Shown here: piece after piece, positions 1-64,000 of the stretch
Numbering within the stretch: position 1 is the first letter of the stretch
Layout: each line of letters starts with the position of its first letter
Assembly: GCA_028281925.1 (NCBI GenBank)
Contig: JANQIX010000036.1
Span: 1 to 64,000, forward strand
DNA length: 64,000 nucleotides
Source of the DNA: Alphaproteobacteria bacterium
GTDB taxonomy: Bacteria; Pseudomonadota; Alphaproteobacteria; DSM-16000; Inquilinaceae
Reading direction: 5' to 3'
Notes under the pieces: model-generated
Told to the model about the DNA's origin: nothing
Seen by the model: only the letters and a program-made list of their open reading frames with translations
Database searches by the model: none
Made by a program: the position numbers and the translations under genes

Positions 1-710
1 TTGATCGGCACGCTTTCCGGGTGCTGGGGCAGGTTGGCCAGCGTCACCAGCATGTCGACACGGTCCGCCGCCTCTTCACCCATGCCGATAATGCCGCCGG
101 CGCAGACCTTGATGCCGGCCTCGCGCACGCGGGCCAGCGTGTCCAGCCGGTCGGCGAAGCTGCGCGTGGTGACGATCTGGTCGTAATAACGCTCGGACGT
201 ATCGATATTGTGGTTGTAGTAGTCGAGCCCGGCATCCTTCAGCCGCAGGACGTCTTCGACCGACAGCATGCCCAGGGTCATGCAGGTTTCCATGCCCATG
301 GCCCGTACGCCCTGGACCATGGCAATGACCGTGTCCATGTCCCGCTCTTTCGGGCTGCGCCAGGCGGCTCCCATGCAATAGCGCGTCGCACCGGCCTCTT
401 TCGCCTGGCGCGCCTCGGCCAGCACACGCTCCACCTCCATCAGCTTCGACGCCGACAGGCCCGTGGGGTGATGGGCAGACTGGCTGCAATAGCTGCAGTC
501 TTCCGGACAGCCGCCGGTCTTGATGCTCAACAGCCGGCTCTTCTGCACCTTGTTCGGGTCGAAATGGCGCCGGTGGACGGTATGCGCCTGGAACAGCAGG
601 TCGTTGAAGGGCGCGTCGTAGAGCGCCTGCGCTTCCTGTTTCGTCCAGTCGTGGCGCAACTCGGCGTCGCCGTCGGCAACGATCGAAAGCGGTTCATGAC
701 GGTCGGGCAT
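1..710 (-). CDS. bioB: Biotin synthase (3' end outside window)
   Basis: Radical SAM iron-sulfur enzyme that inserts sulfur into dethiobiotin, the last step of biotin synthesis in the cytoplasm. Reading the minus strand from the ATG at 710 gives a protein whose radical SAM cluster motif CPEDCSYC lies at residues 68-75 (Cys68, Cys72, Cys75), followed by the BioB-typical stretches [11 protein letters not shown] and [13 protein letters not shown]. The frame stays open to base 1, so about the last third of the protein is missing from the window. No other bio gene is visible, so an operon cannot be judged. The family assignment is very secure. Confidence 0.96.
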
Positions 711-853
711 CGGCACGTCCCTTGGGCTGCGGAGCAAGAACGCCGGGCGCGCGGCAAAGGCCAAGCTTCTGTTTATGCGCGGGGCGGGGGAGGGTAAAGC
801 CCGATCTCGCGTGTACGGGGCCGCCTTTCACTCGCCTCTGATGCTGCGGCGCC

Positions 854-1663
854 TCAGTGACCTTCCCACACTGGCGGGCGTTTCTCGATGAAGGCGTCGA
901 TGCCCTCCGCTGCGTCGGGGGCCAGCATGTTGCGGGTCATCACCTCGCTTGTGTAGGCGTACGCCTCGTCCAGCCCCAACTCAGTCTGGCGGTAGAACGC
1001 CTCTTTGCCGATCGTGAGCGTCATCGGCGACTTGGAGGCAATCTGGCGGGCGAGGGCGCCGACCTCGCTCTCAAGCGCTTCAGCCGGGACGACACGGTTC
1101 ACCAAGCCGATCTCGAATGCCCTTGCAGCCGGTACGAAATCGCCCGTCAGCAGCATTTCCATCGCCGCCTTGCGGCCGACCGCACGCGACAGGGCGACCA
1201 TGGGCGTGGAGCAGAACAGGCCGATATTGACCCCCGGTGTGGCGAACCGGGCGTCCTCAGATGCAACGGCGAGATCGCAGGAGGCGACGAGCTGGCACCC
1301 GGCCGCAGTGGCGATGCCGTGGACGCTCGCTATAACCGGCTGGCGAAGCCTGACGACCGTCGTCATCATCTGGGAGCACTGCTGGAACGTCGCCTTATGA
1401 GCGGCTTCGGTTGGGTCTGACCGCATCTCTTTCAGGTCATGACCGGCGCAGAAGGCAGGGCCCGCACCGGCCAGCACCACGACGTTGACCGCCGGATCGG
1501 CGCCAATGGCATCGAGCGCGGATTGCAGCGCCGCCATCAATGGCCGCGACAAGGCATTGCGCGCATTCGGCCGATTAAGCGTCAGCGTCGCTACCCCGTC
1601 GGCATCGTGGCGGAGCACAAGCGGTTCCGGCGCTTCGTTGACAGCGGCTGGACTGGCGGACAT
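854..1663 (-). CDS. Enoyl-CoA hydratase/isomerase family protein
   Basis: Crotonase-fold protein, 269 residues from the chosen ATG at 1663 (an upstream in-frame ATG would add seven residues). The N-terminal half has the crotonase core: LTLNRPNARNALS near residue 30, the oxyanion-hole segment GPAFCAGHDLKEM near residue 73, and VHGIATAAGCQL near residue 115. One oxyanion glycine is kept, but the usual catalytic Glu pair is not obvious: the position after AAGC is Gln. This pattern resembles the ECHDC3-like subfamily, so hydratase activity is not certain. It is divergent from the hotdog gene at 1808. The substrate is unknown. Confidence 0.88.
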   Translation of the reverse strand: MSASPAAVNEAPEPLVLRHDADGVATLTLNRPNARNALSRPLMAALQSALDAIGADPAVNVVVLAGAGPAFCAGHDLKEMRSDPTEAAHKATFQQCSQMMTTVVRLRQPVIASVHGIATAAGCQLVASCDLAVASEDARFATPGVNIGLFCSTPMVALSRAVGRKAAMEMLLTGDFVPAARAFEIGLVNRVVPAEALESEVGALARQIASKSPMTLTIGKEAFYRQTELGLDEAYAYTSEVMTRNMLAPDAAEGIDAFIEKRPPVWEGH

Positions 1664-1807
1664 GCCGATCTCTCCCGGTTGCATTCCTGGCGACGTCTCG
1701 GGGCCACACTAGCGCGCCTGGCCACCCGGTTTGAAGCCTGGCCGCCTCATGGGTTGAGCACAGACACGGCCTCAGCCATGTTCCACGTGCAGATGGAGGA
1801 CGGGCGG

Positions 1808-2272
1808 ATGATCGAGAAGCACGAATTCGAAGCCATCGTGCGCGACCAGGTGCCCTTGGTCGGCGGCTTCGGCATCACGGTGGAGGATATCGGCGAAGGC
1901 ACCATGGTGCTGACCATGCCCTATCGCGATGATTTCGTGCGGCCCGGCGGGACGGTCATGGGGCCGGCGCTGTTCGGCCTTGCCGATGTGGCGCTCTATG
2001 GCGCGGTGATGAGCGCCATCGGCCGGGTCGAGCTGGCCGTGACCACCAGCATCACGATCAACTTCCTGCGTCGCCCGGCACCGGGGCCGGTGCGGGCCGA
2101 GGCGCGCTTACTCAAGCTCGGCAAGCGCCTGGCCTATGGCGAAGTCTCCCTGTTTTCCGTCGACGACGATCTGGACGGCCCCGTCGCCCATGTCACCGGC
2201 ACCTATTCAATCCCGCCGGATGCCGCAGCGGCGGCCGACGCCAGATTGGCACCAGGTGATACGGTATTATGA
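1808..2272 (+). CDS. PaaI-type hotdog thioesterase
   Basis: A 154-residue hotdog-fold protein, the usual length for the PaaI/YigI acyl-CoA thioesterase family, expected to hydrolyse an acyl- or aroyl-CoA in the cytoplasm. Visible family features are the central helix region RPGGTVMGPALFGLADVALY and the paired strands TTSITINFLR and AEARLLKLGKRLAYGEV. The start at 1808 is preferred because GGAGGACGGGCGG lies just upstream; a longer frame exists with an upstream ATG at 1779. An enoyl-CoA hydratase lies divergently next door, so a joint role in acyl-CoA metabolism is plausible but not shown. Confidence 0.85.
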   Translation: MIEKHEFEAIVRDQVPLVGGFGITVEDIGEGTMVLTMPYRDDFVRPGGTVMGPALFGLADVALYGAVMSAIGRVELAVTTSITINFLRRPAPGPVRAEARLLKLGKRLAYGEVSLFSVDDDLDGPVAHVTGTYSIPPDAAAAADARLAPGDTVL

Positions 2273-2280
2273 TACCGTAT
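2259..2280. repeat. Perfect 9-bp inverted repeat (possible operator)
   Basis: Arms ATACGGTAT (2259-2267) and ATACCGTAT (2272-2280) are exact reverse complements around a 4-base loop TATG. The left arm is inside the last codons of the thioesterase gene and the TGA stop overlaps the loop. It is AT-rich against a GC-rich background and has no T-run, so a regulator-binding palindrome is more likely than a terminator. It lies about 32 bp upstream of the rplM promoter -35. Confidence 0.5.
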
Positions 2281-2311
2281 TCCTAACGTGCTGTTTTGGC
2301 GCGCGTATTTG

Positions 2312-2341
2312 TTGACATCGCGCATCGGCCTGGCGTAGAAG
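2312..2341 (+). promoter_or_regulatory. Sigma-70-type promoter of rplM-rpsI
   Basis: A consensus -35 TTGACA at 2312-2317 is followed after 17 bases by the -10-like GTAGAA (2335-2340, or TAGAAG one base later). This lies 65 bp before the rplM start with no competing gene between. Confidence 0.6.
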
Positions 2342-2405
2342 CCTCGCTTTGCGACGGTGCTGGTCCGGCTTCGCGGGCCCACCCCATTCGTTTTCGAGGA
2401 CACCC

Positions 2406-2864
2406 ATGCGAACCTATTCTGCGAAGTCGGCAGAGGTCGAGCGCAAGTGGTTTGTGGTCGATGCCGACGGCATGATCCTCGGCCGCCTGGCGGTTGAGGT
2501 CGCGCGCCGGCTGCGCGGCAAGCACAAGCCCCTGTTCACGCCCCATGTCGATTGCGGCGACCACATCATCGTGGTGAACGCCGAGAAGGTGCGGCTGACG
2601 GGCAACAAGCGCGATCAGGACGTGTTCTATTGGCACACCGGCTATCCGGGCGGCATCAAGGGCCGCACCAAGGGCCAGATCCTGGCCGGCCGGTATCCCG
2701 AACGCGTCGTCCAGAAGGCGGTGGAGCGGATGATCCCCAGAGGCCCGCTCGGGCGCCAGGTGATGCGCAAGCTGAAGGTCTATGCCGGACCGGAGCATCC
2801 CCATGAGGCGCAGCAGCCCGAAGTGCTGGACGTCGCCGCCATGAACCCGAAGAACAAGAGGTAG
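2406..2864 (+). CDS. rplM: 50S ribosomal protein L13
   Basis: Component of the large ribosomal subunit, an early assembly protein that binds 23S rRNA. The 152-residue product starts [15 protein letters not shown] and has the L13 signature region around [10 protein letters not shown] and the [16 protein letters not shown]-type segment (here [16 protein letters not shown]) near residues 115-130. The start at 2406 follows GAGGACACCC. It is followed 6 bases later by rpsI, the conserved rplM-rpsI order. Confidence 0.98.
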
Positions 2865-2870
2865 CGGTCG

Positions 2871-3353
2871 ATGTCGGAAACGCAGACCACGCTCACCGAC
2901 CTTAAGGATCTCGCCGCCGTCACCGAGGTGCCGGAGGAAGAGGCCGCCCAGCCCCAGATCGACGCCTTCGGCCGGTCCTACGCCACGGGGCGGCGGAAGG
3001 AGTCGGTCTCCCGCGTCTGGATCAAGCCGGGCACTGGCCGCGTCACGGTCAACGGCAAGGACCAGGAGATCTATTTCGCCCGCCCCGTGCTGCGCATGCT
3101 GATCAACCAGCCCTTTCTGGTGACCCAGCGGCTGAACCAGTTCGATGTCGTCTGCACCGTGACGGGCGGCGGGCTGTCGGGTCAGGCGGGCGCCGTGCGC
3201 CACGGCATCAGCCGCGCGCTGGTGGCCTTTGAACCCGACCTGCGGTCGCGGCTGAAGGGTGTGGGCTTCCTGACCCGCGACAGCCGCAAGGTGGAGCGTA
3301 AGAAGTACGGCAAGCGCAAGGCCCGCCGGAGCTTCCAGTTCTCCAAGCGCTGA
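2871..3353 (+). CDS. rpsI: 30S ribosomal protein S9
   Basis: Small-subunit ribosomal protein whose C-terminal tail reaches the P-site tRNA. It has 160 residues with the S9 core starting at about residue 37 ([14 protein letters not shown]), the middle [19 protein letters not shown], and the conserved basic end [16 protein letters not shown]. The first ~35 residues are a charged extension typical of alphaproteobacterial S9. It is cotranscribed with rplM and closed by the terminator at 3377. Confidence 0.98.
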
Positions 3354-3376
3354 CGCGCTGTCACACGGTTCTATGG

Positions 3377-3412
3377 GAACGGGGCGCCCTGTCGGGGCGC
3401 CCCGTTCTTATC
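3377..3412 (+). terminator. Rho-independent terminator after rpsI
   Basis: A 12-bp perfect stem (GAACGGGGCGCC at 3377-3388, GGCGCCCCGTTC at 3396-3407) with a 7-base loop, followed by TTAT. It lies 24 bp after the rpsI stop. Confidence 0.85.
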
Positions 3413-3480
3413 TGCGAACTGTCGTCCGGCCGCCAGCTACCAAGCCGGCAACCAGACTTTCCTCACCCGTCGCATCTTAC

Positions 3481-3560
3481 CGTCGTGCCCGCGGAGGCGG
3501 GCACCTTTGGCCGATATCTCAAGCCTTCGGCTGGAGGTCCTCGCCTTCGCGAGGACGACG
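3481..3560. repeat. Intergenic palindromic repeat unit
   Basis: An 80-bp segment begins CGTCGTGCCCGCGGAGGCGGG and ends GCGAGGACGACG, so its ends are inverted (CGTCGT / ACGACG). It has two internal hairpins (GTGCCCGC..GCGGGCAC and GTCCTCGC..GCGAGGAC). Its layout is like the small mobile palindromic units common between genes in alphaproteobacteria. It lies between convergent rpsI and phoD. Only one copy is visible in this window. Confidence 0.6.
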
Positions 3561-3606
3561 CAATTAGGGCCGTGCGCGACCGTGTCGGCGCGAGCCTGAC
3601 CTGCCT

Positions 3607-5199
3607 TTACACCTCCGGCTCCAGGTCGACGGACCACAGCGCCTCATCGGCGATGTCCTTCAGGGTCACCGTCATCACCTCGGTGTCGCCGTCGATGCGG
3701 ACATGGCCGAAGAACTGCAAGCCCTCGGTCGGCGGCAGGTTCGGCTGGCCGCCCGGGTCTTTGGAGTACATCACCTGTGGGCCGAAGGTGTTGTCCATGT
3801 CGCCGGGGCCGAAGCTGCCGGCATGGATCGGACCCGATACGAACTCCCAGAACGGGTTGAAGTCCTGGAACACCGCCTGATTGGGATCGTAGTAATGGGC
3901 AGCGGTGTAGTGCACGTCGGCCGTCAGCCACACCGTGTTCTTCACGTTGTTGTGGCGGATGAAGCGCAGGATGTCGGCGATGTCGTGCTCACGACCCCGC
4001 ACCGGCCCGTCGCCATTGGCTCCGTTCTCGAAATGCTGGTCGCCGTCGCGTACGACGATGCCGATCGGCATGTCGGATGCGATCACCTTCCAGGTGGCGC
4101 GGCTGTTCAGAAGCGCGTTCTTCAGCCATGCGACCTGGGCAGCACCCAGGAACGTGGCGGCGTCGCCGGCCTCCTCCTGATCGTTCGGGCTGTTGTCGCC
4201 ACGAAAGGTGCGCTTGTCGATGAAGAAGACGTCCAGCGAAGGGCCGTAATGGACGGCGCGGTGGATACGCTCCGGGTCCATGGCGAACTGCCGGGTCGGC
4301 ATGAACTCATGGAAGGCGCGGACGGCACGGGCGGCCAGGATGCCGACGCTCTTTTCCGAGTACCGGTCGTCTATCAGCACCTCGTTGGGGTACCAGTTGT
4401 TGACCGTCTCGTGGTCGTCCCATTGCGAGAACACCGGAACGGCGGCGTTGAAGGCCAGCACGTTCTCGTCCATCAGGTTGTATTTGTAGTTGCCGCGGAA
4501 CTCGGCCAGCGTCTCTGCGACCGTGGCCTTCTCCTCGGTCATCACGTTCTTCCACATCGTGCCGTCGGCAAGCTCCACCTCTTCCTGCAGCGGGCCGTCG
4601 GCATAGATCGTGTCGCCGTTGTGGATCAGGAAGGCGGGGTCGTTGGCCAGCATGGTCGCATAGCCGCGCATGCCGCCCCAATCGAGGTTGATGCCCCAGC
4701 CCTGGCCGCAGGTATCGCCGGTCCAGACGAAGCTGATGTCGCGCTTCTCACCCGGCGCAGTGCGCAGGCTGCCGACAACCGGCTCGCTGCTCACGGTCAC
4801 GTCGGACAGGTCTTCGAACTGCACGCGATAGAACACGTGCTGGCCGGCCGGCAGGCCGTGCAAGTCGACCTTGGCCGTATAGTCGGTCTCCGGCAGAGCG
4901 GCGGGGCCGCGCACATGGTGAGAGTCGGCGAAGCTCTCTGTGGTGGACCATTCCACATGCATGCGTGACGGGCGGTCCGCGCGGCTCCAGATCACCGCGT
5001 GCTGGCCGGGCTGCCCCCCGCGAAAGGCGGTCACATCACCACTCTGCACACCATGGGTGATGAGCGGCCGGTTCGACTGGGCGATGGCGGGTCGGGGCAG
5101 CAGAAGGCCGCTGCCGGCTGCAAGGCCGACACCGGCCGTCGTGCCCGCAAGAAAAGTGCGGCGATTGAGCCGCGAGGGGATGAAACGATTGCGCTGCAT
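3607..5199 (-). CDS. phoD: Alkaline phosphatase D family protein, Tat-exported
   Basis: PhoD-family metallophosphoesterase (phosphomonoesterase/phosphodiesterase, Ca/Fe-dependent in known members) acting in the periplasm. The 530-residue product starts MQRNRFIPSRLNRRTFLAG, a twin-arginine signal peptide ending near RPAIAQ. The N-terminal Ig-like PhoD domain (HGVQSGDVTAFRGGQHAVIWSRADRPS-type region) runs to about residue 130. The metallophosphatase domain follows, with WTGDTCGQGWG, HNGDTIYADG, WDDHETVNNW, and WLTADVHYTAAHYYDP. The metal-binding Asp/His residues are all present. The start at 5199 removes a long upstream frame that lacks any signal peptide. The gene is convergent with rpsI and monocistronic by spacing. 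Confidence 0.93.
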   Translation of the reverse strand: MQRNRFIPSRLNRRTFLAGTTAGVGLAAGSGLLLPRPAIAQSNRPLITHGVQSGDVTAFRGGQPGQHAVIWSRADRPSRMHVEWSTTESFADSHHVRGPAALPETDYTAKVDLHGLPAGQHVFYRVQFEDLSDVTVSSEPVVGSLRTAPGEKRDISFVWTGDTCGQGWGINLDWGGMRGYATMLANDPAFLIHNGDTIYADGPLQEEVELADGTMWKNVMTEEKATVAETLAEFRGNYKYNLMDENVLAFNAAVPVFSQWDDHETVNNWYPNEVLIDDRYSEKSVGILAARAVRAFHEFMPTRQFAMDPERIHRAVHYGPSLDVFFIDKRTFRGDNSPNDQEEAGDAATFLGAAQVAWLKNALLNSRATWKVIASDMPIGIVVRDGDQHFENGANGDGPVRGREHDIADILRFIRHNNVKNTVWLTADVHYTAAHYYDPNQAVFQDFNPFWEFVSGPIHAGSFGPGDMDNTFGPQVMYSKDPGGQPNLPPTEGLQFFGHVRIDGDTEVMTVTLKDIADEALWSVDLEPEV

Positions 5200-5315
5200 T
5201 GTCCTGACCTCTCCCGAGTATTGGCATTGATTATGGGTGAAGGCGGACTTGGTATACGTGTGCCGTTGCGCTGCCATGACGCTGCCATGGCGCTTGCATG
5301 AACGATTGGCCGGCC

Positions 5316-5603
5316 TCAGCCGATTCGTATGAAGGCGTCGCGAGCCGAGCCGCAGCTGGGGCAGCGCCACGTGTCGGGCAGCGCCTCGAACGGGGTGCCC
5401 GGCGGCACCCCTTGTGACGGATTGCCAATGGCAGGGTCGTAGATATAGGGCGCGCAGTCTGGCGTGGTGCATACGTACCGAACGCCTGCCATGCCCTCGT
5501 CGTCCGCCCTGGACCACGTCGTTAATGCGGCCAGCGGGGCAGCGGTCAGCGCCAGCAAGGCGCGCCGGCCAAGCCGTGTTGCCGTCGTGCCGAAGTTGGG
5601 CAT
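5316..5603 (-). CDS. Exported rubredoxin-like protein with CX4C site
   Basis: A 95-residue protein with an N-terminal export signal ([24 protein letters not shown] split over residues 10-33, with a twin Arg) followed by one rubredoxin domain, an electron-transfer module with one iron on four Cys. The second cysteine pair CPSCG and the core segment [13 protein letters not shown] and FEALPDTW are standard. The first pair is CTTPDC, so it is CX4C rather than the CX2C of typical rubredoxins. The protein ends right after the domain. Exported rubredoxins are uncommon, and the partner enzyme is not evident here. The start at 5603 gives the shortest frame with a full signal. Confidence 0.85.
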
Positions 5604-5773
5604 CCGTGCACTCCCGTCAGATCCTCGGATCCGTCCCATGATACCGCGTGCAGGGGGCCCGATCGCGCATCCCTCTGTGACGATTGCATGAATTCGGTTG
5701 CAATTGCGCCGGATCGGCACTTCCTCTATTGCCGTGGTTGGAGAGCCAGACTTCGAGTGTGTGGATACGGGCC

Positions 5774-6817
5774 ATGACGGCGGGACTGAGAGTCGGCGTG
5801 TTGGGGGCAAGCGGTTACACGGGAGCAGACGCGGTCCGCCTGCTGCTGCGCCATCCCGATTGCCGCCTGACCGTGCTGACGGCCGATCGCCACGCCGGCA
5901 AACCCATCGATGCGGTCTTTCCGCATCTCGCCGGGTTCGGACTGCCGGCCCTGACAACTGTCGACGATGCCGACTGGTCACAGGTGGATGTGGTGCTGTG
6001 CGGGCTGCCGCACGGCACGACGCAGGAGATCGTGGCGCGGCTGCCGGATCACCTGAAGGTGGTCGACCTCTCCGCCGATTTCCGGCTGCGCGACCCGGCG
6101 GTCTATGCCGAGTGGTATGGGCATGAGCACCGCGCGCTCGACCTGCAGGACGACGCCGTCTATGGGCTGACCGAATTTGCACGGGACCGGATCCGGCTGA
6201 CGCGGCTGGTGGCCTGTCCGGGCTGCTACCCGACGGCCGTGCTGCTGGCGCTGATCCCGATTGTCCGCGACCGGCTGGTAGATCCGGGTTCGATCACGAT
6301 GACGGCGCTCTCGGGTGTCAGTGGTGCGGGCAGGGGCCTGAAGGAAGCCAATCTGTTCTGCGAGGTGGGCGAGGGCACGCATGCCTACGGCATCGGCCGC
6401 CATCGCCATATGCCGGAGATCGAGCAGGAGCTGTCCGGCGTTGCGGGGGAACCGGTGACCATCAGCTTCACGCCGCATCTCCTGCCCATGAGCCGGGGGG
6501 AGCTGATCACCTCGCATTTCCGCCTGTCGCCTGGAACCACGGCCGACGACCTGCGGGCCGCTCTGGCGCGGCAGTACAGCGAGGAGCCGTTCGTCGATGT
6601 GGTGCCGGCCGGCGTGTCGCCGGCGACCAGCCATGTGCGCGGCAGCAATCGCTGCCTGATCGGCGTGTTTCCGGACCGCCGCGCGGGAGAGGCGGTGGTC
6701 ATTTCCGTCATCGACAATCTGGTCAAGGGTTCGTCCGGCCAGGCGATCCAGAACATGAACCTGATGTGCGGCCTGCCCGAGACCACGGGGCTGCAGCAGG
6801 TGGCGCTCTATCCGTGA
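5774..6817 (+). CDS. argC: N-acetyl-gamma-glutamyl-phosphate reductase
   Basis: Third enzyme of arginine synthesis, reducing N-acetylglutamyl phosphate with NADPH in the cytoplasm. It has 347 residues, normal for type 1 ArgC. The N-terminal nucleotide-binding motif is [17 protein letters not shown], the catalytic Cys lies in [12 protein letters not shown] near residue 147, and [11 protein letters not shown] and [16 protein letters not shown]-type C-terminal elements are present (here [16 protein letters not shown]). The start at 5774 gives the canonical N-terminus; the open frame continues upstream without a better start. A gamma carbonic anhydrase gene follows after 28 bases and is probably cotranscribed. 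Confidence 0.96.
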
Positions 6818-6845
6818 CCTGACCGTAGCCTAGGGGGATCGACCG

Positions 6846-7382
6846 ATGCCCGGCACCCTTCTGCCCTATCGCGGCGTGCTGCCTAAGATCGGACCGCGCG
6901 TCTTCATCGCGCCGACGGCGACCGTGATCGGCGACACCGAGATCGGCGAGCAGACCAATATCTGGTTCGGCTGCACAGTGCGCGGCGACGTGCATGAGAT
7001 CCGTATCGGCGCCCGCGTGAACCTGCAGGACGGCAGCGTCGTGCACGTCACCGGCGGGCGCTTCGGTACCTATATCGGCGATGATGTCACCATCGGCCAT
7101 ATGGCCCTGATCCATGCCTGCACGCTGGAGGCGGGGTGCTTCATCGGCATGAAGGCCTGCGTGATGGACGGCGCGGTGGTGGAAAGCGGCGCCATGGTTG
7201 CCGGCGGTGCCTTGGTGACGCCCGGCAAGCGCGTGCCGGCGGGCGAGCTCTGGGCCGGCAACCCGGCGAAGAAGATGCGCGATCTGTCGGAGGCGGAACG
7301 CGCCGGGCTGACCGACACCGTCGGCCGGTACGTCAGCCTGGCCGCGGATTACCTCGAGGCCGGAATCGGCATCGCAGGCTGA
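6846..7382 (+). CDS. Gamma-class carbonic anhydrase family protein
   Basis: Left-handed beta-helix hexapeptide-repeat protein, 178 residues, of the gamma-CA/YrdA family; trimers bind a metal between subunits. Visible features are the repeat stretch VIGDTEIGEQTNIWFGCTV, the segment RGDVHEIRIGARVNLQDGSV, and His residues in HVTGG, IGHMALIHAC. GGGxC-type metal His positions appear conserved. The C-terminal helix begins near residue 150 (EAERAGLTDTVGRYVSLA). Whether it is an active carbonic anhydrase or a scaffold (as in complex I-associated members) cannot be told. It follows argC by 28 bases. Confidence 0.9.
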   Translation: MPGTLLPYRGVLPKIGPRVFIAPTATVIGDTEIGEQTNIWFGCTVRGDVHEIRIGARVNLQDGSVVHVTGGRFGTYIGDDVTIGHMALIHACTLEAGCFIGMKACVMDGAVVESGAMVAGGALVTPGKRVPAGELWAGNPAKKMRDLSEAERAGLTDTVGRYVSLAADYLEAGIGIAG

Positions 7383-7398
7383 CGATTGCTTCGTCGGT

Positions 7399-7473
7399 CG
7401 GCATCGAGGCGAAAGCCGAGATCCGACGTCCTAAGGAGGCGATGTCGGGTTTCGGCTGCGCCTCAACGCCGAT
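7399..7473. terminator. Long imperfect inverted repeat between convergent genes
   Basis: A left arm at about 7399-7428 and a right arm at about 7445-7473 pair over roughly 28 bases with a few mismatches, around a 16-base loop. The arms carry GAGGCG, GCCGA and CCGAC blocks and their complements. It sits between the convergent gamma-CA and radical SAM genes, so it probably ends transcription in both directions. No T-run is present. Confidence 0.55.
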
Positions 7474-7493
7474 CTACAATCTCCATCGTCGCG

Positions 7494-8912
7494 CTACAGC
7501 CAGTCGAACTGCTTTGATTCGTTGGCCGCCTGGGCCATGCGGCGCTGGGAGACGTTCAGCACCCACGACGCGATGTTGGCCTTCGTCACCGGCAGCGGCA
7601 GCCGCCGCAGCATCGACGGCAGGGTGTAGAAGTCCCGGTACATCTTGCGCACCCGCGCCTCCATCTCCTCCGGCGTGCAATAGGGCGGGGTGATCGTGCA
7701 GTGGATTCCGGGCCCGCGCACCATCTCCATGGCGTCTATCACCTTGCCTTCCGCGCGCATCCGGTCATAGAGCGGCGTGCCCTTGTGGGGCCCGAGGATA
7801 TAGAAGTAGGCGACCGGCACCTTTTGCTGGTTCAGGAAGCCCAGCGTGTTCTCGAACACCGTCGGCTTCTCGCCTTCGAAGCCGAAGACGAAATTCAATG
7901 AATAGCTGATGCCGCGCCGGCGCAGGCCGCCCAGGATCGCGTCGTAATTCTCCACCTTGTTGAAGTTCTTGTTCATGTTGCCCAGGGTTTCCTGGTCGAC
8001 GCTCTCCATGCCCATGTTGACGTGCAACAGGCCGCTGCGGGCCGCCAAGTCCATGAACTCGTCATCGATGCAGAGATAGGTGGTCCAGAGCGTCGACCAG
8101 CGGATCTTCAGGGGGATCAGCGCCTCCATCAGTTCCATCGCCATCTGTTTCTTGCCGGCGAACATGCTGTCGGCGAAGAAGATGCTCTTGGCACCCGTGG
8201 CCTTGATCTCCTCCACCACTTCCTCGGCCGGGCGGTAGCGATAACGCGTGCCCACATAGAAGCGTTCGGAACAGAACTCGCACTTGAACGGACAGCCGCG
8301 GGAGTTCTGAACGGCATAAGTGCGCAGGCTCCGCAGCCCGCTCAATCTCGACAGGTCGTAGCGTGGCATGGGCAGGCCGACCAGGTCATGCAGTTCGTTG
8401 GCACGGTAGACCTTCTGCAGCCGGCCCGCCGCGGCATCTTCCAGCATCCGCACCCAGATGTGCTCAGCCTCGCCGATCCCCACGGCGTCGCAATGCGCGC
8501 CGGCTTCGTCAGAATGGAAATAGGTGTGGGGGCCGCCCATGAGGACGGGCACGCCGCGGTCGCGAAAACGCGCTGAGATCTCATAGGCGCGCAGGGAGTT
8601 GATGGTCCATGTCGAGATCGCGACCAGATCGACGGCGGCGTCGAAGTCGATGTCCTGGACCTGCTCGTCCAGCAGGGTGACGTCCCAGTCCGCCGGCGTC
8701 AGGGCCGCCAGATACGGCAACGTCAGCCCGACCAGCGACCGGCGCTTGGTCTTGTACAGCGGTCCATCCGGCGAGACCCGGTATGTCGGCTGGATGATCA
8801 GCAGCCGGTTCCTGAAACCGCTGCGGCGCGTGCGCACCGGCGGGCTCTGGACTTCGGCGGCATGACCGGACGTATCTTCAGTCGCAAAGCGGCGCGTCAG
8901 GTCTTCAAGCAT
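7494..8912 (-). CDS. B12-binding-domain radical SAM protein
   Basis: A 472-residue cytoplasmic radical SAM enzyme of the type with an N-terminal cobalamin-binding-like Rossmann domain (about residues 30-170, with LLDEQVQDIDFDAAVDLVAI and VLMGGPHTYFHSDE-like segments in split form) and a radical SAM domain starting at SRGCPFKCEFCSE (CxxxCxxC) near residue 205. Downstream are GAKSIFFADSMFAG and GMESVDQETL. The canonical B12 motif DxHxxG is not seen, so cobalamin binding is doubtful. The start at 8912 gives MLEDLTRRF; the frame is open upstream. No pathway neighbours identify the substrate; related proteins modify lipids or small molecules. Confidence 0.85.
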   Translation of the reverse strand: MLEDLTRRFATEDTSGHAAEVQSPPVRTRRSGFRNRLLIIQPTYRVSPDGPLYKTKRRSLVGLTLPYLAALTPADWDVTLLDEQVQDIDFDAAVDLVAISTWTINSLRAYEISARFRDRGVPVLMGGPHTYFHSDEAGAHCDAVGIGEAEHIWVRMLEDAAAGRLQKVYRANELHDLVGLPMPRYDLSRLSGLRSLRTYAVQNSRGCPFKCEFCSERFYVGTRYRYRPAEEVVEEIKATGAKSIFFADSMFAGKKQMAMELMEALIPLKIRWSTLWTTYLCIDDEFMDLAARSGLLHVNMGMESVDQETLGNMNKNFNKVENYDAILGGLRRRGISYSLNFVFGFEGEKPTVFENTLGFLNQQKVPVAYFYILGPHKGTPLYDRMRAEGKVIDAMEMVRGPGIHCTITPPYCTPEEMEARVRKMYRDFYTLPSMLRRLPLPVTKANIASWVLNVSQRRMAQAANESKQFDWL

Positions 8913-9459
8913 ACCCGTCCCCCACTCTTGATTTCTGTTGGAGTCCCCTAGATGGTGCCCGACGACCACGCATCATGCGGCAGGATCGATGCATATTCCA
9001 AGAGTTTGGCGAGGTATCGACGGCCGCTCCAATGATCTTCAGTGCCCGATACTGACCGGACGCCAGGCGTGTGCTTTTGCGTGGTGCACAGGTGGCGGTT
9101 GTATAGTTGTTGGATCTGGGTTCGCGCATAGCGGTTACGTCTGAAGGCGTCTGCATCAATGTCTGCACGGCGGCATGACCATTTAGGCGTTGGAGATGCA
9201 TCGGACTCCGAACAAGTCGCTTCGTATTGGATTGATCGGCCTCTCATAATATCTCGACAAAATAAATGATTATGCGGTCTCGTTCATGTGAAGAATGAGA
9301 GAAATGTTAGCCGGCCCGCCACTCCCTCGCACCGAGTGGTTACGGCATCTTGCCGCCGCGGCCACAGTTGGTTTGGGATCTAAGGGCAACCACGGCTACC
9401 ATGGCGACTGTGACGTTGCACCGCGAACGCTGCAACGAAGACTAATGGGAGGAGGCACC
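8913..9459. other. 547-bp intergenic region between divergent genes
   Basis: Between the radical SAM gene (minus) and the molybdoenzyme gene (plus). Composition is more AT-rich near 9240-9300 (ATATCTCGACAAAATAAATG), which is where promoters for either gene would fit. Short open frames here show no coding character. No RNA gene or repeat is seen. Confidence 0.4.
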
Positions 9460-10776
9460 ATGACGCATTTAAAGGGGGAGCGCGGACTGCACGCGCTCTA
9501 CGCGGAAGATCCGCAGAGCGCGGATCGGATCGTGTTCGGCCGCAAGGCGCATGCCGATCGCCGCGGCTTTCTGAGGGGCGCCGGGCTGGCCGCCATGGGC
9601 TCGCTGATCGGCGCCAGCATCCCCTTTCACCGCAACATGCCGGCGGGGCTGATCCCCGTCGCCTTTGCGCAGATGGATGAAGGGGCGCTGATCGCCGAGA
9701 AGGATGGTCTGGTCGTTCTGAACGACCGGCCGATCAATATGGAAACGCCGGCGCATCTGCTGGACGACGACGTGACGCCGGCCGCGCGGCACTTCGTGCG
9801 CAATAACGGTCTGGTGCCGGACATGGCGCTGGCCGGCAATTCATCCGGCTGGACGCTGACGATCGACGGCGAGGTCGACAGCCCCATGGAGCTGAGCCTG
9901 GAGGACCTGGAAAGCCAATTCGAGGTCGTCACGCTGCGCCTCGTAGTCGAATGCGGCGGCAATGGCCGGGCGTTCTACAATCCGGGCGCATCCGGCAATC
10001 AGTGGACCACGGGTGCCGTCGCCTGCGCCGAATGGACCGGCGTGCGCCTAAAGGATGTCCTGGAGGCCGCGGGCGTACAGTCTTCAGCCGTCTACACGGC
10101 CCATTACGGCATGGACACGCACCTGTCCGGCGACCCGGAGAAGGACCCGATCTCCCGCGGCGTGCCGATCGAGAAGGCGATGGAGCCGCACAACCTGATC
10201 GCGGTGCGGATGAACGGCGAACCGCTGCCCGCCCTGCACGGCTTCCCTTGCCGGCTGGTGGTCCCCGGCTGGCCGGGATCATGCTCGCAGAAATGGCTGC
10301 GGCGCATTCAGGTCCGCGACGTGGTGCATGACGGGGCCAAGATGACCGGCGCCTCGTACCGTGTTCCGGCCTATCCGGTGGCGCCGGGCACGGAGGTACC
10401 GGACACCGACATGGTGATCATCGAGAGCATGCCCGTAAAGTCGCTGATCACCGCGCCGGAGAGCGGTGCGGAGGTTTCCGTGGGCAGCGTTGACGTGCGC
10501 GGACACGCGTGGAGCGGTGATACCCCGGTGGCAGCCATGGAGGTGTCCGTCGATTTCGGCCAGACCTGGGCCGCTGCGGAGCTTGCGCCGGAGCCGAACC
10601 CGTATGCCTGGCGCCGTTGGACGGCGACCGTGGAGCTGCCCATCGGCGGCTATTACGAGGTCTGGGCCAAGGCGATCGACGCCAACGGCGCAGCTCAGCC
10701 GCCGACCACGCCCGGCTGGAACCCTAAGGGTTACGTCAACAACATGATCCACCGTATCGCCCTGTTTGCCACTTGA
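9460..10776 (+). CDS. Sulfite oxidase-like molybdopterin enzyme, Tat-exported
   Basis: Oxidoreductase of the sulfite oxidase fold, 438 residues, periplasmic. The twin-arginine signal DRRGFLRGAGLAAMG starts near residue 30. The Mo-pterin domain has VVECGGNGRAFYNPG near residue 165, whose Cys should bind molybdenum, plus GNQWTTGAV, YTAHYGMD and RLVVPGWPGSCSQKWL. A C-terminal dimerisation domain starts near residue 320 (ITAPESGAEV) and ends in NNMIHRIALF. This fits SorA/SoxC-type sulfite dehydrogenase, oxidising sulfite to sulfate with a c-type cytochrome as acceptor; the next gene encodes one. The start at 9460 follows GGGAGGAGG. Confidence 0.9.
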   Translation: MTHLKGERGLHALYAEDPQSADRIVFGRKAHADRRGFLRGAGLAAMGSLIGASIPFHRNMPAGLIPVAFAQMDEGALIAEKDGLVVLNDRPINMETPAHLLDDDVTPAARHFVRNNGLVPDMALAGNSSGWTLTIDGEVDSPMELSLEDLESQFEVVTLRLVVECGGNGRAFYNPGASGNQWTTGAVACAEWTGVRLKDVLEAAGVQSSAVYTAHYGMDTHLSGDPEKDPISRGVPIEKAMEPHNLIAVRMNGEPLPALHGFPCRLVVPGWPGSCSQKWLRRIQVRDVVHDGAKMTGASYRVPAYPVAPGTEVPDTDMVIIESMPVKSLITAPESGAEVSVGSVDVRGHAWSGDTPVAAMEVSVDFGQTWAAAELAPEPNPYAWRRWTATVELPIGGYYEVWAKAIDANGAAQPPTTPGWNPKGYVNNMIHRIALFAT

Positions 10777-10789
10777 GGCCGGGCAAGGC

Positions 10790-10816
10790 GCCGCCGGCCC
10801 ACGGTAGGCCGGCGGC
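10790..10816 (+). terminator. GC-rich hairpin between molybdoenzyme and cytochrome genes
   Basis: Arms GCCGCCGGCC (10790-10799) and GGCCGGCGGC (10807-10816) pair perfectly around 7 bases. There is no T-run, so it may lower expression or stabilise the upstream message end rather than terminate fully. Confidence 0.45.
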
Positions 10817-10824
10817 ACCTACGA

Positions 10825-11406
10825 ATGGGACGCTGCATCATGGAGATGGCAAAGAGCATTGCGCTGGCCCTCGTGCTATGCGCCTTTGTCGGCGTGACGG
10901 GCGGCGTGATCGTCGCGGAATCCGGCGCCCGATGGCGAACCGATCTAACGGACCGCCAGTCCGCGGCGCGCGCGCAAGCAGAAGAGCAGGCGCGGCTCGC
11001 GGAAGAAGAGCGTCTGGCCGAGCAGCGTCGCTTGGAAGAAGAGGAGCGCGAGGCGGCTCTCGCCGCTCAGCGACAGGCGGTCGCCGCCTATGACCCGATG
11101 GCAACACAGGCGGGCGTGGTCAATCCGATGGCCGGCCTGCAGAGCCACGCGCCAGTTGCCAGTCAGCCGGCATTGACGGCCAGCAGTGAGGACTATGGCA
11201 GCCTGCCCATCGACGACGGCGTTGAGATCACCTTCAACCTCTGCGGTGCGTGCCACTCGCTGCGACTGGTCACTCAGCAGCGCCTGACGCCGCAGCGATG
11301 GGACCATCTCTTGGACTGGATGGTGGCCGAACAGGGCATGCCGGAACTGATACCGGAGGATCGGGCTGCCATTCTGGGCTATCTCGTCCGCAACTTTGCA
11401 CCTTGA
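10825..11406 (+). CDS. Membrane/periplasmic c-type cytochrome with coiled coil
   Basis: A 193-residue protein with an N-terminal hydrophobic segment (SIALALVLCAFVGVTGGVIVAE, in part, residues 9-30), then a highly charged Ala/Glu/Arg coiled coil at about residues 48-90, then a small heme c domain with CGACH near residue 139 and a possible distal Met in GMPELIP. It is the probable electron acceptor of the sulfite-oxidase-like enzyme 48 bases upstream, as SorB is for SorA. The coiled-coil spacer is not part of known SorB and could tether the heme at a distance from the membrane. An internal start at 10840 is equally possible. Confidence 0.8.
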   Translation: MGRCIMEMAKSIALALVLCAFVGVTGGVIVAESGARWRTDLTDRQSAARAQAEEQARLAEEERLAEQRRLEEEEREAALAAQRQAVAAYDPMATQAGVVNPMAGLQSHAPVASQPALTASSEDYGSLPIDDGVEITFNLCGACHSLRLVTQQRLTPQRWDHLLDWMVAEQGMPELIPEDRAAILGYLVRNFAP

Positions 11407-11448
11407 AGCGGCGCGCCGAGCTCACGCCTTCCGAGATTTTGGGGGGCG

Positions 11449-11859
11449 TTGCTGGCAGTCATTTTTTGGTTCGGTGCCCTGGTCATCTTTTTTGTCTTCA
11501 TCGTTCGGTACTTTGTCGCATTGCCCGCAGTAGTGGTCGAAGGTAAGGGCGTATTCTCGGCAATATCTTGCAGTATTGAAATGACGAAAGGTCGACGAGG
11601 CAAGATATGTTTGGTCTCTATTATCTACCTTTTGCTCTATATCATTCTGTTGTTCATCACCGAGGCCGTGATCGGATCAACAGAGAGGATCATCTATTAT
11701 GGTTCGCTTGAGAACGCTGCTGCTGCCTTAGCCATGATCTACGCGGTTGAGATGCTGGCACATGTTCTGGCGTCTGTCATCGCATGCGTTGCGTATTGGG
11801 AACTCATTCGCGCCGAAGAGGGTGTGGACGGGCGCAGGATTGCAGCCATCTTCGACTGA
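11449..11859 (+). pseudogene. 5'-truncated copy of the downstream zinc-ribbon membrane gene
   Basis: The 136-residue frame matches the C-terminal half of the protein encoded at 11949: both have an Arg-Tyr-(Phe/Trp)-Val-Ala-(Leu/Val)-Pro-Ala start of homology, a GVF(S/A) segment, RGKI at the head of a transmembrane stretch, and the same ending EEGVD..R.IAA(I/V)FD. The zinc ribbon and first transmembrane helices are missing. The frame begins with TTG inside what should be an inner helix, 42 bases after the cytochrome stop. It may be a residual expressed fragment, but decay by deletion is more likely. Confidence 0.65.
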
Positions 11860-11948
11860 CGTCGGCCGCCAGCGCGCTGTGCGAACCCGTCGAAACGGTA
11901 TTGCAGTTGTGCTAGAACCTCACGCGAAATGACAATTGAGGGTAGCGG

Positions 11949-12902
11949 ATGCCTGCGATCATACAGTGTCCGAATTGCGGTAAGGAAACCTACCGCGAGC
12001 TGCAGCAATGTCCCCATTGCGGTCACGCGCTGCCCGAGCCTGCGCCGCTTCAGTCTTCAGCAATGCCACACGCGCCCGCCGCCTTTCAGATCGGCACAGT
12101 GGTGAGCGGCGCGTTTTCGGCGTATTTCAGCAACTTCGTCCGGTTCGGCACGCTGGCCGTCATCCTGTTGTCACCCGTCTTGCTGGTGGAATGGCTGATA
12201 CTGGAGAGGGGCGGCGGTGCGCTGCAGGCCCGGTCCGCGATGCGGGAGTTCACGTTCATCGATCTCGTTCATTTTGTCCTGTCCTTGATGTTATTCTCAG
12301 TGCTGACCGCGTCCATCACCTTCGGAACCTTCCAGTCATTGCGCGGGCGGGAAGTGCGAGTCTCGGACTGCTTGAGCTGGGGTCTGTCACGCGCCTTTCC
12401 GGTGATCGGCGTTTCCCTCGTTGCGGGTGTTGCGGCGGCCCTGGCGGCAGGTGTTGTCTTTCTGCCGACGCTGATCGTGCCGTATGGCATGAGACTCGTC
12501 GGGCTCCTTTTCCTGGTCGCCGCGGTCGTGGTCGGCCTCTTGGTCATGTTGCGGTACTGGGTGGCGGTACCCGCGACCGTTGTCGAGCGTGATGGTGTCT
12601 TCGCCAGCCTCGGGCGCAGTGTCGGGCTGACCAGGGACTGCCGAGGCAAGATCTTCCTGATCGCCATCATCTACTTCGTGCTGTTCTTCCTCTTCATGCT
12701 CTTCGTCGGCTTTGCGATCGGTCTCACATCACGGATGATGCCGAGCATCAGCACTGCCGTTGCGTTGGCCATGATTGCAACGTTCATTGCCAACTCTCTT
12801 GGGCAGGCGTTCGGATCCGTACTTACCTGCGTGTGCTATTACGAGTTGCGACGATCCAAGGAAGGGGTGGACGCACGCGAGATCGCTGCGGTCTTCGACT
12901 GA
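11949..12902 (+). CDS. Zinc-ribbon polytopic membrane protein
   Basis: A 317-residue protein. Residues 1-30 form a zinc ribbon with CPNCGK and CPHCGH, followed by a Pro-rich linker and about six membrane helices (for example LAVILLSPVLLVEWLIL, VIGVSLVAGVAAALAAGVVF in part, LIAIIYFVLFFLFMLFVGF). The C-terminus ends REIAAVFD. The general design is that of uncharacterised membrane proteins with an N-terminal zinc-ribbon and a DUF-type helical domain; no function is known. A truncated homologous copy lies directly upstream, and a membrane-complex operon converges from downstream. Confidence 0.75.
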   Translation: MPAIIQCPNCGKETYRELQQCPHCGHALPEPAPLQSSAMPHAPAAFQIGTVVSGAFSAYFSNFVRFGTLAVILLSPVLLVEWLILERGGGALQARSAMREFTFIDLVHFVLSLMLFSVLTASITFGTFQSLRGREVRVSDCLSWGLSRAFPVIGVSLVAGVAAALAAGVVFLPTLIVPYGMRLVGLLFLVAAVVVGLLVMLRYWVAVPATVVERDGVFASLGRSVGLTRDCRGKIFLIAIIYFVLFFLFMLFVGFAIGLTSRMMPSISTAVALAMIATFIANSLGQAFGSVLTCVCYYELRRSKEGVDAREIAAVFD

Positions 12903-12923
12903 GGTCGTCTGCGGCTTTAACTG

Positions 12924-13838
12924 TCAGCGGTCGTGCTTGCTCAGCCGCCGGTGACCCATCAGCATCCGGCTTTCCAGGTGGGCGCGCAGCGCGGCATAGA
13001 AGTCGGCGAGGAAGCGGCGCGTCTCGGTCGGTGGGATCCCAGTTGCCCAGCCGATCTTGCGGGCGATGTGCCGGCACACTTCCTGCTCGGTAAAGCGTGT
13101 GTCGAGGCCGCCCTTGCCGCGCAGGACGTCTTCCAGAACCTGCAGTTCGTACGCGCCGTAAGTGTCGAGCTGCCTGGCCGTGAACCGGAAGGCGGCAGCA
13201 TCCGGCTCCGCCTGGGCCGGTTGGGCCGCCGTCTGCGCCATGTCGGCCAGCAGCGTCGCCTTGGGCGTGACGATGACCCAGGTCCCAGCGACCATGTCGC
13301 CCACGCGAAGATTGTCTCGGTTGAAGAACGGCATCAGCAGGAATAGCAGCACCCACGCCAGGGACGATATCACCAGCCAGCGGTCGGATGCCTCAAGGGG
13401 TACCGACACCACAAGGCTTAGCGGCAGAAAGATCTCGACCTCCCGCATGAAGTTGCGCGCCAGCACGGCATCGGCCTGCAGGGCGGCCCCGCCGCGATCG
13501 ATGACGCGCAGGCCAGTGGCCCGCTTGCCCGGTGTGGCTCCCTGCCAGCGCAGCTCGAACGCGGCGAAGTAGAAGTTGCGCAGGAAGAACGCGACCAGAA
13601 GGAAGAACGACAAGATCCAGCTGTCCCGGACGCTGATATCGCCGGCCAGCACGATCAGGATGACGAGCCCGATCAGCGTCCCCCCAACGATCAGCATGTC
13701 GATCGTGAAGGCCGCGACCCTCTGCGCGCGGTCCGCCAGCGTCACCTCCAGCGGCACGCCTTCCGGTGTCACGATCTCCCGGTTCAGCCGCGATCGGGTC
13801 ACGGCTGGGGGCAGGCTACCGTGGCTGCGGGTCGCCAT
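12924..13838 (-). CDS. RDD family membrane protein
   Basis: A 304-residue membrane protein with the RDD domain at about residues 35-185: helices LIVGGTLIGLVILIVLAG and ILSFFLLVAFFLRNFYFAAF, and the family motif WQGATPGKRATGLRVIDRGG. A soluble C-terminal region of about 110 residues includes ARQLDTYGAYELQVLEDVLR. It is the last gene of a six-gene minus-strand cluster, and its start overlaps the SpoIIM-like gene by 23 nt. RDD proteins have been linked to ion transport, but no role is proven. The long soluble tail is often seen when RDD is next to SpoIIM-like genes. Confidence 0.88.
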   Translation of the reverse strand: MATRSHGSLPPAVTRSRLNREIVTPEGVPLEVTLADRAQRVAAFTIDMLIVGGTLIGLVILIVLAGDISVRDSWILSFFLLVAFFLRNFYFAAFELRWQGATPGKRATGLRVIDRGGAALQADAVLARNFMREVEIFLPLSLVVSVPLEASDRWLVISSLAWVLLFLLMPFFNRDNLRVGDMVAGTWVIVTPKATLLADMAQTAAQPAQAEPDAAAFRFTARQLDTYGAYELQVLEDVLRGKGGLDTRFTEQEVCRHIARKIGWATGIPPTETRRFLADFYAALRAHLESRMLMGHRRLSKHDR

Positions 13839-14835
13839 GATCTTTTGCCCGCCCGGCAACGGCGAAATAGAGCGCCCACATTGCGAAGGTGGCGCCGACC
13901 ACGCTGTAGCGAACCGGTACGCTCTGGACGAGTTGGCGGAACAGGCCCTCGATCAAGGCTGCGATGAAGAAGAGCGCTACCGCCCCGATGACGAGCGCGG
14001 CCGCCTGCCTCCCGCGCAGGGCTAGCGTCTCTAGGCGCGTGTGCCGTCCGGGGAAGAGCAGGCTGTCGGCCAGCACTAGGCCCGCACCACCGCAGAGGAT
14101 CACGGCCAAGAGCTCGGTAACGCCGTGCGGCAGCACCCAGGCCCAGAACTCGACCGACAGCCCCCGTGACTGATAGAGGGCTCCGAACGCCCCCAGGATC
14201 AGGCCGTTCATGAACATGAGCATCAGCGTGGGCACGCCGAACGCGAACCCGAGCGCGAAGGCCAGGATCCCGATGCGCGCATTGTGGGTGAACAGGAAGG
14301 TCGCGAAGGTGTGCAGAGCCGTCTCGGCATTCTGGCCGTCGTGATAGAGAACGTCGCGCAGGGCCGCTGTCGAGCTTCCGGGACCGCGATCCTGGGCGGC
14401 CTCCGCCGGCACGAAGCTATAGAACAGGTCTGGGTCGCCCGCCGTCATCAGCCATCCTGTCGCGGCACCGAGCGCCATGAACAGGCCGGCGATGGCGATA
14501 TGCCAGCGCGCCAGCCGGAACAGCCGGGGAAAGGTCTCGGCAAAGAACTGCCAGGCGGCGTCTTGAGCCCGAATGCGGGTGCCGTAGACGCAGAGATAGG
14601 CACGTTTGGACAGGCTCTCGAGATAGTCGAGCGCGTTCTTGTCGAGCGAGATGCTTCTTGCCACCGACAGAGACGACAGCGTGGCCCGGTAGAGGATCGG
14701 CAGTCTCAGCAGCTGGTCGCTGGCCAGTGAACGAAGGCCGCGCTTCTCGACCTGCGTCACGAGCGCCTCCAGCTCCCGCCAGACCGCTTCGCGCTGCCGC
14801 CGGAACTGGACACTCTTCAGGATGATGCCTGCCAT
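13816..14835 (-). CDS. Stage II sporulation protein M-like membrane protein
   Basis: A 339-residue protein with a cytoplasmic N-terminal part (LKSVQFRRQREAVWRELEAL at the start) and several membrane helices from about residue 105 on. Typical SpoIIM-family segments are FATFLFTHNARIGILAFALG and the Gly-rich GVPTLMLMFMNGLILGAF, then HGVTELLAVILCGGAGL. In non-sporulating proteobacteria this family occurs with RDD, DUF58 and MoxR genes, as here, and its role is unknown. It overlaps the RDD gene and follows the DUF58 gene by 44 bases. Confidence 0.88.
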   Translation of the reverse strand: MAGIILKSVQFRRQREAVWRELEALVTQVEKRGLRSLASDQLLRLPILYRATLSSLSVARSISLDKNALDYLESLSKRAYLCVYGTRIRAQDAAWQFFAETFPRLFRLARWHIAIAGLFMALGAATGWLMTAGDPDLFYSFVPAEAAQDRGPGSSTAALRDVLYHDGQNAETALHTFATFLFTHNARIGILAFALGFAFGVPTLMLMFMNGLILGAFGALYQSRGLSVEFWAWVLPHGVTELLAVILCGGAGLVLADSLLFPGRHTRLETLALRGRQAAALVIGAVALFFIAALIEGLFRQLVQSVPVRYSVVGATFAMWALYFAVAGRAKDHGDPQPR

Positions 14836-14879
14836 GGCCGCGCCACACCCCTCGCGCCGACAAGAGTCGGATCCATTGC

Positions 14880-16189
14880 CTATACCAGTTCCAGTCGCCT
14901 CACGGTCAGGTACCGGTTGACCAGATCGACGGCCAGCGCGCCCGACGGCACGTCCAGCGCGTGAATGCCGAGCCTGCGGATCCGTTCCAGCACCACCAGA
15001 CGTTCGCGCACAAAGTCCGCCGCGACGACCGATCGGGCCATATCGGCGAACTGATGGGGCGGTGCGCTGATGGTGTCCGACACAGTTCGCTCCCGCAATG
15101 TCACGAAGACGACGACGTGCCGATCCGCGAGGCGGCCGAGGGTCTCCAGCATCAATTCCGCCGTCACCGTGTCGACGAACTCGGTGAACAGGACCACGAG
15201 CGAGCGACGCCGGAGCCGGGCACTGAGCTCCGCGATGCCGAGGGTGAAGTTCGTCTCCTCATACTGGTAGTCGAGCCGCGACGTCGCCTCGAGAAGATGC
15301 GGCATGCCGACAGCGCCGCTGATCGGTGCCGATGCCAGGCGTATTCGGGCATCGAATGCGAAGGTGCCCACGCGGTCGCCGGTTCTGAGTGCCAGATAGG
15401 CCAACAGCAGCCCGGCGTTGATCGCGTGGTCCAGGCGCGGAATGCCGTCGACCGGCTCTCTCATCAGGTGGCCCGTGTCGAAGGCCAGGATCACGTTGTG
15501 ATTGCGTTCAGCCTGGAATTCCTTGCTGATCAGCTTGGCGTGGCGCGCGGAATGCTTCCAGTCGATGGAGCGGTGGTCGAACCCCGGCATGTAGTCGCGC
15601 AGAGCCTCGAACTCGCTTCCCTCGCCAAGCTGTCGACGGACCTTGATGCCGATATAGGCGTCCCGGGCCACGAACGGGATGGCCGCCGACCGCACGGCGT
15701 GGATGTTGGGCACCACGGCCATGGTCTGGTCGATAGGGTGGATGCGCAGGCGCCAGATCAGGCCAAATGGCCCTAGCCAGCGCATCCAGAGGCGCTGCAG
15801 GTGCACGGTCCCCCGCTGCTCTGGGGTCAGCGGGATGTGCGTATCGGTCTGCCCGTGCAACAGGATCTGGACCGGTTGCCGCGTCTCGGGGCGGAATCCC
15901 GGGCCGACATCGCAGAGCAGCTCAAGCCGTGTCGCTCTGGGCCACTGCGTATCGGACAGGCTTACCGTCAATTCCGCCGAGCCGCCGATGAACAGGACCT
16001 CCGGACCCTGCAGCTTCAGACGCAGCCGGCTTGGCGGCAGCGCGGAAAGGGCATCCATCGCGGTGGCCGTCAAGGCCGCACCCATGTACAGCAGCCCGAT
16101 AGTCCACAGATCTTCGTCGATCAGGATCGCGATGATCGCCAGCGGGACGGCCGCGGCAAAGACCAGAACCGCAAGGCGCGTCGGGCGCA

Positions 16190-16190
<1 letters not shown>
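14880..16190 (-). CDS. DUF58 domain protein, vWA-like, membrane-anchored
   Basis: A 436-residue protein with two N-terminal helices (LAVLVFAAAVPLAIIAILI and the next segment), a beta-rich middle region, and the DUF58 core with GEGSEFEALRDYMPGFDHRSIDWKHSAR split around residues 195-225. This is followed by a von Willebrand A-like fold containing ILAFDTGHLM and VVLFTEFVDT. DUF58 proteins pair with MoxR AAA ATPases and probably act as their targets or adaptors. The start codon shares one base with the stop of the MoxR gene (TGATG), showing tight coupling. Confidence 0.9.
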
Positions 16191-17135
<945 letters not shown>

Positions 17136-17146
<11 letters not shown>

Positions 17147-18368
17147 CGGTCATGTCCTTCCTCCACCGATGCAGGCGCGCGGCCAGGCGCAGCGCCCTGT
17201 CGGCATCGAAACGCGAAGCGGCGGTGAGCGCCTTCAACTCGTCGCCGAGGGGGCGGATCCGGCACGCAAGACCGCGCCGTTGCGCGAGGTGATCGGCCCA
17301 ATCCATCGTTTTCCTCTGGTCCAGCCCCGGGGGGGCATTGAGGCGCGCCGCAACGGCGCGCAGCGTGACGGCGAAATAGCGTTGCAGCGTTTCCCGGTGA
17401 TGTCCGCCAAGGGCGAGAAGATCCGCAGCATTGGCGATCAGGTCCCGCTTGCCTGCCCGCAGCCGCTTGGGTGCCGGAATGGGCCCGCCGAAGCGGCCGG
17501 TTCCCGCCCACAGCGTCACGGCGATCGCGATCGCCGCCAGGGCCGTGGGAACGACCAGAGGAACCTCGAACAGCGGTTGCCAGACGCTTGGCCGGCGGGC
17601 GAAGCCGTGTGCCACTTCGTCGAAGATCACGGGGGCACCGGGGGGTCGCAGCTCTTCGATCAGCGAGACGACGATGGCCGCGTTGTCGTCGCGCGCCAGC
17701 CCGTGGTTGGACAGGATGTCAGGGTCGGACACGACCACAATGCGCTGGCCTCTGTCGGTATGCACCTCGCCCACCAGGATGCCGTCGCCCACCCGTATCC
17801 TCGGCTCCATTGCTGAAGAGTTGATAAGTTGCGCCTCGACCCCCGGACCGATCGAGCCTTGCAGACCATAGGCGCTCCACGTCAGACCGCCGGGGACGCG
17901 GGTGATGGCGGCGTCGCTGGCGATCGCGCGCAGGACCGTCTCAACGGTGGTCTCCGGCAAGAGGCGGGTCCTCTCGACCCACAGCGGATTGAGAGCGCCC
18001 GCCCGGCCCCGCCATTTCGGCAGGACGAGCAGAATGGTCTCAGCCTCTGCGAGCTCCGTGCCGAGGTCCTCTGCGTCCTCCGATGACAGTCGGGGTTCGG
18101 CGACCACCAGAAGGGCCGCGCTGCCCGCCCGTTGCGCAGAGCGATGCCGGCTGAGGACGACCTGGATGCCCAGAGTCCGCAGTGTTTCCGCCAGGGCACG
18201 GTGACCGATCGCCGACACGGAGTAAGCGTTGGCGCCGGCGCTCGGTCCGGGACCAAGCCCGCCGCCGAACATCGAAAGCAGGACGGCACAGGTGAACGAA
18301 GCGACGCCGACAGCCAGCAGCCATGCGGTGACCCGACGGGAGATGACGCTCTGCTGCCCGTTCGTCAT
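17136..18368 (-). CDS. DUF4350 domain membrane protein
   Basis: A 410-residue protein with a transmembrane helix near the N-terminus ([20 protein letters not shown]), a globular DUF4350 domain with the pattern [20 protein letters not shown] followed by VVLSRHRS, and a second membrane helix near residue 275 ([20 protein letters not shown]). The domain resembles glutamine-amidotransferase-like folds without catalytic residues. It sits between DUF4129 and MoxR genes, overlapping both (4 and 11 nt). The start at 18368 fits the 4-nt overlap. Confidence 0.85.
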
Positions 18369-19249
18369 GCCGTTGATCCAGCCCAGGCCGACAAGCGGCG
18401 AAAGCTTTCCCGGCACCGGTCGTAGACGTCTGCGTCTGCAGCGCGCCCGCCAAAACGGGAAATCTCCACACTCATGACCAGCGTGCGCAACGCCGCCTGC
18501 ACACCGGCTGCCGGATCGCTTCGGTCCACCACCTCGCGGCCGGTCAGCGAAGGTGCGATCGGCTGATCAAGGATCTCGCGAAGGCGCTCAAGCGCGGCCA
18601 GCAGAAGGCAGTGGATCGCGCCGTCGAAGTCGCCGCTGCGGGCCAGCCGATCAGCGTCCGCCAGAGCATCGCGCGGACCGCCGGTCGGGGCGTCTCCGCT
18701 AACGTCATCCGGCGCCGGCGTGCCTGGGGCGGCGCGGCTCGCCCGCCGCCCGGGAACCAGACCGGTCAGCCAGAAGCAGAGAACGATCAGCACGACGGCC
18801 GCCAGTATCCACAGCGAAACTCTGGCAAGCGACTCGAGGCCGGACGGCGCCTGCCATGTCCGAGGCACATCCGGCAGTTGGTCGAGCGGTTCGTCATCCG
18901 GCCCGGCCGTTGCACTGTCGACGGTGGCTATGTCCGCCCCAGGAAGTTCCGTCTGAAAGCGGGAGCCTTCCAACACGGACCGTACTGCGTCAGCCACCTC
19001 GTCCGGCGCGATGGCTGGCTCAGGCTCTGCCGTGTGACCGGTCTGCGGCCAGGCCACGGCGATGATCAGCAGCCCAAGAAGAAGGCTCGCCGCCAGTACC
19101 CATCTGCGCCTGATCTCCGCGACGAGCCGGGCATCGCCCAACCTGGCCGCCCCGCCCAATAGGGATGGCAGCTGCGTCGGTCGGGCCCTACCTATTCGCC
19201 CCGGCCCTGGCATTGCTGGTCTTCGCTGCGGCACGTCCGATGGATCCAT
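18365..19249 (-). CDS. DUF4129 domain membrane protein
   Basis: A 294-residue protein with two membrane helices (AASLLLGLLIIAVAW near residue 52 and SLWILAAVVLIVLCFWLTGL near residue 145) and a C-terminal DUF4129 region that includes DADRLARSGDFDGAIHCLLL and ISRFGGRAADADVYDRC. The large periplasmic loop is Asp/Glu/Pro-rich. It is the first gene of the minus-strand operon, so the operon promoter should lie upstream of 19249. Proteins of this family accompany DUF4350 and MoxR genes; no function is known. Confidence 0.82.
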   Translation of the reverse strand: MDPSDVPQRRPAMPGPGRIGRARPTQLPSLLGGAARLGDARLVAEIRRRWVLAASLLLGLLIIAVAWPQTGHTAEPEPAIAPDEVADAVRSVLEGSRFQTELPGADIATVDSATAGPDDEPLDQLPDVPRTWQAPSGLESLARVSLWILAAVVLIVLCFWLTGLVPGRRASRAAPGTPAPDDVSGDAPTGGPRDALADADRLARSGDFDGAIHCLLLAALERLREILDQPIAPSLTGREVVDRSDPAAGVQAALRTLVMSVEISRFGGRAADADVYDRCRESFRRLSAWAGSTA

Positions 19250-19437
19250 ACTGCCGACAGTGGCGCATCTTGTCGCCCGACGCGAATGATCGGGCAGGAC
19301 TGTTAAGCGAGGATGACCGCGGGACACCTCGCGTCAAGGCTGCATATCGTCGTTCCTGCAGGCTCGCATACGTCGGCAGTTTCGGTACAGTGTCCGACGA
19401 TCGGTAATTCCCCTGAAGACGATATGCGGAGCGAGAC

Positions 19438-19737
19438 ATGTCGAGTGAAGGTCTGCACGCCCCCAGAGAGCGGCTCAGCCGCGAGACGATTTCCATGCAC
19501 CAGGCCATCACCTCGCTGATGGAGGAGCTGGAGGCCGTCGACTGGTACCGTCAGCGTGCCGACGACTGCGAAGACCCGGCGCTGAAAGAGATCCTGCTGC
19601 ACAACATGCGCGAGGAGATGGAGCACGCGGCCATGCTGCTGGAGTGGATCCGCCGTAACGACAACGACTTCGCGCACGAACTGAAGGACAACCTGTTCAA
19701 GGAAGGCGAAATCAGCGGGCAACACGGCCACGAATAG
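19438..19737 (+). CDS. Encapsulated-ferritin-like protein without targeting tail
   Basis: A 99-residue two-helix protein of the EncFtn family, an iron oxidase normally stored inside an encapsulin shell. By comparison with the Rhodospirillum rubrum protein as I recall it, MEELEAVDWY at residues 28-37 supplies Glu30 and Trp36, and REEMEHAAMLLEW supplies Glu60 and His63, so the dimer-interface ferroxidase ligands are present. The protein ends in GEISGQHGHE: there is no C-terminal encapsulin-targeting peptide, and no encapsulin gene lies nearby. A second His-rich ending could bind metal. A free-standing decameric iron-binding role is inferred. Confidence 0.88.
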   Translation: MSSEGLHAPRERLSRETISMHQAITSLMEELEAVDWYRQRADDCEDPALKEILLHNMREEMEHAAMLLEWIRRNDNDFAHELKDNLFKEGEISGQHGHE

Positions 19738-19789
19738 GCAAGAGCGCCAGTCTGTAATGGGCCGGCGCGCAGGGGCGCCCGACCTCGTG

Positions 19790-21619
19790 TCAGGCTGCCC
19801 GCTTCTTCACATAGCTGCCGGGCGCATCTTCGATCGGCTCAAGCTGTCCGCCGCCGGGCGGGCGCGCCGGAACGGGGGTGCCCCCGTCCTGGGCCGAGAT
19901 CCAGGATTGCCACTCCGGCCACCATGACCCTTCGGTCTTGTCGGCGAGCAGCAGCCACGCGTCAGGATCGTCCGGGGTCTTCTCGCTCGTCCAATAGCAG
20001 TACTTTTTATCGGGAGGCGGGTTGACGATGCCAGTCACATGACCGGAGGCGCCGAGGCAGAACCGCATCTTGCCGCCGGTCATCTGGGTCAGCGCATAGG
20101 TCGATTTCCACGGCGCGATATGGTCTTCCTTTGTCGAGACCATGAACCCCGGCACCGTTATCCTGCCCAGGTCGATGGGCACGCCGTCGACGGCGATGCC
20201 GCCCGGCCGCACCAGCTTGTTGTCCTGATAGAGATTGCGCAGATAGAAGCCGTGCATGGCCGTCGACACACGCATCGAGTCGCCGTTCCAGTGCAGCAGG
20301 TCGAGCGGGAACGTGTCCTTGCCCAGCAGGTAGTTGTTGACGACGAAAGACCAGATCAGGTCGTTGGCCCTGAGCATGCTGAAGGTTGCCGCCACTTCCG
20401 AGCCCGTGATGGACTGGGGCTCGGTGTTGGCCCGTCTGATCCGGCAGAGCTGTTCTTCGTCGATGAACACCCCCAGTTCGCCGGGCTCGGCGAAATCGGT
20501 CATCGTGGCCAGATAGGTGGCACTCTTGGCGCGATCGTCCCCCTTGGCCGCCATATAGGCGAGCGCGACCGCCAGCAGTGTGCCGCCGAGGGAATAGCCG
20601 AGCACATTCACTTCGCGTTCGCCCGTCGCCTGCTCGATCGCGCTGAGGGCCGCCATCGGTCCTTGCAGCATATAGTCGTCGAACGACACTGCCGCATGGG
20701 GGTCGTCGGGGTTCACCCATGAGATGACGAAGACCGTATGCCCCTGGCCGACGGCCCATTTGACGAAGCTGTTCCGCGGTCTGAGGTCGAGGATGTAGTA
20801 CTTGTTCGCCCACGGTGGGACGATCAGCAGCGGTCGGCGCGCGACGTTGGCCGTAGTGGAGTCGTACTGCAGAAGCTGCATCAGGTCGTTCTGATAGATG
20901 ACCTTGCCCCGTGTTGCCGCCAGATCGCGGCCGAGGGTGAATGCATCGTCGGGAAGCTGGCCGAACTGCAGGTGTCCGCCGCCCTTCTCCAGGTCCGACA
21001 GCAGATTCTCAAGGCCTCTCAGCAGGTTCTCGCCGCCGGTTTCGAAGGTCGTGCGCAGCACTTCGGGGTTGGTCATCACGAAGTTCGAGGGCGCCAGCGC
21101 GTCGACGAACTGCCGGGTGTAGAACTCCACCTTTTGCGCGGCTTCACCGTCCAGGCCGTCGACGTCGCGGATGGTCCACTGCATCCAGCGGGCCGTCAGC
21201 AGATAGGACTGCTTGATGAAATCGAATATGTGATTCTCGTCCCAGGCAGGGTCGCGGAACCGCCGGTCGTCCTGCGCGGGCTCGATCACCGGCTCCACCT
21301 CTTGGCCCAGCCAGCGCTGCGTCGCTCGCTGCCAGAGCGCCAGGTGGTCGTTCCAAAGGCTCATCTGCGCTTGCATCAGCCGCGCCGGATCGGCCATCAG
21401 GCGGCTCGTCATCTCCATGAAGGCATTGCCGACCGTCAGCGGGTCGAAGTTTCTCGCCTTGCCGAACTGTGCGGCCTGGCGCTGTAGGAACTCTGCGACC
21501 AACCGCTGACTGCGGGCGGCGATATCCGCCATGGCTTGGCCCATGGCGATGGGGTTGGGTATCTGCGCGTCAATCGTCGGCCTAACCCCATCCCTTTCGG
21601 GACCGGAATTCTCGGCCAT
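19790..21619 (-). CDS. phaC: Class I poly(3-hydroxyalkanoate) synthase with Ser nucleophile
   Basis: Polymerises hydroxyacyl-CoA into polyhydroxyalkanoate on granules in the cytoplasm. The 609-residue product has the class I N-terminal domain (DPLTVGNAFMEMTSRLMADP near residue 55) and an alpha/beta-hydrolase domain with RPLLIVPPWANKYYILDL. The lipase-like box reads GYSLGG, with Ser343 at the position of the catalytic Cys of typical PhaC. The other triad residues appear as KEDHIAPW (Asp) and GASGHVTG (His). No phaA, phaB or phasin gene lies beside it. Natural Ser variants may have lower or altered activity; the gene is otherwise intact. Confidence 0.93.
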   Translation of the reverse strand: MAENSGPERDGVRPTIDAQIPNPIAMGQAMADIAARSQRLVAEFLQRQAAQFGKARNFDPLTVGNAFMEMTSRLMADPARLMQAQMSLWNDHLALWQRATQRWLGQEVEPVIEPAQDDRRFRDPAWDENHIFDFIKQSYLLTARWMQWTIRDVDGLDGEAAQKVEFYTRQFVDALAPSNFVMTNPEVLRTTFETGGENLLRGLENLLSDLEKGGGHLQFGQLPDDAFTLGRDLAATRGKVIYQNDLMQLLQYDSTTANVARRPLLIVPPWANKYYILDLRPRNSFVKWAVGQGHTVFVISWVNPDDPHAAVSFDDYMLQGPMAALSAIEQATGEREVNVLGYSLGGTLLAVALAYMAAKGDDRAKSATYLATMTDFAEPGELGVFIDEEQLCRIRRANTEPQSITGSEVAATFSMLRANDLIWSFVVNNYLLGKDTFPLDLLHWNGDSMRVSTAMHGFYLRNLYQDNKLVRPGGIAVDGVPIDLGRITVPGFMVSTKEDHIAPWKSTYALTQMTGGKMRFCLGASGHVTGIVNPPPDKKYCYWTSEKTPDDPDAWLLLADKTEGSWWPEWQSWISAQDGGTPVPARPPGGGQLEPIEDAPGSYVKKRAA

Positions 21620-21951
21620 GTCCGAACCTTCCTGGATTGATTAGGTTGATCAGAATCCCACGTATTTCAGATGTAACGCATGAACAGCGTACACGAAATG
21701 ATCCAGGTCACCGGGGCGCTGCATGGCAGAATCCGGGCACCCCGTTCGCCGCAGTAGGGGGCTTGCGTCAGCGGTCGCTTGATGAATGCCGGGCATTGGT
21801 ACACGATCGCGCTCCCAGCGGTTGCGCCTTCCCCTTGAGCCTTCGCCACCTCTTGTTGCACTGATGAACATATTGTCGATGCGTTTGCTCGGTAAGGGCA
21901 TAGGATATGGCCTGTGTGCCTGAGCCGAGCGAGCAGAGGAGAGACCCCTCG
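21620..21951. other. 332-bp region between divergent phaC and lipoprotein genes
   Basis: This should hold the phaC promoter and the start region of the plus-strand gene. An AGAGGAGAG ribosome-binding site lies at about 21934-21942. No RNA gene, repeat or convincing small frame was found. Confidence 0.4.
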
Positions 21952-23892
21952 GTGACCCGCCTTGCGCCTTCTCAAGCCGGTCGGCGGACATGGGACCGCT
22001 GCCGGATTTTGTCCGCGACCGCCCTTACGGCCCTCACTCTGCCAGCGTTGGCCGCCTGCGGGGGTGGTCGGCTGTTCGACGACGCGCCCTATGTGGGCGA
22101 GATCCAACCGCGCGTAGCCGCACCGGCGAATCTGGCCACGCCGCCGGAATTGACTGAAACGCCGCGGCCCGAGCGGCTGCCGCCTGCGTCGGCAGAGGAT
22201 GATGCGAGTCGACCAGCCGCGGATGAAGGCGACCTGGGGGTGGATGTCGCGGTCGAGCCGCCAGCCGCCGTAGCCGATGGGCCCCGGCTGCCGAGCCAGG
22301 TGGCCGACGACACGCGTCCGCCGACACCGGCGAACCCCGAATTCGAAGTGACGGACGAGCCGGGGACGACGCCATCCCCGGTTCCGGCGCCGATACCAGC
22401 AGAGCCTGCGGGCAGCGCGCCAGCCGTGACGCGGGAACCTTTGCCGGAGGCGCCGCCCGCAGCGCCGCCGTCCCCGGTTGTGCAGACGGCGCAGGCCCCA
22501 GCCGTGACGGCACGTCCGCCGGCGGTCGCCACGCCGGCGCCCGATCTGACCTTGCCGCCGCCGGCCCCGCCCGTTGTGGCGCCGGTGCCGCCGGTCGAGG
22601 CTGCGGTGCCGGAAGTGCCGGTGGCGCCAACCGGAGATACGGCTGCCGGAGCGATCGCATCGCCTGTGCCGCCGCCACCGCCAGCACCGGCCGGACCGCC
22701 GCCGGCGGCGCGGGGATCCAGCGTGATTGCAGCGCCGACCGGCCCGGAGCCGAACCCACCGGAGGCATTCGAGCAGCCTACGGCACCCCCACTGCCGCCG
22801 GCTGAACTCACACCGCCGGTACCCCCGGAAACCGACGAAGAGGCGCTGACGCGCCCGCCTGGTGCAGCGGCGCCGACGGTCGCCCAGGCGCCGCAGCCTG
22901 GGACGGCGGCACAGGCGATACCGGGCAGGCCCGGTGGAGAGGATGTGCCGCAAGCCGCCTCCGCCCTGGAGACGATCCCGCGGCCAGCGGTCTCGGAAGA
23001 CTATCCCAACCTGGCTGACGTGCCGGACCGGCCAGACGATCTGCCGACGGCGGAAGAAGTGATCGCGTTGCAGCAGCAGCTTGAGGCAGACCGGGACGCA
23101 CTGCGCCAGGGCGCCGCCCCGCCTCGGGTCAGTCCGGCCATTCCTGACGGACCGCCCACCGTACCCTATGGCAGCGTGCCGCGAGATGTTGCAGCCGCGC
23201 CGCCGCCTTCGCCGGCGCCTAGGGTTGCGGCTGCCCCGCCGGCACGTGCAGCGGCGCCACCGGAACCCGTTGAGACTGCGCCCGCGGCGCGGGTGGAGAC
23301 GGCGTTGCCGGTGCCGACCGTCGAGCCGCCCCCGATCGCAGCGGCAGCGCCGCCCGCACCGGTGGAAGCCGACGACGCAGCGACCCAACCACAACCGGTG
23401 GCGACGCCAAGCCCGCCGCCGGCGGTTGACCGGGTGGCACAGCCGGAGGCTGCGGAACCGGAGACGGTTGCCTCGGCGCCTGCAACAGCGCAACCGGCAC
23501 CTTCCGCATCGCCGGCCGTCGTCACTGCGTCATCGCGCCCGTCGCCAGCCGTCGACAGTGCTGAGCGTGTGGCCACCCTTTTCTTCAGCCCGGGTACCAC
23601 AACCGTCGGTGCATCCAATCGGGCTGTGCTGGAGCGGGTGATGGAAGAGCAGCAGGCGACCGGCCGTTCCGTCCGCATCGTTGCCTTTTCCGGCGGCGGG
23701 GGGCGCGGCGGCGGACTGACCGTGCCGCTTGCCGCCACGGCCAGAGTAGCAACGGAGCGGGCGCAGGCTGTGGCGGCAAGCCTCGCAGGCCTCGGGATGA
23801 GCCCTGGTAGCATGGCCGTAGAGGCGGTCTATGAGGCTGTTGGCGGCGGCTCGCCGGCGGATGCGGAACGCGCCGAGATTTACTTGGAGTAG
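21952..23892 (+). CDS. Pro/Ala-rich lipoprotein with OmpA-like C-terminus
   Basis: A 646-residue protein from the GTG at 21952 (the open frame begins at 21907). It opens with a basic region, a hydrophobic stretch and the lipobox LAAC followed by Gly, so it should be lipid-anchored in the outer membrane or periplasm. Residues ~45-540 are a low-complexity Pro/Ala/Val/Glu linker. The last ~110 residues (from VATLFFSPGTTTVG to ERAEIYLE) have the layout of an OmpA/MotB peptidoglycan-binding domain: a phosphate-loop-like beta strand, a central helix with Arg-rich AATARVATERAQAVAASLAG, and a final strand. It likely spans the cell wall. Mutational slippage in the linker is expected. Confidence 0.72.
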   Translation: MTRLAPSQAGRRTWDRCRILSATALTALTLPALAACGGGRLFDDAPYVGEIQPRVAAPANLATPPELTETPRPERLPPASAEDDASRPAADEGDLGVDVAVEPPAAVADGPRLPSQVADDTRPPTPANPEFEVTDEPGTTPSPVPAPIPAEPAGSAPAVTREPLPEAPPAAPPSPVVQTAQAPAVTARPPAVATPAPDLTLPPPAPPVVAPVPPVEAAVPEVPVAPTGDTAAGAIASPVPPPPPAPAGPPPAARGSSVIAAPTGPEPNPPEAFEQPTAPPLPPAELTPPVPPETDEEALTRPPGAAAPTVAQAPQPGTAAQAIPGRPGGEDVPQAASALETIPRPAVSEDYPNLADVPDRPDDLPTAEEVIALQQQLEADRDALRQGAAPPRVSPAIPDGPPTVPYGSVPRDVAAAPPPSPAPRVAAAPPARAAAPPEPVETAPAARVETALPVPTVEPPPIAAAAPPAPVEADDAATQPQPVATPSPPPAVDRVAQPEAAEPETVASAPATAQPAPSASPAVVTASSRPSPAVDSAERVATLFFSPGTTTVGASNRAVLERVMEEQQATGRSVRIVAFSGGGGRGGGLTVPLAATARVATERAQAVAASLAGLGMSPGSMAVEAVYEAVGGGSPADAERAEIYLE

Positions 23893-23982
23893 GGGCACTC
23901 TGCAGCCGGAACGGTCCGCCCGTGCCCCACGCAAATGCGGCGCGGCCGTTCTGCCGTAAATGCCCGCGAGGAGACAAATACT

Positions 23983-25206
23983 GTGATCGACCAGCAGTTT
24001 CACAAGGTGAAGCGTCTGCCCCCGTACGTGTTCGCTGAGGTCAACGCGATGAAGGCGCGGGCGCGGGCTGCCGGCGACGACATCATCGATTTCGGCATGG
24101 GCAATCCCGACAGCCCGACGCCCCGCCATATTGTCGACAAGCTGGTTGCTGCTGTGCAGGACCCGCGGACACACCGATACTCCAACTCGCGTGGCATTCC
24201 GGGCCTGCGTCGGGCACTGGCCGGGTACTACGAGCGGCGGTTCGGCGTCGGTCTCGATCCGGAAAGCGAGGTCGTTGCCGTCCTCGGCTCGAAGGAAGGT
24301 CTCGCCAATCTGGCGCAGGCGATCACCAGCCCGGGCGATATCATCCTGGCGCCGAACCCCAGCTATCCGATCCACATGTTCGGGTTCATCATCGCCGGCG
24401 CGGCGATCCGCAGCCTGCCGGCCCTCGCCGGCGAGGAGTTCATGCGCCAACTCGACCGGGCTTACCGGCACAGCGTGCCGAAGCCGACGGCACTGGTGCT
24501 CAACTACCCTGCCAATCCCACGACTCAGGTGGTGGAACTCGACTTCTACCGGGAAGTCGTCACCTATTGCCGGACGCACGGCATCTATGTGCTGTCCGAC
24601 ATCGCCTATTCTGAGATCTATTTCGACGAGCATCCGCCGCCATCGATCCTGCAGGTGCCAGAGGCGCGAGAGATCGCGGTGGAGTTCACCTCGCTCAGCA
24701 AGACCTATTCCATGCCGGGCTGGCGGATCGGCTTTGCGGCCGGCAATCGGCGGCTGATCGCGGCGCTGGCCAGGGTGAAGTCCTATCTGGACTATGGCGC
24801 GTTCACGCCGGTCCAGGTGGCGGCCGCGGCCGCCCTGAACGGCCCTCAGGACTGCGTGGAGGAGATCCGCGAGCTCTATCGCGGCCGCCGCGATGTGCTG
24901 GTGGAGGGGCTCAGGAGCTGCGGTTGGTGGGTTCCCAGTCCGCCGGCCACCATGTTCGCTTGGGCGCCCCTGCCGGAACAGTACGCCTCGCTGGGGTCGT
25001 TGGAGTTCAGCAAGCTGCTGTTGCGCCACGCCAAGGTGGCGGTGTCGCCGGGTGTGGGCTTCGGTGAGTACGGCGAGGGATACGTGCGGCTGGCGCTTGT
25101 GGAGAACCGACAGCGCACACGGCAAGCTATAAGGAATATCAAAGCGTTCCTGGGAAATTCTTCGATCGACGTTGAGCAGCCGGCGGGCGAACTGGTCACG
25201 CCATGA
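23983..25206 (+). CDS. PLP-dependent aminotransferase, AlaC/LL-DAP-aminotransferase type
   Basis: Class I/II fold aminotransferase, 407 residues, cytoplasmic. Motifs: FGMGNPDSPTPRHIVDKL near residue 30, LGSKEGLANLAQ near residue 100, NYPANPTTQV near residue 178, SDIAYSEIYFDE near residue 207 (PLP-ring Asp/Tyr), and the Schiff-base Lys in SLSKTYSMPGWRIGF near residue 240. The first gene of an operon with homoserine dehydrogenase, it is likely to make an amino acid of the aspartate or pyruvate family, such as alanine. The GTG start at 23983 follows GAGGAG; an upstream ATG frame lacks homology-like sequence. Confidence 0.9.
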   Translation: MIDQQFHKVKRLPPYVFAEVNAMKARARAAGDDIIDFGMGNPDSPTPRHIVDKLVAAVQDPRTHRYSNSRGIPGLRRALAGYYERRFGVGLDPESEVVAVLGSKEGLANLAQAITSPGDIILAPNPSYPIHMFGFIIAGAAIRSLPALAGEEFMRQLDRAYRHSVPKPTALVLNYPANPTTQVVELDFYREVVTYCRTHGIYVLSDIAYSEIYFDEHPPPSILQVPEAREIAVEFTSLSKTYSMPGWRIGFAAGNRRLIAALARVKSYLDYGAFTPVQVAAAAALNGPQDCVEEIRELYRGRRDVLVEGLRSCGWWVPSPPATMFAWAPLPEQYASLGSLEFSKLLLRHAKVAVSPGVGFGEYGEGYVRLALVENRQRTRQAIRNIKAFLGNSSIDVEQPAGELVTP

Positions 25207-26507
25207 TCGAGGCTCGGCCCTTGTCGGTCGCTGTGGCCGGTCTCGGCACGGTGGGGGCCGAGGTGGTGCGCTTGGTCCAGGCCGAAGCATCGCTGCACGC
25301 GCAGCGCAGCGGTCGGCGGCTGCAGGTAGTCGCCGTCTCGGCACGCGACCGCAACAAGGATCGGGGCGTCGCCCTTGACGATATCGAATGGTACGGCGAC
25401 GCGGTGGAGATGGCGCGCGCCGCACCGGCGGAAGCCGTTATCGAGCTGATCGGCGGGGCCGACGGCGTGGCCCGGGCCGTCTGCCGCGAAGCGATCGACG
25501 CCGGCAGGCACCTGGTGACCGCCAACAAGGCGCTGTTGGCACACCACGGCGCCGACCTGGTCTGGGCGGCGGAGGCGAAGTCCGTTGTGCTGGGCTATGA
25601 GGCTGCGGTGGCGGGCGGGATCCCGGCGGTGAAGGGGCTGCGCGAGGGGCTTGCCGCAAACCGGCTAAGCCTTGTAGTCGGCATCCTCAACGGCACGTGC
25701 AATCACATTCTGACCGGCATGCGCGAAGGCGGCCGCGACTTCGCCGCAGAGTTGGCCGAGGCGCAGGCGCGCGGGTATGCGGAAGCCGATCCGACAATGG
25801 ACGTCGACGGCCTGGACGCAGCCCACAAGCTGGTCCTGTTGGCCCAGCTTGCCTTCAACGGGGCGATTGCCTTCGAGGGCGTGCATGTTGAGGGTATTCG
25901 CGGCCTGTCGCTGACCGATATCGCCTATGCTGAAGAACTCGGCTATCGGATCAAGCTGCTGGGCCTGGCCGAGCGTAGGGATTCGGGCATAAGCCTGCGC
26001 GTCCATCCCTGCATGGTGCCGCGGCACCTGCCCATTGCGTCGGTGGAAGGCGTGCTGAACGCGGTTGTCGCGTACGGCCATGAAGTGGGCGAGGTGATGA
26101 TGGTCGGCCGCGGGGCGGGCGCGGGGCCGACGGCGTCTGCCGTGGTCGCGGACCTTTTGGACATCGCGCGCGGCTCGCGCGTGCCGCCGCTGGGCGCGCC
26201 GGCCGGCCGTCTGCCGCCGCTGGTGCCGGTGCCCATCGGCGACCGTCAGGGGGCCTACTACCTGCGTCTCATGGTGATGGACAGGCCCGGCGTGATCGCG
26301 GAGATTGCCGCACGCATGCGCGACCACGACATCAGCCTGGAAGGCTTCATTCAGCGTGCCCGATCGCCCGATCTGGCCGTGCCTGTGGTGATGACGACGC
26401 ATGAAACGAACGAGAGCGCCATGCAGGCGGCGCTCGGCGAGATCGCCGCATTGCCGGTGGTCCTGGAAGCGCCTGTCCTGGTCCGGATCGAGACCCTGGA
26501 TCAATGA
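25203..26507 (+). CDS. hom: Homoserine dehydrogenase
   Basis: NAD(P)-dependent reduction of aspartate semialdehyde to homoserine, feeding threonine and methionine synthesis. The 434-residue, single-function enzyme has the Rossmann motif VAGLGTVGAEVVRLV, the substrate segment VTANKALLAHHG, VGILNGTCNHILTGM, and EADPTMDVDGLDAAHKLVLL. A C-terminal ACT domain (YYLRLMVMDRPGVIAEIA near residue 350) implies feedback control by threonine. The ATG overlaps the aminotransferase stop by 4 nt (ATGA), and the next gene does likewise. Confidence 0.97.
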   Translation: MIEARPLSVAVAGLGTVGAEVVRLVQAEASLHAQRSGRRLQVVAVSARDRNKDRGVALDDIEWYGDAVEMARAAPAEAVIELIGGADGVARAVCREAIDAGRHLVTANKALLAHHGADLVWAAEAKSVVLGYEAAVAGGIPAVKGLREGLAANRLSLVVGILNGTCNHILTGMREGGRDFAAELAEAQARGYAEADPTMDVDGLDAAHKLVLLAQLAFNGAIAFEGVHVEGIRGLSLTDIAYAEELGYRIKLLGLAERRDSGISLRVHPCMVPRHLPIASVEGVLNAVVAYGHEVGEVMMVGRGAGAGPTASAVVADLLDIARGSRVPPLGAPAGRLPPLVPVPIGDRQGAYYLRLMVMDRPGVIAEIAARMRDHDISLEGFIQRARSPDLAVPVVMTTHETNESAMQAALGEIAALPVVLEAPVLVRIETLDQ

Positions 26508-27529
26508 CCGAACCGCGGGGTGGAGCGGGAATGTCCAGTGACGAACACATGGACCGCAACCTTGCCCTGGAAGCGGTACGGGTTACGGAAGCCGCGGCCC
26601 TCGCCGCCTCCCAGTTCATGGGGCGCGGCGACGATATCGCGGCGGAACACGCGGCGATCGCTGCCATGCGGCGCACGCTCAACAGCCTGGCCATCGCCGG
26701 TTCCGTGCTGATCGGGGAGGGGAGCGAAGACGATGCCGTTTCCCTGCCGACGGGGGCGGTGGTGGGCGGCGGCGAGGGGCCCGCAATCGATGTTGCCGTA
26801 GATCCGCTTGAAGGGGCCACGATCACGGCGCTCGGCGGTCCCAATGCCATCTCGGTGCTGGCGATGGCAAGCAAGGGCGGCCTGATGCCGGTTCCGGACA
26901 TCTATATGGAGAAGATCGCCGTCGGACCGGACCTGCCGCCCGGTATCGTGTCGTTGGATGCGGCGCCGGCCGACAACCTGCGTGCGCTTGCCCGCGCCAA
27001 GGGTGCCGATATCGCCGATCTGACCGTCGGCATGCTGGATCGGCCGCGCCATGCCGGCCTTGTCGCCGCGGTCCGGGAAGCCGGCGCCAGAGTGATGCTG
27101 ATGCAGGACGGCGATGTTTCCGGTGTCGTGGCGACCGCGGAGCCGCTGAGCGGGGTCGACATCTTCATGGGTGCCGGCGGGGCGCCGGAGGGCATCCTTG
27201 CCGCGGCCGCCTTGCGCTGCGTCGATGGGCAGATGCAGGCCCGGCTGGCCCCACGCTCGAATGAAGAACTGGCCTTGGCCCAATCCCTGGGCATTACGGA
27301 GGTCGACCGGATTCTGACGCTCGACGATATGGCGTCGGGCGAGGTTATGTTTGCCGCCACCGGCGTGACCACCGGATCGCTGCTGCGCGGTGTCAGACGG
27401 TTCAGCGATGGTGCGGTCACCTATTCGCTGGTCATGCGATCGCAAACCGGGACGGTCCGCCGCATCGAGGCCCATCACCGGCTCCAGTCGCAGAAGGGTG
27501 AGAGCCCCGAGCCTGCGTATCACATATGA
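26504..27529 (+). CDS. glpX: Fructose-1,6-bisphosphatase class II
   Basis: Dephosphorylates fructose-1,6-bisphosphate in gluconeogenesis or the Calvin cycle (some members also act on sedoheptulose bisphosphate). The 341-residue product has HMDRNLALEAVRVTEAAALA at the N-terminus, the metal site segment IGEGSEDDAV, VDPLEGATI near residue 105, and GAGGAPEGILAAAALRC. The start at 26504 uses the ATGA overlap with hom seen twice more in this operon; an internal ATG at 26531 (MSSDEHMDRN) is the main alternative. The pyrophosphate-dependent phosphofructokinase at 29533 catalyses the opposite direction. Confidence 0.96.
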   Translation: MTEPRGGAGMSSDEHMDRNLALEAVRVTEAAALAASQFMGRGDDIAAEHAAIAAMRRTLNSLAIAGSVLIGEGSEDDAVSLPTGAVVGGGEGPAIDVAVDPLEGATITALGGPNAISVLAMASKGGLMPVPDIYMEKIAVGPDLPPGIVSLDAAPADNLRALARAKGADIADLTVGMLDRPRHAGLVAAVREAGARVMLMQDGDVSGVVATAEPLSGVDIFMGAGGAPEGILAAAALRCVDGQMQARLAPRSNEELALAQSLGITEVDRILTLDDMASGEVMFAATGVTTGSLLRGVRRFSDGAVTYSLVMRSQTGTVRRIEAHHRLQSQKGESPEPAYHI

Positions 27530-29325
27530 TCCCAGCACCTTCCGGTCCCACCGCCGACACGCTTGACCGGCTGCGTCCGGCCAGCGGCCGATGCTGGCGA
27601 ATGCGGACCGTGGACCCGCGGTTGGTGAGGGCGGTTCAGCAGGGCCACGACCTGCCGGAACTGCTGGCGCGCGTGATTATCGGCCGTGGCATTGCGCCGG
27701 AGGCGGTGGACGCCCATATCGCACCAAGCCTTCGCCGGGCCCTGCCGGACCCATCGACGCTGAAGGACATGGACAAGGCTGCTGCGCGTATCGCGTCGGC
27801 CGTCCGGAGGCGGGAGCCGGTCGCCGTCTTCGCCGACTACGACGTCGACGGCGCGACGGCGGCCGCGGTGGTGCTGAGGCATCTGCGCGCGCTGGGGCAT
27901 GATGCCCGCCTGTATGTTCCCGACCGCCAGGGCGAAGGATACGGTCTGAGCGCCCCGGCGCTCGCCGCGTTGGCGGACGAGGGCATCGGCCTGGTCATTG
28001 CCGTCGACTGCGGCACGACTGCGTTCGAGCCCCTGGCCGCCGCGGCCGCGCGCGGGCTGGATGTCATCGTCCTCGACCACCACGCGCCGGAAGCGGGCCT
28101 GCCGCCGGCCTTTGCCATGGTCAACCCGAACCGGCTCGACGAAGCACAGGCGACGGTCGGCCGGCTGGGCCATGTCGCGGCCTGCGGCATTGCGTTTCTG
28201 GCGTCCGTGGCGGTCAACCGCGCGTTGCGCCGGGAGGGCTACTTCGAAAGCTGCGACGAACCGGACCTGATGGAACTGCTCGACCTGGTGGCACTCGGTA
28301 CGGTCTGCGATGTCGTGCCGCTGACCGGCCTGAACCGCGTCTTCGTCGCGCGCGGCCTGCAGGTAATGGCCGGGCGCCGCAATCCGGGACTGGCTGCCCT
28401 GGCCGACCGCGCAGGCCTGTCGAGCCGACCGGATGCCGAGCATCTCGGCTTCCTCTTGGGGCCGCGGATCAATGCCGGTGGCCGCATCGGCCGGGCCGAT
28501 CTCGGCGCACGTCTCTTGGCCACTAATGATCCTCTGGAGGCCGATGAGATCGCGGCAACGCTTGACCAGCACAATGCGGACCGCAAGGCCATTGAGGCGG
28601 CCGTTCTGGACGCAGCGCAGGCAGCGATTGATCAAGCAGGGGCCGATAAGCCGCTGGTCATGGCCGTGGGCGAAGGCTGGCATCCGGGTGTCATCGGCAT
28701 CGTCGCCGGCCGGCTGAAGGAGCGGTACCAGCGGCCGGCCTGCGTCGTGGCGGTTGCCGAGGGCATCTGCACCGCCTCCGCGCGGTCCGTTCCCGGGATC
28801 GATCTCGGCGCCGCGATCGCCGAGGCGCGGCACGCCGGGCTGTTGATTGCCGGCGGCGGCCATCCCATGGCGGCGGGATTCACCGTGACGGCCGATCGAC
28901 TGCCGGATCTCACTGCGTTTCTGACGGATCGGATCGCCGGGGCGGCGGACGACGAAAGCGTTCCATATCTGGTGCTGGACGGCACCCTTGCCGTGACGGC
29001 GGCCATGGACGGCGCAATCGCTGCGTCCCTGGAGCGGCTGGGGCCATTCGGTGCCGGCTATCCGGAGCCCAGGTTCCTTGTTCCGAGCGCACGCATAGGC
29101 GATGTGGCGGTGGTCGGAGCCGGGCATGTGCGCTGCCGGCTGACGGATGCCGGTGGGCGCTGGATCGGCGCGATCGCCTTTCGGGCCGCCGGCACGCCGC
29201 TGGGCGATTTGCTGATGGCGGGCGGAGGGGCACCGGCCCATGTCGCCGGCACCCTGCGGCTCGACCGGTGGCAGGGCCGCGAGCGGGTTTCGTTCCGCAT
29301 TGAAGACGCGGCCAGACCTTGGTAG
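27526..29325 (+). CDS. recJ: Single-stranded-DNA-specific exonuclease RecJ
   Basis: 5'-3' ssDNA exonuclease for recombination and mismatch repair. The 599-residue protein has DHH-family motifs: VFADYDVDGATAAAVVLRHL near residue 100, VDCGTTAFEP, LDHHAPEAGLPPAF (the DHH signature), and the DHHA1 domain with ARSVPGIDLGAAI and GGGHPMAAGFT near residue 445. The OB-fold C-terminus follows. The start overlaps the glpX stop by 4 nt. RecJ after hom and glpX is a common alphaproteobacterial order. Confidence 0.97.
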   Translation: MIPAPSGPTADTLDRLRPASGRCWRMRTVDPRLVRAVQQGHDLPELLARVIIGRGIAPEAVDAHIAPSLRRALPDPSTLKDMDKAAARIASAVRRREPVAVFADYDVDGATAAAVVLRHLRALGHDARLYVPDRQGEGYGLSAPALAALADEGIGLVIAVDCGTTAFEPLAAAAARGLDVIVLDHHAPEAGLPPAFAMVNPNRLDEAQATVGRLGHVAACGIAFLASVAVNRALRREGYFESCDEPDLMELLDLVALGTVCDVVPLTGLNRVFVARGLQVMAGRRNPGLAALADRAGLSSRPDAEHLGFLLGPRINAGGRIGRADLGARLLATNDPLEADEIAATLDQHNADRKAIEAAVLDAAQAAIDQAGADKPLVMAVGEGWHPGVIGIVAGRLKERYQRPACVVAVAEGICTASARSVPGIDLGAAIAEARHAGLLIAGGGHPMAAGFTVTADRLPDLTAFLTDRIAGAADDESVPYLVLDGTLAVTAAMDGAIAASLERLGPFGAGYPEPRFLVPSARIGDVAVVGAGHVRCRLTDAGGRWIGAIAFRAAGTPLGDLLMAGGGAPAHVAGTLRLDRWQGRERVSFRIEDAARPW

Positions 29326-29532
29326 CGCCCGACCTTCGCACCTGCGGTGGCTGGCGACGGCCGATTGTGATAACCTAGGTATCTTCGCCGCCGAAGCTGT
29401 GATCCGCGGCGCATCAGAGCCTTCCAAGAGGGAATGCCCGGGGTTTCGGCGGGGCAGATGCGTCTGTCGGCCGATGGTGCTGCCGGCCGGCGGACAAGCC
29501 ATGAAAAGCAAGCCCTTGGAGGGACAAGGTTC

Positions 29533-30765
29533 ATGTTAGCAGGCAAGGTGCTGGTCGCGCAGGGTGGCGGACCGACGGCGGTCATCAACCAATCCCTGGC
29601 CGGCGTGGTGGTCGAGGCACGCAAGATCCCGGATGTCGAGCGCGTGTACGGCGCGTTCCACGGCGTTCGCGGCATCATCAATGAAGACTTCATGGATCTC
29701 ACGCAAGAGACCACGCACAACCTTGAAGAGGTCGCTAATACACCGTCTTCGGCCCTCGGCAGCACGCGCGACAAGCCCGACCGGAAGTACTGCAACGAGA
29801 TCTTCCAGGTTATGCGGGCGCATGAGGTTACGACGTTCTTCTATATCGGCGGCAACGATTCTTCCGACACGATCCGGATCGTCGCGGAAGAAGCGGCCGC
29901 CGCCAACTATCGTCTGAAATGCATCCATATCCCCAAGACGATCGATAACGATCTGGTGGTCAACGACCACTGCCCGGGGTTCCCGTCGGCCGCGCGCTAC
30001 GTGGCCAGCGCTTTTGCCGGCATCAACCTGGACAACTGGTCGCTGCCGGGCGTCTATATCGGCGTGGTGATGGGCCGGCATGCCGGGTTCCTGACCGCAG
30101 CCTCTGCGTTGGGGCAGAAATACCCAGATGACGGCCCGCACCTAATCTACATCCCGGAGCGCGATTTCGAGACCGATCAGTTCCTGACCGATGTGAAGGC
30201 GGCCTATGACAAATGGGGCCGGTGTGTCGTTGCGGTGTCGGAAGGCATCCACGACAAGGAAGGCACGCCGATCATCACCAAGCTGGCAGAATCGGTAGAA
30301 CGCGATGCGCACGGCAATGTGCAGCTTTCGGGGACCGGCGCGCTGGCCGATCTTTTGACCGACGTGGTGAAGAAGCGACTCAACCTGTCGCGCGTGCGCG
30401 GCGACACCTTCGGCTATCCGCAGCGGTCGTTCCTGGGCTGCGTGTCCGATGTCGACCAGCGCGAGGCACGGGAGGTCGGCGAGAAGGCTGTGCAGTATGC
30501 ACGGTGGCGGGAGGAGAACGGGTCGGTGACCATTCACCGCACCGGCTTCTATTCGGTCGAATACCACCTGACGCCGCTGGAGGAGATCGCCGGCAAGACC
30601 AAGACCATGCCGGATGAGTTCATCAAGCCGTCGGGCACGGGCGTGACCGACGCTTTCCGGCTCTATCTCCGCCCTCTGTTGGGCAAGGGCATGCCGGACG
30701 CGTTCCGTCTGCGCAACTATCCGGTGCCGAAGATTCTGAGCCAGCAGGCTGCGGCGTCGGAGTGA
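29533..30765 (+). CDS. pfp: Pyrophosphate-dependent 6-phosphofructokinase
   Basis: Reversible phosphorylation of fructose-6-phosphate using PPi, cytoplasmic. The 410-residue product starts MLAGKVLVAQGGGPTAVINQ and contains the PFK motifs FYIGGNDSSDTIRI near residue 112 (the GGND type indicates a PPi-dependent enzyme rather than GGDG of the ATP type), IPKTIDNDL, VMGRHAGFLTA, and PQRSFLGCVSD. The start at 29533 follows a GGAGGGACAAGG stretch; the open frame upstream shows no homology. It follows recJ after 207 bases and is closed by the terminator at 30781. Together with GlpX it suggests a flexible glycolysis/gluconeogenesis switch. Confidence 0.95.
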   Translation: MLAGKVLVAQGGGPTAVINQSLAGVVVEARKIPDVERVYGAFHGVRGIINEDFMDLTQETTHNLEEVANTPSSALGSTRDKPDRKYCNEIFQVMRAHEVTTFFYIGGNDSSDTIRIVAEEAAAANYRLKCIHIPKTIDNDLVVNDHCPGFPSAARYVASAFAGINLDNWSLPGVYIGVVMGRHAGFLTAASALGQKYPDDGPHLIYIPERDFETDQFLTDVKAAYDKWGRCVVAVSEGIHDKEGTPIITKLAESVERDAHGNVQLSGTGALADLLTDVVKKRLNLSRVRGDTFGYPQRSFLGCVSDVDQREAREVGEKAVQYARWREENGSVTIHRTGFYSVEYHLTPLEEIAGKTKTMPDEFIKPSGTGVTDAFRLYLRPLLGKGMPDAFRLRNYPVPKILSQQAAASE

Positions 30766-30780
30766 TCCGGGGGTAATGAA

Positions 30781-30812
30781 GGGGGCGGTCCGGATCGGGG
30801 CCGCCCTTTTCC
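30781..30812 (+). terminator. Rho-independent terminator after pfp
   Basis: Stem GGGCGG(T)CC with GG(G)GCCGCCC, a short loop and TTTT at 30807-30810. It lies 16 bp after the pfp stop. Confidence 0.8.
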
Positions 30813-30861
30813 TTGATTTCGACGCTTCAGCGGTCTACATCGGCTTCGTCTCTGAGACTGC

Positions 30862-30937
30862 GACCCTATCGTCTAGAGGCCTAGGACATCACCCTTTCAC
30901 GGTGAAGACACGGGTTCGACTCCCGTTGGGGTCGCCA
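30862..30937 (+). tRNA. tRNA-Glu (anticodon TTC)
   Basis: A full 76-nt cloverleaf with encoded CCA. The acceptor stem GACCCTA pairs with TGGGGTC (one G-T pair), the discriminator base is G34-equivalent 30934, and CCA ends at 30937. The D-stem/loop reads GTCTAGAGGCCTAGGAC, the anticodon loop is CTTTCAC with TTC, and the T arm is ACGGGTTCGACTCCCGT. The element described at 30891-53730 is inserted in its 3' half without disrupting it. Confidence 0.97.
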
Positions 30938-30938
30938 T
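30891..30938 (+). repeat. attL: left 48-bp direct repeat
   Basis: Starts ACCCTTTCACGGTG and runs through the CCA of tRNA-Glu plus one T. It is identical to 53683-53730, over the 3' 47 bases of the tRNA. The bases on both sides differ between the copies. Confidence 0.93.
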
Positions 30939-31126
30939 TAATTTCAATGGCTTAGCGTCGGCGCCGAAACGCCGTACGGAAAATCTACGGAAATCTTGGT
31001 GCTGATATGCCGGGTGTTGCGCCTGCTGGCCGGGCCGAATCTGTGTCGCGACTTCAGATAGTCCCCAGTCAAACGACAACGGGGCGACCCAATGGCCGCC
31101 CCGCTTCGAATGGGTGATGGAGTTGG

Positions 31127-31378
31127 CTACACGGCCGCGGCATCCAACTCAATGGTCGGGGGATGCCCACGGCCAATCAGCATTCCCAAAGCATCATTGA
31201 CCTGATCTTCCACGGCATTCAATGCCCATGCAGTCTCGACTGGCATCTCACGCTGGTTCGAGAGTGCACACGTCTGGTGGTAATAGGAATGGAGCATTTC
31301 GATCTGTGACCCCAATACCCGAAGGCCGCTCAGAGCATCTTCAAGGCGCGTCGCGGGGTCGGTCACGGTGGTGGTCAT
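31127..31378 (-). CDS. Small hypothetical protein
   Basis: An 83-residue helical protein starting MTTTVTDPATRLEDALSGLR and ending in PPTIELDAAAV. The start at 31378 follows GAGGA; the open frame upstream has no likely start. It has a His-Ser-Tyr-Tyr-His stretch and no signal or membrane segment. It is the first gene inside attL and reads toward the tRNA. Short proteins of this kind with a central WALNAVEDQ segment are common in alphaproteobacterial prophages, but I do not recognise a family. Confidence 0.6.
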   Translation of the reverse strand: MTTTVTDPATRLEDALSGLRVLGSQIEMLHSYYHQTCALSNQREMPVETAWALNAVEDQVNDALGMLIGRGHPPTIELDAAAV

Positions 31379-31796
31379 TGTTAGAGTCCTCTTCGTTGGT
31401 TGGCGCCGTTCATTGCGGCGCAAGGATATTGTCGACTCGATTGGGTTTTCTTGCAAGCAAAAAACTGTGATTGCCGCGTTTATGCAAGTTTGCATATCGA
31501 CACTCCAGCAGATCAATGTAGTGCGCTGGCTATAGCGCCAATCGTTACGACGACCACCGTGAAGGTATGTATTGCGTATTCATGGGATTTTCTCACTCAT
31601 GAATGAATGATATTCAAAGGTGGGGTGGCGGGCTAGGTGGACCCTATGGGATTCCATATATCCTCAGACCACCCTCCCTTCGAACGGGTCCCAATATTTG
31701 ATAGGGTGGTGGGGAACCACAGAAACACAACTTAGTGGGCTGCGAATTTCGGATATGCGAATTCCCAGCACCCAAATCTGCGAAGGAGGTACGTGA
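31379..31796. other. 418-bp AT-richer intergenic region
   Basis: Between the divergent genes at 31378 and 31797. It has runs such as GAATGAATGATATTCAAAGG and several TATA-like blocks, and should hold promoters for both sides. AAGGAGG at 31783-31789 is the ribosome-binding site of the DUF5681 gene. No RNA gene or larger repeat is seen. Confidence 0.4.
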
Positions 31797-32165
31797 ATGG
31801 GCAAGTCCAGCACATCGTGGGCGCCAGGTCAGTCCGGCAATCCGGGTGGTCGCCCGAGGTACGATCCCGTGCTGCGGGACAGGTGCCGAGAATTCACCAC
31901 TGAAGCAGTCGAGACACTCGTCGAGATCATGCGGGATGTGGATGCCTCACCATCGGCCAGGAGCAACGCTGTGCAGCAGATCTTGGATCGGGGTTGGGGG
32001 AAGGCCGTTACCGCAATGGAGATTGATGATCGGCGGACTGGAGGTCTCGTGGACATTCTCACCCAGACCGATGAGGGCCAGGGCAGTGGGCCACCGGAGG
32101 CAGACGTGGTGGGTGATGAGGATTCTGAACGGCTCCCTGAGAGCAGGGCATTTACAGGGCGATAG
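31797..32165 (+). CDS. DUF5681 domain phage protein
   Basis: A 122-residue protein with the DUF5681 signature WAPGQSGNPGGRPR at residues 8-21, followed by a helical part (FTTEAVETLVEIMRD, RSNAVQQILDRGWGKA). Members occur beside terminase genes in tailed phages and may act as small-terminase-like or DNA-packaging regulators, a role that is not proven. It has an AAGGAGG ribosome-binding site 7-8 bases upstream. No large terminase follows, which fits a decayed packaging module. Next gene after 27 bases. Confidence 0.8.
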   Translation: MGKSSTSWAPGQSGNPGGRPRYDPVLRDRCREFTTEAVETLVEIMRDVDASPSARSNAVQQILDRGWGKAVTAMEIDDRRTGGLVDILTQTDEGQGSGPPEADVVGDEDSERLPESRAFTGR

Positions 32166-32192
32166 TGTTAAATAACTTGAGAGGGATGCGAG

Positions 32193-32522
32193 ATGTCTGA
32201 CTTGAGCGGATACGACATCATTTACGGTACAGATCCCGATGACCGGAACGGGATCATCGTGTCAGGTGCTCCCGTGACATGTCCTGCGGCTTGCCGCTTC
32301 GACATCCGGGAAATCAACCGGGAGGAAGCGATCCGTCTTCTCCGGGCCTTGGCGCGTCATATCGAGGATTCTGGGCTGGTTGTTGGTGTCGGCCGTGACG
32401 CTGCGGGCCAGCAGTACTTCATCGTCGACCGAGGCGAAGGCCGGCGGCAGGAGATAGCCACACTTGGCGAGATGGGGGCACCGATCAAGCTTGGGATTGT
32501 CGAGGATTCAGGGCGCGCGTGA
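32193..32522 (+). CDS. Hypothetical phage-region protein
   Basis: A 109-residue acidic protein starting MSDLSGYDIIYGTDPDDRNG, with an alpha helix of NREEAIRLLRALARHIEDSG in the middle and a beta-rich end. It follows the DUF5681 gene by 27 bases with a GAGAGGGATGCGAG ribosome-binding region. I do not recognise a family; no signal peptide or metal motif is visible. Confidence 0.6.
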   Translation: MSDLSGYDIIYGTDPDDRNGIIVSGAPVTCPAACRFDIREINREEAIRLLRALARHIEDSGLVVGVGRDAAGQQYFIVDRGEGRRQEIATLGEMGAPIKLGIVEDSGRA

Positions 32523-32606
32523 CGACGATTAGCGCCAATACATCCTTTAAAGTGAGCGAAAACGAAGCTAAAGTATCGCATTCTGACTCACTGTCCGAGG
32601 TGCGTC

Positions 32607-32906
32607 ATGCAATGCGCTCTACGTTCCATTCTCTTTCTCGTCTTAATCATCGCTCCATGGACAGTTGGCAGTGCTGACGAGACTGTCGTCGTCCTAGACG
32701 TACCAGAGGTCGCTCAGCCGTTCTTCGGCGACAACGCGCTCTTCCCGGCCGACGAGGCGCCCCAGACCGTAGCGCCGGAGCTGGAACGCGAGGTGGCACA
32801 GGGTTGTTGCCGGTACTGCTGCCAAGGCAAGCCATGCGGGAATAGCTGCATCAGACGGAGCTATACGTGCCATCAACCGCCCGGATGCGCCTGCTGGGGG
32901 TGTTAG
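32607..32906 (+). CDS. Secreted Cys-rich small protein
   Basis: A 99-residue protein with a signal peptide (LRSILFLVLIIAPWTVGSA near residues 5-23), an acidic linker, and a 33-residue tail with ten cysteines (from CCRYCC through QPPGCACWGC), preceded by VAQG. The tail resembles a short Cys-rich domain found in secreted proteins of many proteobacteria with a G(K)PCG(N/D)SCI core, as I recall it. Disulfide formation or metal binding in the periplasm is likely; the function is unknown. The ribosome-binding site is weak (GAGGTGCGTC). Confidence 0.7.
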   Translation: MQCALRSILFLVLIIAPWTVGSADETVVVLDVPEVAQPFFGDNALFPADEAPQTVAPELEREVAQGCCRYCCQGKPCGNSCIRRSYTCHQPPGCACWGC

Positions 32907-32956
32907 TTGGTCTCACGAACAATGTGCTCTGCCCAACAAATGGAGCGCGCCCACAT

Positions 32957-33148
32957 ATGCTTAGGAAAATTGGCAGCGGAGTCTGGTTGGTCTGTAGGTG
33001 GGTAACATCAATCAGCCTCACTGTTCTGTTTGTTTCGTTCATAATCTTCGCTTTTGTGAAGGATTTGAGTGGCTGCATCTTTGCGCCAGAATGGGGATTG
33101 CCAGGGCCAACCTGTGAGAATGCAGCTGGCGGGGTCTGCATCGACTAG
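32957..33148 (+). CDS. Small single-pass membrane protein
   Basis: A 63-residue protein from the ATG at 32957 (the open frame starts at 32867 without a better start). One transmembrane segment, SISLTVLFVSFIIFAFV, is followed by a short Cys-containing tail (GCIFAPEWGLPGPTCENAAGG). Such small membrane proteins are common next to phage lysis or accessory genes, but no family is recognised. Ribosome-binding sequence is weak. Confidence 0.4.
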   Translation: MLRKIGSGVWLVCRWVTSISLTVLFVSFIIFAFVKDLSGCIFAPEWGLPGPTCENAAGGVCID

Positions 33149-33202
33149 GTCTTCCTCAATCGGTCGTACCTCTTGGATCGCGACTGTCCGCCCGCGTCAC
33201 GG

Positions 33203-33610
33203 CTAGTCCTCATCGTCCACCACGCCAGACGTATTCGTCTTCTTCGCCCCGATACAATCGAGAAAGTCCTGCGAAACCTCGGTCATGGGCGACGGACGAT
33301 CGGCCTCCCGTCGAACCGATTTGATCGTAGGTCTGCTGAGGAATTCGCGCATCCCGCGCTGGGCGTCTTCTCGGTTCCTCGAGCTCGATACCCCAGGTGA
33401 GATCTCCTCCCACGATGGACAGACACCACCGAGGAAGGCATTTGTTCGATCGTGTCTGCCGGCGTCGCGTGAAGACGCCGGCATGGTTTCCGGAAGAGAT
33501 TGGTTGATCCTCCGTAGGAACCAGTCCCGATCCTCTGCGGTCGCGACGTTCCAAGCAGCCAGCAACAGGTCCTGGAACCTGTTCGTGGCGTCCTTATCCT
33601 CACACGACAT
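33203..33610 (-). CDS. Hypothetical protein
   Basis: A 135-residue hydrophilic protein from the ATG at 33610 (MSCEDKDATNRFQDLLLAA). The first 40 residues predict helix (AAWNVATAEDRDWFLRRINQ) and the rest is charged and low in hydrophobics. The upstream part of the open frame looks non-coding. It lies on the opposite strand to its neighbours, with no family recognised; the opposite-strand frame at 33285-33677 is judged to be its shadow. Confidence 0.45.
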   Translation of the reverse strand: MSCEDKDATNRFQDLLLAAWNVATAEDRDWFLRRINQSLPETMPASSRDAGRHDRTNAFLGGVCPSWEEISPGVSSSRNREDAQRGMREFLSRPTIKSVRREADRPSPMTEVSQDFLDCIGAKKTNTSGVVDDED

Positions 33611-33920
33611 CTTCGTCTCCGCTGCATTCTCAAGGAGATGGTGCGAGAGCCGGCATCGCTCGAACGAAGTGCTGTGATGTGTCGTGTTGGCGATGGCGTC
33701 CGGTAACCGGAGGAAGCACACCGCACCCCGTATAGGGACCACTGAGATATGGGAGCAATCAATCGTGGATCAAGTATCAAGCAGGTAGGCAGCTAGTGAT
33801 CCGCCATCACGCAACATGACCGCGGGACTAGGTGCCCAATCTCCGTAACGCTCGCGGCCGATCCAAACTTGAAAAACTTGACAATGATGCTCCACCGGGT
33901 GGGGCGACTAGCGCCAATGC

Positions 33921-34295
33921 TCATAGGCCTGCGCGTGTCATTGTGAAATCCCCTCGGCAATACCGGTTCCGCCAGGTGCCGCGGATCTCCTCTTCGCTGA
34001 CAGTGCCGCGTCCAGTCGCGCCGCTTGTCGTATCGACGCTCAGATCTGTGAATTCGCCGGTCTCAAGGATGGTCGCGCTGAATGACGCGATCGATCGGCC
34101 GATCACCTGACCCTCCATTCGGCCACCAGTGACGGTCGCTTCTACCCTCAGGGATGTCTCACATCCTTGCCCCGACGCGGTTGCTGTCCCGGACCATCGT
34201 CCATCCCAAGCTGATGATGCCGCCTGCGTGGTTGGTGTGCTCGTGGTCGAACAAGCTGCCATCGCCAGTGCGGCCAGCACGATCACCGCCCTCAT
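33921..34295 (-). CDS. Small lipoprotein
   Basis: A 124-residue protein with a lipoprotein signal: MRAVIVLAALAMAAC, cleaved before Cys15, followed by a Thr/Ser linker. The mature domain is beta-rich (SAWDGRWSGTATASGQGC, VTGGRMEGQVIGRSIASF, IRGTWRNRYCRGDFTMTRA) with three Cys. Its Trp-Asp-Gly-x-Trp start is like small periplasmic lipoproteins with a beta barrel, none with a known role. It is divergent from the GNAT gene 20 bases away. Confidence 0.72.
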   Translation of the reverse strand: MRAVIVLAALAMAACSTTSTPTTQAASSAWDGRWSGTATASGQGCETSLRVEATVTGGRMEGQVIGRSIASFSATILETGEFTDLSVDTTSGATGRGTVSEEEIRGTWRNRYCRGDFTMTRAGL

Positions 34296-34315
34296 TCATC
34301 GCCTCCGAGGTCTCA

Positions 34316-34759
34316 ATGCTAGTAAGATGTGCGCAACAGTCTGACATTGCAAATTTGTTAGAGCTTGCGGACGAGTTGCATCGCCTGTCAAGCTTTTCGC
34401 GGATTCCCCTGAATGCTGAAAAAGTGGCGCGATATTTTGCAAGATGTATCGAGCGCGAAGGTAGAATGCTCCTGATTGCTTCAAATAATGAAAGGCCTCT
34501 TGGTTACCTGAGTGGCGCTGTCTATGACTATATGTTTAGCGATGATTTATTCGCAACGGAAGAGCATTGGTACGTGAGAGATGGCTGTTCACGAGCGGCG
34601 ATAAAACTTATGAACAGCTTCATCGATTGGGCAGGAACCTTTCCAATCAGGGAGATCAACATTTCCATCGGAACCGGCGTTCGTCTTGAGCAAACCGACA
34701 GGCTGCTGAAGAAGTACGGATTTACCAACGTCGGCGGAAACTACAAGAGGGAGGCGTAG
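34316..34759 (+). CDS. Phage-type GNAT acetyltransferase
   Basis: A 147-residue N-acetyltransferase of the GNAT fold, from the ATG at 34316 (CGAGG upstream); an in-frame upstream extension overlaps the divergent lipoprotein gene and is unlikely. Features are the N-terminal strand-helix VRCAQQSDIANLLELADEL, a beta region with ERPLGYLSGAVYDYMFS, and the end TDRLLKKYGFTNVGGNYKREA. The classical Q/RxxGxG/A loop is not evident, as in phage members of this family found beside podovirus structural genes. It lies 2 bases before the glycine-rich gene. Confidence 0.75.
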   Translation: MLVRCAQQSDIANLLELADELHRLSSFSRIPLNAEKVARYFARCIEREGRMLLIASNNERPLGYLSGAVYDYMFSDDLFATEEHWYVRDGCSRAAIKLMNSFIDWAGTFPIREINISIGTGVRLEQTDRLLKKYGFTNVGGNYKREA

Positions 34760-34761
34760 AT

Positions 34762-35631
34762 ATGTGCTTTGGAGGTGGAGGCGATAGAGACGACAGCAGA
34801 GGTGGAAGTCGGGGCGGCTATGATCCCGGCTTCGGTCCTGGCAGTAAGGCTGGCCGTAAGGGCGGCGGAACTGCGCCATCCGGCAACCGGGGCGACAACG
34901 CCGATCCATCCGGCGGCGGTAAGTCCACAGGTCCCCAAACCGGCTACAGCGATCTTGATCGCGCTGCCATGGACGCTCTCGTCGGCCAAGCGCGGGACGC
35001 TGCCGTCGGCGATATGCCGGGCGTTGACGACGACTTCGGCACCGATGTTGCTGGGGCTCTCGGCTTCACGGAGATGGTGGACGCTGAACGCATCCAAAGA
35101 GAAGTGGATCAAGGCTTTGTTTCGCCGGACGCCAGCAATGCATCGTGGGGCTTTGATCCGGTCGGCGCTCTTGCGGGCGCCGCGGGCATGGCTGCTGGTG
35201 TCCCTGGCCTCGGCGTTCCCGCAGCCTACGTCTCGCAGCAACTCGGATACCCCCTGGGTCGGGTCAACCTCGGGCCATCCGTTGTCGGGAGTCCGGACGG
35301 CGTCCCCTCAGCTCAGCAAACCGCCGAAGGGAATGGCTTTGCAACCGCAACTCCGACCGGGTCTAGGTATGGCGGCAGTGTGGGATCACGACTGAACGAA
35401 CGTGCTTTCGGCAACACAGGCCGCACCAATCCCGTCGAAAGCGCGCGGCCTGTTGAGCCCCGTTGGTGGTCCGGTCCTCCCGTCACGCCGGCCGCGCCAC
35501 CCTCGGCTCCGCCGGTCTCTGCTCCCGCGGCTATCGGATCTACGGCCTTCAGCAACTTGACGCCAATCCGCCTGAACAGGTTCAGAGATCCGAGCTTCTA
35601 CCGGATGCCGCCGGCACTGTTCGGACCATGA
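34762..35631 (+). CDS. Glycine-rich podovirus-type virion-region protein
   Basis: A 289-residue protein starting MCFGGGGDRDDSRGG. A Cys-Phe-Gly-Gly-Gly opening is typical of small virion-associated proteins in T7-like podoviruses of alphaproteobacteria. A Gly/Ser-rich N-terminus is followed by a helix-poor middle with an Ala/Gly stretch GALAGAAGMAAGVPGLGVPA, and a Pro-rich C-terminus. The ribosome-binding site lies in the end of the GNAT gene (GAGGGAGG), so both are coupled. It may be a structural or ejection protein; the exact role is not known. Confidence 0.65.
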   Translation: MCFGGGGDRDDSRGGSRGGYDPGFGPGSKAGRKGGGTAPSGNRGDNADPSGGGKSTGPQTGYSDLDRAAMDALVGQARDAAVGDMPGVDDDFGTDVAGALGFTEMVDAERIQREVDQGFVSPDASNASWGFDPVGALAGAAGMAAGVPGLGVPAAYVSQQLGYPLGRVNLGPSVVGSPDGVPSAQQTAEGNGFATATPTGSRYGGSVGSRLNERAFGNTGRTNPVESARPVEPRWWSGPPVTPAAPPSAPPVSAPAAIGSTAFSNLTPIRLNRFRDPSFYRMPPALFGP

Positions 35632-35671
35632 GGGTGCGCTATGCTTACTAGTTACGGAAATACTCACCTGG

Positions 35672-35755
35672 CTAGGAAAGTATAGCAGCGAGCAGCAGCG
35701 CGGCTGTAATCTGTACCGAGAATGCTATAGCGGCTTCGAGAAGCAGTTTCCGCAT
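35672..35755 (-). CDS. 27-residue single-pass membrane peptide
   Basis: A 28-codon frame on the minus strand: MRKLLLEAAIAFSVQITAAL then a hydrophobic end. GAAGGAG lies 7 bases before its ATG, a strong ribosome-binding site. The pattern of a basic start plus one hydrophobic helix is that of small membrane peptides. It could also be chance; there is no comparative evidence. Confidence 0.35.
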   Translation of the reverse strand: MRKLLLEAAIAFSVQITAALLLAAILS

Positions 35756-35933
35756 GAGGTCGCTCCTTCATTGGGTAACGACCTTGACCTATAGGCTTCG
35801 CCAGTCCATTCCCACGCGTGTTAGACGCCGATTTTGCCAGCGATCCGTCCATTGCTGCAGTCTTTCGTCCAATCCTCGGTCGATGGGGAGACTGGGGCTT
35901 GCATTGCGGGGCCAGCGGCGATCTATGGAATCA

Positions 35934-36883
35934 TGAAGATGAGAACCGCAGATCCCAACGAGAATATTCCGGTCGATTGCCGTCGGGCCGCTAGGGCATA
36001 CGACCTCTTCGACAAGGGAGAGGGTGAGTTAGATAAAGAGCGGTCCTTCAACATGGCCATTGAGGCATGCTTGCGCCAACGAGGCTTTGAGCTGAAGCCT
36101 ACTCGATCTGATGCCCGCTGGTTCCTGGCAAATCGGCGCACGATCTCCAACTGGCGCAAGCACAGTGGAAAGGTTCTACGCAGACGCTGCGTGATTGAAG
36201 CTGTATACCAGCTTACCGGTATAGATATCAGCGATGCCCTCGTACTTCGCGGTCGGCCGATTGATTTTACACCTTTAGTGCGGCTGAGCAACGTGGTCGC
36301 TCGGCGTATTTCTAATCGACCCAACGAAGACGGCTACGAGACCTACGCACTTCGCGTTGAGCGCTTGAACATCGAAATCGGAAGAATTGAACTCCGAAGT
36401 TCGTGGCTGAAGGACGGGCCACCGGGGCAAGAACGGATTATCGGTCGTCTGGTATTTGGCGTCGGCAAGGCTCACCTCGTGATGGACGGCTCCATCAGTT
36501 CGGTAGAGGACCCTATCCAGGTTCTTGCGCCTGGTCAGTCTTCTGATCGAGGAAGCATTGCCGGTGGCGAGCTTCAGATCGCTCATGATAGCGACACCAT
36601 GTGGACCGTCGTGAGCCGAAGCGCAACGTCCTTAATCGCGACGATGTCTAATGTTGATCTTGCTGACGTTAAGCTCAAGTCCGGTGCTTCTCTTGATTTC
36701 CGTATATTGGCGGACCCTCAATCGATAGAGACGGAGTTCTCTAATACCGTTATGCCGTCTCCCAGCGAAGCGGCACACGCGCGCTCGAAACTCTTGGCGC
36801 ATTTGTTTGGCCGTCGCGCTGTCCAGGCCCGATATGTGACGAACTACGTTCTCTCCCGCCAGGACATCGAGGTCCCAGAATGA
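35934..36883 (+). CDS. Putative DNA-binding protein encoded with the FtsZ fusion
   Basis: A 316-residue protein from [17 protein letters not shown] (an open frame extends 100 bases upstream without a good start). Residues ~30-105 are helical and basic: [20 protein letters not shown] and then [13 protein letters not shown], which resembles the recognition part of a Cro/C1-type helix-turn-helix, followed by [19 protein letters not shown]. The rest (from residue ~120) is beta-rich and Ser/Asp-rich, with no catalytic motif I recognise. Its stop overlaps the FtsZ-fusion start by 4 nt (ATGA), so the two are translated together. The gene reads as AT-richer than the host. Function is unknown; a repressor/sensor of the cassette is one guess. 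Confidence 0.7.
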
Positions 36884-38256
36884 TTGTCTGGCACTTAACT
36901 CGGGCAGAAACGCGACGCTTCGAGGCGATCCAGGCAGATGACATGTCCGATATCGTTGGTCTTGTTCGTCGCCTAGGCTTCGACCCACGGACGTTTTTCG
37001 AATGGGGCGATTGGCGGGGCGTCGATTTCCGCGGCAGTCAGCTTACCGGTGTGTCCTTCAAGAATGGAAATCTCGACGGCGTTACCGTCTACGAGGATCA
37101 GCTCGCACTAGTAGCTTCCTCGGGGCCTCTGACGATGGAAGATCCAATTGTTCACGTGCGGCCTAGAGAGGATCATCACGAAGTGCCACCGCTTAATCAA
37201 ATCACACCAATGGAGATCAAGAAGCCAATAATAAAAATAGTTGGCATTGGTGGCAGTGGCGGTAACGCGATCAACAACATGATCCACTCTAACTTAATCG
37301 GAGTTGAATTTCTAGTTGCCAACACGGATGCCAATGCCCTAGCCGGCAATCTAGCTAAAGAAAAACTGCAGCTTGGCATCAGTATCACCGAGGGCCTGGG
37401 AGCGGGATCGCGCCCGGAGGTCGGCCGCGCCTCGGCGGAAGAGGCGCTTGAGCAGATCACCGACTACCTGGAAGGCAGCCACATGGTGTTCCTCATCGCT
37501 GGTATGGGCGGCGGCACCGGCACTGGGGCAGCGCCTGTGATTGCCCGCGCCGCGCGCGAGATGGGCGTGCTGACGGTCGGCGTAGTGACCAAGCCCTTCC
37601 ACTTCGAAGGCGCACTGCGCATGAAGATTGCGGAGCAGGGTCTGAAAGAGCTGCAGGAGTGTGTCGATACCCTGATCGCCATTCCCAACCAGAACCTGTT
37701 CCGCTTGGCCAACGATAAGACAACCTTCTCCGATGCCTTCAAGATGGCGGACGATGTGCTGCATTCTGGCGTGCGGGGTGTGACTGACCTGATGGTCAGG
37801 CCCGGCCTGATCAATCTAGACGTCGTCGACATCCGCACCGTGTTGGCGGAGATGGGCAAGGCTATGATGGGTGCGGGCCAAGCCGAAGGCGACCACCGAG
37901 CGGTCATGGCGGCCGAGGCTGCAATCTTCAATCCGCTGGTGGATGATGTTTCCATGCAGGACGCGCGCGGTGTGCTGATCAACGTCACCGGCGGCCCGGA
38001 CATGACGCTCTATGAGGTCGACGAGGCGGCAAACCGCATCCGCGACGAGGTCGATCCGGAGGCCAACATCATTTTTGGCGCGATTTTCGACGAGAGACTG
38101 GAGGGCCGAATAAGGGTCTCTGTGGTCGCCACTGGGATCGATGCTGAGGCCGCGAGTGGGCCGCGACGAGCGAGACCGAAGTTCCCAGATGTCGCGTCCT
38201 CGAAGGCCCCTGACGATTTGGAGATACCCTCGTTCTTGAAAAGAAAAAAGACGTAG
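36880..38256 (+). CDS. FtsZ homologue with N-terminal pentapeptide-like domain
   Basis: A 458-residue tubulin-family GTPase. Residues 1-110 form an extra domain with five-residue periodicity ([25 protein letters not shown], about residues 47-71). Residues 111-430 are a complete FtsZ core: VANTDANAL near residue 148, GTP-binding GGGTGTG at 210-216, PFHFEGAL, the T7 catalytic loop with Asn312, Asp314 and Asp317, and [17 protein letters not shown]. The C-terminal linker is only about 25 residues, and the protein ends [13 protein letters not shown], like the peptide by which FtsZ binds FtsA and other divisome proteins. An internal ATG at 37210 has no ribosome-binding site. It overlaps the upstream gene by 4 nt. 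GC content rises from 42% to 68% near residue 168. The host's own ftsZ must lie elsewhere. Confidence 0.88.
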
Positions 38257-38437
38257 CAGGCGCTCACTTTGGGTAGGTCGTCGAATTGGTCGCTGCCCAG
38301 CTCTGCTTTCGCTGATTCTCACAAAGTTTTCCACGCGTTGTCCAGACTTTCCACAGTGCCGCCTGAGCCGTTTGGACTGACTTCATGGCGATGCTGATGG
38401 TACGAGGTTTGAACCCGACTGAACCGATGGAGCTGAG

Positions 38438-39016
38438 ATGCCAGGCCAGCAACGTACACAACGCAAGATGGGCGCTAAGAGGCGGGCAACCACACGTGAT
38501 GGTCGCCGGCCGGCGCGAGATCCAGGGGCCATGGGGGTTCAGGCTCACCGATTGGCACTAACGACGCGGGTCGATCTCGACCCAACCTTTCCCATCAACA
38601 TCTTGCTCGGACGTAATCTCGTTACCGAAGGGGAGCGCGATGCGGCAGAGCGGTTAGCGAGGACGCATTGGGCGGTTCATGGCATCCCTGCGCCAGTTGC
38701 AAGCATCTACAAGGCGATGACCGGCGGCGGTCTTGACCACGCTGTTCGATGGACGCCGATCGAGACGCAGCATGACCGGGACAACGAATCTCGCCTCCGC
38801 ACCTACGAAAACATCCTCCGTGATGTAGACGCGCAGACCCGAGACCAAGTTGTCGACATGGCAGTGTACCTCCGCCGCACGTGGTTGATAGATGATCTCC
38901 TGCAGGAACGGTGGGGCATTAAGCATAAGGAAGTCCTTGACGCAGTTAGGGCTGCCCTTGCGGATATACAAGCTCACTCATCCGGACGACACTCTGAGAC
39001 ATTCACTAGTCCGTAA
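38438..39016 (+). CDS. Hypothetical phage-region protein
   Basis: A 192-residue protein. The first ~45 residues are basic (QQRTQRKMGAKRRATTRDG-rich), the middle has GRNLVTEGERDAAERLARTH and the C-terminus is helical (LRTYENILRDVDAQTRDQV, VYLRRTWLIDDLLQERWG, VLDAVRAALADIQ). GGAGCTGAG is the ribosome-binding site. Proteins of this layout occur near DUF5681-type genes in alphaproteobacterial phages, as I recall, but no function is known. It lies 181 bases after the FtsZ fusion, so it may be a separate transcript. Confidence 0.6.
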   Translation: MPGQQRTQRKMGAKRRATTRDGRRPARDPGAMGVQAHRLALTTRVDLDPTFPINILLGRNLVTEGERDAAERLARTHWAVHGIPAPVASIYKAMTGGGLDHAVRWTPIETQHDRDNESRLRTYENILRDVDAQTRDQVVDMAVYLRRTWLIDDLLQERWGIKHKEVLDAVRAALADIQAHSSGRHSETFTSP

Positions 39017-39213
39017 TCCGGAAAAATGTGGCATTGTTGCAACATCATTTCATATGTTCGCGTTTTGTTTCATTTTGTCTTGACATTTCGGCCGAAATGT
39101 GTTACGCCCCTTAAAATCCCAACGGATCTTTTCCCAAAAGACACGATGCGCAGGCCCTCCATAGGCGTCCGTCGTGAGCCTGTGACTATGCATGCGCAAA
39201 AACGGAGGAAGAA

Positions 39214-39444
39214 GTGTCTGAACAAATCTCCGATGAGGCGATCAAATACAGGATCACCCGGCCAATCGATCGGTTGCGTCGAGAACTGATGACGATCAGT
39301 GAGATGGCGGTTCAGTCTGGCATGTCGCGGACAACACTGTGGCGATGGCGTCGGGGCGGGATTGGTCCTCCAGCGATACAGGCTGGGCGCACGGTTGTGT
39401 ATCCCCGCAAGGGCTTCGAAGACTGGTTGTCAGGGAAGGATTGA
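39214..39444 (+). CDS. Helix-turn-helix (AlpA-like) regulator
   Basis: A 76-residue protein with a MerR/AlpA-type helix-turn-helix, residues ~27-60: MTISEMAVQSGMSRTTLWRW followed by RRGGIGPPAIQAGRTVVY, the layout of excisionase- and AlpA-like proteins that act as regulators of prophage genes. The GTG start at 39214 has GGAGG 5-9 bases upstream. It lies upstream of the replication module, so it may control it. The AT-rich stretch 39020-39120 before it holds likely promoters. Confidence 0.78.
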   Translation: MSEQISDEAIKYRITRPIDRLRRELMTISEMAVQSGMSRTTLWRWRRGGIGPPAIQAGRTVVYPRKGFEDWLSGKD

Positions 39445-39487
39445 ACGCGGTGCCTTCTTAGCCATGATGATCTGACTGAAAAGAAGA

Positions 39488-39518
39488 AACCCCTGCAGCG
39501 TGCCAGGCCACAGGGGTT
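39488..39518 (+). terminator. Hairpin after the AlpA-like gene
   Basis: Arms AACCCCTG (39488-39495) and CAGGGGTT (39511-39518), exact complements with a 15-base loop, followed by GTGTGTCT. It lies 43 bases after the HTH stop and before the replication module. Confidence 0.6.
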
Positions 39519-39638
39519 GTGTGTCTAACAGAATGATGCTGACCAATCATTCCAAGATGTCAGAGTGTACTACATTGTTTTATGTAGTGCAAGCGCGAAA
39601 TTGGTCGGCATCGTTCTCTGTCTCTAAGAGAGAACGAA

Positions 39639-39827
39639 ATGAAATTTACTGCAACATCGGTTAGCGAGTTAACGGGTCCAGAGTCCATCGAGGTTGGCTC
39701 GACTTCGGCCAGAGATGGGCTGCGCAGCGCTTCGAAGGCGCTCATCGTCGAGGTGGGGGTTCGCGGTTACATACCGCTCTCTGTCGGCGATTTCCTAGTC
39801 CAGCGGCTGGGACTTGCCGATGCCTGA
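39639..39827 (+). CDS. Small hypothetical protein upstream of primase module
   Basis: A 62-residue protein, MKFTATSVSELTGPESIEVG at its start, mixed beta and charged residues with no recognised domain. GAGAGAACGAA precedes the ATG. Its stop overlaps the start of the next gene by 8 nt, as in the downstream members of this module. Confidence 0.45.
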   Translation: MKFTATSVSELTGPESIEVGSTSARDGLRSASKALIVEVGVRGYIPLSVGDFLVQRLGLADA

Positions 39828-40125
39828 GACGATCGACTTCGCTGGCATCAACGCAGCGGCGCTTCCCGCTCTCCCTTTGATACTTCGGCGATGGCTACCC
39901 GATGGCAGGGTCGTTGGCGTTGAGTTCGTCGCCCGCAATCCGCGTCGCGTCGATCGCCATCTGGGCAGCTTCAAGATCAATGTCCGCTCTGGGCGTTGGT
40001 GCGACTGGGCCACGGGCGATAAGGGCGGAGATCCGATCAGCCTTGCTGCATTTCTCCACGGACTGTCGCAGGCCCAAGCAGCACGCAGGATGGCCGGAAT
40101 GCTCGGGGTGAAGGTGTTGCAGTGA
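39820..40125 (+). CDS. Primase-associated zinc-free N-terminal protein
   Basis: A 101-residue protein with the layout FAGINAAALPALPLILRRWL, GFEFVARNPRRVDRH-like (here GVEFVARNPRRVDRH) and the segment SFKINVRSGRWCDWATGDKG that matches the N-terminal part of element-encoded TOPRIM primases (as in proteins with a SLAAFLHGLSQAQAARRMA end). It is separated from its TOPRIM partner, whose ATG shares the stop of this gene (TGATG), so the two act together in plasmid/phage-type DNA replication. A TTG 6 bases upstream is an alternative start. Confidence 0.75.
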   Translation: MPETIDFAGINAAALPALPLILRRWLPDGRVVGVEFVARNPRRVDRHLGSFKINVRSGRWCDWATGDKGGDPISLAAFLHGLSQAQAARRMAGMLGVKVLQ

Positions 40126-42056
40126 TGGAAGCCCAAGTTGCGGCCCTGAAAGCCGATCCCTTCGCTCAGCTCAGCCAGGAGGGCGCGACACTCCAATGCA
40201 CTGACGAGGATTGGGGTCGCTGGAGGCCGGTGCTTCCGGTCCCACCGAACGCCCCTCGTGAATGGCCGACACACGCTCTCGGAAGGCCGTCGGCGGTTTG
40301 GGGGTATCTGGATGCGGACGGCCGCGCGCTCCATGTGACGTGCCGATGGGATACTCCGAACGGCAAGACGGTCATGCCATTGTGCTGGTGCCGGCACGTG
40401 GACGGCCGCGAGGGGTGGCGATGGCAAGCGCCCCCTACACCTAGACCGATCTATGGACTCAACAGGCTGTCGGCTCGACCGGAAGCGCCTGTGATAGTGG
40501 TTGAGGGCGAGAAGGTCGCTGACGCGGGGGGAGAGTTCTTTTCCGACCACGTTGCTATCACGTCGTCCGGCGGCTCCAATGCTGCAGCGAAAGCGGACTG
40601 GTCGCCGCTGGCCGGAAGACGGGTGATCATCTGGCCGGATAATGATGCACCGGGTCTCAAGTACGCTGACGACGTCGCACGGCTTGCCCTTGAAGCGGGA
40701 GCGGACGATGTGCGGCAGGCGCGGCCACCCCATGGTCTACCGCAGGGTTGGGACTTGGCCGATCCGGTTCCCGAAAAGATTGACCTACGCTCTATTCTGG
40801 ATACGGCTGAACCAGTTCCGGAGATGACGCTGAAGCCGCAGGGGGTCACGTTGCTGTCGGCATCGGATATCCGTCCGGAACCGGTGCGATGGCTGTGGAG
40901 GAACTGGCTTGCTCAAGGAAAGGTTCACATCCTTGCGGGTGCTCCGGGAACAGGAAAGACGACGATCGCGTTAGCTTTCGGAGCGACTATCTCGACGGCT
41001 GGTCGGTGGCCTGATCGGACGCAGGCCGTTGCCGGAGACGTTTTGGTCTGGTCCGGAGAAGACGATCCCGCCGATACGATCGTTCCTCGTCTTGTCGCTT
41101 GCCGTGCGGATCTCCAGCGAGTTCATATTGTGGGCCATACCCGTGAGGGAGGTGAGGACCGGCCTTTCGATCCGTCCACTGACATGGCGATGCTCGCCGA
41201 TGCGTGCCGCAAGGTTCCTGATCTCCGGCTGGTGATCGTCGATCCGGTGGTGTCCGCAATCCGAGGCGACTCTAACAAGAACGCGGATGTGCGCCGTGGG
41301 CTTCAGCCACTTGTGGACTTTGCTGCATCGACGGGGGCTGGTGTGCTGGGCATCACCCATTTCAGCAAGGGGACCGCCGGTCGCGATCCGACCGAGCGTG
41401 TGACCGGCAGCGTTGCCTTTGGTGCCGTTGCCCGTGTTGTTCTGGTGACGGCAAAAGCTGACGACGGTACCCGTCGGCTTGTCCGTGCGAAGTCAAACAT
41501 CGGGCCGGACGGTGAGGGCGTCGTCTACGGACTCCCACAACTGGCGGCGGGCGATCTGAATGCTCAGGCGGCCCATTGGGGCGACATGCTCCACGGCAGT
41601 GCAACCTCCCTGCTTGGGGAAGCCGAGGGCAGCGATGGCCCCCGGAGCGCAATCGCTGAAGCCGAGGACTTCCTGCGGGATCTCCTGACGGATGGACCGA
41701 TAGAAGCCAAGACGGTGAGGACGGAAACAGAGGACGCAGGTTATTCTTGGGCCACAGTTCGTCGCGCCAAAGACAACCTTAAGGTGCAAGTAGCAAAATC
41801 TGGCCTGGGTGGAACTTGGCGATGGTCACTACCCGCAATCGGATCAACATGCTCATTTCGACCGCAAGATGCTCAAGGTGCTCAAACCCCAGACATGAGC
41901 ACCTTGAGCATCTTGAGGGAAAACGAGCACCTTGGACCGGATCTGGCCGCTTCTTCGCGGACACGGGTGGGTGCCGATGACTCCGCTAACAACATCGACG
42001 TCGCTAAGGATTTTCTATCTATAGGCGAAGCTTACGCATACGAGGAAGAGATTTGA
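40125..42056 (+). CDS. TOPRIM primase / AAA replicative helicase-like protein
   Basis: A 643-residue replication protein for the element. The N-terminal TOPRIM region has VIVVEGEKVADAG near residue 122 and VIIWPDNDAPGLKYADD near residue 170 (the DxD pair). The AAA_25/RepA-type motor domain starts near residue 265 with Walker A LAGAPGTGKTTIAL, then LVWSGEDDP, Walker B-like LRLVIVDPVVSAIRGDSNKN and LGITHFSKG near residue 410. The last ~150 residues are a winged-helix-like (SAIAEAEDFLRDLLTDGP) and a polar tail. It is translationally coupled with the upstream gene. The overall design is a primase-helicase like RepA or gp4-type proteins. Confidence 0.85.
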   Translation: MEAQVAALKADPFAQLSQEGATLQCTDEDWGRWRPVLPVPPNAPREWPTHALGRPSAVWGYLDADGRALHVTCRWDTPNGKTVMPLCWCRHVDGREGWRWQAPPTPRPIYGLNRLSARPEAPVIVVEGEKVADAGGEFFSDHVAITSSGGSNAAAKADWSPLAGRRVIIWPDNDAPGLKYADDVARLALEAGADDVRQARPPHGLPQGWDLADPVPEKIDLRSILDTAEPVPEMTLKPQGVTLLSASDIRPEPVRWLWRNWLAQGKVHILAGAPGTGKTTIALAFGATISTAGRWPDRTQAVAGDVLVWSGEDDPADTIVPRLVACRADLQRVHIVGHTREGGEDRPFDPSTDMAMLADACRKVPDLRLVIVDPVVSAIRGDSNKNADVRRGLQPLVDFAASTGAGVLGITHFSKGTAGRDPTERVTGSVAFGAVARVVLVTAKADDGTRRLVRAKSNIGPDGEGVVYGLPQLAAGDLNAQAAHWGDMLHGSATSLLGEAEGSDGPRSAIAEAEDFLRDLLTDGPIEAKTVRTETEDAGYSWATVRRAKDNLKVQVAKSGLGGTWRWSLPAIGSTCSFRPQDAQGAQTPDMSTLSILRENEHLGPDLAASSRTRVGADDSANNIDVAKDFLSIGEAYAYEEEI

Positions 42057-42451
42057 CTGGGGCAGTTGCCGCTCTTGAGGCCGCGCACAAGGCAGGTATC
42101 GAGGTGTTAGCCAACGGTGATCGGCTGAAGCTGCGGGGCGCTGCTGCGCCGCCTCCAGATGTGCTGTTGGCCATTCGGCAGCACAAGCCTCAGATCCTGG
42201 CCCTTCTTGCCGGCAGGCCCGTACCCGTTCCGATGAGCGATACAGCATGGGACACAGAAGACTGGGCCGCCTTCTATGATGAGCGAGCGGCTATCACCGA
42301 ATACGACGGCGAGTTGCCTCGCCATGAAGCGGAGACGATGGCCCTTAACGAATGCGTGACCGAATGGCTTGCTCGACATCCGGCAGCGAACGATCGCGGC
42401 GACCAAACAAAAAAACTGCCGGAACGGTTTGCCCCATCCCGGCAGCTCTAA
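42053..42451 (+). CDS. TubC-N-like domain protein
   Basis: A 132-residue protein beginning with a TubC-N-like docking fold: LEAAHKAGIEVLANGDRLKL then PPPDVLLAIRQHKPQILALL (residues ~5-55), known from element-encoded proteins and modular synthases. The C-terminal half is charged with no motif. The TTG start overlaps the primase stop by 4 nt, so it is translated with the replication module and may act as a partner of the helicase. A minus-strand terminator sits in its 3' end. Confidence 0.6.
   Translation: MTGAVAALEAAHKAGIEVLANGDRLKLRGAAAPPPDVLLAIRQHKPQILALLAGRPVPVPMSDTAWDTEDWAAFYDERAAITEYDGELPRHEAETMALNECVTEWLARHPAANDRGDQTKKLPERFAPSRQL
42409..42446 (-). terminator. Rho-independent terminator on the minus strand
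   Basis: On the minus strand, CTGCCGG (42439-42445) and CCGGCAG (42416-42422) form a stem, followed by a run of seven T (42409-42415 complement). No convincing minus-strand gene lies upstream of it, so it may mark a lost gene or an antisense transcript. It overlaps the end of the TubC-N-like gene. Confidence 0.6.
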
Positions 42452-42662
42452 GTCTCCATAGACCAAGACCCCCACCACAGAGGGCTCGATCCAATTGAAC
42501 TCTAACAAGTTTACGCTAATCGTTGTGGAGCTTGATGTCAAGTTCATTCTGTTTGTGATCTCATCTGGCCAAAAAGAAGAGTAATGGGATCGTCATCCGC
42601 AGAAGCGCGGCGCCAAGTAACCACTCATTATGGGCTAACGCTGTACGCCGCTTCTTCACTAG

Positions 42663-42942
42663 ATCTTTGGCAGCGAGGATTGTTCGTGCTGCCTTGCGGT
42701 GGTGAAGACGGCAAAACGAGACTGTTCCACGGAGACCACAAGTCTCGACCGGGCGCAAGGACGGTTTCGTCGTGCAAGGGAAACGCTGATGGAGGCCGGC
42801 TACGCCAACCTCCGAGAGATCACCCCGCGTATGACCTTTGGAAGGCCCTCGTGATGATCCGAGAGCAGAGAGTGATCCGCGGGAAAGTCGGCCTGCTTTG
42901 GCCGGCCTGCCTCGGCATGTCCGTTTTGTTACGGGGGAGTGA
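42663..42942 (+). pseudogene. Frameshifted remnant of a phage-region gene
   Basis: Two consecutive plus-strand frames read like one protein broken by a frameshift: the first holds AQGRFRRARETLMEAGYANL and REITPRMTFGRPS (ending at 42854), the second, one frame later, DDPRAESDPRESRPALAGLP and RHVRFVTGE (42853-42942). No start is seen upstream, because frame one opens at a stop at 42660. A competing frame (42584-42982) gives a less protein-like product. The joined sequence looks like the C-terminal part of a prophage regulator or replication accessory protein; no exact family. Confidence 0.5.
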
Positions 42943-43055
42943 CGAACGCGTGAAAACTCAATTGATAGGTCACGAAGACTGACCTTCTTTTGGGGAAATC
43001 TACTCGACAAGAGCATCAGATTCGGGCTCCTTAAAAAAGCTGTTGCTGTTGAAGG

Positions 43056-43089
43056 CGCACCCAGCGAACGCCGCTGCGGTGCGTTTTTT
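43056..43089 (+). terminator. Strong Rho-independent terminator
   Basis: CGCACC (43056-43061) with GGTGCG (43078-43083) enclosing an inner CAGCG/CGCTG stem, then TTTTTT (43084-43089). It ends the frameshifted gene transcript and lies 20 bases before the next start. Confidence 0.8.
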
Positions 43090-43109
43090 AATGGCAAGGA
43101 GCCTGTCCG

Positions 43110-43286
43110 ATGGCACGCCGGTCCAAGCAGTCCAAGCGCGTCCGTCCCAAGGAAACCAAGCATAAGCCCGATCAAGGTCCGCCCCGCTGGCGGGGACGTT
43201 GGTCCCGCACAATGGTCGACTGGGCATTGGTGATCGGCAAGGCCGGGTTGCTGCTGGTGGACGCGCTGAAGGACACGGTCGCGTGA
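43110..43286 (+). CDS. Small basic protein with hydrophobic end
   Basis: A 58-residue protein, MARRSKQSKRVRPKETKHKP then a Trp/Arg-rich stretch and a C-terminal hydrophobic segment (VDWALVIGKAGLLLVDAL) that could be a membrane or amphipathic helix. AAGGAG lies 8 bases upstream of the ATG. It starts just after the terminator at 43089 and its stop (GTGA) overlaps a GTG that opens the frame 43283-43828. It is too short to assign. Confidence 0.5.
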   Translation: MARRSKQSKRVRPKETKHKPDQGPPRWRGRWSRTMVDWALVIGKAGLLLVDALKDTVA

Positions 43287-43652
43287 CACTGGACACAGTC
43301 GACTTGCACGACACCCGCCACGGAAGCCGACTGCCGTCAGATAAAGTCTCTACTTTTACAGTTAGCGGCATGCACCCAACCCCATTGATAGTAACTGCTG
43401 GCGGTCGACTAGCACATCGCAAGTTCGCCGCTATCGGATGCCCGACGACACCCTCTGACGGGCCGTACCGCGTCGTCTTCCCTTTCAATACCCACCTAGA
43501 TGCTTCTCACGCACCCGCGAAACGCATGCGAACCGCAGTCGAAAGGGTATCGAATGGAGGATGCTTACGTCGGAAAAACAATGACTTAGCGGAGCCTGCT
43601 GGTCTTTCGGTGGGTTCGCAAAACCCTTTCGCTACCATTCAATGGAGGACCA
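43287..43652. other. 366-bp region of uncertain coding status
   Basis: An open frame with a GTG at 43283 (overlapping the previous stop as GTGA) runs to 43828, giving about 181 residues, but it overlaps the structural-type gene by 176 bases and shows little domain character. It includes GMHPTPLIVTAGGRLAHRKF and PYRVVFPFNTHLDASH-type stretches. Either a short real gene ended by decay, or non-coding. CAATGGAGGACCAATG at its end provides the ribosome-binding site of the next gene. Confidence 0.3.
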
Positions 43653-44548
43653 ATGAGCTTGAATTCGATAACGGTGCGCCCGTACCAATACTCCCCGCAG
43701 CTCCCTTCCGTCCAAGGCCCCAACACGACCCAAGCTATCCGTGCGGGCGCATCCGACGCACGCGCTTCTCGAAGGGCCGATCAGGAGCAACAGGAGTTCG
43801 CCTATCGCCGGCAGCAGGAAGCGCTTGACCGCCAGTCTGCCCGTGAAGAACGGGCAACGACGGAGGAGCTAAGGGTCCTGGAGCTGGCTGCCCAAGGTCA
43901 TACCTCAATGGCTCAGCATCTTGCCCAGCGTACCGGCTTCGGGTTCCTGCCGAAATCCTCCAGGACGGATTGCTTGCAGGCGGCATGCATCACGCTGCGA
44001 CCTTGGGCTACACGGACCCAGAACAGGCCTGGCGCTTCGCCCAGACCTACCGCCAGAACAATGGCGATATCGAGGTTGCGCGTACGTCCGTGGGCACGCC
44101 AATCCGTCGAACGGGCGGCACGGGCAGGGGCACCAGGGTCATGGCTCCGGATGAGTTCGAAGCTCTGACGGGTCGGTCTTTGCCCCCCAACTCCTTCGCC
44201 GAGGTGTCCAGCAGCGGCAACATCACCGTCACTAACCTGGACGGCACCGTGGAGGATCGCCTGTCGGGGTCGGAGATCGATGCGCGGCTCCGGTACTATG
44301 AGGGCGTGGCTCCGACGATCGGCGATTCAGATGATATCTATGGCGAGACAATCGACCGAGGTGCCTACCGCGAACTTCTGGAGGCAGATCCAGTGCTTAG
44401 TCGTGAGTTTTCAAGACACCCCGCGGATGCCACTCCCACCCGATCAAGCGCAAGTGCTCTTAGCTTTCCACGACAGCAGAACACCCCTGTCTCGGGGTTC
44501 AGCGGCATCACCCCGCGCGCCGTTGATCCATTTGGCATCCGAGATTGA
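43653..44548 (+). pseudogene. Frameshifted phage structural-type gene
   Basis: The first frame from 43653 starts MSLNSITVRPYQYSPQLPS and continues through DARASRRADQEQQEFAYRRQ, a coiled-coil segment, to AQRTGFG. The likely continuation is one frame shifted from about 43940 on: VPAEILQDGLLAGGMHHAAT, then TDPEQAWRFAQTYRQNNGDI and so on to GFSGITPRAVDPFGIRD at 44548. Together these would make a protein of about 297 residues resembling podovirus internal virion or tail-hub proteins, which fits the glycine-rich gene at 34762. The frameshift would stop the first part early. A programmed shift is possible but no slippery site with a downstream structure was recognised. Confidence 0.6.
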
Positions 44549-44731
44549 TGCCTACCACTCTCACTGAGATCAGGATTCAATATCCGCACTTGGCACAGCA
44601 GTTTAAGGCGTGGGGTGGCGAAGAAGCGGGACAGGTGCCTCAATTTGGCGGCTGTGGGCTGATGTAACGTACAGATCGCGCCAGAGACCCCACCGTCGCC
44701 TGAATGGCTAGGCGATCGATGAACCACCGCT

Positions 44732-45733
44732 TCATCTGTGCCAACGCCCTGGTTTGCGAAGGTCGGCAAACGGGATGACGACCCGCTCGCCTACTCGATC
44801 CAGACCTAGAAGCGGTAGTCTGTCCGCCATTCGAGCTTCCGCGGATATGTCTGCATGCGAGTACCGACGAACGCTCTTCGGGTCCTTCCACACTTTGGTG
44901 GCCAATAACGCGGTGTCGTCCAGGCCCGCATACCTGCGCATCCAGGTTGCGAAGCTGTGTCTCAGAGTGTGTGGCGTCACATCCTCGACACCGGCATCCT
45001 CGGCAATGCGTCTCCAGCGCCTATAGAAGCCTGATCCGCGAGCCCAAGGGAACGGTCGCTTCGCAGTCAGCTTCTCTAGCTCGCCTACCACGATAGGTGG
45101 CAGGTGTACGGAGCGAGCCTCACCGGTCTTGGTGACGGGAACGAATGCCCTGCGCTCATTCAGGTCGATGTCCTGCCAGCGCAGCGCGAGCGCCTCACCG
45201 ATCCGGCACCCGGTGTAGAGCAGGAAGATCACCAGCGGTCTTAGTCCCCCGGCGCGCTGGACTAAACGTCCCGCCTCTTCCTGCGAGAGAAATCGCGTTC
45301 TTGGCATACCCTGATGGCCCTTAGGTCTCCGGAGCCCGATGTTCACTCCCGCGTGTCGCAAGACTGCGTTTGCCGGCGTATACACACACCTGTTTCGGGT
45401 GCTGGGTGCCGCGTCCGGATAGAGTTCCGCCGCAGCCTCGTCGATCGTGGCTTGGCTGATCTGCCTGAGGCTCTTCTTGCCAAAGTGACGCAGAAGTGGG
45501 GGGAGGTACTTCTTCTCACCGCCGGCATTCATGTACGAGATCGCCTCCGCCGCGAAGGTTCTATCTCGTATGCTGGTCCGGCCTTCTTCGATCTCCCGTT
45601 CGATCCGCGCTTTGACCTTTTCGGCGACACTGAGCTTGCCAGCTCTAGTGCTTTCGTCAATTCGGACACCAAGGTAAGTTCCGCGCGCATACCAATTTGG
45701 CGAGTCCTTCCTCTTTGAGAGCTTGATTGGCAT
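44732..45733 (-). CDS. Tyrosine recombinase (second integrase)
   Basis: A 333-residue phage-type integrase. N-terminal arm-binding part MPIKLSKRKDSPNWYARGTY, core-binding domain to about residue 150, then the catalytic domain with Arg in LLYTGCRIGEALALRWQDID, HTLRHSFATWM (His-x-x-Arg), and Tyr near the end in PKSVRRYSHADIS. All catalytic boxes appear present. It ends upstream of the second cassette and is preceded by a small HTH gene (excisionase-like), whose frame overlaps its 5' end by 205 nt. It differs in sequence from the integrase at 52244, so the element may have formed from two integrated elements. Confidence 0.9.
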   Translation of the reverse strand: MPIKLSKRKDSPNWYARGTYLGVRIDESTRAGKLSVAEKVKARIEREIEEGRTSIRDRTFAAEAISYMNAGGEKKYLPPLLRHFGKKSLRQISQATIDEAAAELYPDAAPSTRNRCVYTPANAVLRHAGVNIGLRRPKGHQGMPRTRFLSQEEAGRLVQRAGGLRPLVIFLLYTGCRIGEALALRWQDIDLNERRAFVPVTKTGEARSVHLPPIVVGELEKLTAKRPFPWARGSGFYRRWRRIAEDAGVEDVTPHTLRHSFATWMRRYAGLDDTALLATKVWKDPKSVRRYSHADISAEARMADRLPLLGLDRVGERVVIPFADLRKPGRWHR

Positions 45734-45897
45734 CGCATCGCCTCCAGCAGCTCTTCGTAGTCGGTTGTCGTCATCTTCCTGCGCCCGCCAACCTGCAATA
45801 CCGCCACGCCGTGCCGCTGCAGGATCGAGGCCAGTGTGTTTCGGCAGACCCCGAGCAATTCGGCGACTTCATCCATGGTCAGCAGGCGGTCAGCCAT
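45529..45897 (-). CDS. Excisionase-like helix-turn-helix protein
   Basis: A 122-residue frame from the ATG at 45897: MADRLLTMDEVAELLGVCRN then TLASILQRHGVAVLQVGGRR, a MerR-type HTH as in excisionases and AlpA-like regulators. After EELLEAMRC the frame runs 205 nt into the integrase gene in another frame (SSSQRGRTRQIGM...), so this tail is likely an artefact of a lost stop or a true overlap. The functional part is probably the first ~60 residues. Confidence 0.6.
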   Translation of the reverse strand: MADRLLTMDEVAELLGVCRNTLASILQRHGVAVLQVGGRRKMTTTDYEELLEAMRCQSSSQRGRTRQIGMRAELTLVSELTKALELASSVSPKRSKRGSNGRSKKAGPAYEIEPSRRRRSRT

Positions 45898-46219
45898 CGT
45901 TCGATAGCGACAACAAATAGTTTGCGGACGCATTCATGTCGCGCATGAAATTACGTTATAGCATCGTCACTCTTAATCATTCTGTCAAATCAATAATTTT
46001 CTCATTATATATTCGCATATGCATAATAGGTAGCACATTTTTGTTAGAAGATGTGTGTGGAATTCCTCATAATCGACGAGATAGTCTTCGATCCTGGGAG
46101 CGATATGCCCAGATATTCATGAACATCAATCGTGATCGGCTATCTTTTGTGGTCGCCTTGACCGGAGGCTCGGAGGGGGCTATGTAGAGAACGAGATAGC
46201 TATATCGAGAACTACCAAG
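45898..46219. other. 322-bp AT-rich boundary region
   Basis: Between the excisionase-like gene (minus) and the PadR gene (plus). Bases 45950-46060 are strikingly AT-rich (for example TCTCATTATATATTCGCATA). Several -10-like hexamers occur. It separates the older-looking phage half of the element from the cargo half. There is no third copy of the tRNA repeat. Confidence 0.4.
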
Positions 46220-46537
46220 ATGCCCCGAGACCCAGAGGTCCGGCTCACACAAGCCACGCTGCGCGTGCTGCGCTTCTTCTTCGAAGATCCGCTCACCGAG
46301 TTCAGCGGTGCCGATATCCTGAACACCACCAGCCTGCTGTCCGGGTCGCTGTATCCGATCCTCTACCGGCTGGAAGATGCCGGCTGGTTGACGGCGCGGT
46401 GGGAACAGGTAGACCCGTCGCAAGAGGGCCGACCCCGACGACGTTTCTACAAGCTCACAGACAACGGCCACGCCTGGACCCAGGCAGCGCTTGCCAAGCG
46501 CGGCAAGAAGGAAGGGGCGCTGCAATGGGCGTTCTAG
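46220..46537 (+). CDS. PadR-family transcriptional regulator
   Basis: A 105-residue winged-helix protein with the PadR layout: TQATLRVLRFFFEDPLTEFS, GADILNTTSLLSGSLYPILY, RLEDAGWLTARWEQ, and the wing RPRRRFYKLTDNGHAW. It lacks the long C-terminal dimerisation helix of full PadR and belongs to the small s1 type. Its stop overlaps the start of the membrane protein gene by 13 nt, so both form a regulator/target pair, as often seen for small PadR genes with a membrane partner. Confidence 0.85.
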   Translation: MPRDPEVRLTQATLRVLRFFFEDPLTEFSGADILNTTSLLSGSLYPILYRLEDAGWLTARWEQVDPSQEGRPRRRFYKLTDNGHAWTQAALAKRGKKEGALQWAF

Positions 46538-47112
46538 GCTTCCTGGCCGACGTCCTCCTGGCCGTCTTTGTCGGCCTGATTGTCCTGGAAGTCACCATCC
46601 GGGAACCCGCATGGTCGCGGGCAATGGTGCGTAGGGCGGCACGGCGCCTCCCCGATCCGATGCGTGAAGCGTGCACGGCCGAATGGCTCGCCGACCTGGG
46701 AGAAGTGACGGGGCCGCTCTCGAAGATCTTGTTCGTGGGAGGGCTGTTCTGGGGCGCTTCCAGAATTCGACAGAGCTGGCGAGCCAAGAGGCTCGAGGAG
46801 CTCAACAAACACCGCGATAAGTATCGAGAGGCCAAGCGAACAGTTCTGTCGTCAGATATCGAAATGGATGTCGCCCTAATTGATGATTGCAGCAAACTGA
46901 GAGAGATGTGCAATAGGATAAAGCATGTGACAACATTCGAGGAGTTCGCCCCCATTCAACAACAAGTGGGAAAGTATCTGCACCGCGTGAATACTGTTAG
47001 TACAGTAAATGCGATTCTTCTGACGCAATTCTGGCACGACCTACAAAAGGACCCTGAAATCACAGAGAAGCTCAATTATTTCCGGCATGAATTACGAGGC
47101 GGTTATGAATAA
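46525..47112 (+). CDS. Membrane protein encoded with PadR
   Basis: A 195-residue protein from the ATG at 46525. Two hydrophobic segments (LADVLLAVFVGLIVLEVTI near residues 6-24 and LSKILFVGGLFWGASRI near residue 64) flank a cytoplasmic part with REACTAEWLADLGEVTG; the C-terminal ~110 residues are charged and helical (KYREAKRTVLSSDIEMDVAL). The second half is AT-richer than the first. Proteins with a short AEWLADL motif accompany PadR genes in mobile elements; the role is unknown. Maybe PadR represses its own operon. Confidence 0.7.
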   Translation: MGVLGFLADVLLAVFVGLIVLEVTIREPAWSRAMVRRAARRLPDPMREACTAEWLADLGEVTGPLSKILFVGGLFWGASRIRQSWRAKRLEELNKHRDKYREAKRTVLSSDIEMDVALIDDCSKLREMCNRIKHVTTFEEFAPIQQQVGKYLHRVNTVSTVNAILLTQFWHDLQKDPEITEKLNYFRHELRGGYE

Positions 47113-47410
47113 CATGACATTTTTCGAATACTGAGTAAGTGGAAATAAGCTACTAGGTTGTTAATCAGTTTTTGCCAGCCAGCTGTGCGCCAGGTCTCTC
47201 TCATCTGCACTGGTTTCGGGCATGAGGGCAGATTTCCACAACACACGCGGTCTGGTTCGGCGCAAACCATAGTGATTACGCAAGACCTTCCAGGAGATGC
47301 CCGTCTTGCGCACTGCCGCTAACTCCGTCCCATGTCACTCTCGCATGTCGGCCCCTGCGGCATCACATTTGTACCATGTCATTCCATGCCCTGCGCACGC
47401 CATCGAGCTT

Positions 47411-48103
47411 TCATCCAACCGGCTCCACCATTCCCGCATGATCTGGCAGTCGTGAATTCCGAGCTTCGTCTGTCACGCGCCAACCGGTCATGCGCTCAGC
47501 CGGATAGGGCTTCAGCAGCTCCGACGGCACCGTACCCGGCATGAGCCACGACCGCATTTGGTCCTCCTCGACGATCGCCGGCATGCGGTCATGAATGCGG
47601 ATCACAGCGCTCGTGGACGTGGTAACGATGGTATAGGTGTCGACTGGCTCGCCGGTCTTCAGATCGGACGCCCGGTTCCACAGGCCCGCCATCATGAAGA
47701 TCTGGCGGTTCCCCATGGCGTAATACGACCATGGGACGGTGCCCTTAGCGCCTGCCGGCTTTTCCGGCTCAAAGAAACCGTCGGCGGGGACGAGACAACG
47801 CTGCGATTTCGAGACCATCTTCCATGGCCAGCCTGACGTGAGCTTGTCGTCACGGGCGTTGGTCGGTGCAAAGCCCGGTTTGGCGCCCTTGGTCAGGAAA
47901 CCCCAGAGGGCCATTGTCAGCACCAGATGATCATCGGCCACATACAGGATAGGCGCCCATTGGCGTGGGCTGATGCGGTATCTCGGCATCAGATCGGCCG
48001 GCAGGCCTGACTGGTCGAGAGGCAGATCCAACTGCCCCGCCAAGCCGTCGGCAATCTCAAGGATGGCTTCGCGCGGATGCGTGATGGAATAGGCGTTGCA
48101 CAT
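47411..48103 (-). CDS. SOS-associated SRAP peptidase (YedK/HMCES family)
   Basis: A 230-residue protein that should bind covalently to abasic sites in ssDNA through its Cys2. It begins MCNAYSITHPREA, with the catalytic Cys exposed after Met removal. Other SRAP residues are the Asn in PTNARDDKL, Glu in RCLVPADGFFEPEKPAG and His in TTSTSAVIRIHDRMPAIVEE. All four key positions are kept. SRAP genes are often carried by prophages and plasmids to protect replication. It faces left, opposite to the PadR pair. Confidence 0.93.
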   Translation of the reverse strand: MCNAYSITHPREAILEIADGLAGQLDLPLDQSGLPADLMPRYRISPRQWAPILYVADDHLVLTMALWGFLTKGAKPGFAPTNARDDKLTSGWPWKMVSKSQRCLVPADGFFEPEKPAGAKGTVPWSYYAMGNRQIFMMAGLWNRASDLKTGEPVDTYTIVTTSTSAVIRIHDRMPAIVEEDQMRSWLMPGTVPSELLKPYPAERMTGWRVTDEARNSRLPDHAGMVEPVG

Positions 48104-48141
48104 TCGGACCCCTTGCTTGCCTGGCCGTATCGCGGTGACGG

Positions 48142-48450
48142 TTATGCGACAGCCTTAAAGCGTTCGTATCGTATCGCAAGGCGGTCACGGTCGGGACGAT
48201 CCTTGAGGCGAGTGGGTAGGTGAATGGTTCCGCCCCTTAGCCCCTTCAAGGCTTCGAGCATCGGCCCGTCGTTCTGCGCGAGCAACTGCTCGGAGACTTG
48301 CAGTCCGTAGTCCGGATCGATCCCGATTAGGTGAGCATCGAAAGCCGCATCGACACCTTCAACCAGTGGGGCAGTTGGCAGCTTGATCCGCTTGCCACGT
48401 TGTGTCTGATCAGGTTGTCGATGTTTTGGTTGATGGTAGGCTATCGGCCG
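48142..48450 (-). pseudogene. C-terminal remnant of an HNH-type restriction endonuclease
   Basis: The minus-strand frame 48142-48450 has no start and reads AAFDAHLIGIDPDYGLQVSE then QLLAQNDGPMLEALKGLRGG and ends YERFKAVA. It resembles the end of putative HNH restriction endonucleases as I recall it (the segment after the HNH motif, where an IDP.. turn and a loop with LRGGTI-like residues occur), so a degraded nuclease is the best guess. The HNH residues themselves are upstream and lost. It lies between the SRAP gene and a membrane protein, in cargo. Confidence 0.6.
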
Positions 48451-48484
48451 CTACTTCGGGTGTGCTTTGACAGAGGCGGCGTTG

Positions 48485-49024
48485 ATGAGCAACTCACAGG
48501 ATTCATGGCTGCAGCAGGCTGTAATCGAGGCGGCGCAGAGACATCAGGATGAGTTGGCACGGAAAAAGAATGAAGAGATAATTGAAATCTCAGTTAAAAT
48601 CGCTGCTGGCACATATGACAAAGCTATCGCATATGTCAATGTTGTGATTATCGCTGGCTATGCAGGATTTTTCGGTATCTGGTCGTTCACTAATCAACTT
48701 CTTACAAATGCTGCAACCGTGTGGTCGGCTGTATTAATGGGCTCGTCGATATTTACGTTCTGCTCTTGGGAGGTGTTTAAGATGATTTATCTGTCGCACT
48801 CCCTTAGAGTTTTCTCAAACTTTCTGACAAGGAATTACGATCCTGAGCAGTTTGTCAATAGACTTGAAAAAATCAGAGCAGATGAAGCCCTGAGATCAAT
48901 ACGACTATATCAGTATTGGTTTTTCATTCTTCTATTGGCTGTCCCAACTGGGGTTTGCGCAGGTTTGATGCTTCTATATAACTTCATTGCTTACTTGTTA
49001 GGCTGGCCAGCGTGGCCTCAATGA
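48485..49024 (+). CDS. Polytopic membrane protein
   Basis: A 179-residue protein from the ATG at 48485 (MSNSQDSWLQQAVIEAAQRH). Three or four membrane helices are visible: AIAYVNVVIIAGYAGFFGIW, AATVWSAVLMGSSIFTFCSW, and WFFILLLAVPTGVCAGLMLL near the end. The coding sequence is AT-rich (33% GC in 48541-48600), unlike the host. No family is recognised. A role in phage defence or membrane disruption is possible, without direct evidence. Confidence 0.65.
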   Translation: MSNSQDSWLQQAVIEAAQRHQDELARKKNEEIIEISVKIAAGTYDKAIAYVNVVIIAGYAGFFGIWSFTNQLLTNAATVWSAVLMGSSIFTFCSWEVFKMIYLSHSLRVFSNFLTRNYDPEQFVNRLEKIRADEALRSIRLYQYWFFILLLAVPTGVCAGLMLLYNFIAYLLGWPAWPQ

Positions 49025-49034
49025 AGGCGGGTAA

Positions 49035-49238
49035 ATGGCCTCCGACCTCGACATCTACCGCTCCGCCAAGCTGATCATCGACAAGTACAGCGGAGGTGCC
49101 GCGGCTGAAGCTGAGCGACGGGCCGACACATTCCTGAAGCGCGGCGATGCCGCCGGGCATGCGGTGTGGAGGCGGATATTGCGGGCAGTGGAAGAGCTGG
49201 GGCGGATGAAGCTGGGCGAGGGGGAGCGAACCAACTGA
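49035..49238 (+). CDS. DUF6961-like small protein
   Basis: A 67-residue helical protein: MASDLDIYRSAKLIIDKYSG then AAAEAERRADTFLKRGDAAG and VWRRILRAVEEL, the layout of small proteins (DUF6961-like) common in alphaproteobacterial elements. It follows the membrane protein by 10 bases and uses a GGCGGG ribosome-binding region. No function is known. Confidence 0.65.
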   Translation: MASDLDIYRSAKLIIDKYSGGAAAEAERRADTFLKRGDAAGHAVWRRILRAVEELGRMKLGEGERTN

Positions 49239-49244
49239 GCGAGC

Positions 49245-49532
49245 TTGCCCAAACGAAGCCGACAGGATAGCCTGCGGGATGTGGAACGAAAGCAGAACAA
49301 ATCAATTGGTCCCCGCTATCAGGTCCGTATCGAAGATCTCCGCGACTGGCACGTCATAGAGGTCACTTGCGGGCGCTGCGGGCGGGTAGGCATGGTCTAT
49401 CCGGCCTCGCTGCGGCGCAGACTGAAGGGTCATACACGGCTTGTCGGCCTGGAATCCCGATATGCCTGCAAGGCCTGCGGCAACCGGGCCGGGAATATGT
49501 GGCGCGTGCTGGAGATATCGCGGAATGCGTGA
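49245..49532 (+). CDS. Zinc-ribbon small protein
   Basis: A 95-residue protein with two CxxC pairs (CGRCG near residue 42 and CKACG near residue 75) framing a basic segment RRRLKGHTRLVGLESRYA. This gives a single zinc ribbon, often used in DNA- or RNA-binding proteins. The TTG at 49245 gives the start; shorter starts further in are possible. It follows the DUF6961-like gene by 6 bases. Confidence 0.6.
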   Translation: MPKRSRQDSLRDVERKQNKSIGPRYQVRIEDLRDWHVIEVTCGRCGRVGMVYPASLRRRLKGHTRLVGLESRYACKACGNRAGNMWRVLEISRNA

Positions 49533-49601
49533 GCGTCAATTAATGGGTGCTTAACTTTGGCGCACCCACACTTTTGATTGCATCCGTAGGAGACGCCCGG
49601 A

Positions 49602-50156
49602 ATGATTGCGTCACCCCGACATCGACGTCCTGTTAGTCGCAATGACCGTCCCCACCGGTTCGGCCGCGCCTTTCGGCGTCGCGGCGCAGCAATCGCGACT
49701 GCGGTCGTGCTGTTCGGGCTGGCGCTGGCCGAAGAACGCGGCCTTGTGACCTTCGATGGGGGCGGGCCGTCGTTCGCCAGCAATGCTGCAGTAGAGCGTG
49801 TCGTCGACGGCAGGGTTACGCATATCCGCGATGGCGACACGATCGAGGTGGAAGGTGTCCCGATCCGCCTGAATGGCCTTGCTGCGCCGGAGCGCTATGA
49901 GTCCGGGGGCAGCGCGGCCACTGTGGCCATGCGGGAACTCGTCAATCGGGCAGGCGGCCGGCTCAAGTGCGAGCTGAACGGAGAAACGAGCTACGACCGG
50001 CAGATTGGCACCTGCTTCACGCCCGACGGCTACGACATCGCGGCCCTGATGGTCGCTCGCGGCGTCGCCCGTGATTGCCCTCGCTATAGCGCCGGGGCGT
50101 ATCGGCAATTCGAGACCGATGCGAGCCGGGGTTTGCCGCTGCCTGACTATTGCTGA
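49602..50156 (+). CDS. Secreted staphylococcal-nuclease-like protein
   Basis: A 184-residue protein with an N-terminal hydrophobic segment (GAAIATAVVLFGLALAEE near residues 28-45) that may be a signal or anchor, then a thermonuclease fold: RVTHIRDGDTIEVEGVPIRL, GLAAPERYESGG, the conserved nuclease Arg/Glu region, YDRQIGTCFTPDGYDIAALM, and VARGVARDCPRYSAGAYRQF. It should cut DNA or RNA in the periplasm with Ca2+. Such nucleases are frequent on alphaproteobacterial elements. A minus-strand small frame partly overlaps its end. Confidence 0.85.
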   Translation: MIASPRHRRPVSRNDRPHRFGRAFRRRGAAIATAVVLFGLALAEERGLVTFDGGGPSFASNAAVERVVDGRVTHIRDGDTIEVEGVPIRLNGLAAPERYESGGSAATVAMRELVNRAGGRLKCELNGETSYDRQIGTCFTPDGYDIAALMVARGVARDCPRYSAGAYRQFETDASRGLPLPDYC

Positions 50157-50305
50157 TTGGTGGCGAAGTAACGCTCTTTGTCCGGCATCGTTGCCAACGC
50201 GTCCATTTCCGGGCCGCTGTCGAGAGATGCGCCGACGACTTCGTTGAGGTCATCGCCAAGGGCGTCGGCGCGCTGAAGGTGGCGGTTGATCATCTGCATC
50301 GTCAT
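50147..50305 (-). CDS. Short ParB/RepB-like C-terminal fragment
   Basis: A 52-residue frame from the ATG at 50305: MTMQMINRHLQRADALGDDL then NEVVGASLDSGPEMDALATMP. It looks like the piece of a ParB/RepB-type plasmid protein that follows the HTH, with the pattern (G)TSLDKGVE(L/M)DALA that I remember from phage-encoded ParB-like proteins. The frame is open 54 bases upstream but without a start. It overlaps the nuclease stop by 10 bases. It may be a real small protein or a remnant. Confidence 0.4.
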   Translation of the reverse strand: MTMQMINRHLQRADALGDDLNEVVGASLDSGPEMDALATMPDKERYFATNQQ

Positions 50306-50454
50306 GCCGGAACCGGCCGCAGTGTCAGACGCAAACTCTGTCGGCCGCCCGCGACCCCGATTTTCGGAAACTCAGTTTCCGTTATTCACCGCCCGCCACT
50401 CGTCACCAGCGGGAGCGCGGTGATGATCATGGGGCCGGCCCCTCGGGGCCGGCC

Positions 50455-51312
50455 TCACTCCGGCGTGCACCAGTAGAGCGCGATGTAAGGAGGCATGTTG
50501 TTGTGGTCTTCACCGCTGCCAGCCGTCTCCATTAGGGCAGGCCCTACACCGGCCTGCCAGGGACCGAGGTGAAGGGGATAGAATCCCCATCCGGGGTTTC
50601 CAGAGCCCACCGGGCTTAGATTGAGCGTCAGGCCACCGTTAGGCAGATAGGCAACGTTAAGGCCACCGGCATTACCATGTTCATGTGATGGCAGCTCAGC
50701 GGTGGTCAACGTGACCTCCTCTTCGCCGCCAGGCTGTCCATATGGCCGTTCAGAAAGGCGTTGGTCTTCGTTCTGTCCGGCGCCGACAATGAACCGGCCG
50801 CGCAAGTTCTCGACCTCAGTCCAGCCATCGGGGCATCCTGTACCGCTATCGAACGCAACAACGGCGTAACGCGGGATTGGTTGAATCGCGGCAGCGATCA
50901 GTGAACGGAACTCCGGGTTCTGTGCCAGAACAGCGACTTCCGCCGATAGATCGATACTATTGATCTGGTCGCGCCATTCGGATAGCAGGTCCACCAATTC
51001 GCTTGCCAATCTCTCAGCCCTGGCGGATTTTGCCTCGGCTGTCGCCGTGACCCGCTCAGCATGTAACAGTTGCGCGTCCGCGCTCACCGTCGCATTTGCA
51101 GCATGCTGCACCCAGTCTTCCAGGCGCCGTACCGAGTCCTCTCTTGCCCCGATCCGCTCCAGCAACCCGTTGGCTCGATTTAGTCCGCCCGCGTTTGCTT
51201 CAACGCCGTATTTGAGAGACGCCAGTTCGCCACCGAGCCAGAGTGCCGCCCCCACGATTGGGAGTACGGCCCCAACAACTCCCGCCAGCAACAGCTCAAG
51301 CCATTTGGGCAT
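50455..51312 (-). CDS. Membrane-anchored protein with tail-collar domain
   Basis: A 285-residue protein. Residues 8-30 form a transmembrane helix (LLLAGVVGAVLPIVGAALWL), residues ~60-125 a coiled coil rich in Ala/Glu/Arg (RVTATAEAKSARAERLASEL), and residues ~165-285 a phage tail-collar domain with GWTEVENLRGRFIVGAG, the HEHG motif in AELPSHEHGNAGG, and HNNMPPYIALYWC at the end. A collar domain held in the membrane is unusual: in phages it is in tail fibres. It might be a receptor blocker or a holin-like regulator; neither is shown. It faces the same way as the integrase genes. Confidence 0.8.
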   Translation of the reverse strand: MPKWLELLLAGVVGAVLPIVGAALWLGGELASLKYGVEANAGGLNRANGLLERIGAREDSVRRLEDWVQHAANATVSADAQLLHAERVTATAEAKSARAERLASELVDLLSEWRDQINSIDLSAEVAVLAQNPEFRSLIAAAIQPIPRYAVVAFDSGTGCPDGWTEVENLRGRFIVGAGQNEDQRLSERPYGQPGGEEEVTLTTAELPSHEHGNAGGLNVAYLPNGGLTLNLSPVGSGNPGWGFYPLHLGPWQAGVGPALMETAGSGEDHNNMPPYIALYWCTPE

Positions 51313-51590
51313 GCGCGTGTCCCTCGTTAGCCTGCCTTCCGAAGCCTAAACACAGTACGCCGCTTAAGTTGTGCAGCGCATGAACGATCCTTATTCTACT
51401 CCAAGTACGCTCAACCCCAATAGGGCTGGTCGGCGTCATCCTGACCATCGCAACCGTAGCTGTCGTGGAATTGCGCGGTGGCGGAGCATGCCTACACCTC
51501 AGGTCGGAGCCGCACCTCGCCGCGGTCGTCGTCATCGACCACGACCATCGTCTTGTGCTCGTGCGCGAAGAGATCCGGAACTCGGTGAAG

Positions 51591-52247
51591 TTAGTTGGTC
51601 CTTGTGGGCGCCGTCATGCCTCCCCGCTTCAGAACGCGGGCAAGCTCTACCGCCTTGACACGAGGCTGTTTGGGCCGTCTGCGTTCAATAGTGATCTCGC
51701 CTCTCTTTTCCATATCGTATAGGGTGTTCCTGCTCTTATACCTCAAGATCTCTTGAACTTCTTCTAGGCGATACTCGATCGTTCTGGGATCGAGGCCTAC
51801 CTCGTCGACAAGGGACAGTCCTACGGCATTATCTGTGCTTTCTTGTCCCCCCCTTCGGTTCCTCTGCTTGATTTCGGGTGGTCCGATTTCGGGCACCGTC
51901 CGATCGAAATCGTTTAATGGCTTACCTATGGCACTGGCCCAACGCTCGCATACTTGGCGTAGCGGATCGTACGCCGTCACCTCCTGGTGGGACTGTAGGA
52001 AGGCCCAGAGTTGGAAAAGTCCGACAGTACTGTGGCCCGTGGGAAGGTCTGTATCACCGCCGTGAACGACATTCGCCTCTAGTGCCCCGGAAGCGATCTG
52101 GTCCTTCAACATGGCTTGAAGACAATGTGCGAGCGCAGGCGGACTGATATCCTCTTCGACCGACCGACCAAGTGCGAGGTTTACGAGCCATTGCACGCGC
52201 AAGCGAGGGTAGATCAGTACCTCAGCTTCGGTAACGTCATCGATCAT
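51591..52247 (-). CDS. Hypothetical HTH-like protein translated with the integrase
   Basis: A 218-residue protein from the ATG at 52247, whose start overlaps the integrase stop by 4 nt (ATGA). The first ~120 residues are helical (MIDDVTEAEVLIYPRLRVQW, LALGRSVEEDISPPALAHCL) and the C-terminal ~65 resemble an HTH excisionase: DEVGLDPRTIEYRLEEVQEI then LRYKSRNTLYDMEKRGEITI and RPKQPRVKAVELARVLKRG. It may act as a directionality factor for the integrase. No exact family is recognised. Confidence 0.65.
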   Translation of the reverse strand: MIDDVTEAEVLIYPRLRVQWLVNLALGRSVEEDISPPALAHCLQAMLKDQIASGALEANVVHGGDTDLPTGHSTVGLFQLWAFLQSHQEVTAYDPLRQVCERWASAIGKPLNDFDRTVPEIGPPEIKQRNRRGGQESTDNAVGLSLVDEVGLDPRTIEYRLEEVQEILRYKSRNTLYDMEKRGEITIERRRPKQPRVKAVELARVLKRGGMTAPTRTN

Positions 52248-53539
52248 GCGGTCGCCTCTTGATGTGCTGCCAAAGGCGCAACGTTGGAGCGTTCGGTGAT
52301 CCCGAACGGATGTGATGCGCGGACTGCATCGCGGATGTAGGAGCGCGCTAGGTGCCCATAATGCTTCTCGACCATTCGTGTGTCCGAATGGCCAAGGTTC
52401 CTGGCCACAACCATCAACGGGACGCCATCCATCACCAGTAGACTTGCGTAGGTGTGGCGAAGCACGTGAAAGCTGATCTCGTCTTCGATCCTCGCTCGCG
52501 TGCGCGCTATCTGCATGGGGCGGGCTTGGTAGCCAGCGCCCCATCTTGACCCGTCCCGACGAGTGAACAATAGCTCGTCGTTGGGCCGGCCGGCGGTGAT
52601 CTGCTCAAAGAACGCGACGCCTTCTTCCGTCAATTCGATGTGGCGCGGCTTGCTGGCCTTTGAAGCTCTCACCTGAAGCGTGCCGCTATCCCGGTGATAG
52701 TCAGAGACGACGAACCGGACCAACTCTCCGTACCGTGCACCGGTCAGCAGTGCGCCCTGGACAAGCCTTCGGAAGGCTGTTTCGCATGCATTGACGAGCC
52801 GCTTGGATTTTGCCCGATCCAGGTAGTGCACCCGAGCGGCGTCGGCTTCGCGGTAAGCCTTCATCCTCCGCCATTCTGCGTCAGAATCGACCTTACCTTC
52901 CGAGAACGCGAAGTTGAGGACGGCTTTGAGCACCGTGAGCAAGCGATTGGCTGTGGACTTGCGCTTACGCGCGGCTTCCGGGTCATCCGAGTTATCTCTG
53001 GTGTTCGGCATGGAGGCGAACCGTCCCGTCCGAAGTCGGGGCGGGGCTTCCGCGATCTGGCGATGCCAACGGCGCACCTCTCCCGCAGTGAGGTCTCTCA
53101 GGAGCTTGTCGCCAAGTTTAGGCACGATGTGGCAGTCGATGGCGTGCTTGCTCTGGCGGATCGACTTTGACTGCCCTTTCGCTTCGAGATAGTCGCGGCA
53201 GGCATCGCTTACAGTGTATGGGCCATTCGGCTTTTCCCGTCGATCGCTGCCTGCGGCCATTTCCGCGAACCATTCGCGCGCTCGTCCTTGGGCATCGGAA
53301 TAGTCCAGGACGCGTATGCTGTCGGCGTCCATTGCATCGTCTGCGGCGCCGAGCGGGTGATAGTGCTGCTTGCCTCTGCTGTCGCGCCATCGGGCAACCC
53401 AGGTGCCACCCTTTGCCCCTTTTCGATAGCCGACAGCGCATCCTTGAGAGATAACGGTCCAATGCGGTTCGCGCCGATGATGGAGCCTTGTTCGGGCCGA
53501 CCTGGTGTCGATCTTCGCGTTCCTCACGGTGCGAGCCAT
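52244..53539 (-). CDS. int: Tyrosine integrase of the element
   Basis: A 431-residue site-specific recombinase that should integrate into tRNA-Glu. From the ATG at 53539 (AGGAG 8-12 bases upstream). N-terminal arm-binding part with GYRKGAKGGTWVARWRDSRG, core-binding domain to ~residue 210, catalytic domain with Arg in LLTGARYGELVRFVV, HVLRHTYASLLVMDGVPL (His-x-x-Arg), and catalytic Tyr in MVEKHYGHLARS. The gene begins 144 bp from attR, the expected place. It also controls the next gene by overlap. GC content is near that of the flanks. Confidence 0.95.
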   Translation of the reverse strand: MARTVRNAKIDTRSARTRLHHRREPHWTVISQGCAVGYRKGAKGGTWVARWRDSRGKQHYHPLGAADDAMDADSIRVLDYSDAQGRAREWFAEMAAGSDRREKPNGPYTVSDACRDYLEAKGQSKSIRQSKHAIDCHIVPKLGDKLLRDLTAGEVRRWHRQIAEAPPRLRTGRFASMPNTRDNSDDPEAARKRKSTANRLLTVLKAVLNFAFSEGKVDSDAEWRRMKAYREADAARVHYLDRAKSKRLVNACETAFRRLVQGALLTGARYGELVRFVVSDYHRDSGTLQVRASKASKPRHIELTEEGVAFFEQITAGRPNDELLFTRRDGSRWGAGYQARPMQIARTRARIEDEISFHVLRHTYASLLVMDGVPLMVVARNLGHSDTRMVEKHYGHLARSYIRDAVRASHPFGITERSNVAPLAAHQEATA

Positions 53540-53682
53540 GGAGATCTCCTGAGGTCGTACGGAAAACGTACGGAAAAGAGGTGGGCCGACACATGAGGAT
53601 ATGCAAGGACGTATATCGTTGGAAATCCGCGGGACAGCAACGATACCAATTCGCATCAATATCCGTGATTGGCCGCGTTAAT

Positions 53683-53730
53683 ACCCTTTCACGGTGAAGA
53701 CACGGGTTCGACTCCCGTTGGGGTCGCCAT
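53683..53730 (+). repeat. attR: right 48-bp direct repeat
   Basis: Exact copy of 30891-30938, covering the 3' part of tRNA-Glu (anticodon arm, T arm, acceptor end and CCA). The 5' half of the tRNA is missing here. It marks the right end of the element; the next base starts the host gene region. Confidence 0.93.
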
Positions 53731-53763
53731 GTGCAGGCGGAAGTGATCTTCCGGCACATTGAT

Positions 53764-54273
53764 ATGGCAGCGCCGGAAACCGGACTCACCACGCGGATCG
53801 CCGTTCGGCAGGATCTCGATACGGTCGCGAGCCTGCTGCTGGCCACCAATCGCCATTATTGGGGCGTGCGCGATGGGGCAGAGGCGGCCTCACGCCATGC
53901 AGCTGAGGCGCTGCTGGCCGACGACGCCGATTGCCGCATGCTGCTCGGCTTTCTCCACGACATGGTCGTCGCATACGCCACCTTTGCCATTCTCCACCCG
54001 GCGCCCAACGAGCATGGCGTGCTGTTCATGAAGGATCTGTTCGTGCTGGACGGCGGGCGGGGGCGAGGGGTCGGTGAAGCGATGATGCGCCGGATCGCCG
54101 GGCTTGCCGTGGAACGCGGCTGCCACCGGTTCGACTGGACGGCCGAGACCGACAACCCCCGGGCATTGGCCTTTTACGATCGGCTGGCCGCCGACCGCGT
54201 GACGGAGAAGGTGTATTTCCGCTTCGCTGGCGCGCGCCTGGCGGATTTCGCGAAAGCCATCAGCGACGACTGA
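53764..54273 (+). CDS. GNAT family N-acetyltransferase
   Basis: A 169-residue GNAT acetyltransferase, from the ATG at 53764 (MAAPETGLTTRIAVRQDLDT). A frame opening at 53731 begins right at the attR edge. The acetyl-CoA-binding loop is in VLDGGRGRGVGEAMMRRIAG near residue 103, with FDWTAETDNPRALAFYDRLA after it. Cytoplasmic; the acceptor is unknown. It is separated by 23 bases from a nitrilase-like gene. Confidence 0.85.
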   Translation: MAAPETGLTTRIAVRQDLDTVASLLLATNRHYWGVRDGAEAASRHAAEALLADDADCRMLLGFLHDMVVAYATFAILHPAPNEHGVLFMKDLFVLDGGRGRGVGEAMMRRIAGLAVERGCHRFDWTAETDNPRALAFYDRLAADRVTEKVYFRFAGARLADFAKAISDD

Positions 54274-54296
54274 CGGCGCCGGACAAAGGGACCGCC

Positions 54297-55142
54297 ATGG
54301 GCGCCGAGACGATCACGATCGCTGCTGTGCAGAGCGAGATCACGGAGGACGTCCGGCTTAACGGCCGGCACATCCGCGAGATGATGACGGCGGCGCGCGA
54401 GGCGGGCGCGCGGCTGGCGCAGTTTCCGGAAGGGGCGTTGTCGGGGTACGTCAAGTCGCAGGTTCGCGATTGGGACTCGGTGGACTGGGGCGTGGTCGTC
54501 GCGGAACTGGTGGCGACCGCGCTTCACGCCGGTCGCCTGGGCCTTTGGACGGTCGTCGGCTGTGCCCACTGCCTCACGGCCCCGCATCGGCCCCACAACA
54601 GCCTCTATGTGATCTCCGACGCTGGGCGCCTGGTGGGTCGTTACGACAAGCGGCTGTGCTCGCACTCCGAGCTCTCTGGCTGGTTCACGCCGGCCCCGCC
54701 TGAGCCGCGGGTGTTCGACATCGAGGGGTTCCGCTTCGGCTGCGCGCTGTGCATCGAGGTCAAGTTTCCGGAACTCTTCGCCGAGTATGAGCGGCTGGGC
54801 GTCGACTGCGTGCTCCTGTCGGCCTATGCCGAAGACCCGGTGTTCGATGTTCTGGCGCGCGCGCACGCCGCGACGAACTGTTACTGGGTCAGCCTGGCCA
54901 CACCGTCCCAGTGCGCCCATCGCCTGCCATCCGCGCTGATCGGACCCGACGGCGAGTACGTCGCCCGCGGGGCGAATGACGACACGCCCGGGCCTGTCTG
55001 CGGGCCATTGGATCGATCGGCGCCTGAATTCGCCACGGCGCTCACGCTGGCCCGGCCCTGGCGCGCGTTGGCGAGATCAGACGGGGCATTCAAGGAACAC
55101 CGAGTGGCCGACCCGCGCAGCACCGATCTGACCAGCTTTTAG
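54297..55142 (+). CDS. Nitrilase superfamily carbon-nitrogen hydrolase
   Basis: A 281-residue amidohydrolase of the nitrilase fold. The catalytic triad is visible: Glu in AQFPEGALSGY near residue 44, Lys in GRYDKRLCSHSEL near residue 118, and Cys in GCALCIEVKFPELFAEY near residue 153. The Cys lies in LCIEVKFPE, close to the class seen in amidases of deaminated glutathione and N-carbamoyl compounds. Substrate unknown. It follows the GNAT gene by 23 bases, and ends at a shared terminator with a convergent gene. Confidence 0.9.
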   Translation: MGAETITIAAVQSEITEDVRLNGRHIREMMTAAREAGARLAQFPEGALSGYVKSQVRDWDSVDWGVVVAELVATALHAGRLGLWTVVGCAHCLTAPHRPHNSLYVISDAGRLVGRYDKRLCSHSELSGWFTPAPPEPRVFDIEGFRFGCALCIEVKFPELFAEYERLGVDCVLLSAYAEDPVFDVLARAHAATNCYWVSLATPSQCAHRLPSALIGPDGEYVARGANDDTPGPVCGPLDRSAPEFATALTLARPWRALARSDGAFKEHRVADPRSTDLTSF

Positions 55143-55157
55143 GGTTGCTTGGGTAGG

Positions 55158-55185
55158 GGAACCGGACGACGTCGCGTCCGGTTCC
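55158..55185. terminator. Bidirectional hairpin between convergent genes
   Basis: Arms GGAACCGGACG (55158-55168) and CGTCCGGTTCC (55175-55185) pair perfectly around 6 bases. It lies between the nitrilase stop and the end of the minus-strand gene at 55209. No T-run. Confidence 0.65.
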
Positions 55186-55208
55186 GGATTCCCAACCGGT
55201 CCCAGGGC

Positions 55209-55874
55209 CTACTGCGAACTTTCGATCGAGAGATTGTCGATCCGGTAGGTCCCGCCTGACACCAGAATGATGCCGATGCGCGGGCCCGGCTGCATGCCGG
55301 CAGTGACGAGGTCGTTCGCCACGCTGGTCTCGCTGGTCGAGCCCGAACCGCTTTCCACGCGGTAGACGAGGCTGCCGCCGTCTTCGCGGATCGTCAGGCG
55401 TACCGTCTGCCCGAGGCCCATATTGCCGCTGCCGATCGCCTGGCCGATCGAGAAGCCGTCGCCGGTGTAGCTGCCCGACCGCAAGGTTCCGCCATCCTGC
55501 GGCGAGACCACGGCAAGGGAGAACGGCGTGCCCGGCTCGCCCTCGCGCAGCCCATGGGTGAGACCGATGCCCACCAGATTGTCGGGCCAGCCGCCGCCAT
55601 CCTTGATCATGGTGATGTCGATGGACACCTCGCGGCTGCCCGGCGCCGGCAGTTCGTCGTCGCGGAAGGTCATGCTGACATAGCCCTGGTACCCCGGCGG
55701 GGCGGAGACCAGAACGCTGCCATCGTCTTCCACGCGTATCGTGACTTCCTCCGGCACGGAGAACCGTCCCAGGAATTCCGCCGTCGTCGGCGGCTCGAAC
55801 GACCAGGCGGGGGCGGTTGCCGCGAGGCTGACGATCACGCCCGCAAGGGCGGATCTGAACAGGGTCGGGATCAT
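55209..55874 (-). CDS. Exported beta-rich protein (concanavalin/LamG-like)
   Basis: A 221-residue protein from the ATG at 55874, with a signal peptide (MIPTLFRSALAGVIVSLAAT up to PAWS). The mature domain is beta-rich with a layout of concanavalin-A-like lectin folds: VSIDITMIKDGGGWPDNLVG, IGQAIGSGNMGLGQTVRLTI and DGGSLVYRVESGSGSTSETS. No catalytic motif is seen. It may bind sugar in the periplasm; the substrate is unknown. It is convergent with the nitrilase gene. Confidence 0.65.
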   Translation of the reverse strand: MIPTLFRSALAGVIVSLAATAPAWSFEPPTTAEFLGRFSVPEEVTIRVEDDGSVLVSAPPGYQGYVSMTFRDDELPAPGSREVSIDITMIKDGGGWPDNLVGIGLTHGLREGEPGTPFSLAVVSPQDGGTLRSGSYTGDGFSIGQAIGSGNMGLGQTVRLTIREDGGSLVYRVESGSGSTSETSVANDLVTAGMQPGPRIGIILVSGGTYRIDNLSIESSQ

Positions 55875-56008
55875 CTTCTCGTTCCTCTTCTGCTTCGGGG
55901 ACCGCCGCATGGGCTTGGATGGTCCTGCCGACTGTGTGCTTCGATGAACGGGAAGGTGGCGCCGCCGGCGCGGCAGGCTCAGTTGTCAGAGATGTTCAAT
56001 CTCGCCGG

Positions 56009-57343
56009 CTACACGGTCGCGGTGGCGGGTGCCGACCGCATGTCCAGGCTCTGGCGAATGCGGTGGTGTTCGCACGCCGTGATCGGATAGCCACGCATCA
56101 GGGCCAGCGCGGCAAGCTTCAGCACCGCCGGCAGAAAACCGTAGAGCCACGCCAACGCCGATAGCGCGGTCGGCGTGTTCTCTGCGTCTGCCTTGAACCC
56201 GAAGAGGTCGAGCAGCGGAAAGGCGACAGCGATGGCCAGCGCGAATGACAGCTTCGTTGCCGTGCCCCAGACCGCGTAGAAGACGCCGGCGCGGCGGAAA
56301 CCGGACTTGAGGTCATCCCAATCGATCAGATCCGCCTGAAGGGCCGTCGGCAACACCAGGTCGGCGCCGGCCGCCAGCCCGATCAACAGCACGATCACCA
56401 GGAAAACGGCCTCGTCCCCCGGGCCGAGAAACGGTGTGCTGGCGAAGGCCAGACTGGCGATCACCATGGCGAAGCGCCAGCTCGCGCATTTGCCCCACAG
56501 CCTGGATGCCCGCACCCAGAGCGGGACGGAGACGGCGGCCGCAGCGAAATAGCAGACCATCAGCAGGGCCGCCCAGTCCGGGCGACCGATGACATGGGTG
56601 ATGTAGAAGAGAAAGAGTGTGGCCGGAACGGCGCCCGCCACGCCGTTCACCAGAAACGCGGCGAGCAACCGGCGAATAGGCGAGGGGCCGCGCAGGATCG
56701 CAAAGCAGCCTGTGATGGAGGTATCCGGAAGACTGACACTCGAGTGATCTGGGATACTGACGCATGCCAGGATCAGCGCGATGCCGAGCGTCACCAGAAC
56801 AAGCACCGCGTTCGTTGCAAGCACACCGTCGAGATCCCGCGCGTCGGCATGCCCGAGCACCGCGGGCACCAGCAGGGCTGCGAGCGTGCCGACGAGTCCG
56901 AACAGTGCCCGCGATCCCGTAACCCGGCTACGCTCCTGATAGTCCGGTGACAGCTCCGCCCCCCACGCATTCATGGGCACGATCACCATGGTGCCGGCGA
57001 GATAGATTGCGGTTGTCCAGAACAACAGATAGCCGGCACTGGGTTCCGCCGGCGGCAGGAACAGCGCCCAGGCCGCGACGCTGACCAAGGGCAGGCCCAT
57101 CACCACCCAGATGCGCCTGCGGCCCAGCGATGCGGGCGTCCGGTCCGACAGATAGCCGACCATGGGATCGGTCACCATGTCGCAGAGCCGGGCGATCAAG
57201 AGGACGACGGCGACCGTCGACAGGCTGAGGCCGGTGCTTGCGGCATAGAAGGTCGGCACAAACACCTGAAGGCAGAGCAGGCAGACGGCGAGGGGGAATG
57301 CCAGCGCGCCATAGCTCAACAGGGTCTTGGTCTGGAGTCGCAT
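56009..57343 (-). CDS. GPH-type MFS transporter
   Basis: A 444-residue polytopic membrane protein with about twelve helices, from the ATG at 57343 (MRLQTKTLLSYGALAFPLAV). The signature DPMVGYLSDRTPASLGRRRI after the second helix is typical of glycoside-pentoside-hexuronide:cation symporters of the major facilitator superfamily, as are PMNAWGAELSPDYQERSRVTG and the LQADLIDWDDLKSGFRRAGVF segment. It probably takes up a sugar or glycoside with Na+ or H+. The gene is divergent from the DUF4329 gene. Confidence 0.9.
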   Translation of the reverse strand: MRLQTKTLLSYGALAFPLAVCLLCLQVFVPTFYAASTGLSLSTVAVVLLIARLCDMVTDPMVGYLSDRTPASLGRRRIWVVMGLPLVSVAAWALFLPPAEPSAGYLLFWTTAIYLAGTMVIVPMNAWGAELSPDYQERSRVTGSRALFGLVGTLAALLVPAVLGHADARDLDGVLATNAVLVLVTLGIALILACVSIPDHSSVSLPDTSITGCFAILRGPSPIRRLLAAFLVNGVAGAVPATLFLFYITHVIGRPDWAALLMVCYFAAAAVSVPLWVRASRLWGKCASWRFAMVIASLAFASTPFLGPGDEAVFLVIVLLIGLAAGADLVLPTALQADLIDWDDLKSGFRRAGVFYAVWGTATKLSFALAIAVAFPLLDLFGFKADAENTPTALSALAWLYGFLPAVLKLAALALMRGYPITACEHHRIRQSLDMRSAPATATV

Positions 57344-57447
57344 CGCAGGGGGGCACCATCGCCGTTGCATGGGAACAGGCCCTTGGCTACGACCCTCGAA
57401 CGATCGCGGATCACTGTGGCGCCCGCAGCCGCGGATGCTGATGACGG

Positions 57448-58011
57448 ATGGCCCCGATGACGAGAATGTCCCTGATAGGCGCCGTGTTGCTGACCTGGCC
57501 GGCAGTCGTCCAGGCTCAGAGCCGCAGCGACCTCAACGACGAACTCGACGTCTTCGCCGCGGCGTTCTTCGACACGCTGCAGGTACAGTCGATCGCGGAG
57601 AACGTGGAGTTTTGCGGCTATTTCGGCATTCTTGCGGACGGCCGGCTGGCGGCCACGAAAGCGGCGCGCGGCACGGTGGACAGCTGCTTGCCCGACGAAC
57701 CGCCGGCCGGGTTCGTGGCCTTGGCCTCATATCATACGCATGGGGCCTACACGCTTGAGTCCGACAGCGAGGTACCGTCGGTCGACGACATGCTGAGCGA
57801 CATGGACGAGGGCGTAGACGGCTATGTCGCAACGCCCGGCGGGCGGCTGTGGCTGAACATCTTCGACGAAGCGTTGGCCGTGCAGCTCTGTGGCCCCGGC
57901 TGTGTCACCGCCGATCCGAACTACCGCCATTGCGGCGCCTACCCGCCGGACTTCGAGTACACGTTGGACGGTCTCTATACGCGGGCGGAGAAAGACCCCG
58001 GGATCTGTTGA
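57448..58011 (+). CDS. Exported DUF4329 protein
   Basis: A 187-residue protein with a signal peptide (SLIGAVLLTWPAVVQA, cleavage near residue 23) and one DUF4329 domain with VALASYHTHGAYTLESDSEV then PSVDDMLSDMDEGVDGYVAT. The HTH-x-G-type His-Thr-His pattern is like the metal site of JAB/Mov34 peptidases, and DUF4329 domains appear in toxin C-termini, so hydrolase activity is possible. The domain here is fused only to a signal peptide. Four Cys follow (CGPGC, HCGAYPP). No immunity gene is evident. Confidence 0.75.
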   Translation: MAPMTRMSLIGAVLLTWPAVVQAQSRSDLNDELDVFAAAFFDTLQVQSIAENVEFCGYFGILADGRLAATKAARGTVDSCLPDEPPAGFVALASYHTHGAYTLESDSEVPSVDDMLSDMDEGVDGYVATPGGRLWLNIFDEALAVQLCGPGCVTADPNYRHCGAYPPDFEYTLDGLYTRAEKDPGIC

Positions 58012-58039
58012 TGCCGCGCCGATCCGGTTGCGCCCAGCG

Positions 58040-58480
58040 TCAGGGCTGAAGCACGAGCGGCAATACGGTCCGGCCGGGTGGGAAGCCTTCCCCGTCTGAG
58101 ACGTCCTCTTCGAACACCTCCAGATGGCCGACCTGCCGTTCGGCCACGGCATAGCTGACCGTGAAGGCGAAGGGCCCGGGCCCGTCGACGCTGCCGCCGC
58201 TGGTGAACCCGTCCGCAAGCACGCTGCCGTCGCGCGCCAGCAGGCGCCAGACAACCGTGCCTTCGAAGGTGCGCGAACAGCCGCTGACCGGAAAGCCGCT
58301 GGAGACACGGGCGCCTGCCGTCGGTACCTCCGCGATCACGAATGCCACGGTGTCAAGCGCACCGTCGGCGATGGCGCAGGCCGATGGTGGCATCGGATCG
58401 ACAGGATCGCTGGGATGATCGGTGCAGCCGAGCAAGGCCAGGGCCATCACGGAGAGGCCGATCCAGCGGCTATGCTTCAT
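58040..58480 (-). CDS. Lipoprotein with Gmad2-type Ig-like domain
   Basis: A 146-residue protein with a lipoprotein signal (LSVMALALLGC, Cys19) and a beta-rich domain with the Gmad2 pattern as I know it from bacterial extracellular proteins: ARVSSGFPVSGCSRTFEGTV, then LLARDGSVLADGFTSGGSVD and GPFAFTVSYAVAERQVGHLE. It is anchored to the outer membrane or inner membrane facing the periplasm. It converges with the DUF4329 gene 28 bases away, so a shared role is not implied. Confidence 0.75.
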   Translation of the reverse strand: MKHSRWIGLSVMALALLGCTDHPSDPVDPMPPSACAIADGALDTVAFVIAEVPTAGARVSSGFPVSGCSRTFEGTVVWRLLARDGSVLADGFTSGGSVDGPGPFAFTVSYAVAERQVGHLEVFEEDVSDGEGFPPGRTVLPLVLQP

Positions 58481-58702
58481 GGTCTTTCCCCCCTCTTTTT
58501 CGAGATCTTTGGCCGCGCGATCGGCTCATCTCTTAGGATTCAATCCGACGGCTTCATGAGCGTAGCCCCATCCACAGGCGTTTGGTAGCGGGTTCACAGG
58601 CCGGTATCCTCCAACCGTCGGCAATCCTGTCATGCTATGGCAACACTTGTGGCGTAGCTTCAGTGCCAACACCAAGGCCGCGTCCGATGATGGGAGGCGA
58701 GA

Positions 58703-58987
58703 GTGGCGAAGATTCACTGTCAGGCGATTGTGTTGGGCGAGGTTTCCGGTTCCGACGGTACGTACCTTTTTGACGCCGACGACGATTTGTTCCAGCGGCC
58801 AGCGGACGAGATCGTCGAGGTCTTCATGCGTCATATCCACGACCAGCATATCATCTCCGATCGTGAACATTACGAGTTGAACTCGGCCATGAAGAACAAG
58901 GAAAAGCAGGTGGTAACGGCCGTCGGCAACCTGTTCTTGAAAAACGATGCGCTGCCCTTCGTCGTGATGATCTCTCAGACCGGGTAG
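58703..58987 (+). CDS. Hypothetical protein
   Basis: A 94-residue protein from the GTG at 58703 with a GGGAGGCGAG ribosome-binding region. The sequence has mixed alpha/beta character (VAKIHCQAIVLGEVSGSDGT, IVEVFMRHIHDQHIISDREH, KEKQVVTAVGNLFLKNDALP). No signal peptide or recognised motif. It lies alone between the lipoprotein and TetR genes. Confidence 0.6.
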   Translation: MAKIHCQAIVLGEVSGSDGTYLFDADDDLFQRPADEIVEVFMRHIHDQHIISDREHYELNSAMKNKEKQVVTAVGNLFLKNDALPFVVMISQTG

Positions 58988-59042
58988 CGGTCGCGTCCCC
59001 GCCGCCCCGCGTCGTCTCTGCCTAGCGGCGTGTCAGGCCCGA

Positions 59043-59705
59043 TTATGTTTCGGCCTTGTCCAGCCGTTGGCGCACCGTTTCGCACGGGGGCTCGATATCG
59101 GGCAGGGTGATGCCGGCTTGCAGGGCCTGGAGAATGAAGTCGGCCATCTCCGATGCCTGAGTGCGAAGGTCCTCCGCGATGCACTCAGCCACCAGGATCG
59201 GGTGAAAGAACTTCCCCATGGCGGAATGGGCGCAACGCGCGGTCGTCGCTGCGTCGACCGGCCTGAACTCCCCGGATTGAACGCCGTCTTCGACGATCTG
59301 CTGCAGCATCCCGCGCATGTGCCTCAGATGGTCTTCGATCACGTGCCAGCGTTCCGAGATCGCCGCCGTGACCATCTCATGCACCTGGCTCTGGTCGACA
59401 TAGCGTTCGCGCGTCATCTCGTGCACTTCCACTAGGAAGCTGCGCAGCCGCTCTGCCGCCGGCCGCGGGCGGGCGAGGATCTCTTCGGCCCGCTCCTCCA
59501 CCTCACCCAGCAGGACCCTCGCAATGGCTTCGTTGATCGACGCCTTGCTGTCAAAGAAGCGGTAGACGTTTCCCGGTGACATGCCGCAGGCCTTGGCGAT
59601 ATCGGCCACGGTTGTTTTGGTATAGCCGATCGTGCGGAAGTGGCGCTCCGCCTCCGCCATGATCCGCGCCCGCGTTTCCTCCGCCTTTGCCGTCACCGTG
59701 CCCAT
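59043..59705 (-). CDS. TetR/AcrR family transcriptional regulator
   Basis: A 220-residue regulator. The N-terminal HTH (residues ~10-55) reads RARIMAEAERHFRTIGYTKT followed by TVADIAKACGMSPGNVYRFF, the standard TetR form. The C-terminal ligand domain (DUF-type, with a QVHEMVTAAISERWHVIEDH helix) suggests the YcdC/RutR-like group with an Asp/Glu-rich pocket. It is not close to an obvious target other than the SDR genes that follow in the same direction. Confidence 0.9.
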   Translation of the reverse strand: MGTVTAKAEETRARIMAEAERHFRTIGYTKTTVADIAKACGMSPGNVYRFFDSKASINEAIARVLLGEVEERAEEILARPRPAAERLRSFLVEVHEMTRERYVDQSQVHEMVTAAISERWHVIEDHLRHMRGMLQQIVEDGVQSGEFRPVDAATTARCAHSAMGKFFHPILVAECIAEDLRTQASEMADFILQALQAGITLPDIEPPCETVRQRLDKAET

Positions 59706-59796
59706 CTGCGATCACTGAAGAATTTCGTCATTCGTCACTCAATATGGCGTTTGTGACGATCCGCCGCAAGCCTCGCATCCTTGGTGGGCCGCCCGG

Positions 59797-60504
59797 TCAG
59801 AAGCGCTCGACCCAGGGACGCAAGTCTACCTCATGCGACCAGGCGCTGCGGTGCTGGCAATGCAGGGAATAATAGACCTCGGCGATTGCTTCCGGTGCCA
59901 GCAGTCCGTCGGGCGCCCTGTCCGCGGCGAGATCGGCATAGCGGGCGGAGCTGATCTGGCCGTCGATGATAATGTGGGCGACGTGAATGCCCTGCGGGCC
60001 CAACTCGCGCGCCATACTCTGGGCCACAGCGCGCAAGGCGAATTTCGGCGACGCCAGGTTGACGAAATTCGCGCCGCCGCGCAGCGATGCCGTGGCGCCG
60101 GTGAGCAGGATCGTCCCGCGCCCACGTGGCAGCATCGCCTTGGCCGCGGCCTGTCCCACCAGGAAGCCGCCGAAGCAACCGACGCGCCAGCACCGTTCGA
60201 ACTCCGCCGGGTCCGTGTCCACCACGGAGCCCCGCTGGAAGGTGCCGGCGTTGAAGACGACGCAGTCGGGGGTGCCCAGCTCTCGCTCAATGCGTTGGAA
60301 CGTCTCGGACACGGCTTCGGGGTCGGTCACGCTGCAGGCATAGGGCTTCAGCTGGTCCGGGTTCGTCGCTGCCAACCCGTCGAGCTTCGCCGCATCGCGC
60401 GCCAACATGGCCACTTTGGCGCCTGCGGCCGCGAACCGTTCCGCTGCTGCGCGCCCTAGGCCGGGGCCGACGCCCGCCACCACTGCTACCGCTGACTCCG
60501 TCAT
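59797..60504 (-). CDS. SDR family protein lacking the catalytic Tyr
   Basis: A 235-residue Rossmann-fold protein from the ATG at 60504 (MTESAVAVVAGVGPGLGRAA, a GxGxG-type loop). Core segments are CVVFNAGTFQRGS and ILLTGATASLRG. The usual Y-x-x-x-K is replaced: NFVNLASPKFALRAVAQSMA has the Lys but Leu in place of the Tyr. This change is known in a small SDR subgroup with an FxxxxPKFALR-like helix, so a binding or altered-chemistry role is likely. It overlaps none, but 49 bases separate it from the next SDR gene. Confidence 0.85.
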   Translation of the reverse strand: MTESAVAVVAGVGPGLGRAAAERFAAAGAKVAMLARDAAKLDGLAATNPDQLKPYACSVTDPEAVSETFQRIERELGTPDCVVFNAGTFQRGSVVDTDPAEFERCWRVGCFGGFLVGQAAAKAMLPRGRGTILLTGATASLRGGANFVNLASPKFALRAVAQSMARELGPQGIHVAHIIIDGQISSARYADLAADRAPDGLLAPEAIAEVYYSLHCQHRSAWSHEVDLRPWVERF

Positions 60505-60553
60505 CGTTGGTCTCCTCCCTTTGCGGCCATCCGTCCGCAACGCGTCTCGTCCC

Positions 60554-61303
60554 TCAATAGGTGGCGCGCCCACCGGAGATGTCGAATACCTGACCGGTCG
60601 TAAAGGCACAGCGCTCGGACAAGAGCCACAGGATCATGTCCGCGACCTCGTCCGGCCGGCCCAGCCGGGCCATGGGGATCCTGCCGGCCATTGCGGCTCG
60701 CCCTTCCGGCGAGAGCTCTCCCAACATCGGTGTGTCGATGGCACCGTGCGCCACGCAATTCACCGCCACACCGGTGGTCGCCAATTCCCGCCCCAGCGAT
60801 TTCGTCAGCGCCACGACGCCAGCCTTGGCGGCGCTGTAAGCCGGGGCCATGGGGCTACCCTCCTTTGCCGCTATGGACGCCACCGTGACGACCCGCCCGA
60901 AACCCTGGCGGACCATCGCCGGAACCAGCGTTCGCAGCACCAGGTATGTGCCGTGCAGATTGACGTCGACCAGCCAGCGCCATTGGTCGGGTGGCAGGTT
61001 CAGCGCGCCCTGCCGCGGGCCGGGCAGGCCCACCGCGGTGACGACGGCATGCACTGCGCCGATCTCACGACCGGTGCGATCGGCGGCCTCGGCCACGGCC
61101 TGATCGTCGGTCACGTCGACCGCGATGGCCGACGGGGCGCCGCAGGCCGCTGCCGCGGCGGAGACGCCGGCGGCGTCGATATCCCAGAGCGAGACCGCAG
61201 CACCGGCTTCGCTCAGCCGCCGTGCCACGGCAGCGCCAATGCCCATGGCGGCACCGGTGACCACGGCACCGCGGCCGCTGAAGTCGAAAGAGGCTTCGGC
61301 CAT
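60554..61303 (-). CDS. SDR family oxidoreductase
   Basis: A 249-residue classical short-chain dehydrogenase from the ATG at 61303. Cofactor motif VVTGAAMGIGAAVARRL near residue 14, an Asp (WDID) that points to NAD preference, and catalytic Ser/Tyr/Lys in TVASIAAKEG and YSAAKAGVVALTKSL. The end IDTPMLGEL and TTGQVFDISGGRATY are typical. It probably oxidises a hydroxy compound; substrate unknown. It is adjacent to the atypical SDR and a TetR gene, which may control both. Confidence 0.92.
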   Translation of the reverse strand: MAEASFDFSGRGAVVTGAAMGIGAAVARRLSEAGAAVSLWDIDAAGVSAAAAACGAPSAIAVDVTDDQAVAEAADRTGREIGAVHAVVTAVGLPGPRQGALNLPPDQWRWLVDVNLHGTYLVLRTLVPAMVRQGFGRVVTVASIAAKEGSPMAPAYSAAKAGVVALTKSLGRELATTGVAVNCVAHGAIDTPMLGELSPEGRAAMAGRIPMARLGRPDEVADMILWLLSERCAFTTGQVFDISGGRATY

Positions 61304-61498
61304 GACGGGGGAAATCCTTGCCCGGCGGTATGGGACGCGACACTCCAGAAGCATCCTAGAGTTGCCGATCGGCGGTCGGTCGGGCAAGGGCCTGCGGGCC
61401 GGCATGGAAAAGCGGCGACCCACCGGCCGCCGCTTCGGTCACCTCACCCGACATCACTTGGGTCATCTCCGGCGCAGATGCCGCCGGTTGGCTAGGTG

Positions 61499-61720
61499 CT
61501 ACTCTGGTTCGCCCTCATACCGGAACGACAGGTACATGCGCGCCCGGTACGAGACGACCTTGCCGTGGTCGTCGACGCGAAGGTCAAGCTTCTCCACCTC
61601 GGCGATCCGCAGATCCCTGAGATGGCGCCCGGCAGCGCCAATGGCATTGGTCGCCGCTTCCTCCCACGAGGTCGGACTGCTGCCGATCACATGAATGACG
61701 CGATAAGAGCTTTGGGGCAT
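61499..61720 (-). CDS. Dodecin family protein
   Basis: A 73-residue small protein of the dodecin fold (beta-alpha-beta-beta), which forms a 12-mer that binds flavins. It starts MPQSSYRVIHVIGSSPTSWE, the usual dodecin start with a WEEAATNAIGAAGRHLRDLR helix and the last strand SYRARMYLSFRYEG. The length is normal. Single gene; role in flavin buffering is inferred from the family. Confidence 0.92.
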   Translation of the reverse strand: MPQSSYRVIHVIGSSPTSWEEAATNAIGAAGRHLRDLRIAEVEKLDLRVDDHGKVVSYRARMYLSFRYEGEPE

Positions 61721-61855
61721 GGCGATACTCCCCGTTTTTCGAGCGTTTCACTGCCCTCGCAGTTCCGATTCTAGTTTACGTCAGGGCCCAGGACGCAGCC
61801 CCGCATTGTCGGCATGGCGCCAAGTGCGCGGTCGTCTAAACGCGCCAGAGGAGGA

Positions 61856-62129
61856 TCAGGTCATCCTTGCCGCACCGGCCCTGAGGCGTCCCGCAGACTG
61901 GGTAGCGAAGGTCATGAACCCAGTGCCCGACTGACCGGCGGAGATGAAAGCACCCAGGAACAGGAACAGCCAGATCGTATCGACCGAGATGCGGGTCAGC
62001 GATCCCCAGAGACCACCCTCGGCAATGGCCAACGTGGCCAGGAATCAGATGGCCGAACAGGCCATAGGCCAGCACGATCGACGCGACTACGGGCAGCACG
62101 GCTTTGATCGCGCGCCACGCAGTCGGCAT
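61856..62129 (-). pseudogene. Decayed TRAP permease gene (TAXI-type)
   Basis: Two minus-strand frames read as one broken gene. The first, from an ATG at 62129, reads MPTAWRAIKAVLPVVASIVL then AYGLFGHLIPG. The next, shifted by one base, gives ATLAIAEGGLWGSLTRISVD, TIWLFLFLGAFISAGQSGTG and FMTFATQSAGR, ending at 61856. This matches the membrane helices near the start of fused 4TM-12TM TRAP permeases. All later helices are lost. It follows the TAXI receptor gene by 8 bases, the normal order. Confidence 0.75.
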
Positions 62130-62137
62130 CCATCGGG

Positions 62138-63109
62138 TCAGCGCATGTCCTCCGGGATGTCGACGCCGATTTCCTCATAGTAGCGCAAGGCACCGGGGTG
62201 CAGCTTGGTGCCCATCAGGCCGATCAGTTCCGGCGTAACGGCGACCCACCACGGGTTCTCTTCCGCCAGCTGGTCGCGCTGTTCCCAGAAGGACTTGACG
62301 ATGAAATAGGCCGTGTCGTCGTCCATATCCGTCGTCGCATAAGCGCCGACGGGCACGCCGACGGTTTGCACGTCCTCGTCCTGGCCGTTATAGGTGCCGG
62401 CAGCGATGGTCATCGGGCCGGACAAGGGGTCGGCCGCGATCAGTTGCTCGCGCTGTTCGTCCGTCAGGCTCAGGATCTCGACGTCAACGGTGGTCGCCAG
62501 CTCCACAAGCTGCGGGCTGGGGTGCGAACTGCACGTCGTTAAGCCGATCACGCGGTCGTTGCGGATGGCGCTGGCTGCGTTGTTCAACTCAATATCCACG
62601 GCATCCACATCGGTGACGCCCAGCACCTCGAAGATCCGGTTCGTGCGGCGTTCACAGAAGGTGCCGGTGCCGCCGGGGATGTAGGGATGGCCGGCCAACT
62701 CAGTCAGATCGGTGATGCCGGCTTCGGCATCGACCACGAAATGCACAGTGACGAACGGCATCACGAACAGCGTGCGCACGCGCTCGAACCCGGTCATGCC
62801 TTCGAACGGCCGTTCGCCGGCACGGGCCGTATCCAGAAGGCTCGGTGGCGTGGTGAACAGGTATGCGCCCTCGTGCCGTCCGGCGTCCGTCACGTTCTGG
62901 ACAGAGCCCTGGCTCTCTTCGACGGTCGGCAGCACCTCGCCGTCGCTCTCGGTGCGCAGCATCTCCGCCAACTGCACCATCATGACGTAGTAGGACGAGG
63001 TGGAGGAGGCGGACTTCAAGGTGACGCGCACTTCAGCCGCTGCGCTTCCCGCAGCCAGGGCCGGAAGCCCCAAGGCCAGGGCGCATGCGGCGAGACGGAA
63101 GGATCGCAT
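62138..63109 (-). CDS. TAXI family TRAP transporter solute receptor
   Basis: A 323-residue periplasmic binding protein with a signal peptide (MRSFRLAACALALGLPALAA, cleavage near AAAE). TAXI features as I recall them: VTLKSASSTSSYYVMMVQLA, EESQGSVQNVTDAGRHEGAY (a ligand-binding segment), GTGTFCERRTNRIFEVLG and FIVKSFWEQRDQLAEENPWW. It should deliver a small organic acid or similar to a TRAP permease. The permease gene downstream is a pseudogene, so it may serve another permease or be idle. The start at 63109 fits a signal peptide. Confidence 0.88.
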   Translation of the reverse strand: MRSFRLAACALALGLPALAAGSAAAEVRVTLKSASSTSSYYVMMVQLAEMLRTESDGEVLPTVEESQGSVQNVTDAGRHEGAYLFTTPPSLLDTARAGERPFEGMTGFERVRTLFVMPFVTVHFVVDAEAGITDLTELAGHPYIPGGTGTFCERRTNRIFEVLGVTDVDAVDIELNNAASAIRNDRVIGLTTCSSHPSPQLVELATTVDVEILSLTDEQREQLIAADPLSGPMTIAAGTYNGQDEDVQTVGVPVGAYATTDMDDDTAYFIVKSFWEQRDQLAEENPWWVAVTPELIGLMGTKLHPGALRYYEEIGVDIPEDMR

Positions 63110-63228
63110 GAGGCTGTTCCTTCTGTTCGATCGTCGGTGACATTGGGCCGGCGGGACAGCCAGCACGCACCTTGTGCTCTTTCCCATCGGCCGGTGGCGG
63201 CGAGGGTGCGCCGCCGCCGCGTCTCGCG

Positions 63229-63597
63229 TCAAGCCGGCGCGATCTCGCGTGATGGGCCGAAGTCCAGCGACAGCGTGTCGCCCGCGATGCCGACGACGCC
63301 GCGTTCCTCCATCATCATCGCGGCCGCTTCGACACGGAAGCTGGGGAAGCGCATCACCCCGTCGGCAACGGCGTTGCGGAAGCCATCGCCGCCGACATGG
63401 GCGCCCCAGCCGCTGTGCCGGGCCACGCAAGCACCGTCAGGGATCGGCCCGTTTTCCGCCTCCCAGCCGATGACGTCTTCCGGCGTCACCCGGGCGTCCG
63501 GGTCGTCTTCGGCCATAGCGGAGATGTCCACGGCGGCAAGCGGCGCCACCAGGTTCTCGATCGGGATTTCGTCCGCCGACTGCCCGTCGTCTCCGAC
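63229..63597 (-). pseudogene. Fragment of a cyclase-family protein
   Basis: A minus-strand frame with the middle of a kynurenine-formamidase/cyclase-type protein: DDGQSADEIPIENLVAPLAA then VDISAMAEDDPDARVTPEDV, GWEAENGPIPDGACVARHSG and MRFPSFRVEAAAMMMEERG. The N-terminal metal-binding region and the C-terminal end are missing (it stops after TLSLDFGPS, where another ~50 residues are normal). The open frame starts after the LysR stop at 63661 without homology. It is probably inactive. Confidence 0.75.
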
Positions 63598-63660
63598 AGC
63601 AATGGGACTGCATCGCCCGGGGACCGTCCAGCGCTGAGATGCGGCGCAGAGTCGGCGGGG

Positions 63661-64000
63661 CTAGCTCTTGGTCGGACGCGTCGGCCGGCCGACTTCCGCC
63701 AGCACCCAGTCGCGAAACGCGACCACGGCGTGCCGGCGCAGCAGGCCTTCGGTGGTCAGGATGTAGTAGGCCGGGTCAATCGGCAGTGACAGAGCGAAGG
63801 GCATGACCAGGCGGCCCGCTTCCAGGTCACCTTGCGCCAGAGCGGTCTGGCTCAACGCCACGCCGGCCCCTTCGATGGCCGCCTGAATGGCATGGTCGGC
63901 GAAGCTGAAATGCGGTCCGCGCGTGGTATCGACGCCATCGACGCCGGCGGCCTTCAGCCACATGCGCCAGTCCGGCCTGGTGCCGACGCCATGAAATTCG
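63661..64000 (-). CDS. LysR family regulator, C-terminal part (5' end outside window)
   Basis: C-terminal effector domain of a LysR-type regulator, GcvA-like: EFHGVGTRPDWRMWLKAAGV then DGVDTTRGPHFSFADHAIQA, AAIEGAGVALSQTALAQGDL, GRLVMPFALSLPIDPAYYIL, ending EVGRPTRPTKS. The frame is open to base 64000, so at least 200 residues including the HTH are off the window. It may control a divergent gene beyond the edge. Confidence 0.92.
   Translation of the reverse strand, partial: EFHGVGTRPDWRMWLKAAGVDGVDTTRGPHFSFADHAIQAAIEGAGVALSQTALAQGDLEAGRLVMPFALSLPIDPAYYILTTEGLLRRHAVVAFRDWVLAEVGRPTRPTKS

Follow-up and report, generated by a model that had tools for sequence, protein, structure and literature searches.

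PHA synthases use cysteine at the position where lipases use serine, an old question that has been studied mainly with point mutants. The effect of a Cys-to-Ser change on PhaC activity is known from engineered enzymes, and the C. necator PhaC variant C319S has almost no activity. The engineered class II variant C296S of P. aeruginosa PhaC1 is reported to make a polyester, by the title of Amara and Rehm (2003) as cited in PMC2667194 and PMC5509742. Putative PhaC proteins with a GASAG box from Streptomyces (SCO7613, S. aureofaciens) have been claimed to carry serine in a lipase-box-like motif; the authors report that the other triad residues are missing around the box and suspect an indirect effect (PMC8313934).

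A PhaC-family gene with serine at the nucleophile position was located in the window, which is the whole stretch of 64,000 nucleotides of alphaproteobacterial DNA that was analysed (Table 1). The protein has the length, the PhaC_N domain, the alpha/beta-hydrolase core and the triad Asp and His of class I PhaC (TIGR01838; C. necator PhaC1, Chromobacterium sp. USM2 PhaC), and the gene has its neighbourhood in common with Cys orthologues, the nearest of which are 62-69% identical. It differs from class I PhaC at the Cys nucleophile and at the sites equal to C. necator N208, I247, P417, F420, T430 and A510. Serine also occupies the nucleophile position in engineered mutants such as P. aeruginosa PhaC1 C296S, but the protein described here is natural, is common to two species and has other catalytic-domain changes alongside. 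Unlike the Streptomyces GASAG proteins, it scores above the cutoff of the class I PhaC model and has retained both Asp and His. The GXSXG box and Ser-His-Asp triad are the same as in serine lipases and PHA depolymerases, whereas sequence and domain organisation place the protein with PhaC and not with the depolymerases. The open-access literature that was searched contained no account of a bona fide PhaC with a natural Ser nucleophile, and novelty is claimed within that literature. A retained natural Ser homologue with a short list of co-changes represents a ready-made test of the Cys/Ser question.

Family assignment and the serine codon

The open reading frame begins with ATG and encodes 609 amino acids. 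The protein passed the curated class I model TIGR01838 (726.7 bits, cutoff 622.65), contained both PF07167 PhaC_N (244 bits) and the PF00561 alpha/beta-hydrolase core, and matched the solved PhaC chains 9knj and 5t6o by alignment. The class III model TIGR01836 was failed (116.3 bits, cutoff 365.3), and no PhaE partner adjoins the gene, PhaE being encoded on another contig next to a real class III PhaC. TIGR01849, the intracellular PHB depolymerase PhaZ, was absent from the NCBIfam matches of the protein. The predicted structure retained the PhaC fold in its core, with TM values of 0.82-0.87 normalised to solved PhaC catalytic-domain structures; pLDDT was mostly >90 around the nucleophile elbow, and the N-terminal and lid parts were of low confidence. 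By sequence and fold the protein groups with class I PhaC. The box containing Ser343 reads NVLGYSLGGTLL (GYSLGG), and because the Cys nucleophile of a GXCXG box is replaced, the protein is for now to be named a class I PhaC-family protein and not a PHA synthase.

Table 1. Features of the phaC locus, with positions in the window
Feature	Position	Strand	Remarks
Class I PhaC-family gene, Ser at nucleophile position	19790..21619	-	TIGR01838, PF07167, solved-chain matches
Codon TCC, Ser343, nucleophile elbow	20591..20593	-	Cys in 107/107 other homologues
Asp499 (KEDH), triad acid	20123..20125	-	C. necator D480 by alignment
His527 (SGH), triad base	20039..20041	-	C. necator H508 by alignment
Ala271 (sister species Val)	20807..20809	-	Ile in 107/107 others; C. 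necator I247, Chromobacterium Ile219
Leu439	20303..20305	-	Phe in 107/107 others; C. necator F420
Met449	20273..20275	-	Thr in 107/107 others; C. necator T430 by alignment
Thr529	20033..20035	-	Ala in 107/107 others; C. necator A510, Chromobacterium A479
Encapsulated-ferritin-like gene	19438..19737	+	PF22277 EncFtn-like
Proline/alanine-rich ORF, 661 aa	21907..23892	+	
Aminotransferase (PRK09148 family)	23935..25206	+	Conserved phaC neighbour in relatives; rate control

A first-pass annotation of this DNA had described a PHA synthase-family reading frame with Ser343 encoded by TCC and with the Asp and His of the triad retained. The reading frame and codon were as described, and wherever a homologue extends over these positions it has Asp opposite Asp499 (114 loci) and His opposite His527 (112 loci). 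TCC is one base away from TGC, the codon of most relatives, and a sequence error had been named as the outcome that would undo the reading. The sister species, the one other available for the genus (G001; 93% amino acid identity), has the same TCC at the nucleophile position, and as the two Ser genes have diverged at dS ~0.36, a shared sequencing error is excluded; a sequence or assembly error is, on this evidence, scarcely credible. The independent Ser genes number two and not three, as the coordinates of the Ser gene on JANQQD010000320.1 (L034) identify it as the G001 gene already counted.

Alignment with the PhaC proteins of relatives, which had been proposed as a check, gave Cys at the nucleophile position in all 107 other class I homologues (>50% identity; codons TGC or TGT), with Ser only in the two species of the genus. 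A pattern scan of 385 genomes of the class yielded seven matches to G[YF]S[LIVMF]GGT, of which this gene was the sole PhaC, the DNA patterns having allowed TCN or AGY serine and passing over boxes that depart from the motif. The six other matches were rejected as Ser PhaCs, having no PhaC similarity; by eye, two fall in thioesterase domains of large synthetases, one in an oxoglutarate dehydrogenase E1-like protein and one in a permease-like protein, and the remaining two are chance frames.

Three cysteines were considered as substitute nucleophiles. Both Ser species have Cys392, a residue seldom found in the other homologues, but its position is where the lid region begins; Cys521 and Cys541 are present in many Cys enzymes too. 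None of the three is an obvious replacement.

Co-changed sites and evolutionary rate

The Cys-to-Ser change is not an isolated point change, as eight other near-invariant sites have changed along with it. Nine sites are changed in both Ser proteins (232, 271, 343, 402, 414, 436, 439, 449 and 529), those besides 343 being catalytic-domain positions of 99-100% conservation. Deviations were counted at sites where at least 99% of the other homologues agree. The two Ser proteins deviated at 11/96 and 9/96 such sites in the catalytic domain, where the 102 other homologues averaged 0.46 deviations and reached at most 6; in the N-terminal part the Ser proteins deviated at 0/29 conserved sites. The next-highest count, 6/88 conserved catalytic-domain sites, belongs to a Cys PhaC at 6001-7788 of JAOUCL010000113.1 (L112).

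Positions 271, 439 and 529 were mapped to C. necator via alignment to the solved chains, with Cys319 and His508 as anchors. In the Chromobacterium PhaC structure Ile219, equal to position 271, contributes to the lining of the active-site cavity on both sides, and A479T, a change identical to that at position 529 of the Ser protein, raised 3HHx incorporation ~2.8-fold (PMC5509742). F420, the counterpart of position 439, is reported as a conserved residue of both class I and class II enzymes, with higher activity in the F420S variant (PMC6403647). A529T and F439L fall at sites whose alteration raised activity or widened the substrate range, as would be expected if the protein were a working PHA synthase of the genus with Ser as its nucleophile and the other substitutions compensating. 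The protein is also full length, constrained and over the class I cutoff, and the engineered class II C296S enzyme is, by the title of its report, a polyester maker. However, Cys is invariant in the homologues, two Cys synthases are present, the change on the stem was accelerated and C. necator C319S retains hardly any activity, which together make a working Ser synthase improbable.

In a tree of 104 PhaC sequences the Ser pair was nested in the PhaC clade of its own family, with modest support (0.74) for the exact sister; this placement indicates a vertical orthologue. No internal branch of the tree was longer than that of the pair (0.358, compared with a median of 0.045), and its root-to-tip distance exceeded all others among the 104. 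Among 34 loci with both genes, the Ser PhaC ranked 2/34 and the neighbouring aminotransferase 32/34 in root-to-tip distance. As the neighbour is not accelerated, the acceleration belongs to the Ser phaC gene.

The dN/dS between the two Ser genes was 0.106, a value that spans the time since the split of the two species and not the stem branch; the other chromosomal genes measured gave 0.03-0.19, with PhaC2 at 0.115 and MoxR at 0.088. The Ser protein is kept under purifying selection, which suggests that it has retained some job. The redundant synthases and the loss of conserved residues could be taken as signs of a decaying gene heading for loss, but the reading frame is intact in two species and its dN/dS is like that of PhaC2 and MoxR, and decay is considered very improbable.

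The differences between the two Ser proteins were distributed as 2/206 positions in the N-terminal part and 41/381 in the catalytic part, and the C/N ratio of dN was 8.9, the highest among the canonical pairs compared being 3.98. This contrast within the pair was not significant (Fisher p = 0.07), with an odds ratio of 3.92 that is close to the 3.67 of one canonical pair, and dS was also lower in the N-terminal part; the contrast is suggestive. A C/N ratio above that of every canonical pair, and conserved sites left untouched in the N-terminal part alone, would be in keeping with a protein that has lost catalysis and is kept for binding, either at the granule surface or with a Cys PhaC, as its dimer or regulatory partner. 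Against such a role stand the statistics of the contrast itself, a catalytic-part dN/dS that is still 0.117, the retained Asp and His, and the fact that the new residue, Ser, is a nucleophile. Loss of catalysis is rated as unlikely, though it is the strongest competitor of the explanation favoured below.

Other PHA genes and the possible role of the Ser protein

A second, normal phaC doing the work elsewhere in the genome had been foreseen as a point against the first reading, and such genes were found. Contig C71 encodes a second, class I-like PhaC with Cys (GYCLGG; TIGR01838 504.5 bits, under the cutoff), and contig C19 a class III PhaC with Cys (GICQGG; 421.9 bits, over the cutoff) next to genes for PhaE and a thiolase-domain protein. 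On contig C64 PhaR adjoins a PhaC-like protein with GYCMGG, and the genome has two phasins. Since Cys synthases are encoded on C71 and C19, ordinary PHA synthesis need not depend on the Ser protein, which is probably not the main synthase. The earlier view of a natural Ser PhaC differing from the usual enzyme is thus upheld by its presence in two species and by the eight co-changes, but is tempered by the Cys synthases elsewhere in the genome. A second PhaC copy in another genome (G011:C9:13797-15326) has one in-frame TGA and is perhaps a pseudogene.

The depolymerase model TIGR01849 had no match anywhere in the genome, and the Ser protein was considered as a replacement for the absent PhaZ. 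This was rejected, as 13/17 genomes of the family also have no TIGR01849 match, most of them with a Cys PhaC, and the absence is therefore not specific to the Ser genome.

In a comparison with 61 relatives, PhaE and an above-cutoff class III PhaC were confined to this genus. With a dN/dS of 0.010, the latter was the most constrained gene of the measured set. Contamination was rejected as the source of the class III operon, which matches the genome in GC and GC3 and is syntenic in the sister species. Between species the class III phaE-phaC genes (contig C19 of this genome, G000; loci L003 and L153) had a dS of 0.11-0.16, compared with 0.25-0.45 in other genes, which may reflect strong codon bias or later exchange. 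It may be hypothesised that the arrival of the class III operon released constraint on the Ser protein; the co-occurrence of the two is one evolutionary event and carries no statistical weight. Rhizobium and Sinorhizobium plasmids carry class III phaC as well, so having a class III synthase alone does not produce a Ser enzyme.

The vertically inherited class I PhaC of the family acquired the Cys-to-Ser change and the eight other changes on the branch to one genus. The explanation favoured here, tentatively, is that it was repurposed as a serine enzyme, either an acyltransferase or a hydrolase, whose altered pocket would accept hydroxyacyl-CoA or PHA chains. Bulk polymer would probably be made by the Cys synthases of the genus, the class I-like PhaC and the class III PhaE-PhaC, and the Ser protein would use its Ser-His-Asp triad in lipase-like chemistry. 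Its acyl-enzyme would be an oxyester in place of a thioester, and it would hence be slow or poor at chain elongation. We infer both this division of labour and the chemistry of the Ser protein. The enzyme reading is supported by the retention of Asp and His and by the replacement of the nucleophile with the residue that lipases use there, although a loss of polymerase function would also leave changes at invariant sites. It is possible but doubtful that a natural PHA-synthase scaffold now serves a new function as a serine enzyme, such as a PHA chain hydrolase, a chain-transfer enzyme or a hydroxyacyl-CoA thioesterase; if true, nature would here have reversed the Ser/Cys difference between lipases and PHA synthases.

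Genes adjoining phaC

The encapsulated-ferritin-like gene lies directly tail-to-tail with phaC, with no encapsulin reading frame adjoining; its TIGR04535 score was 108.9 bits, under the cutoff of 125, and among 80 phaC loci only that of the sister species has the same placement. The 661-amino-acid reading frame had no Pfam or NCBIfam match and was present at just 2/80 phaC loci of relatives. The title Anaerolineae bacterium of the record JANQQD010000320.1 looks wrong, as the genes in this record share 93-97% identity with genes of the window's alphaproteobacterial genome.
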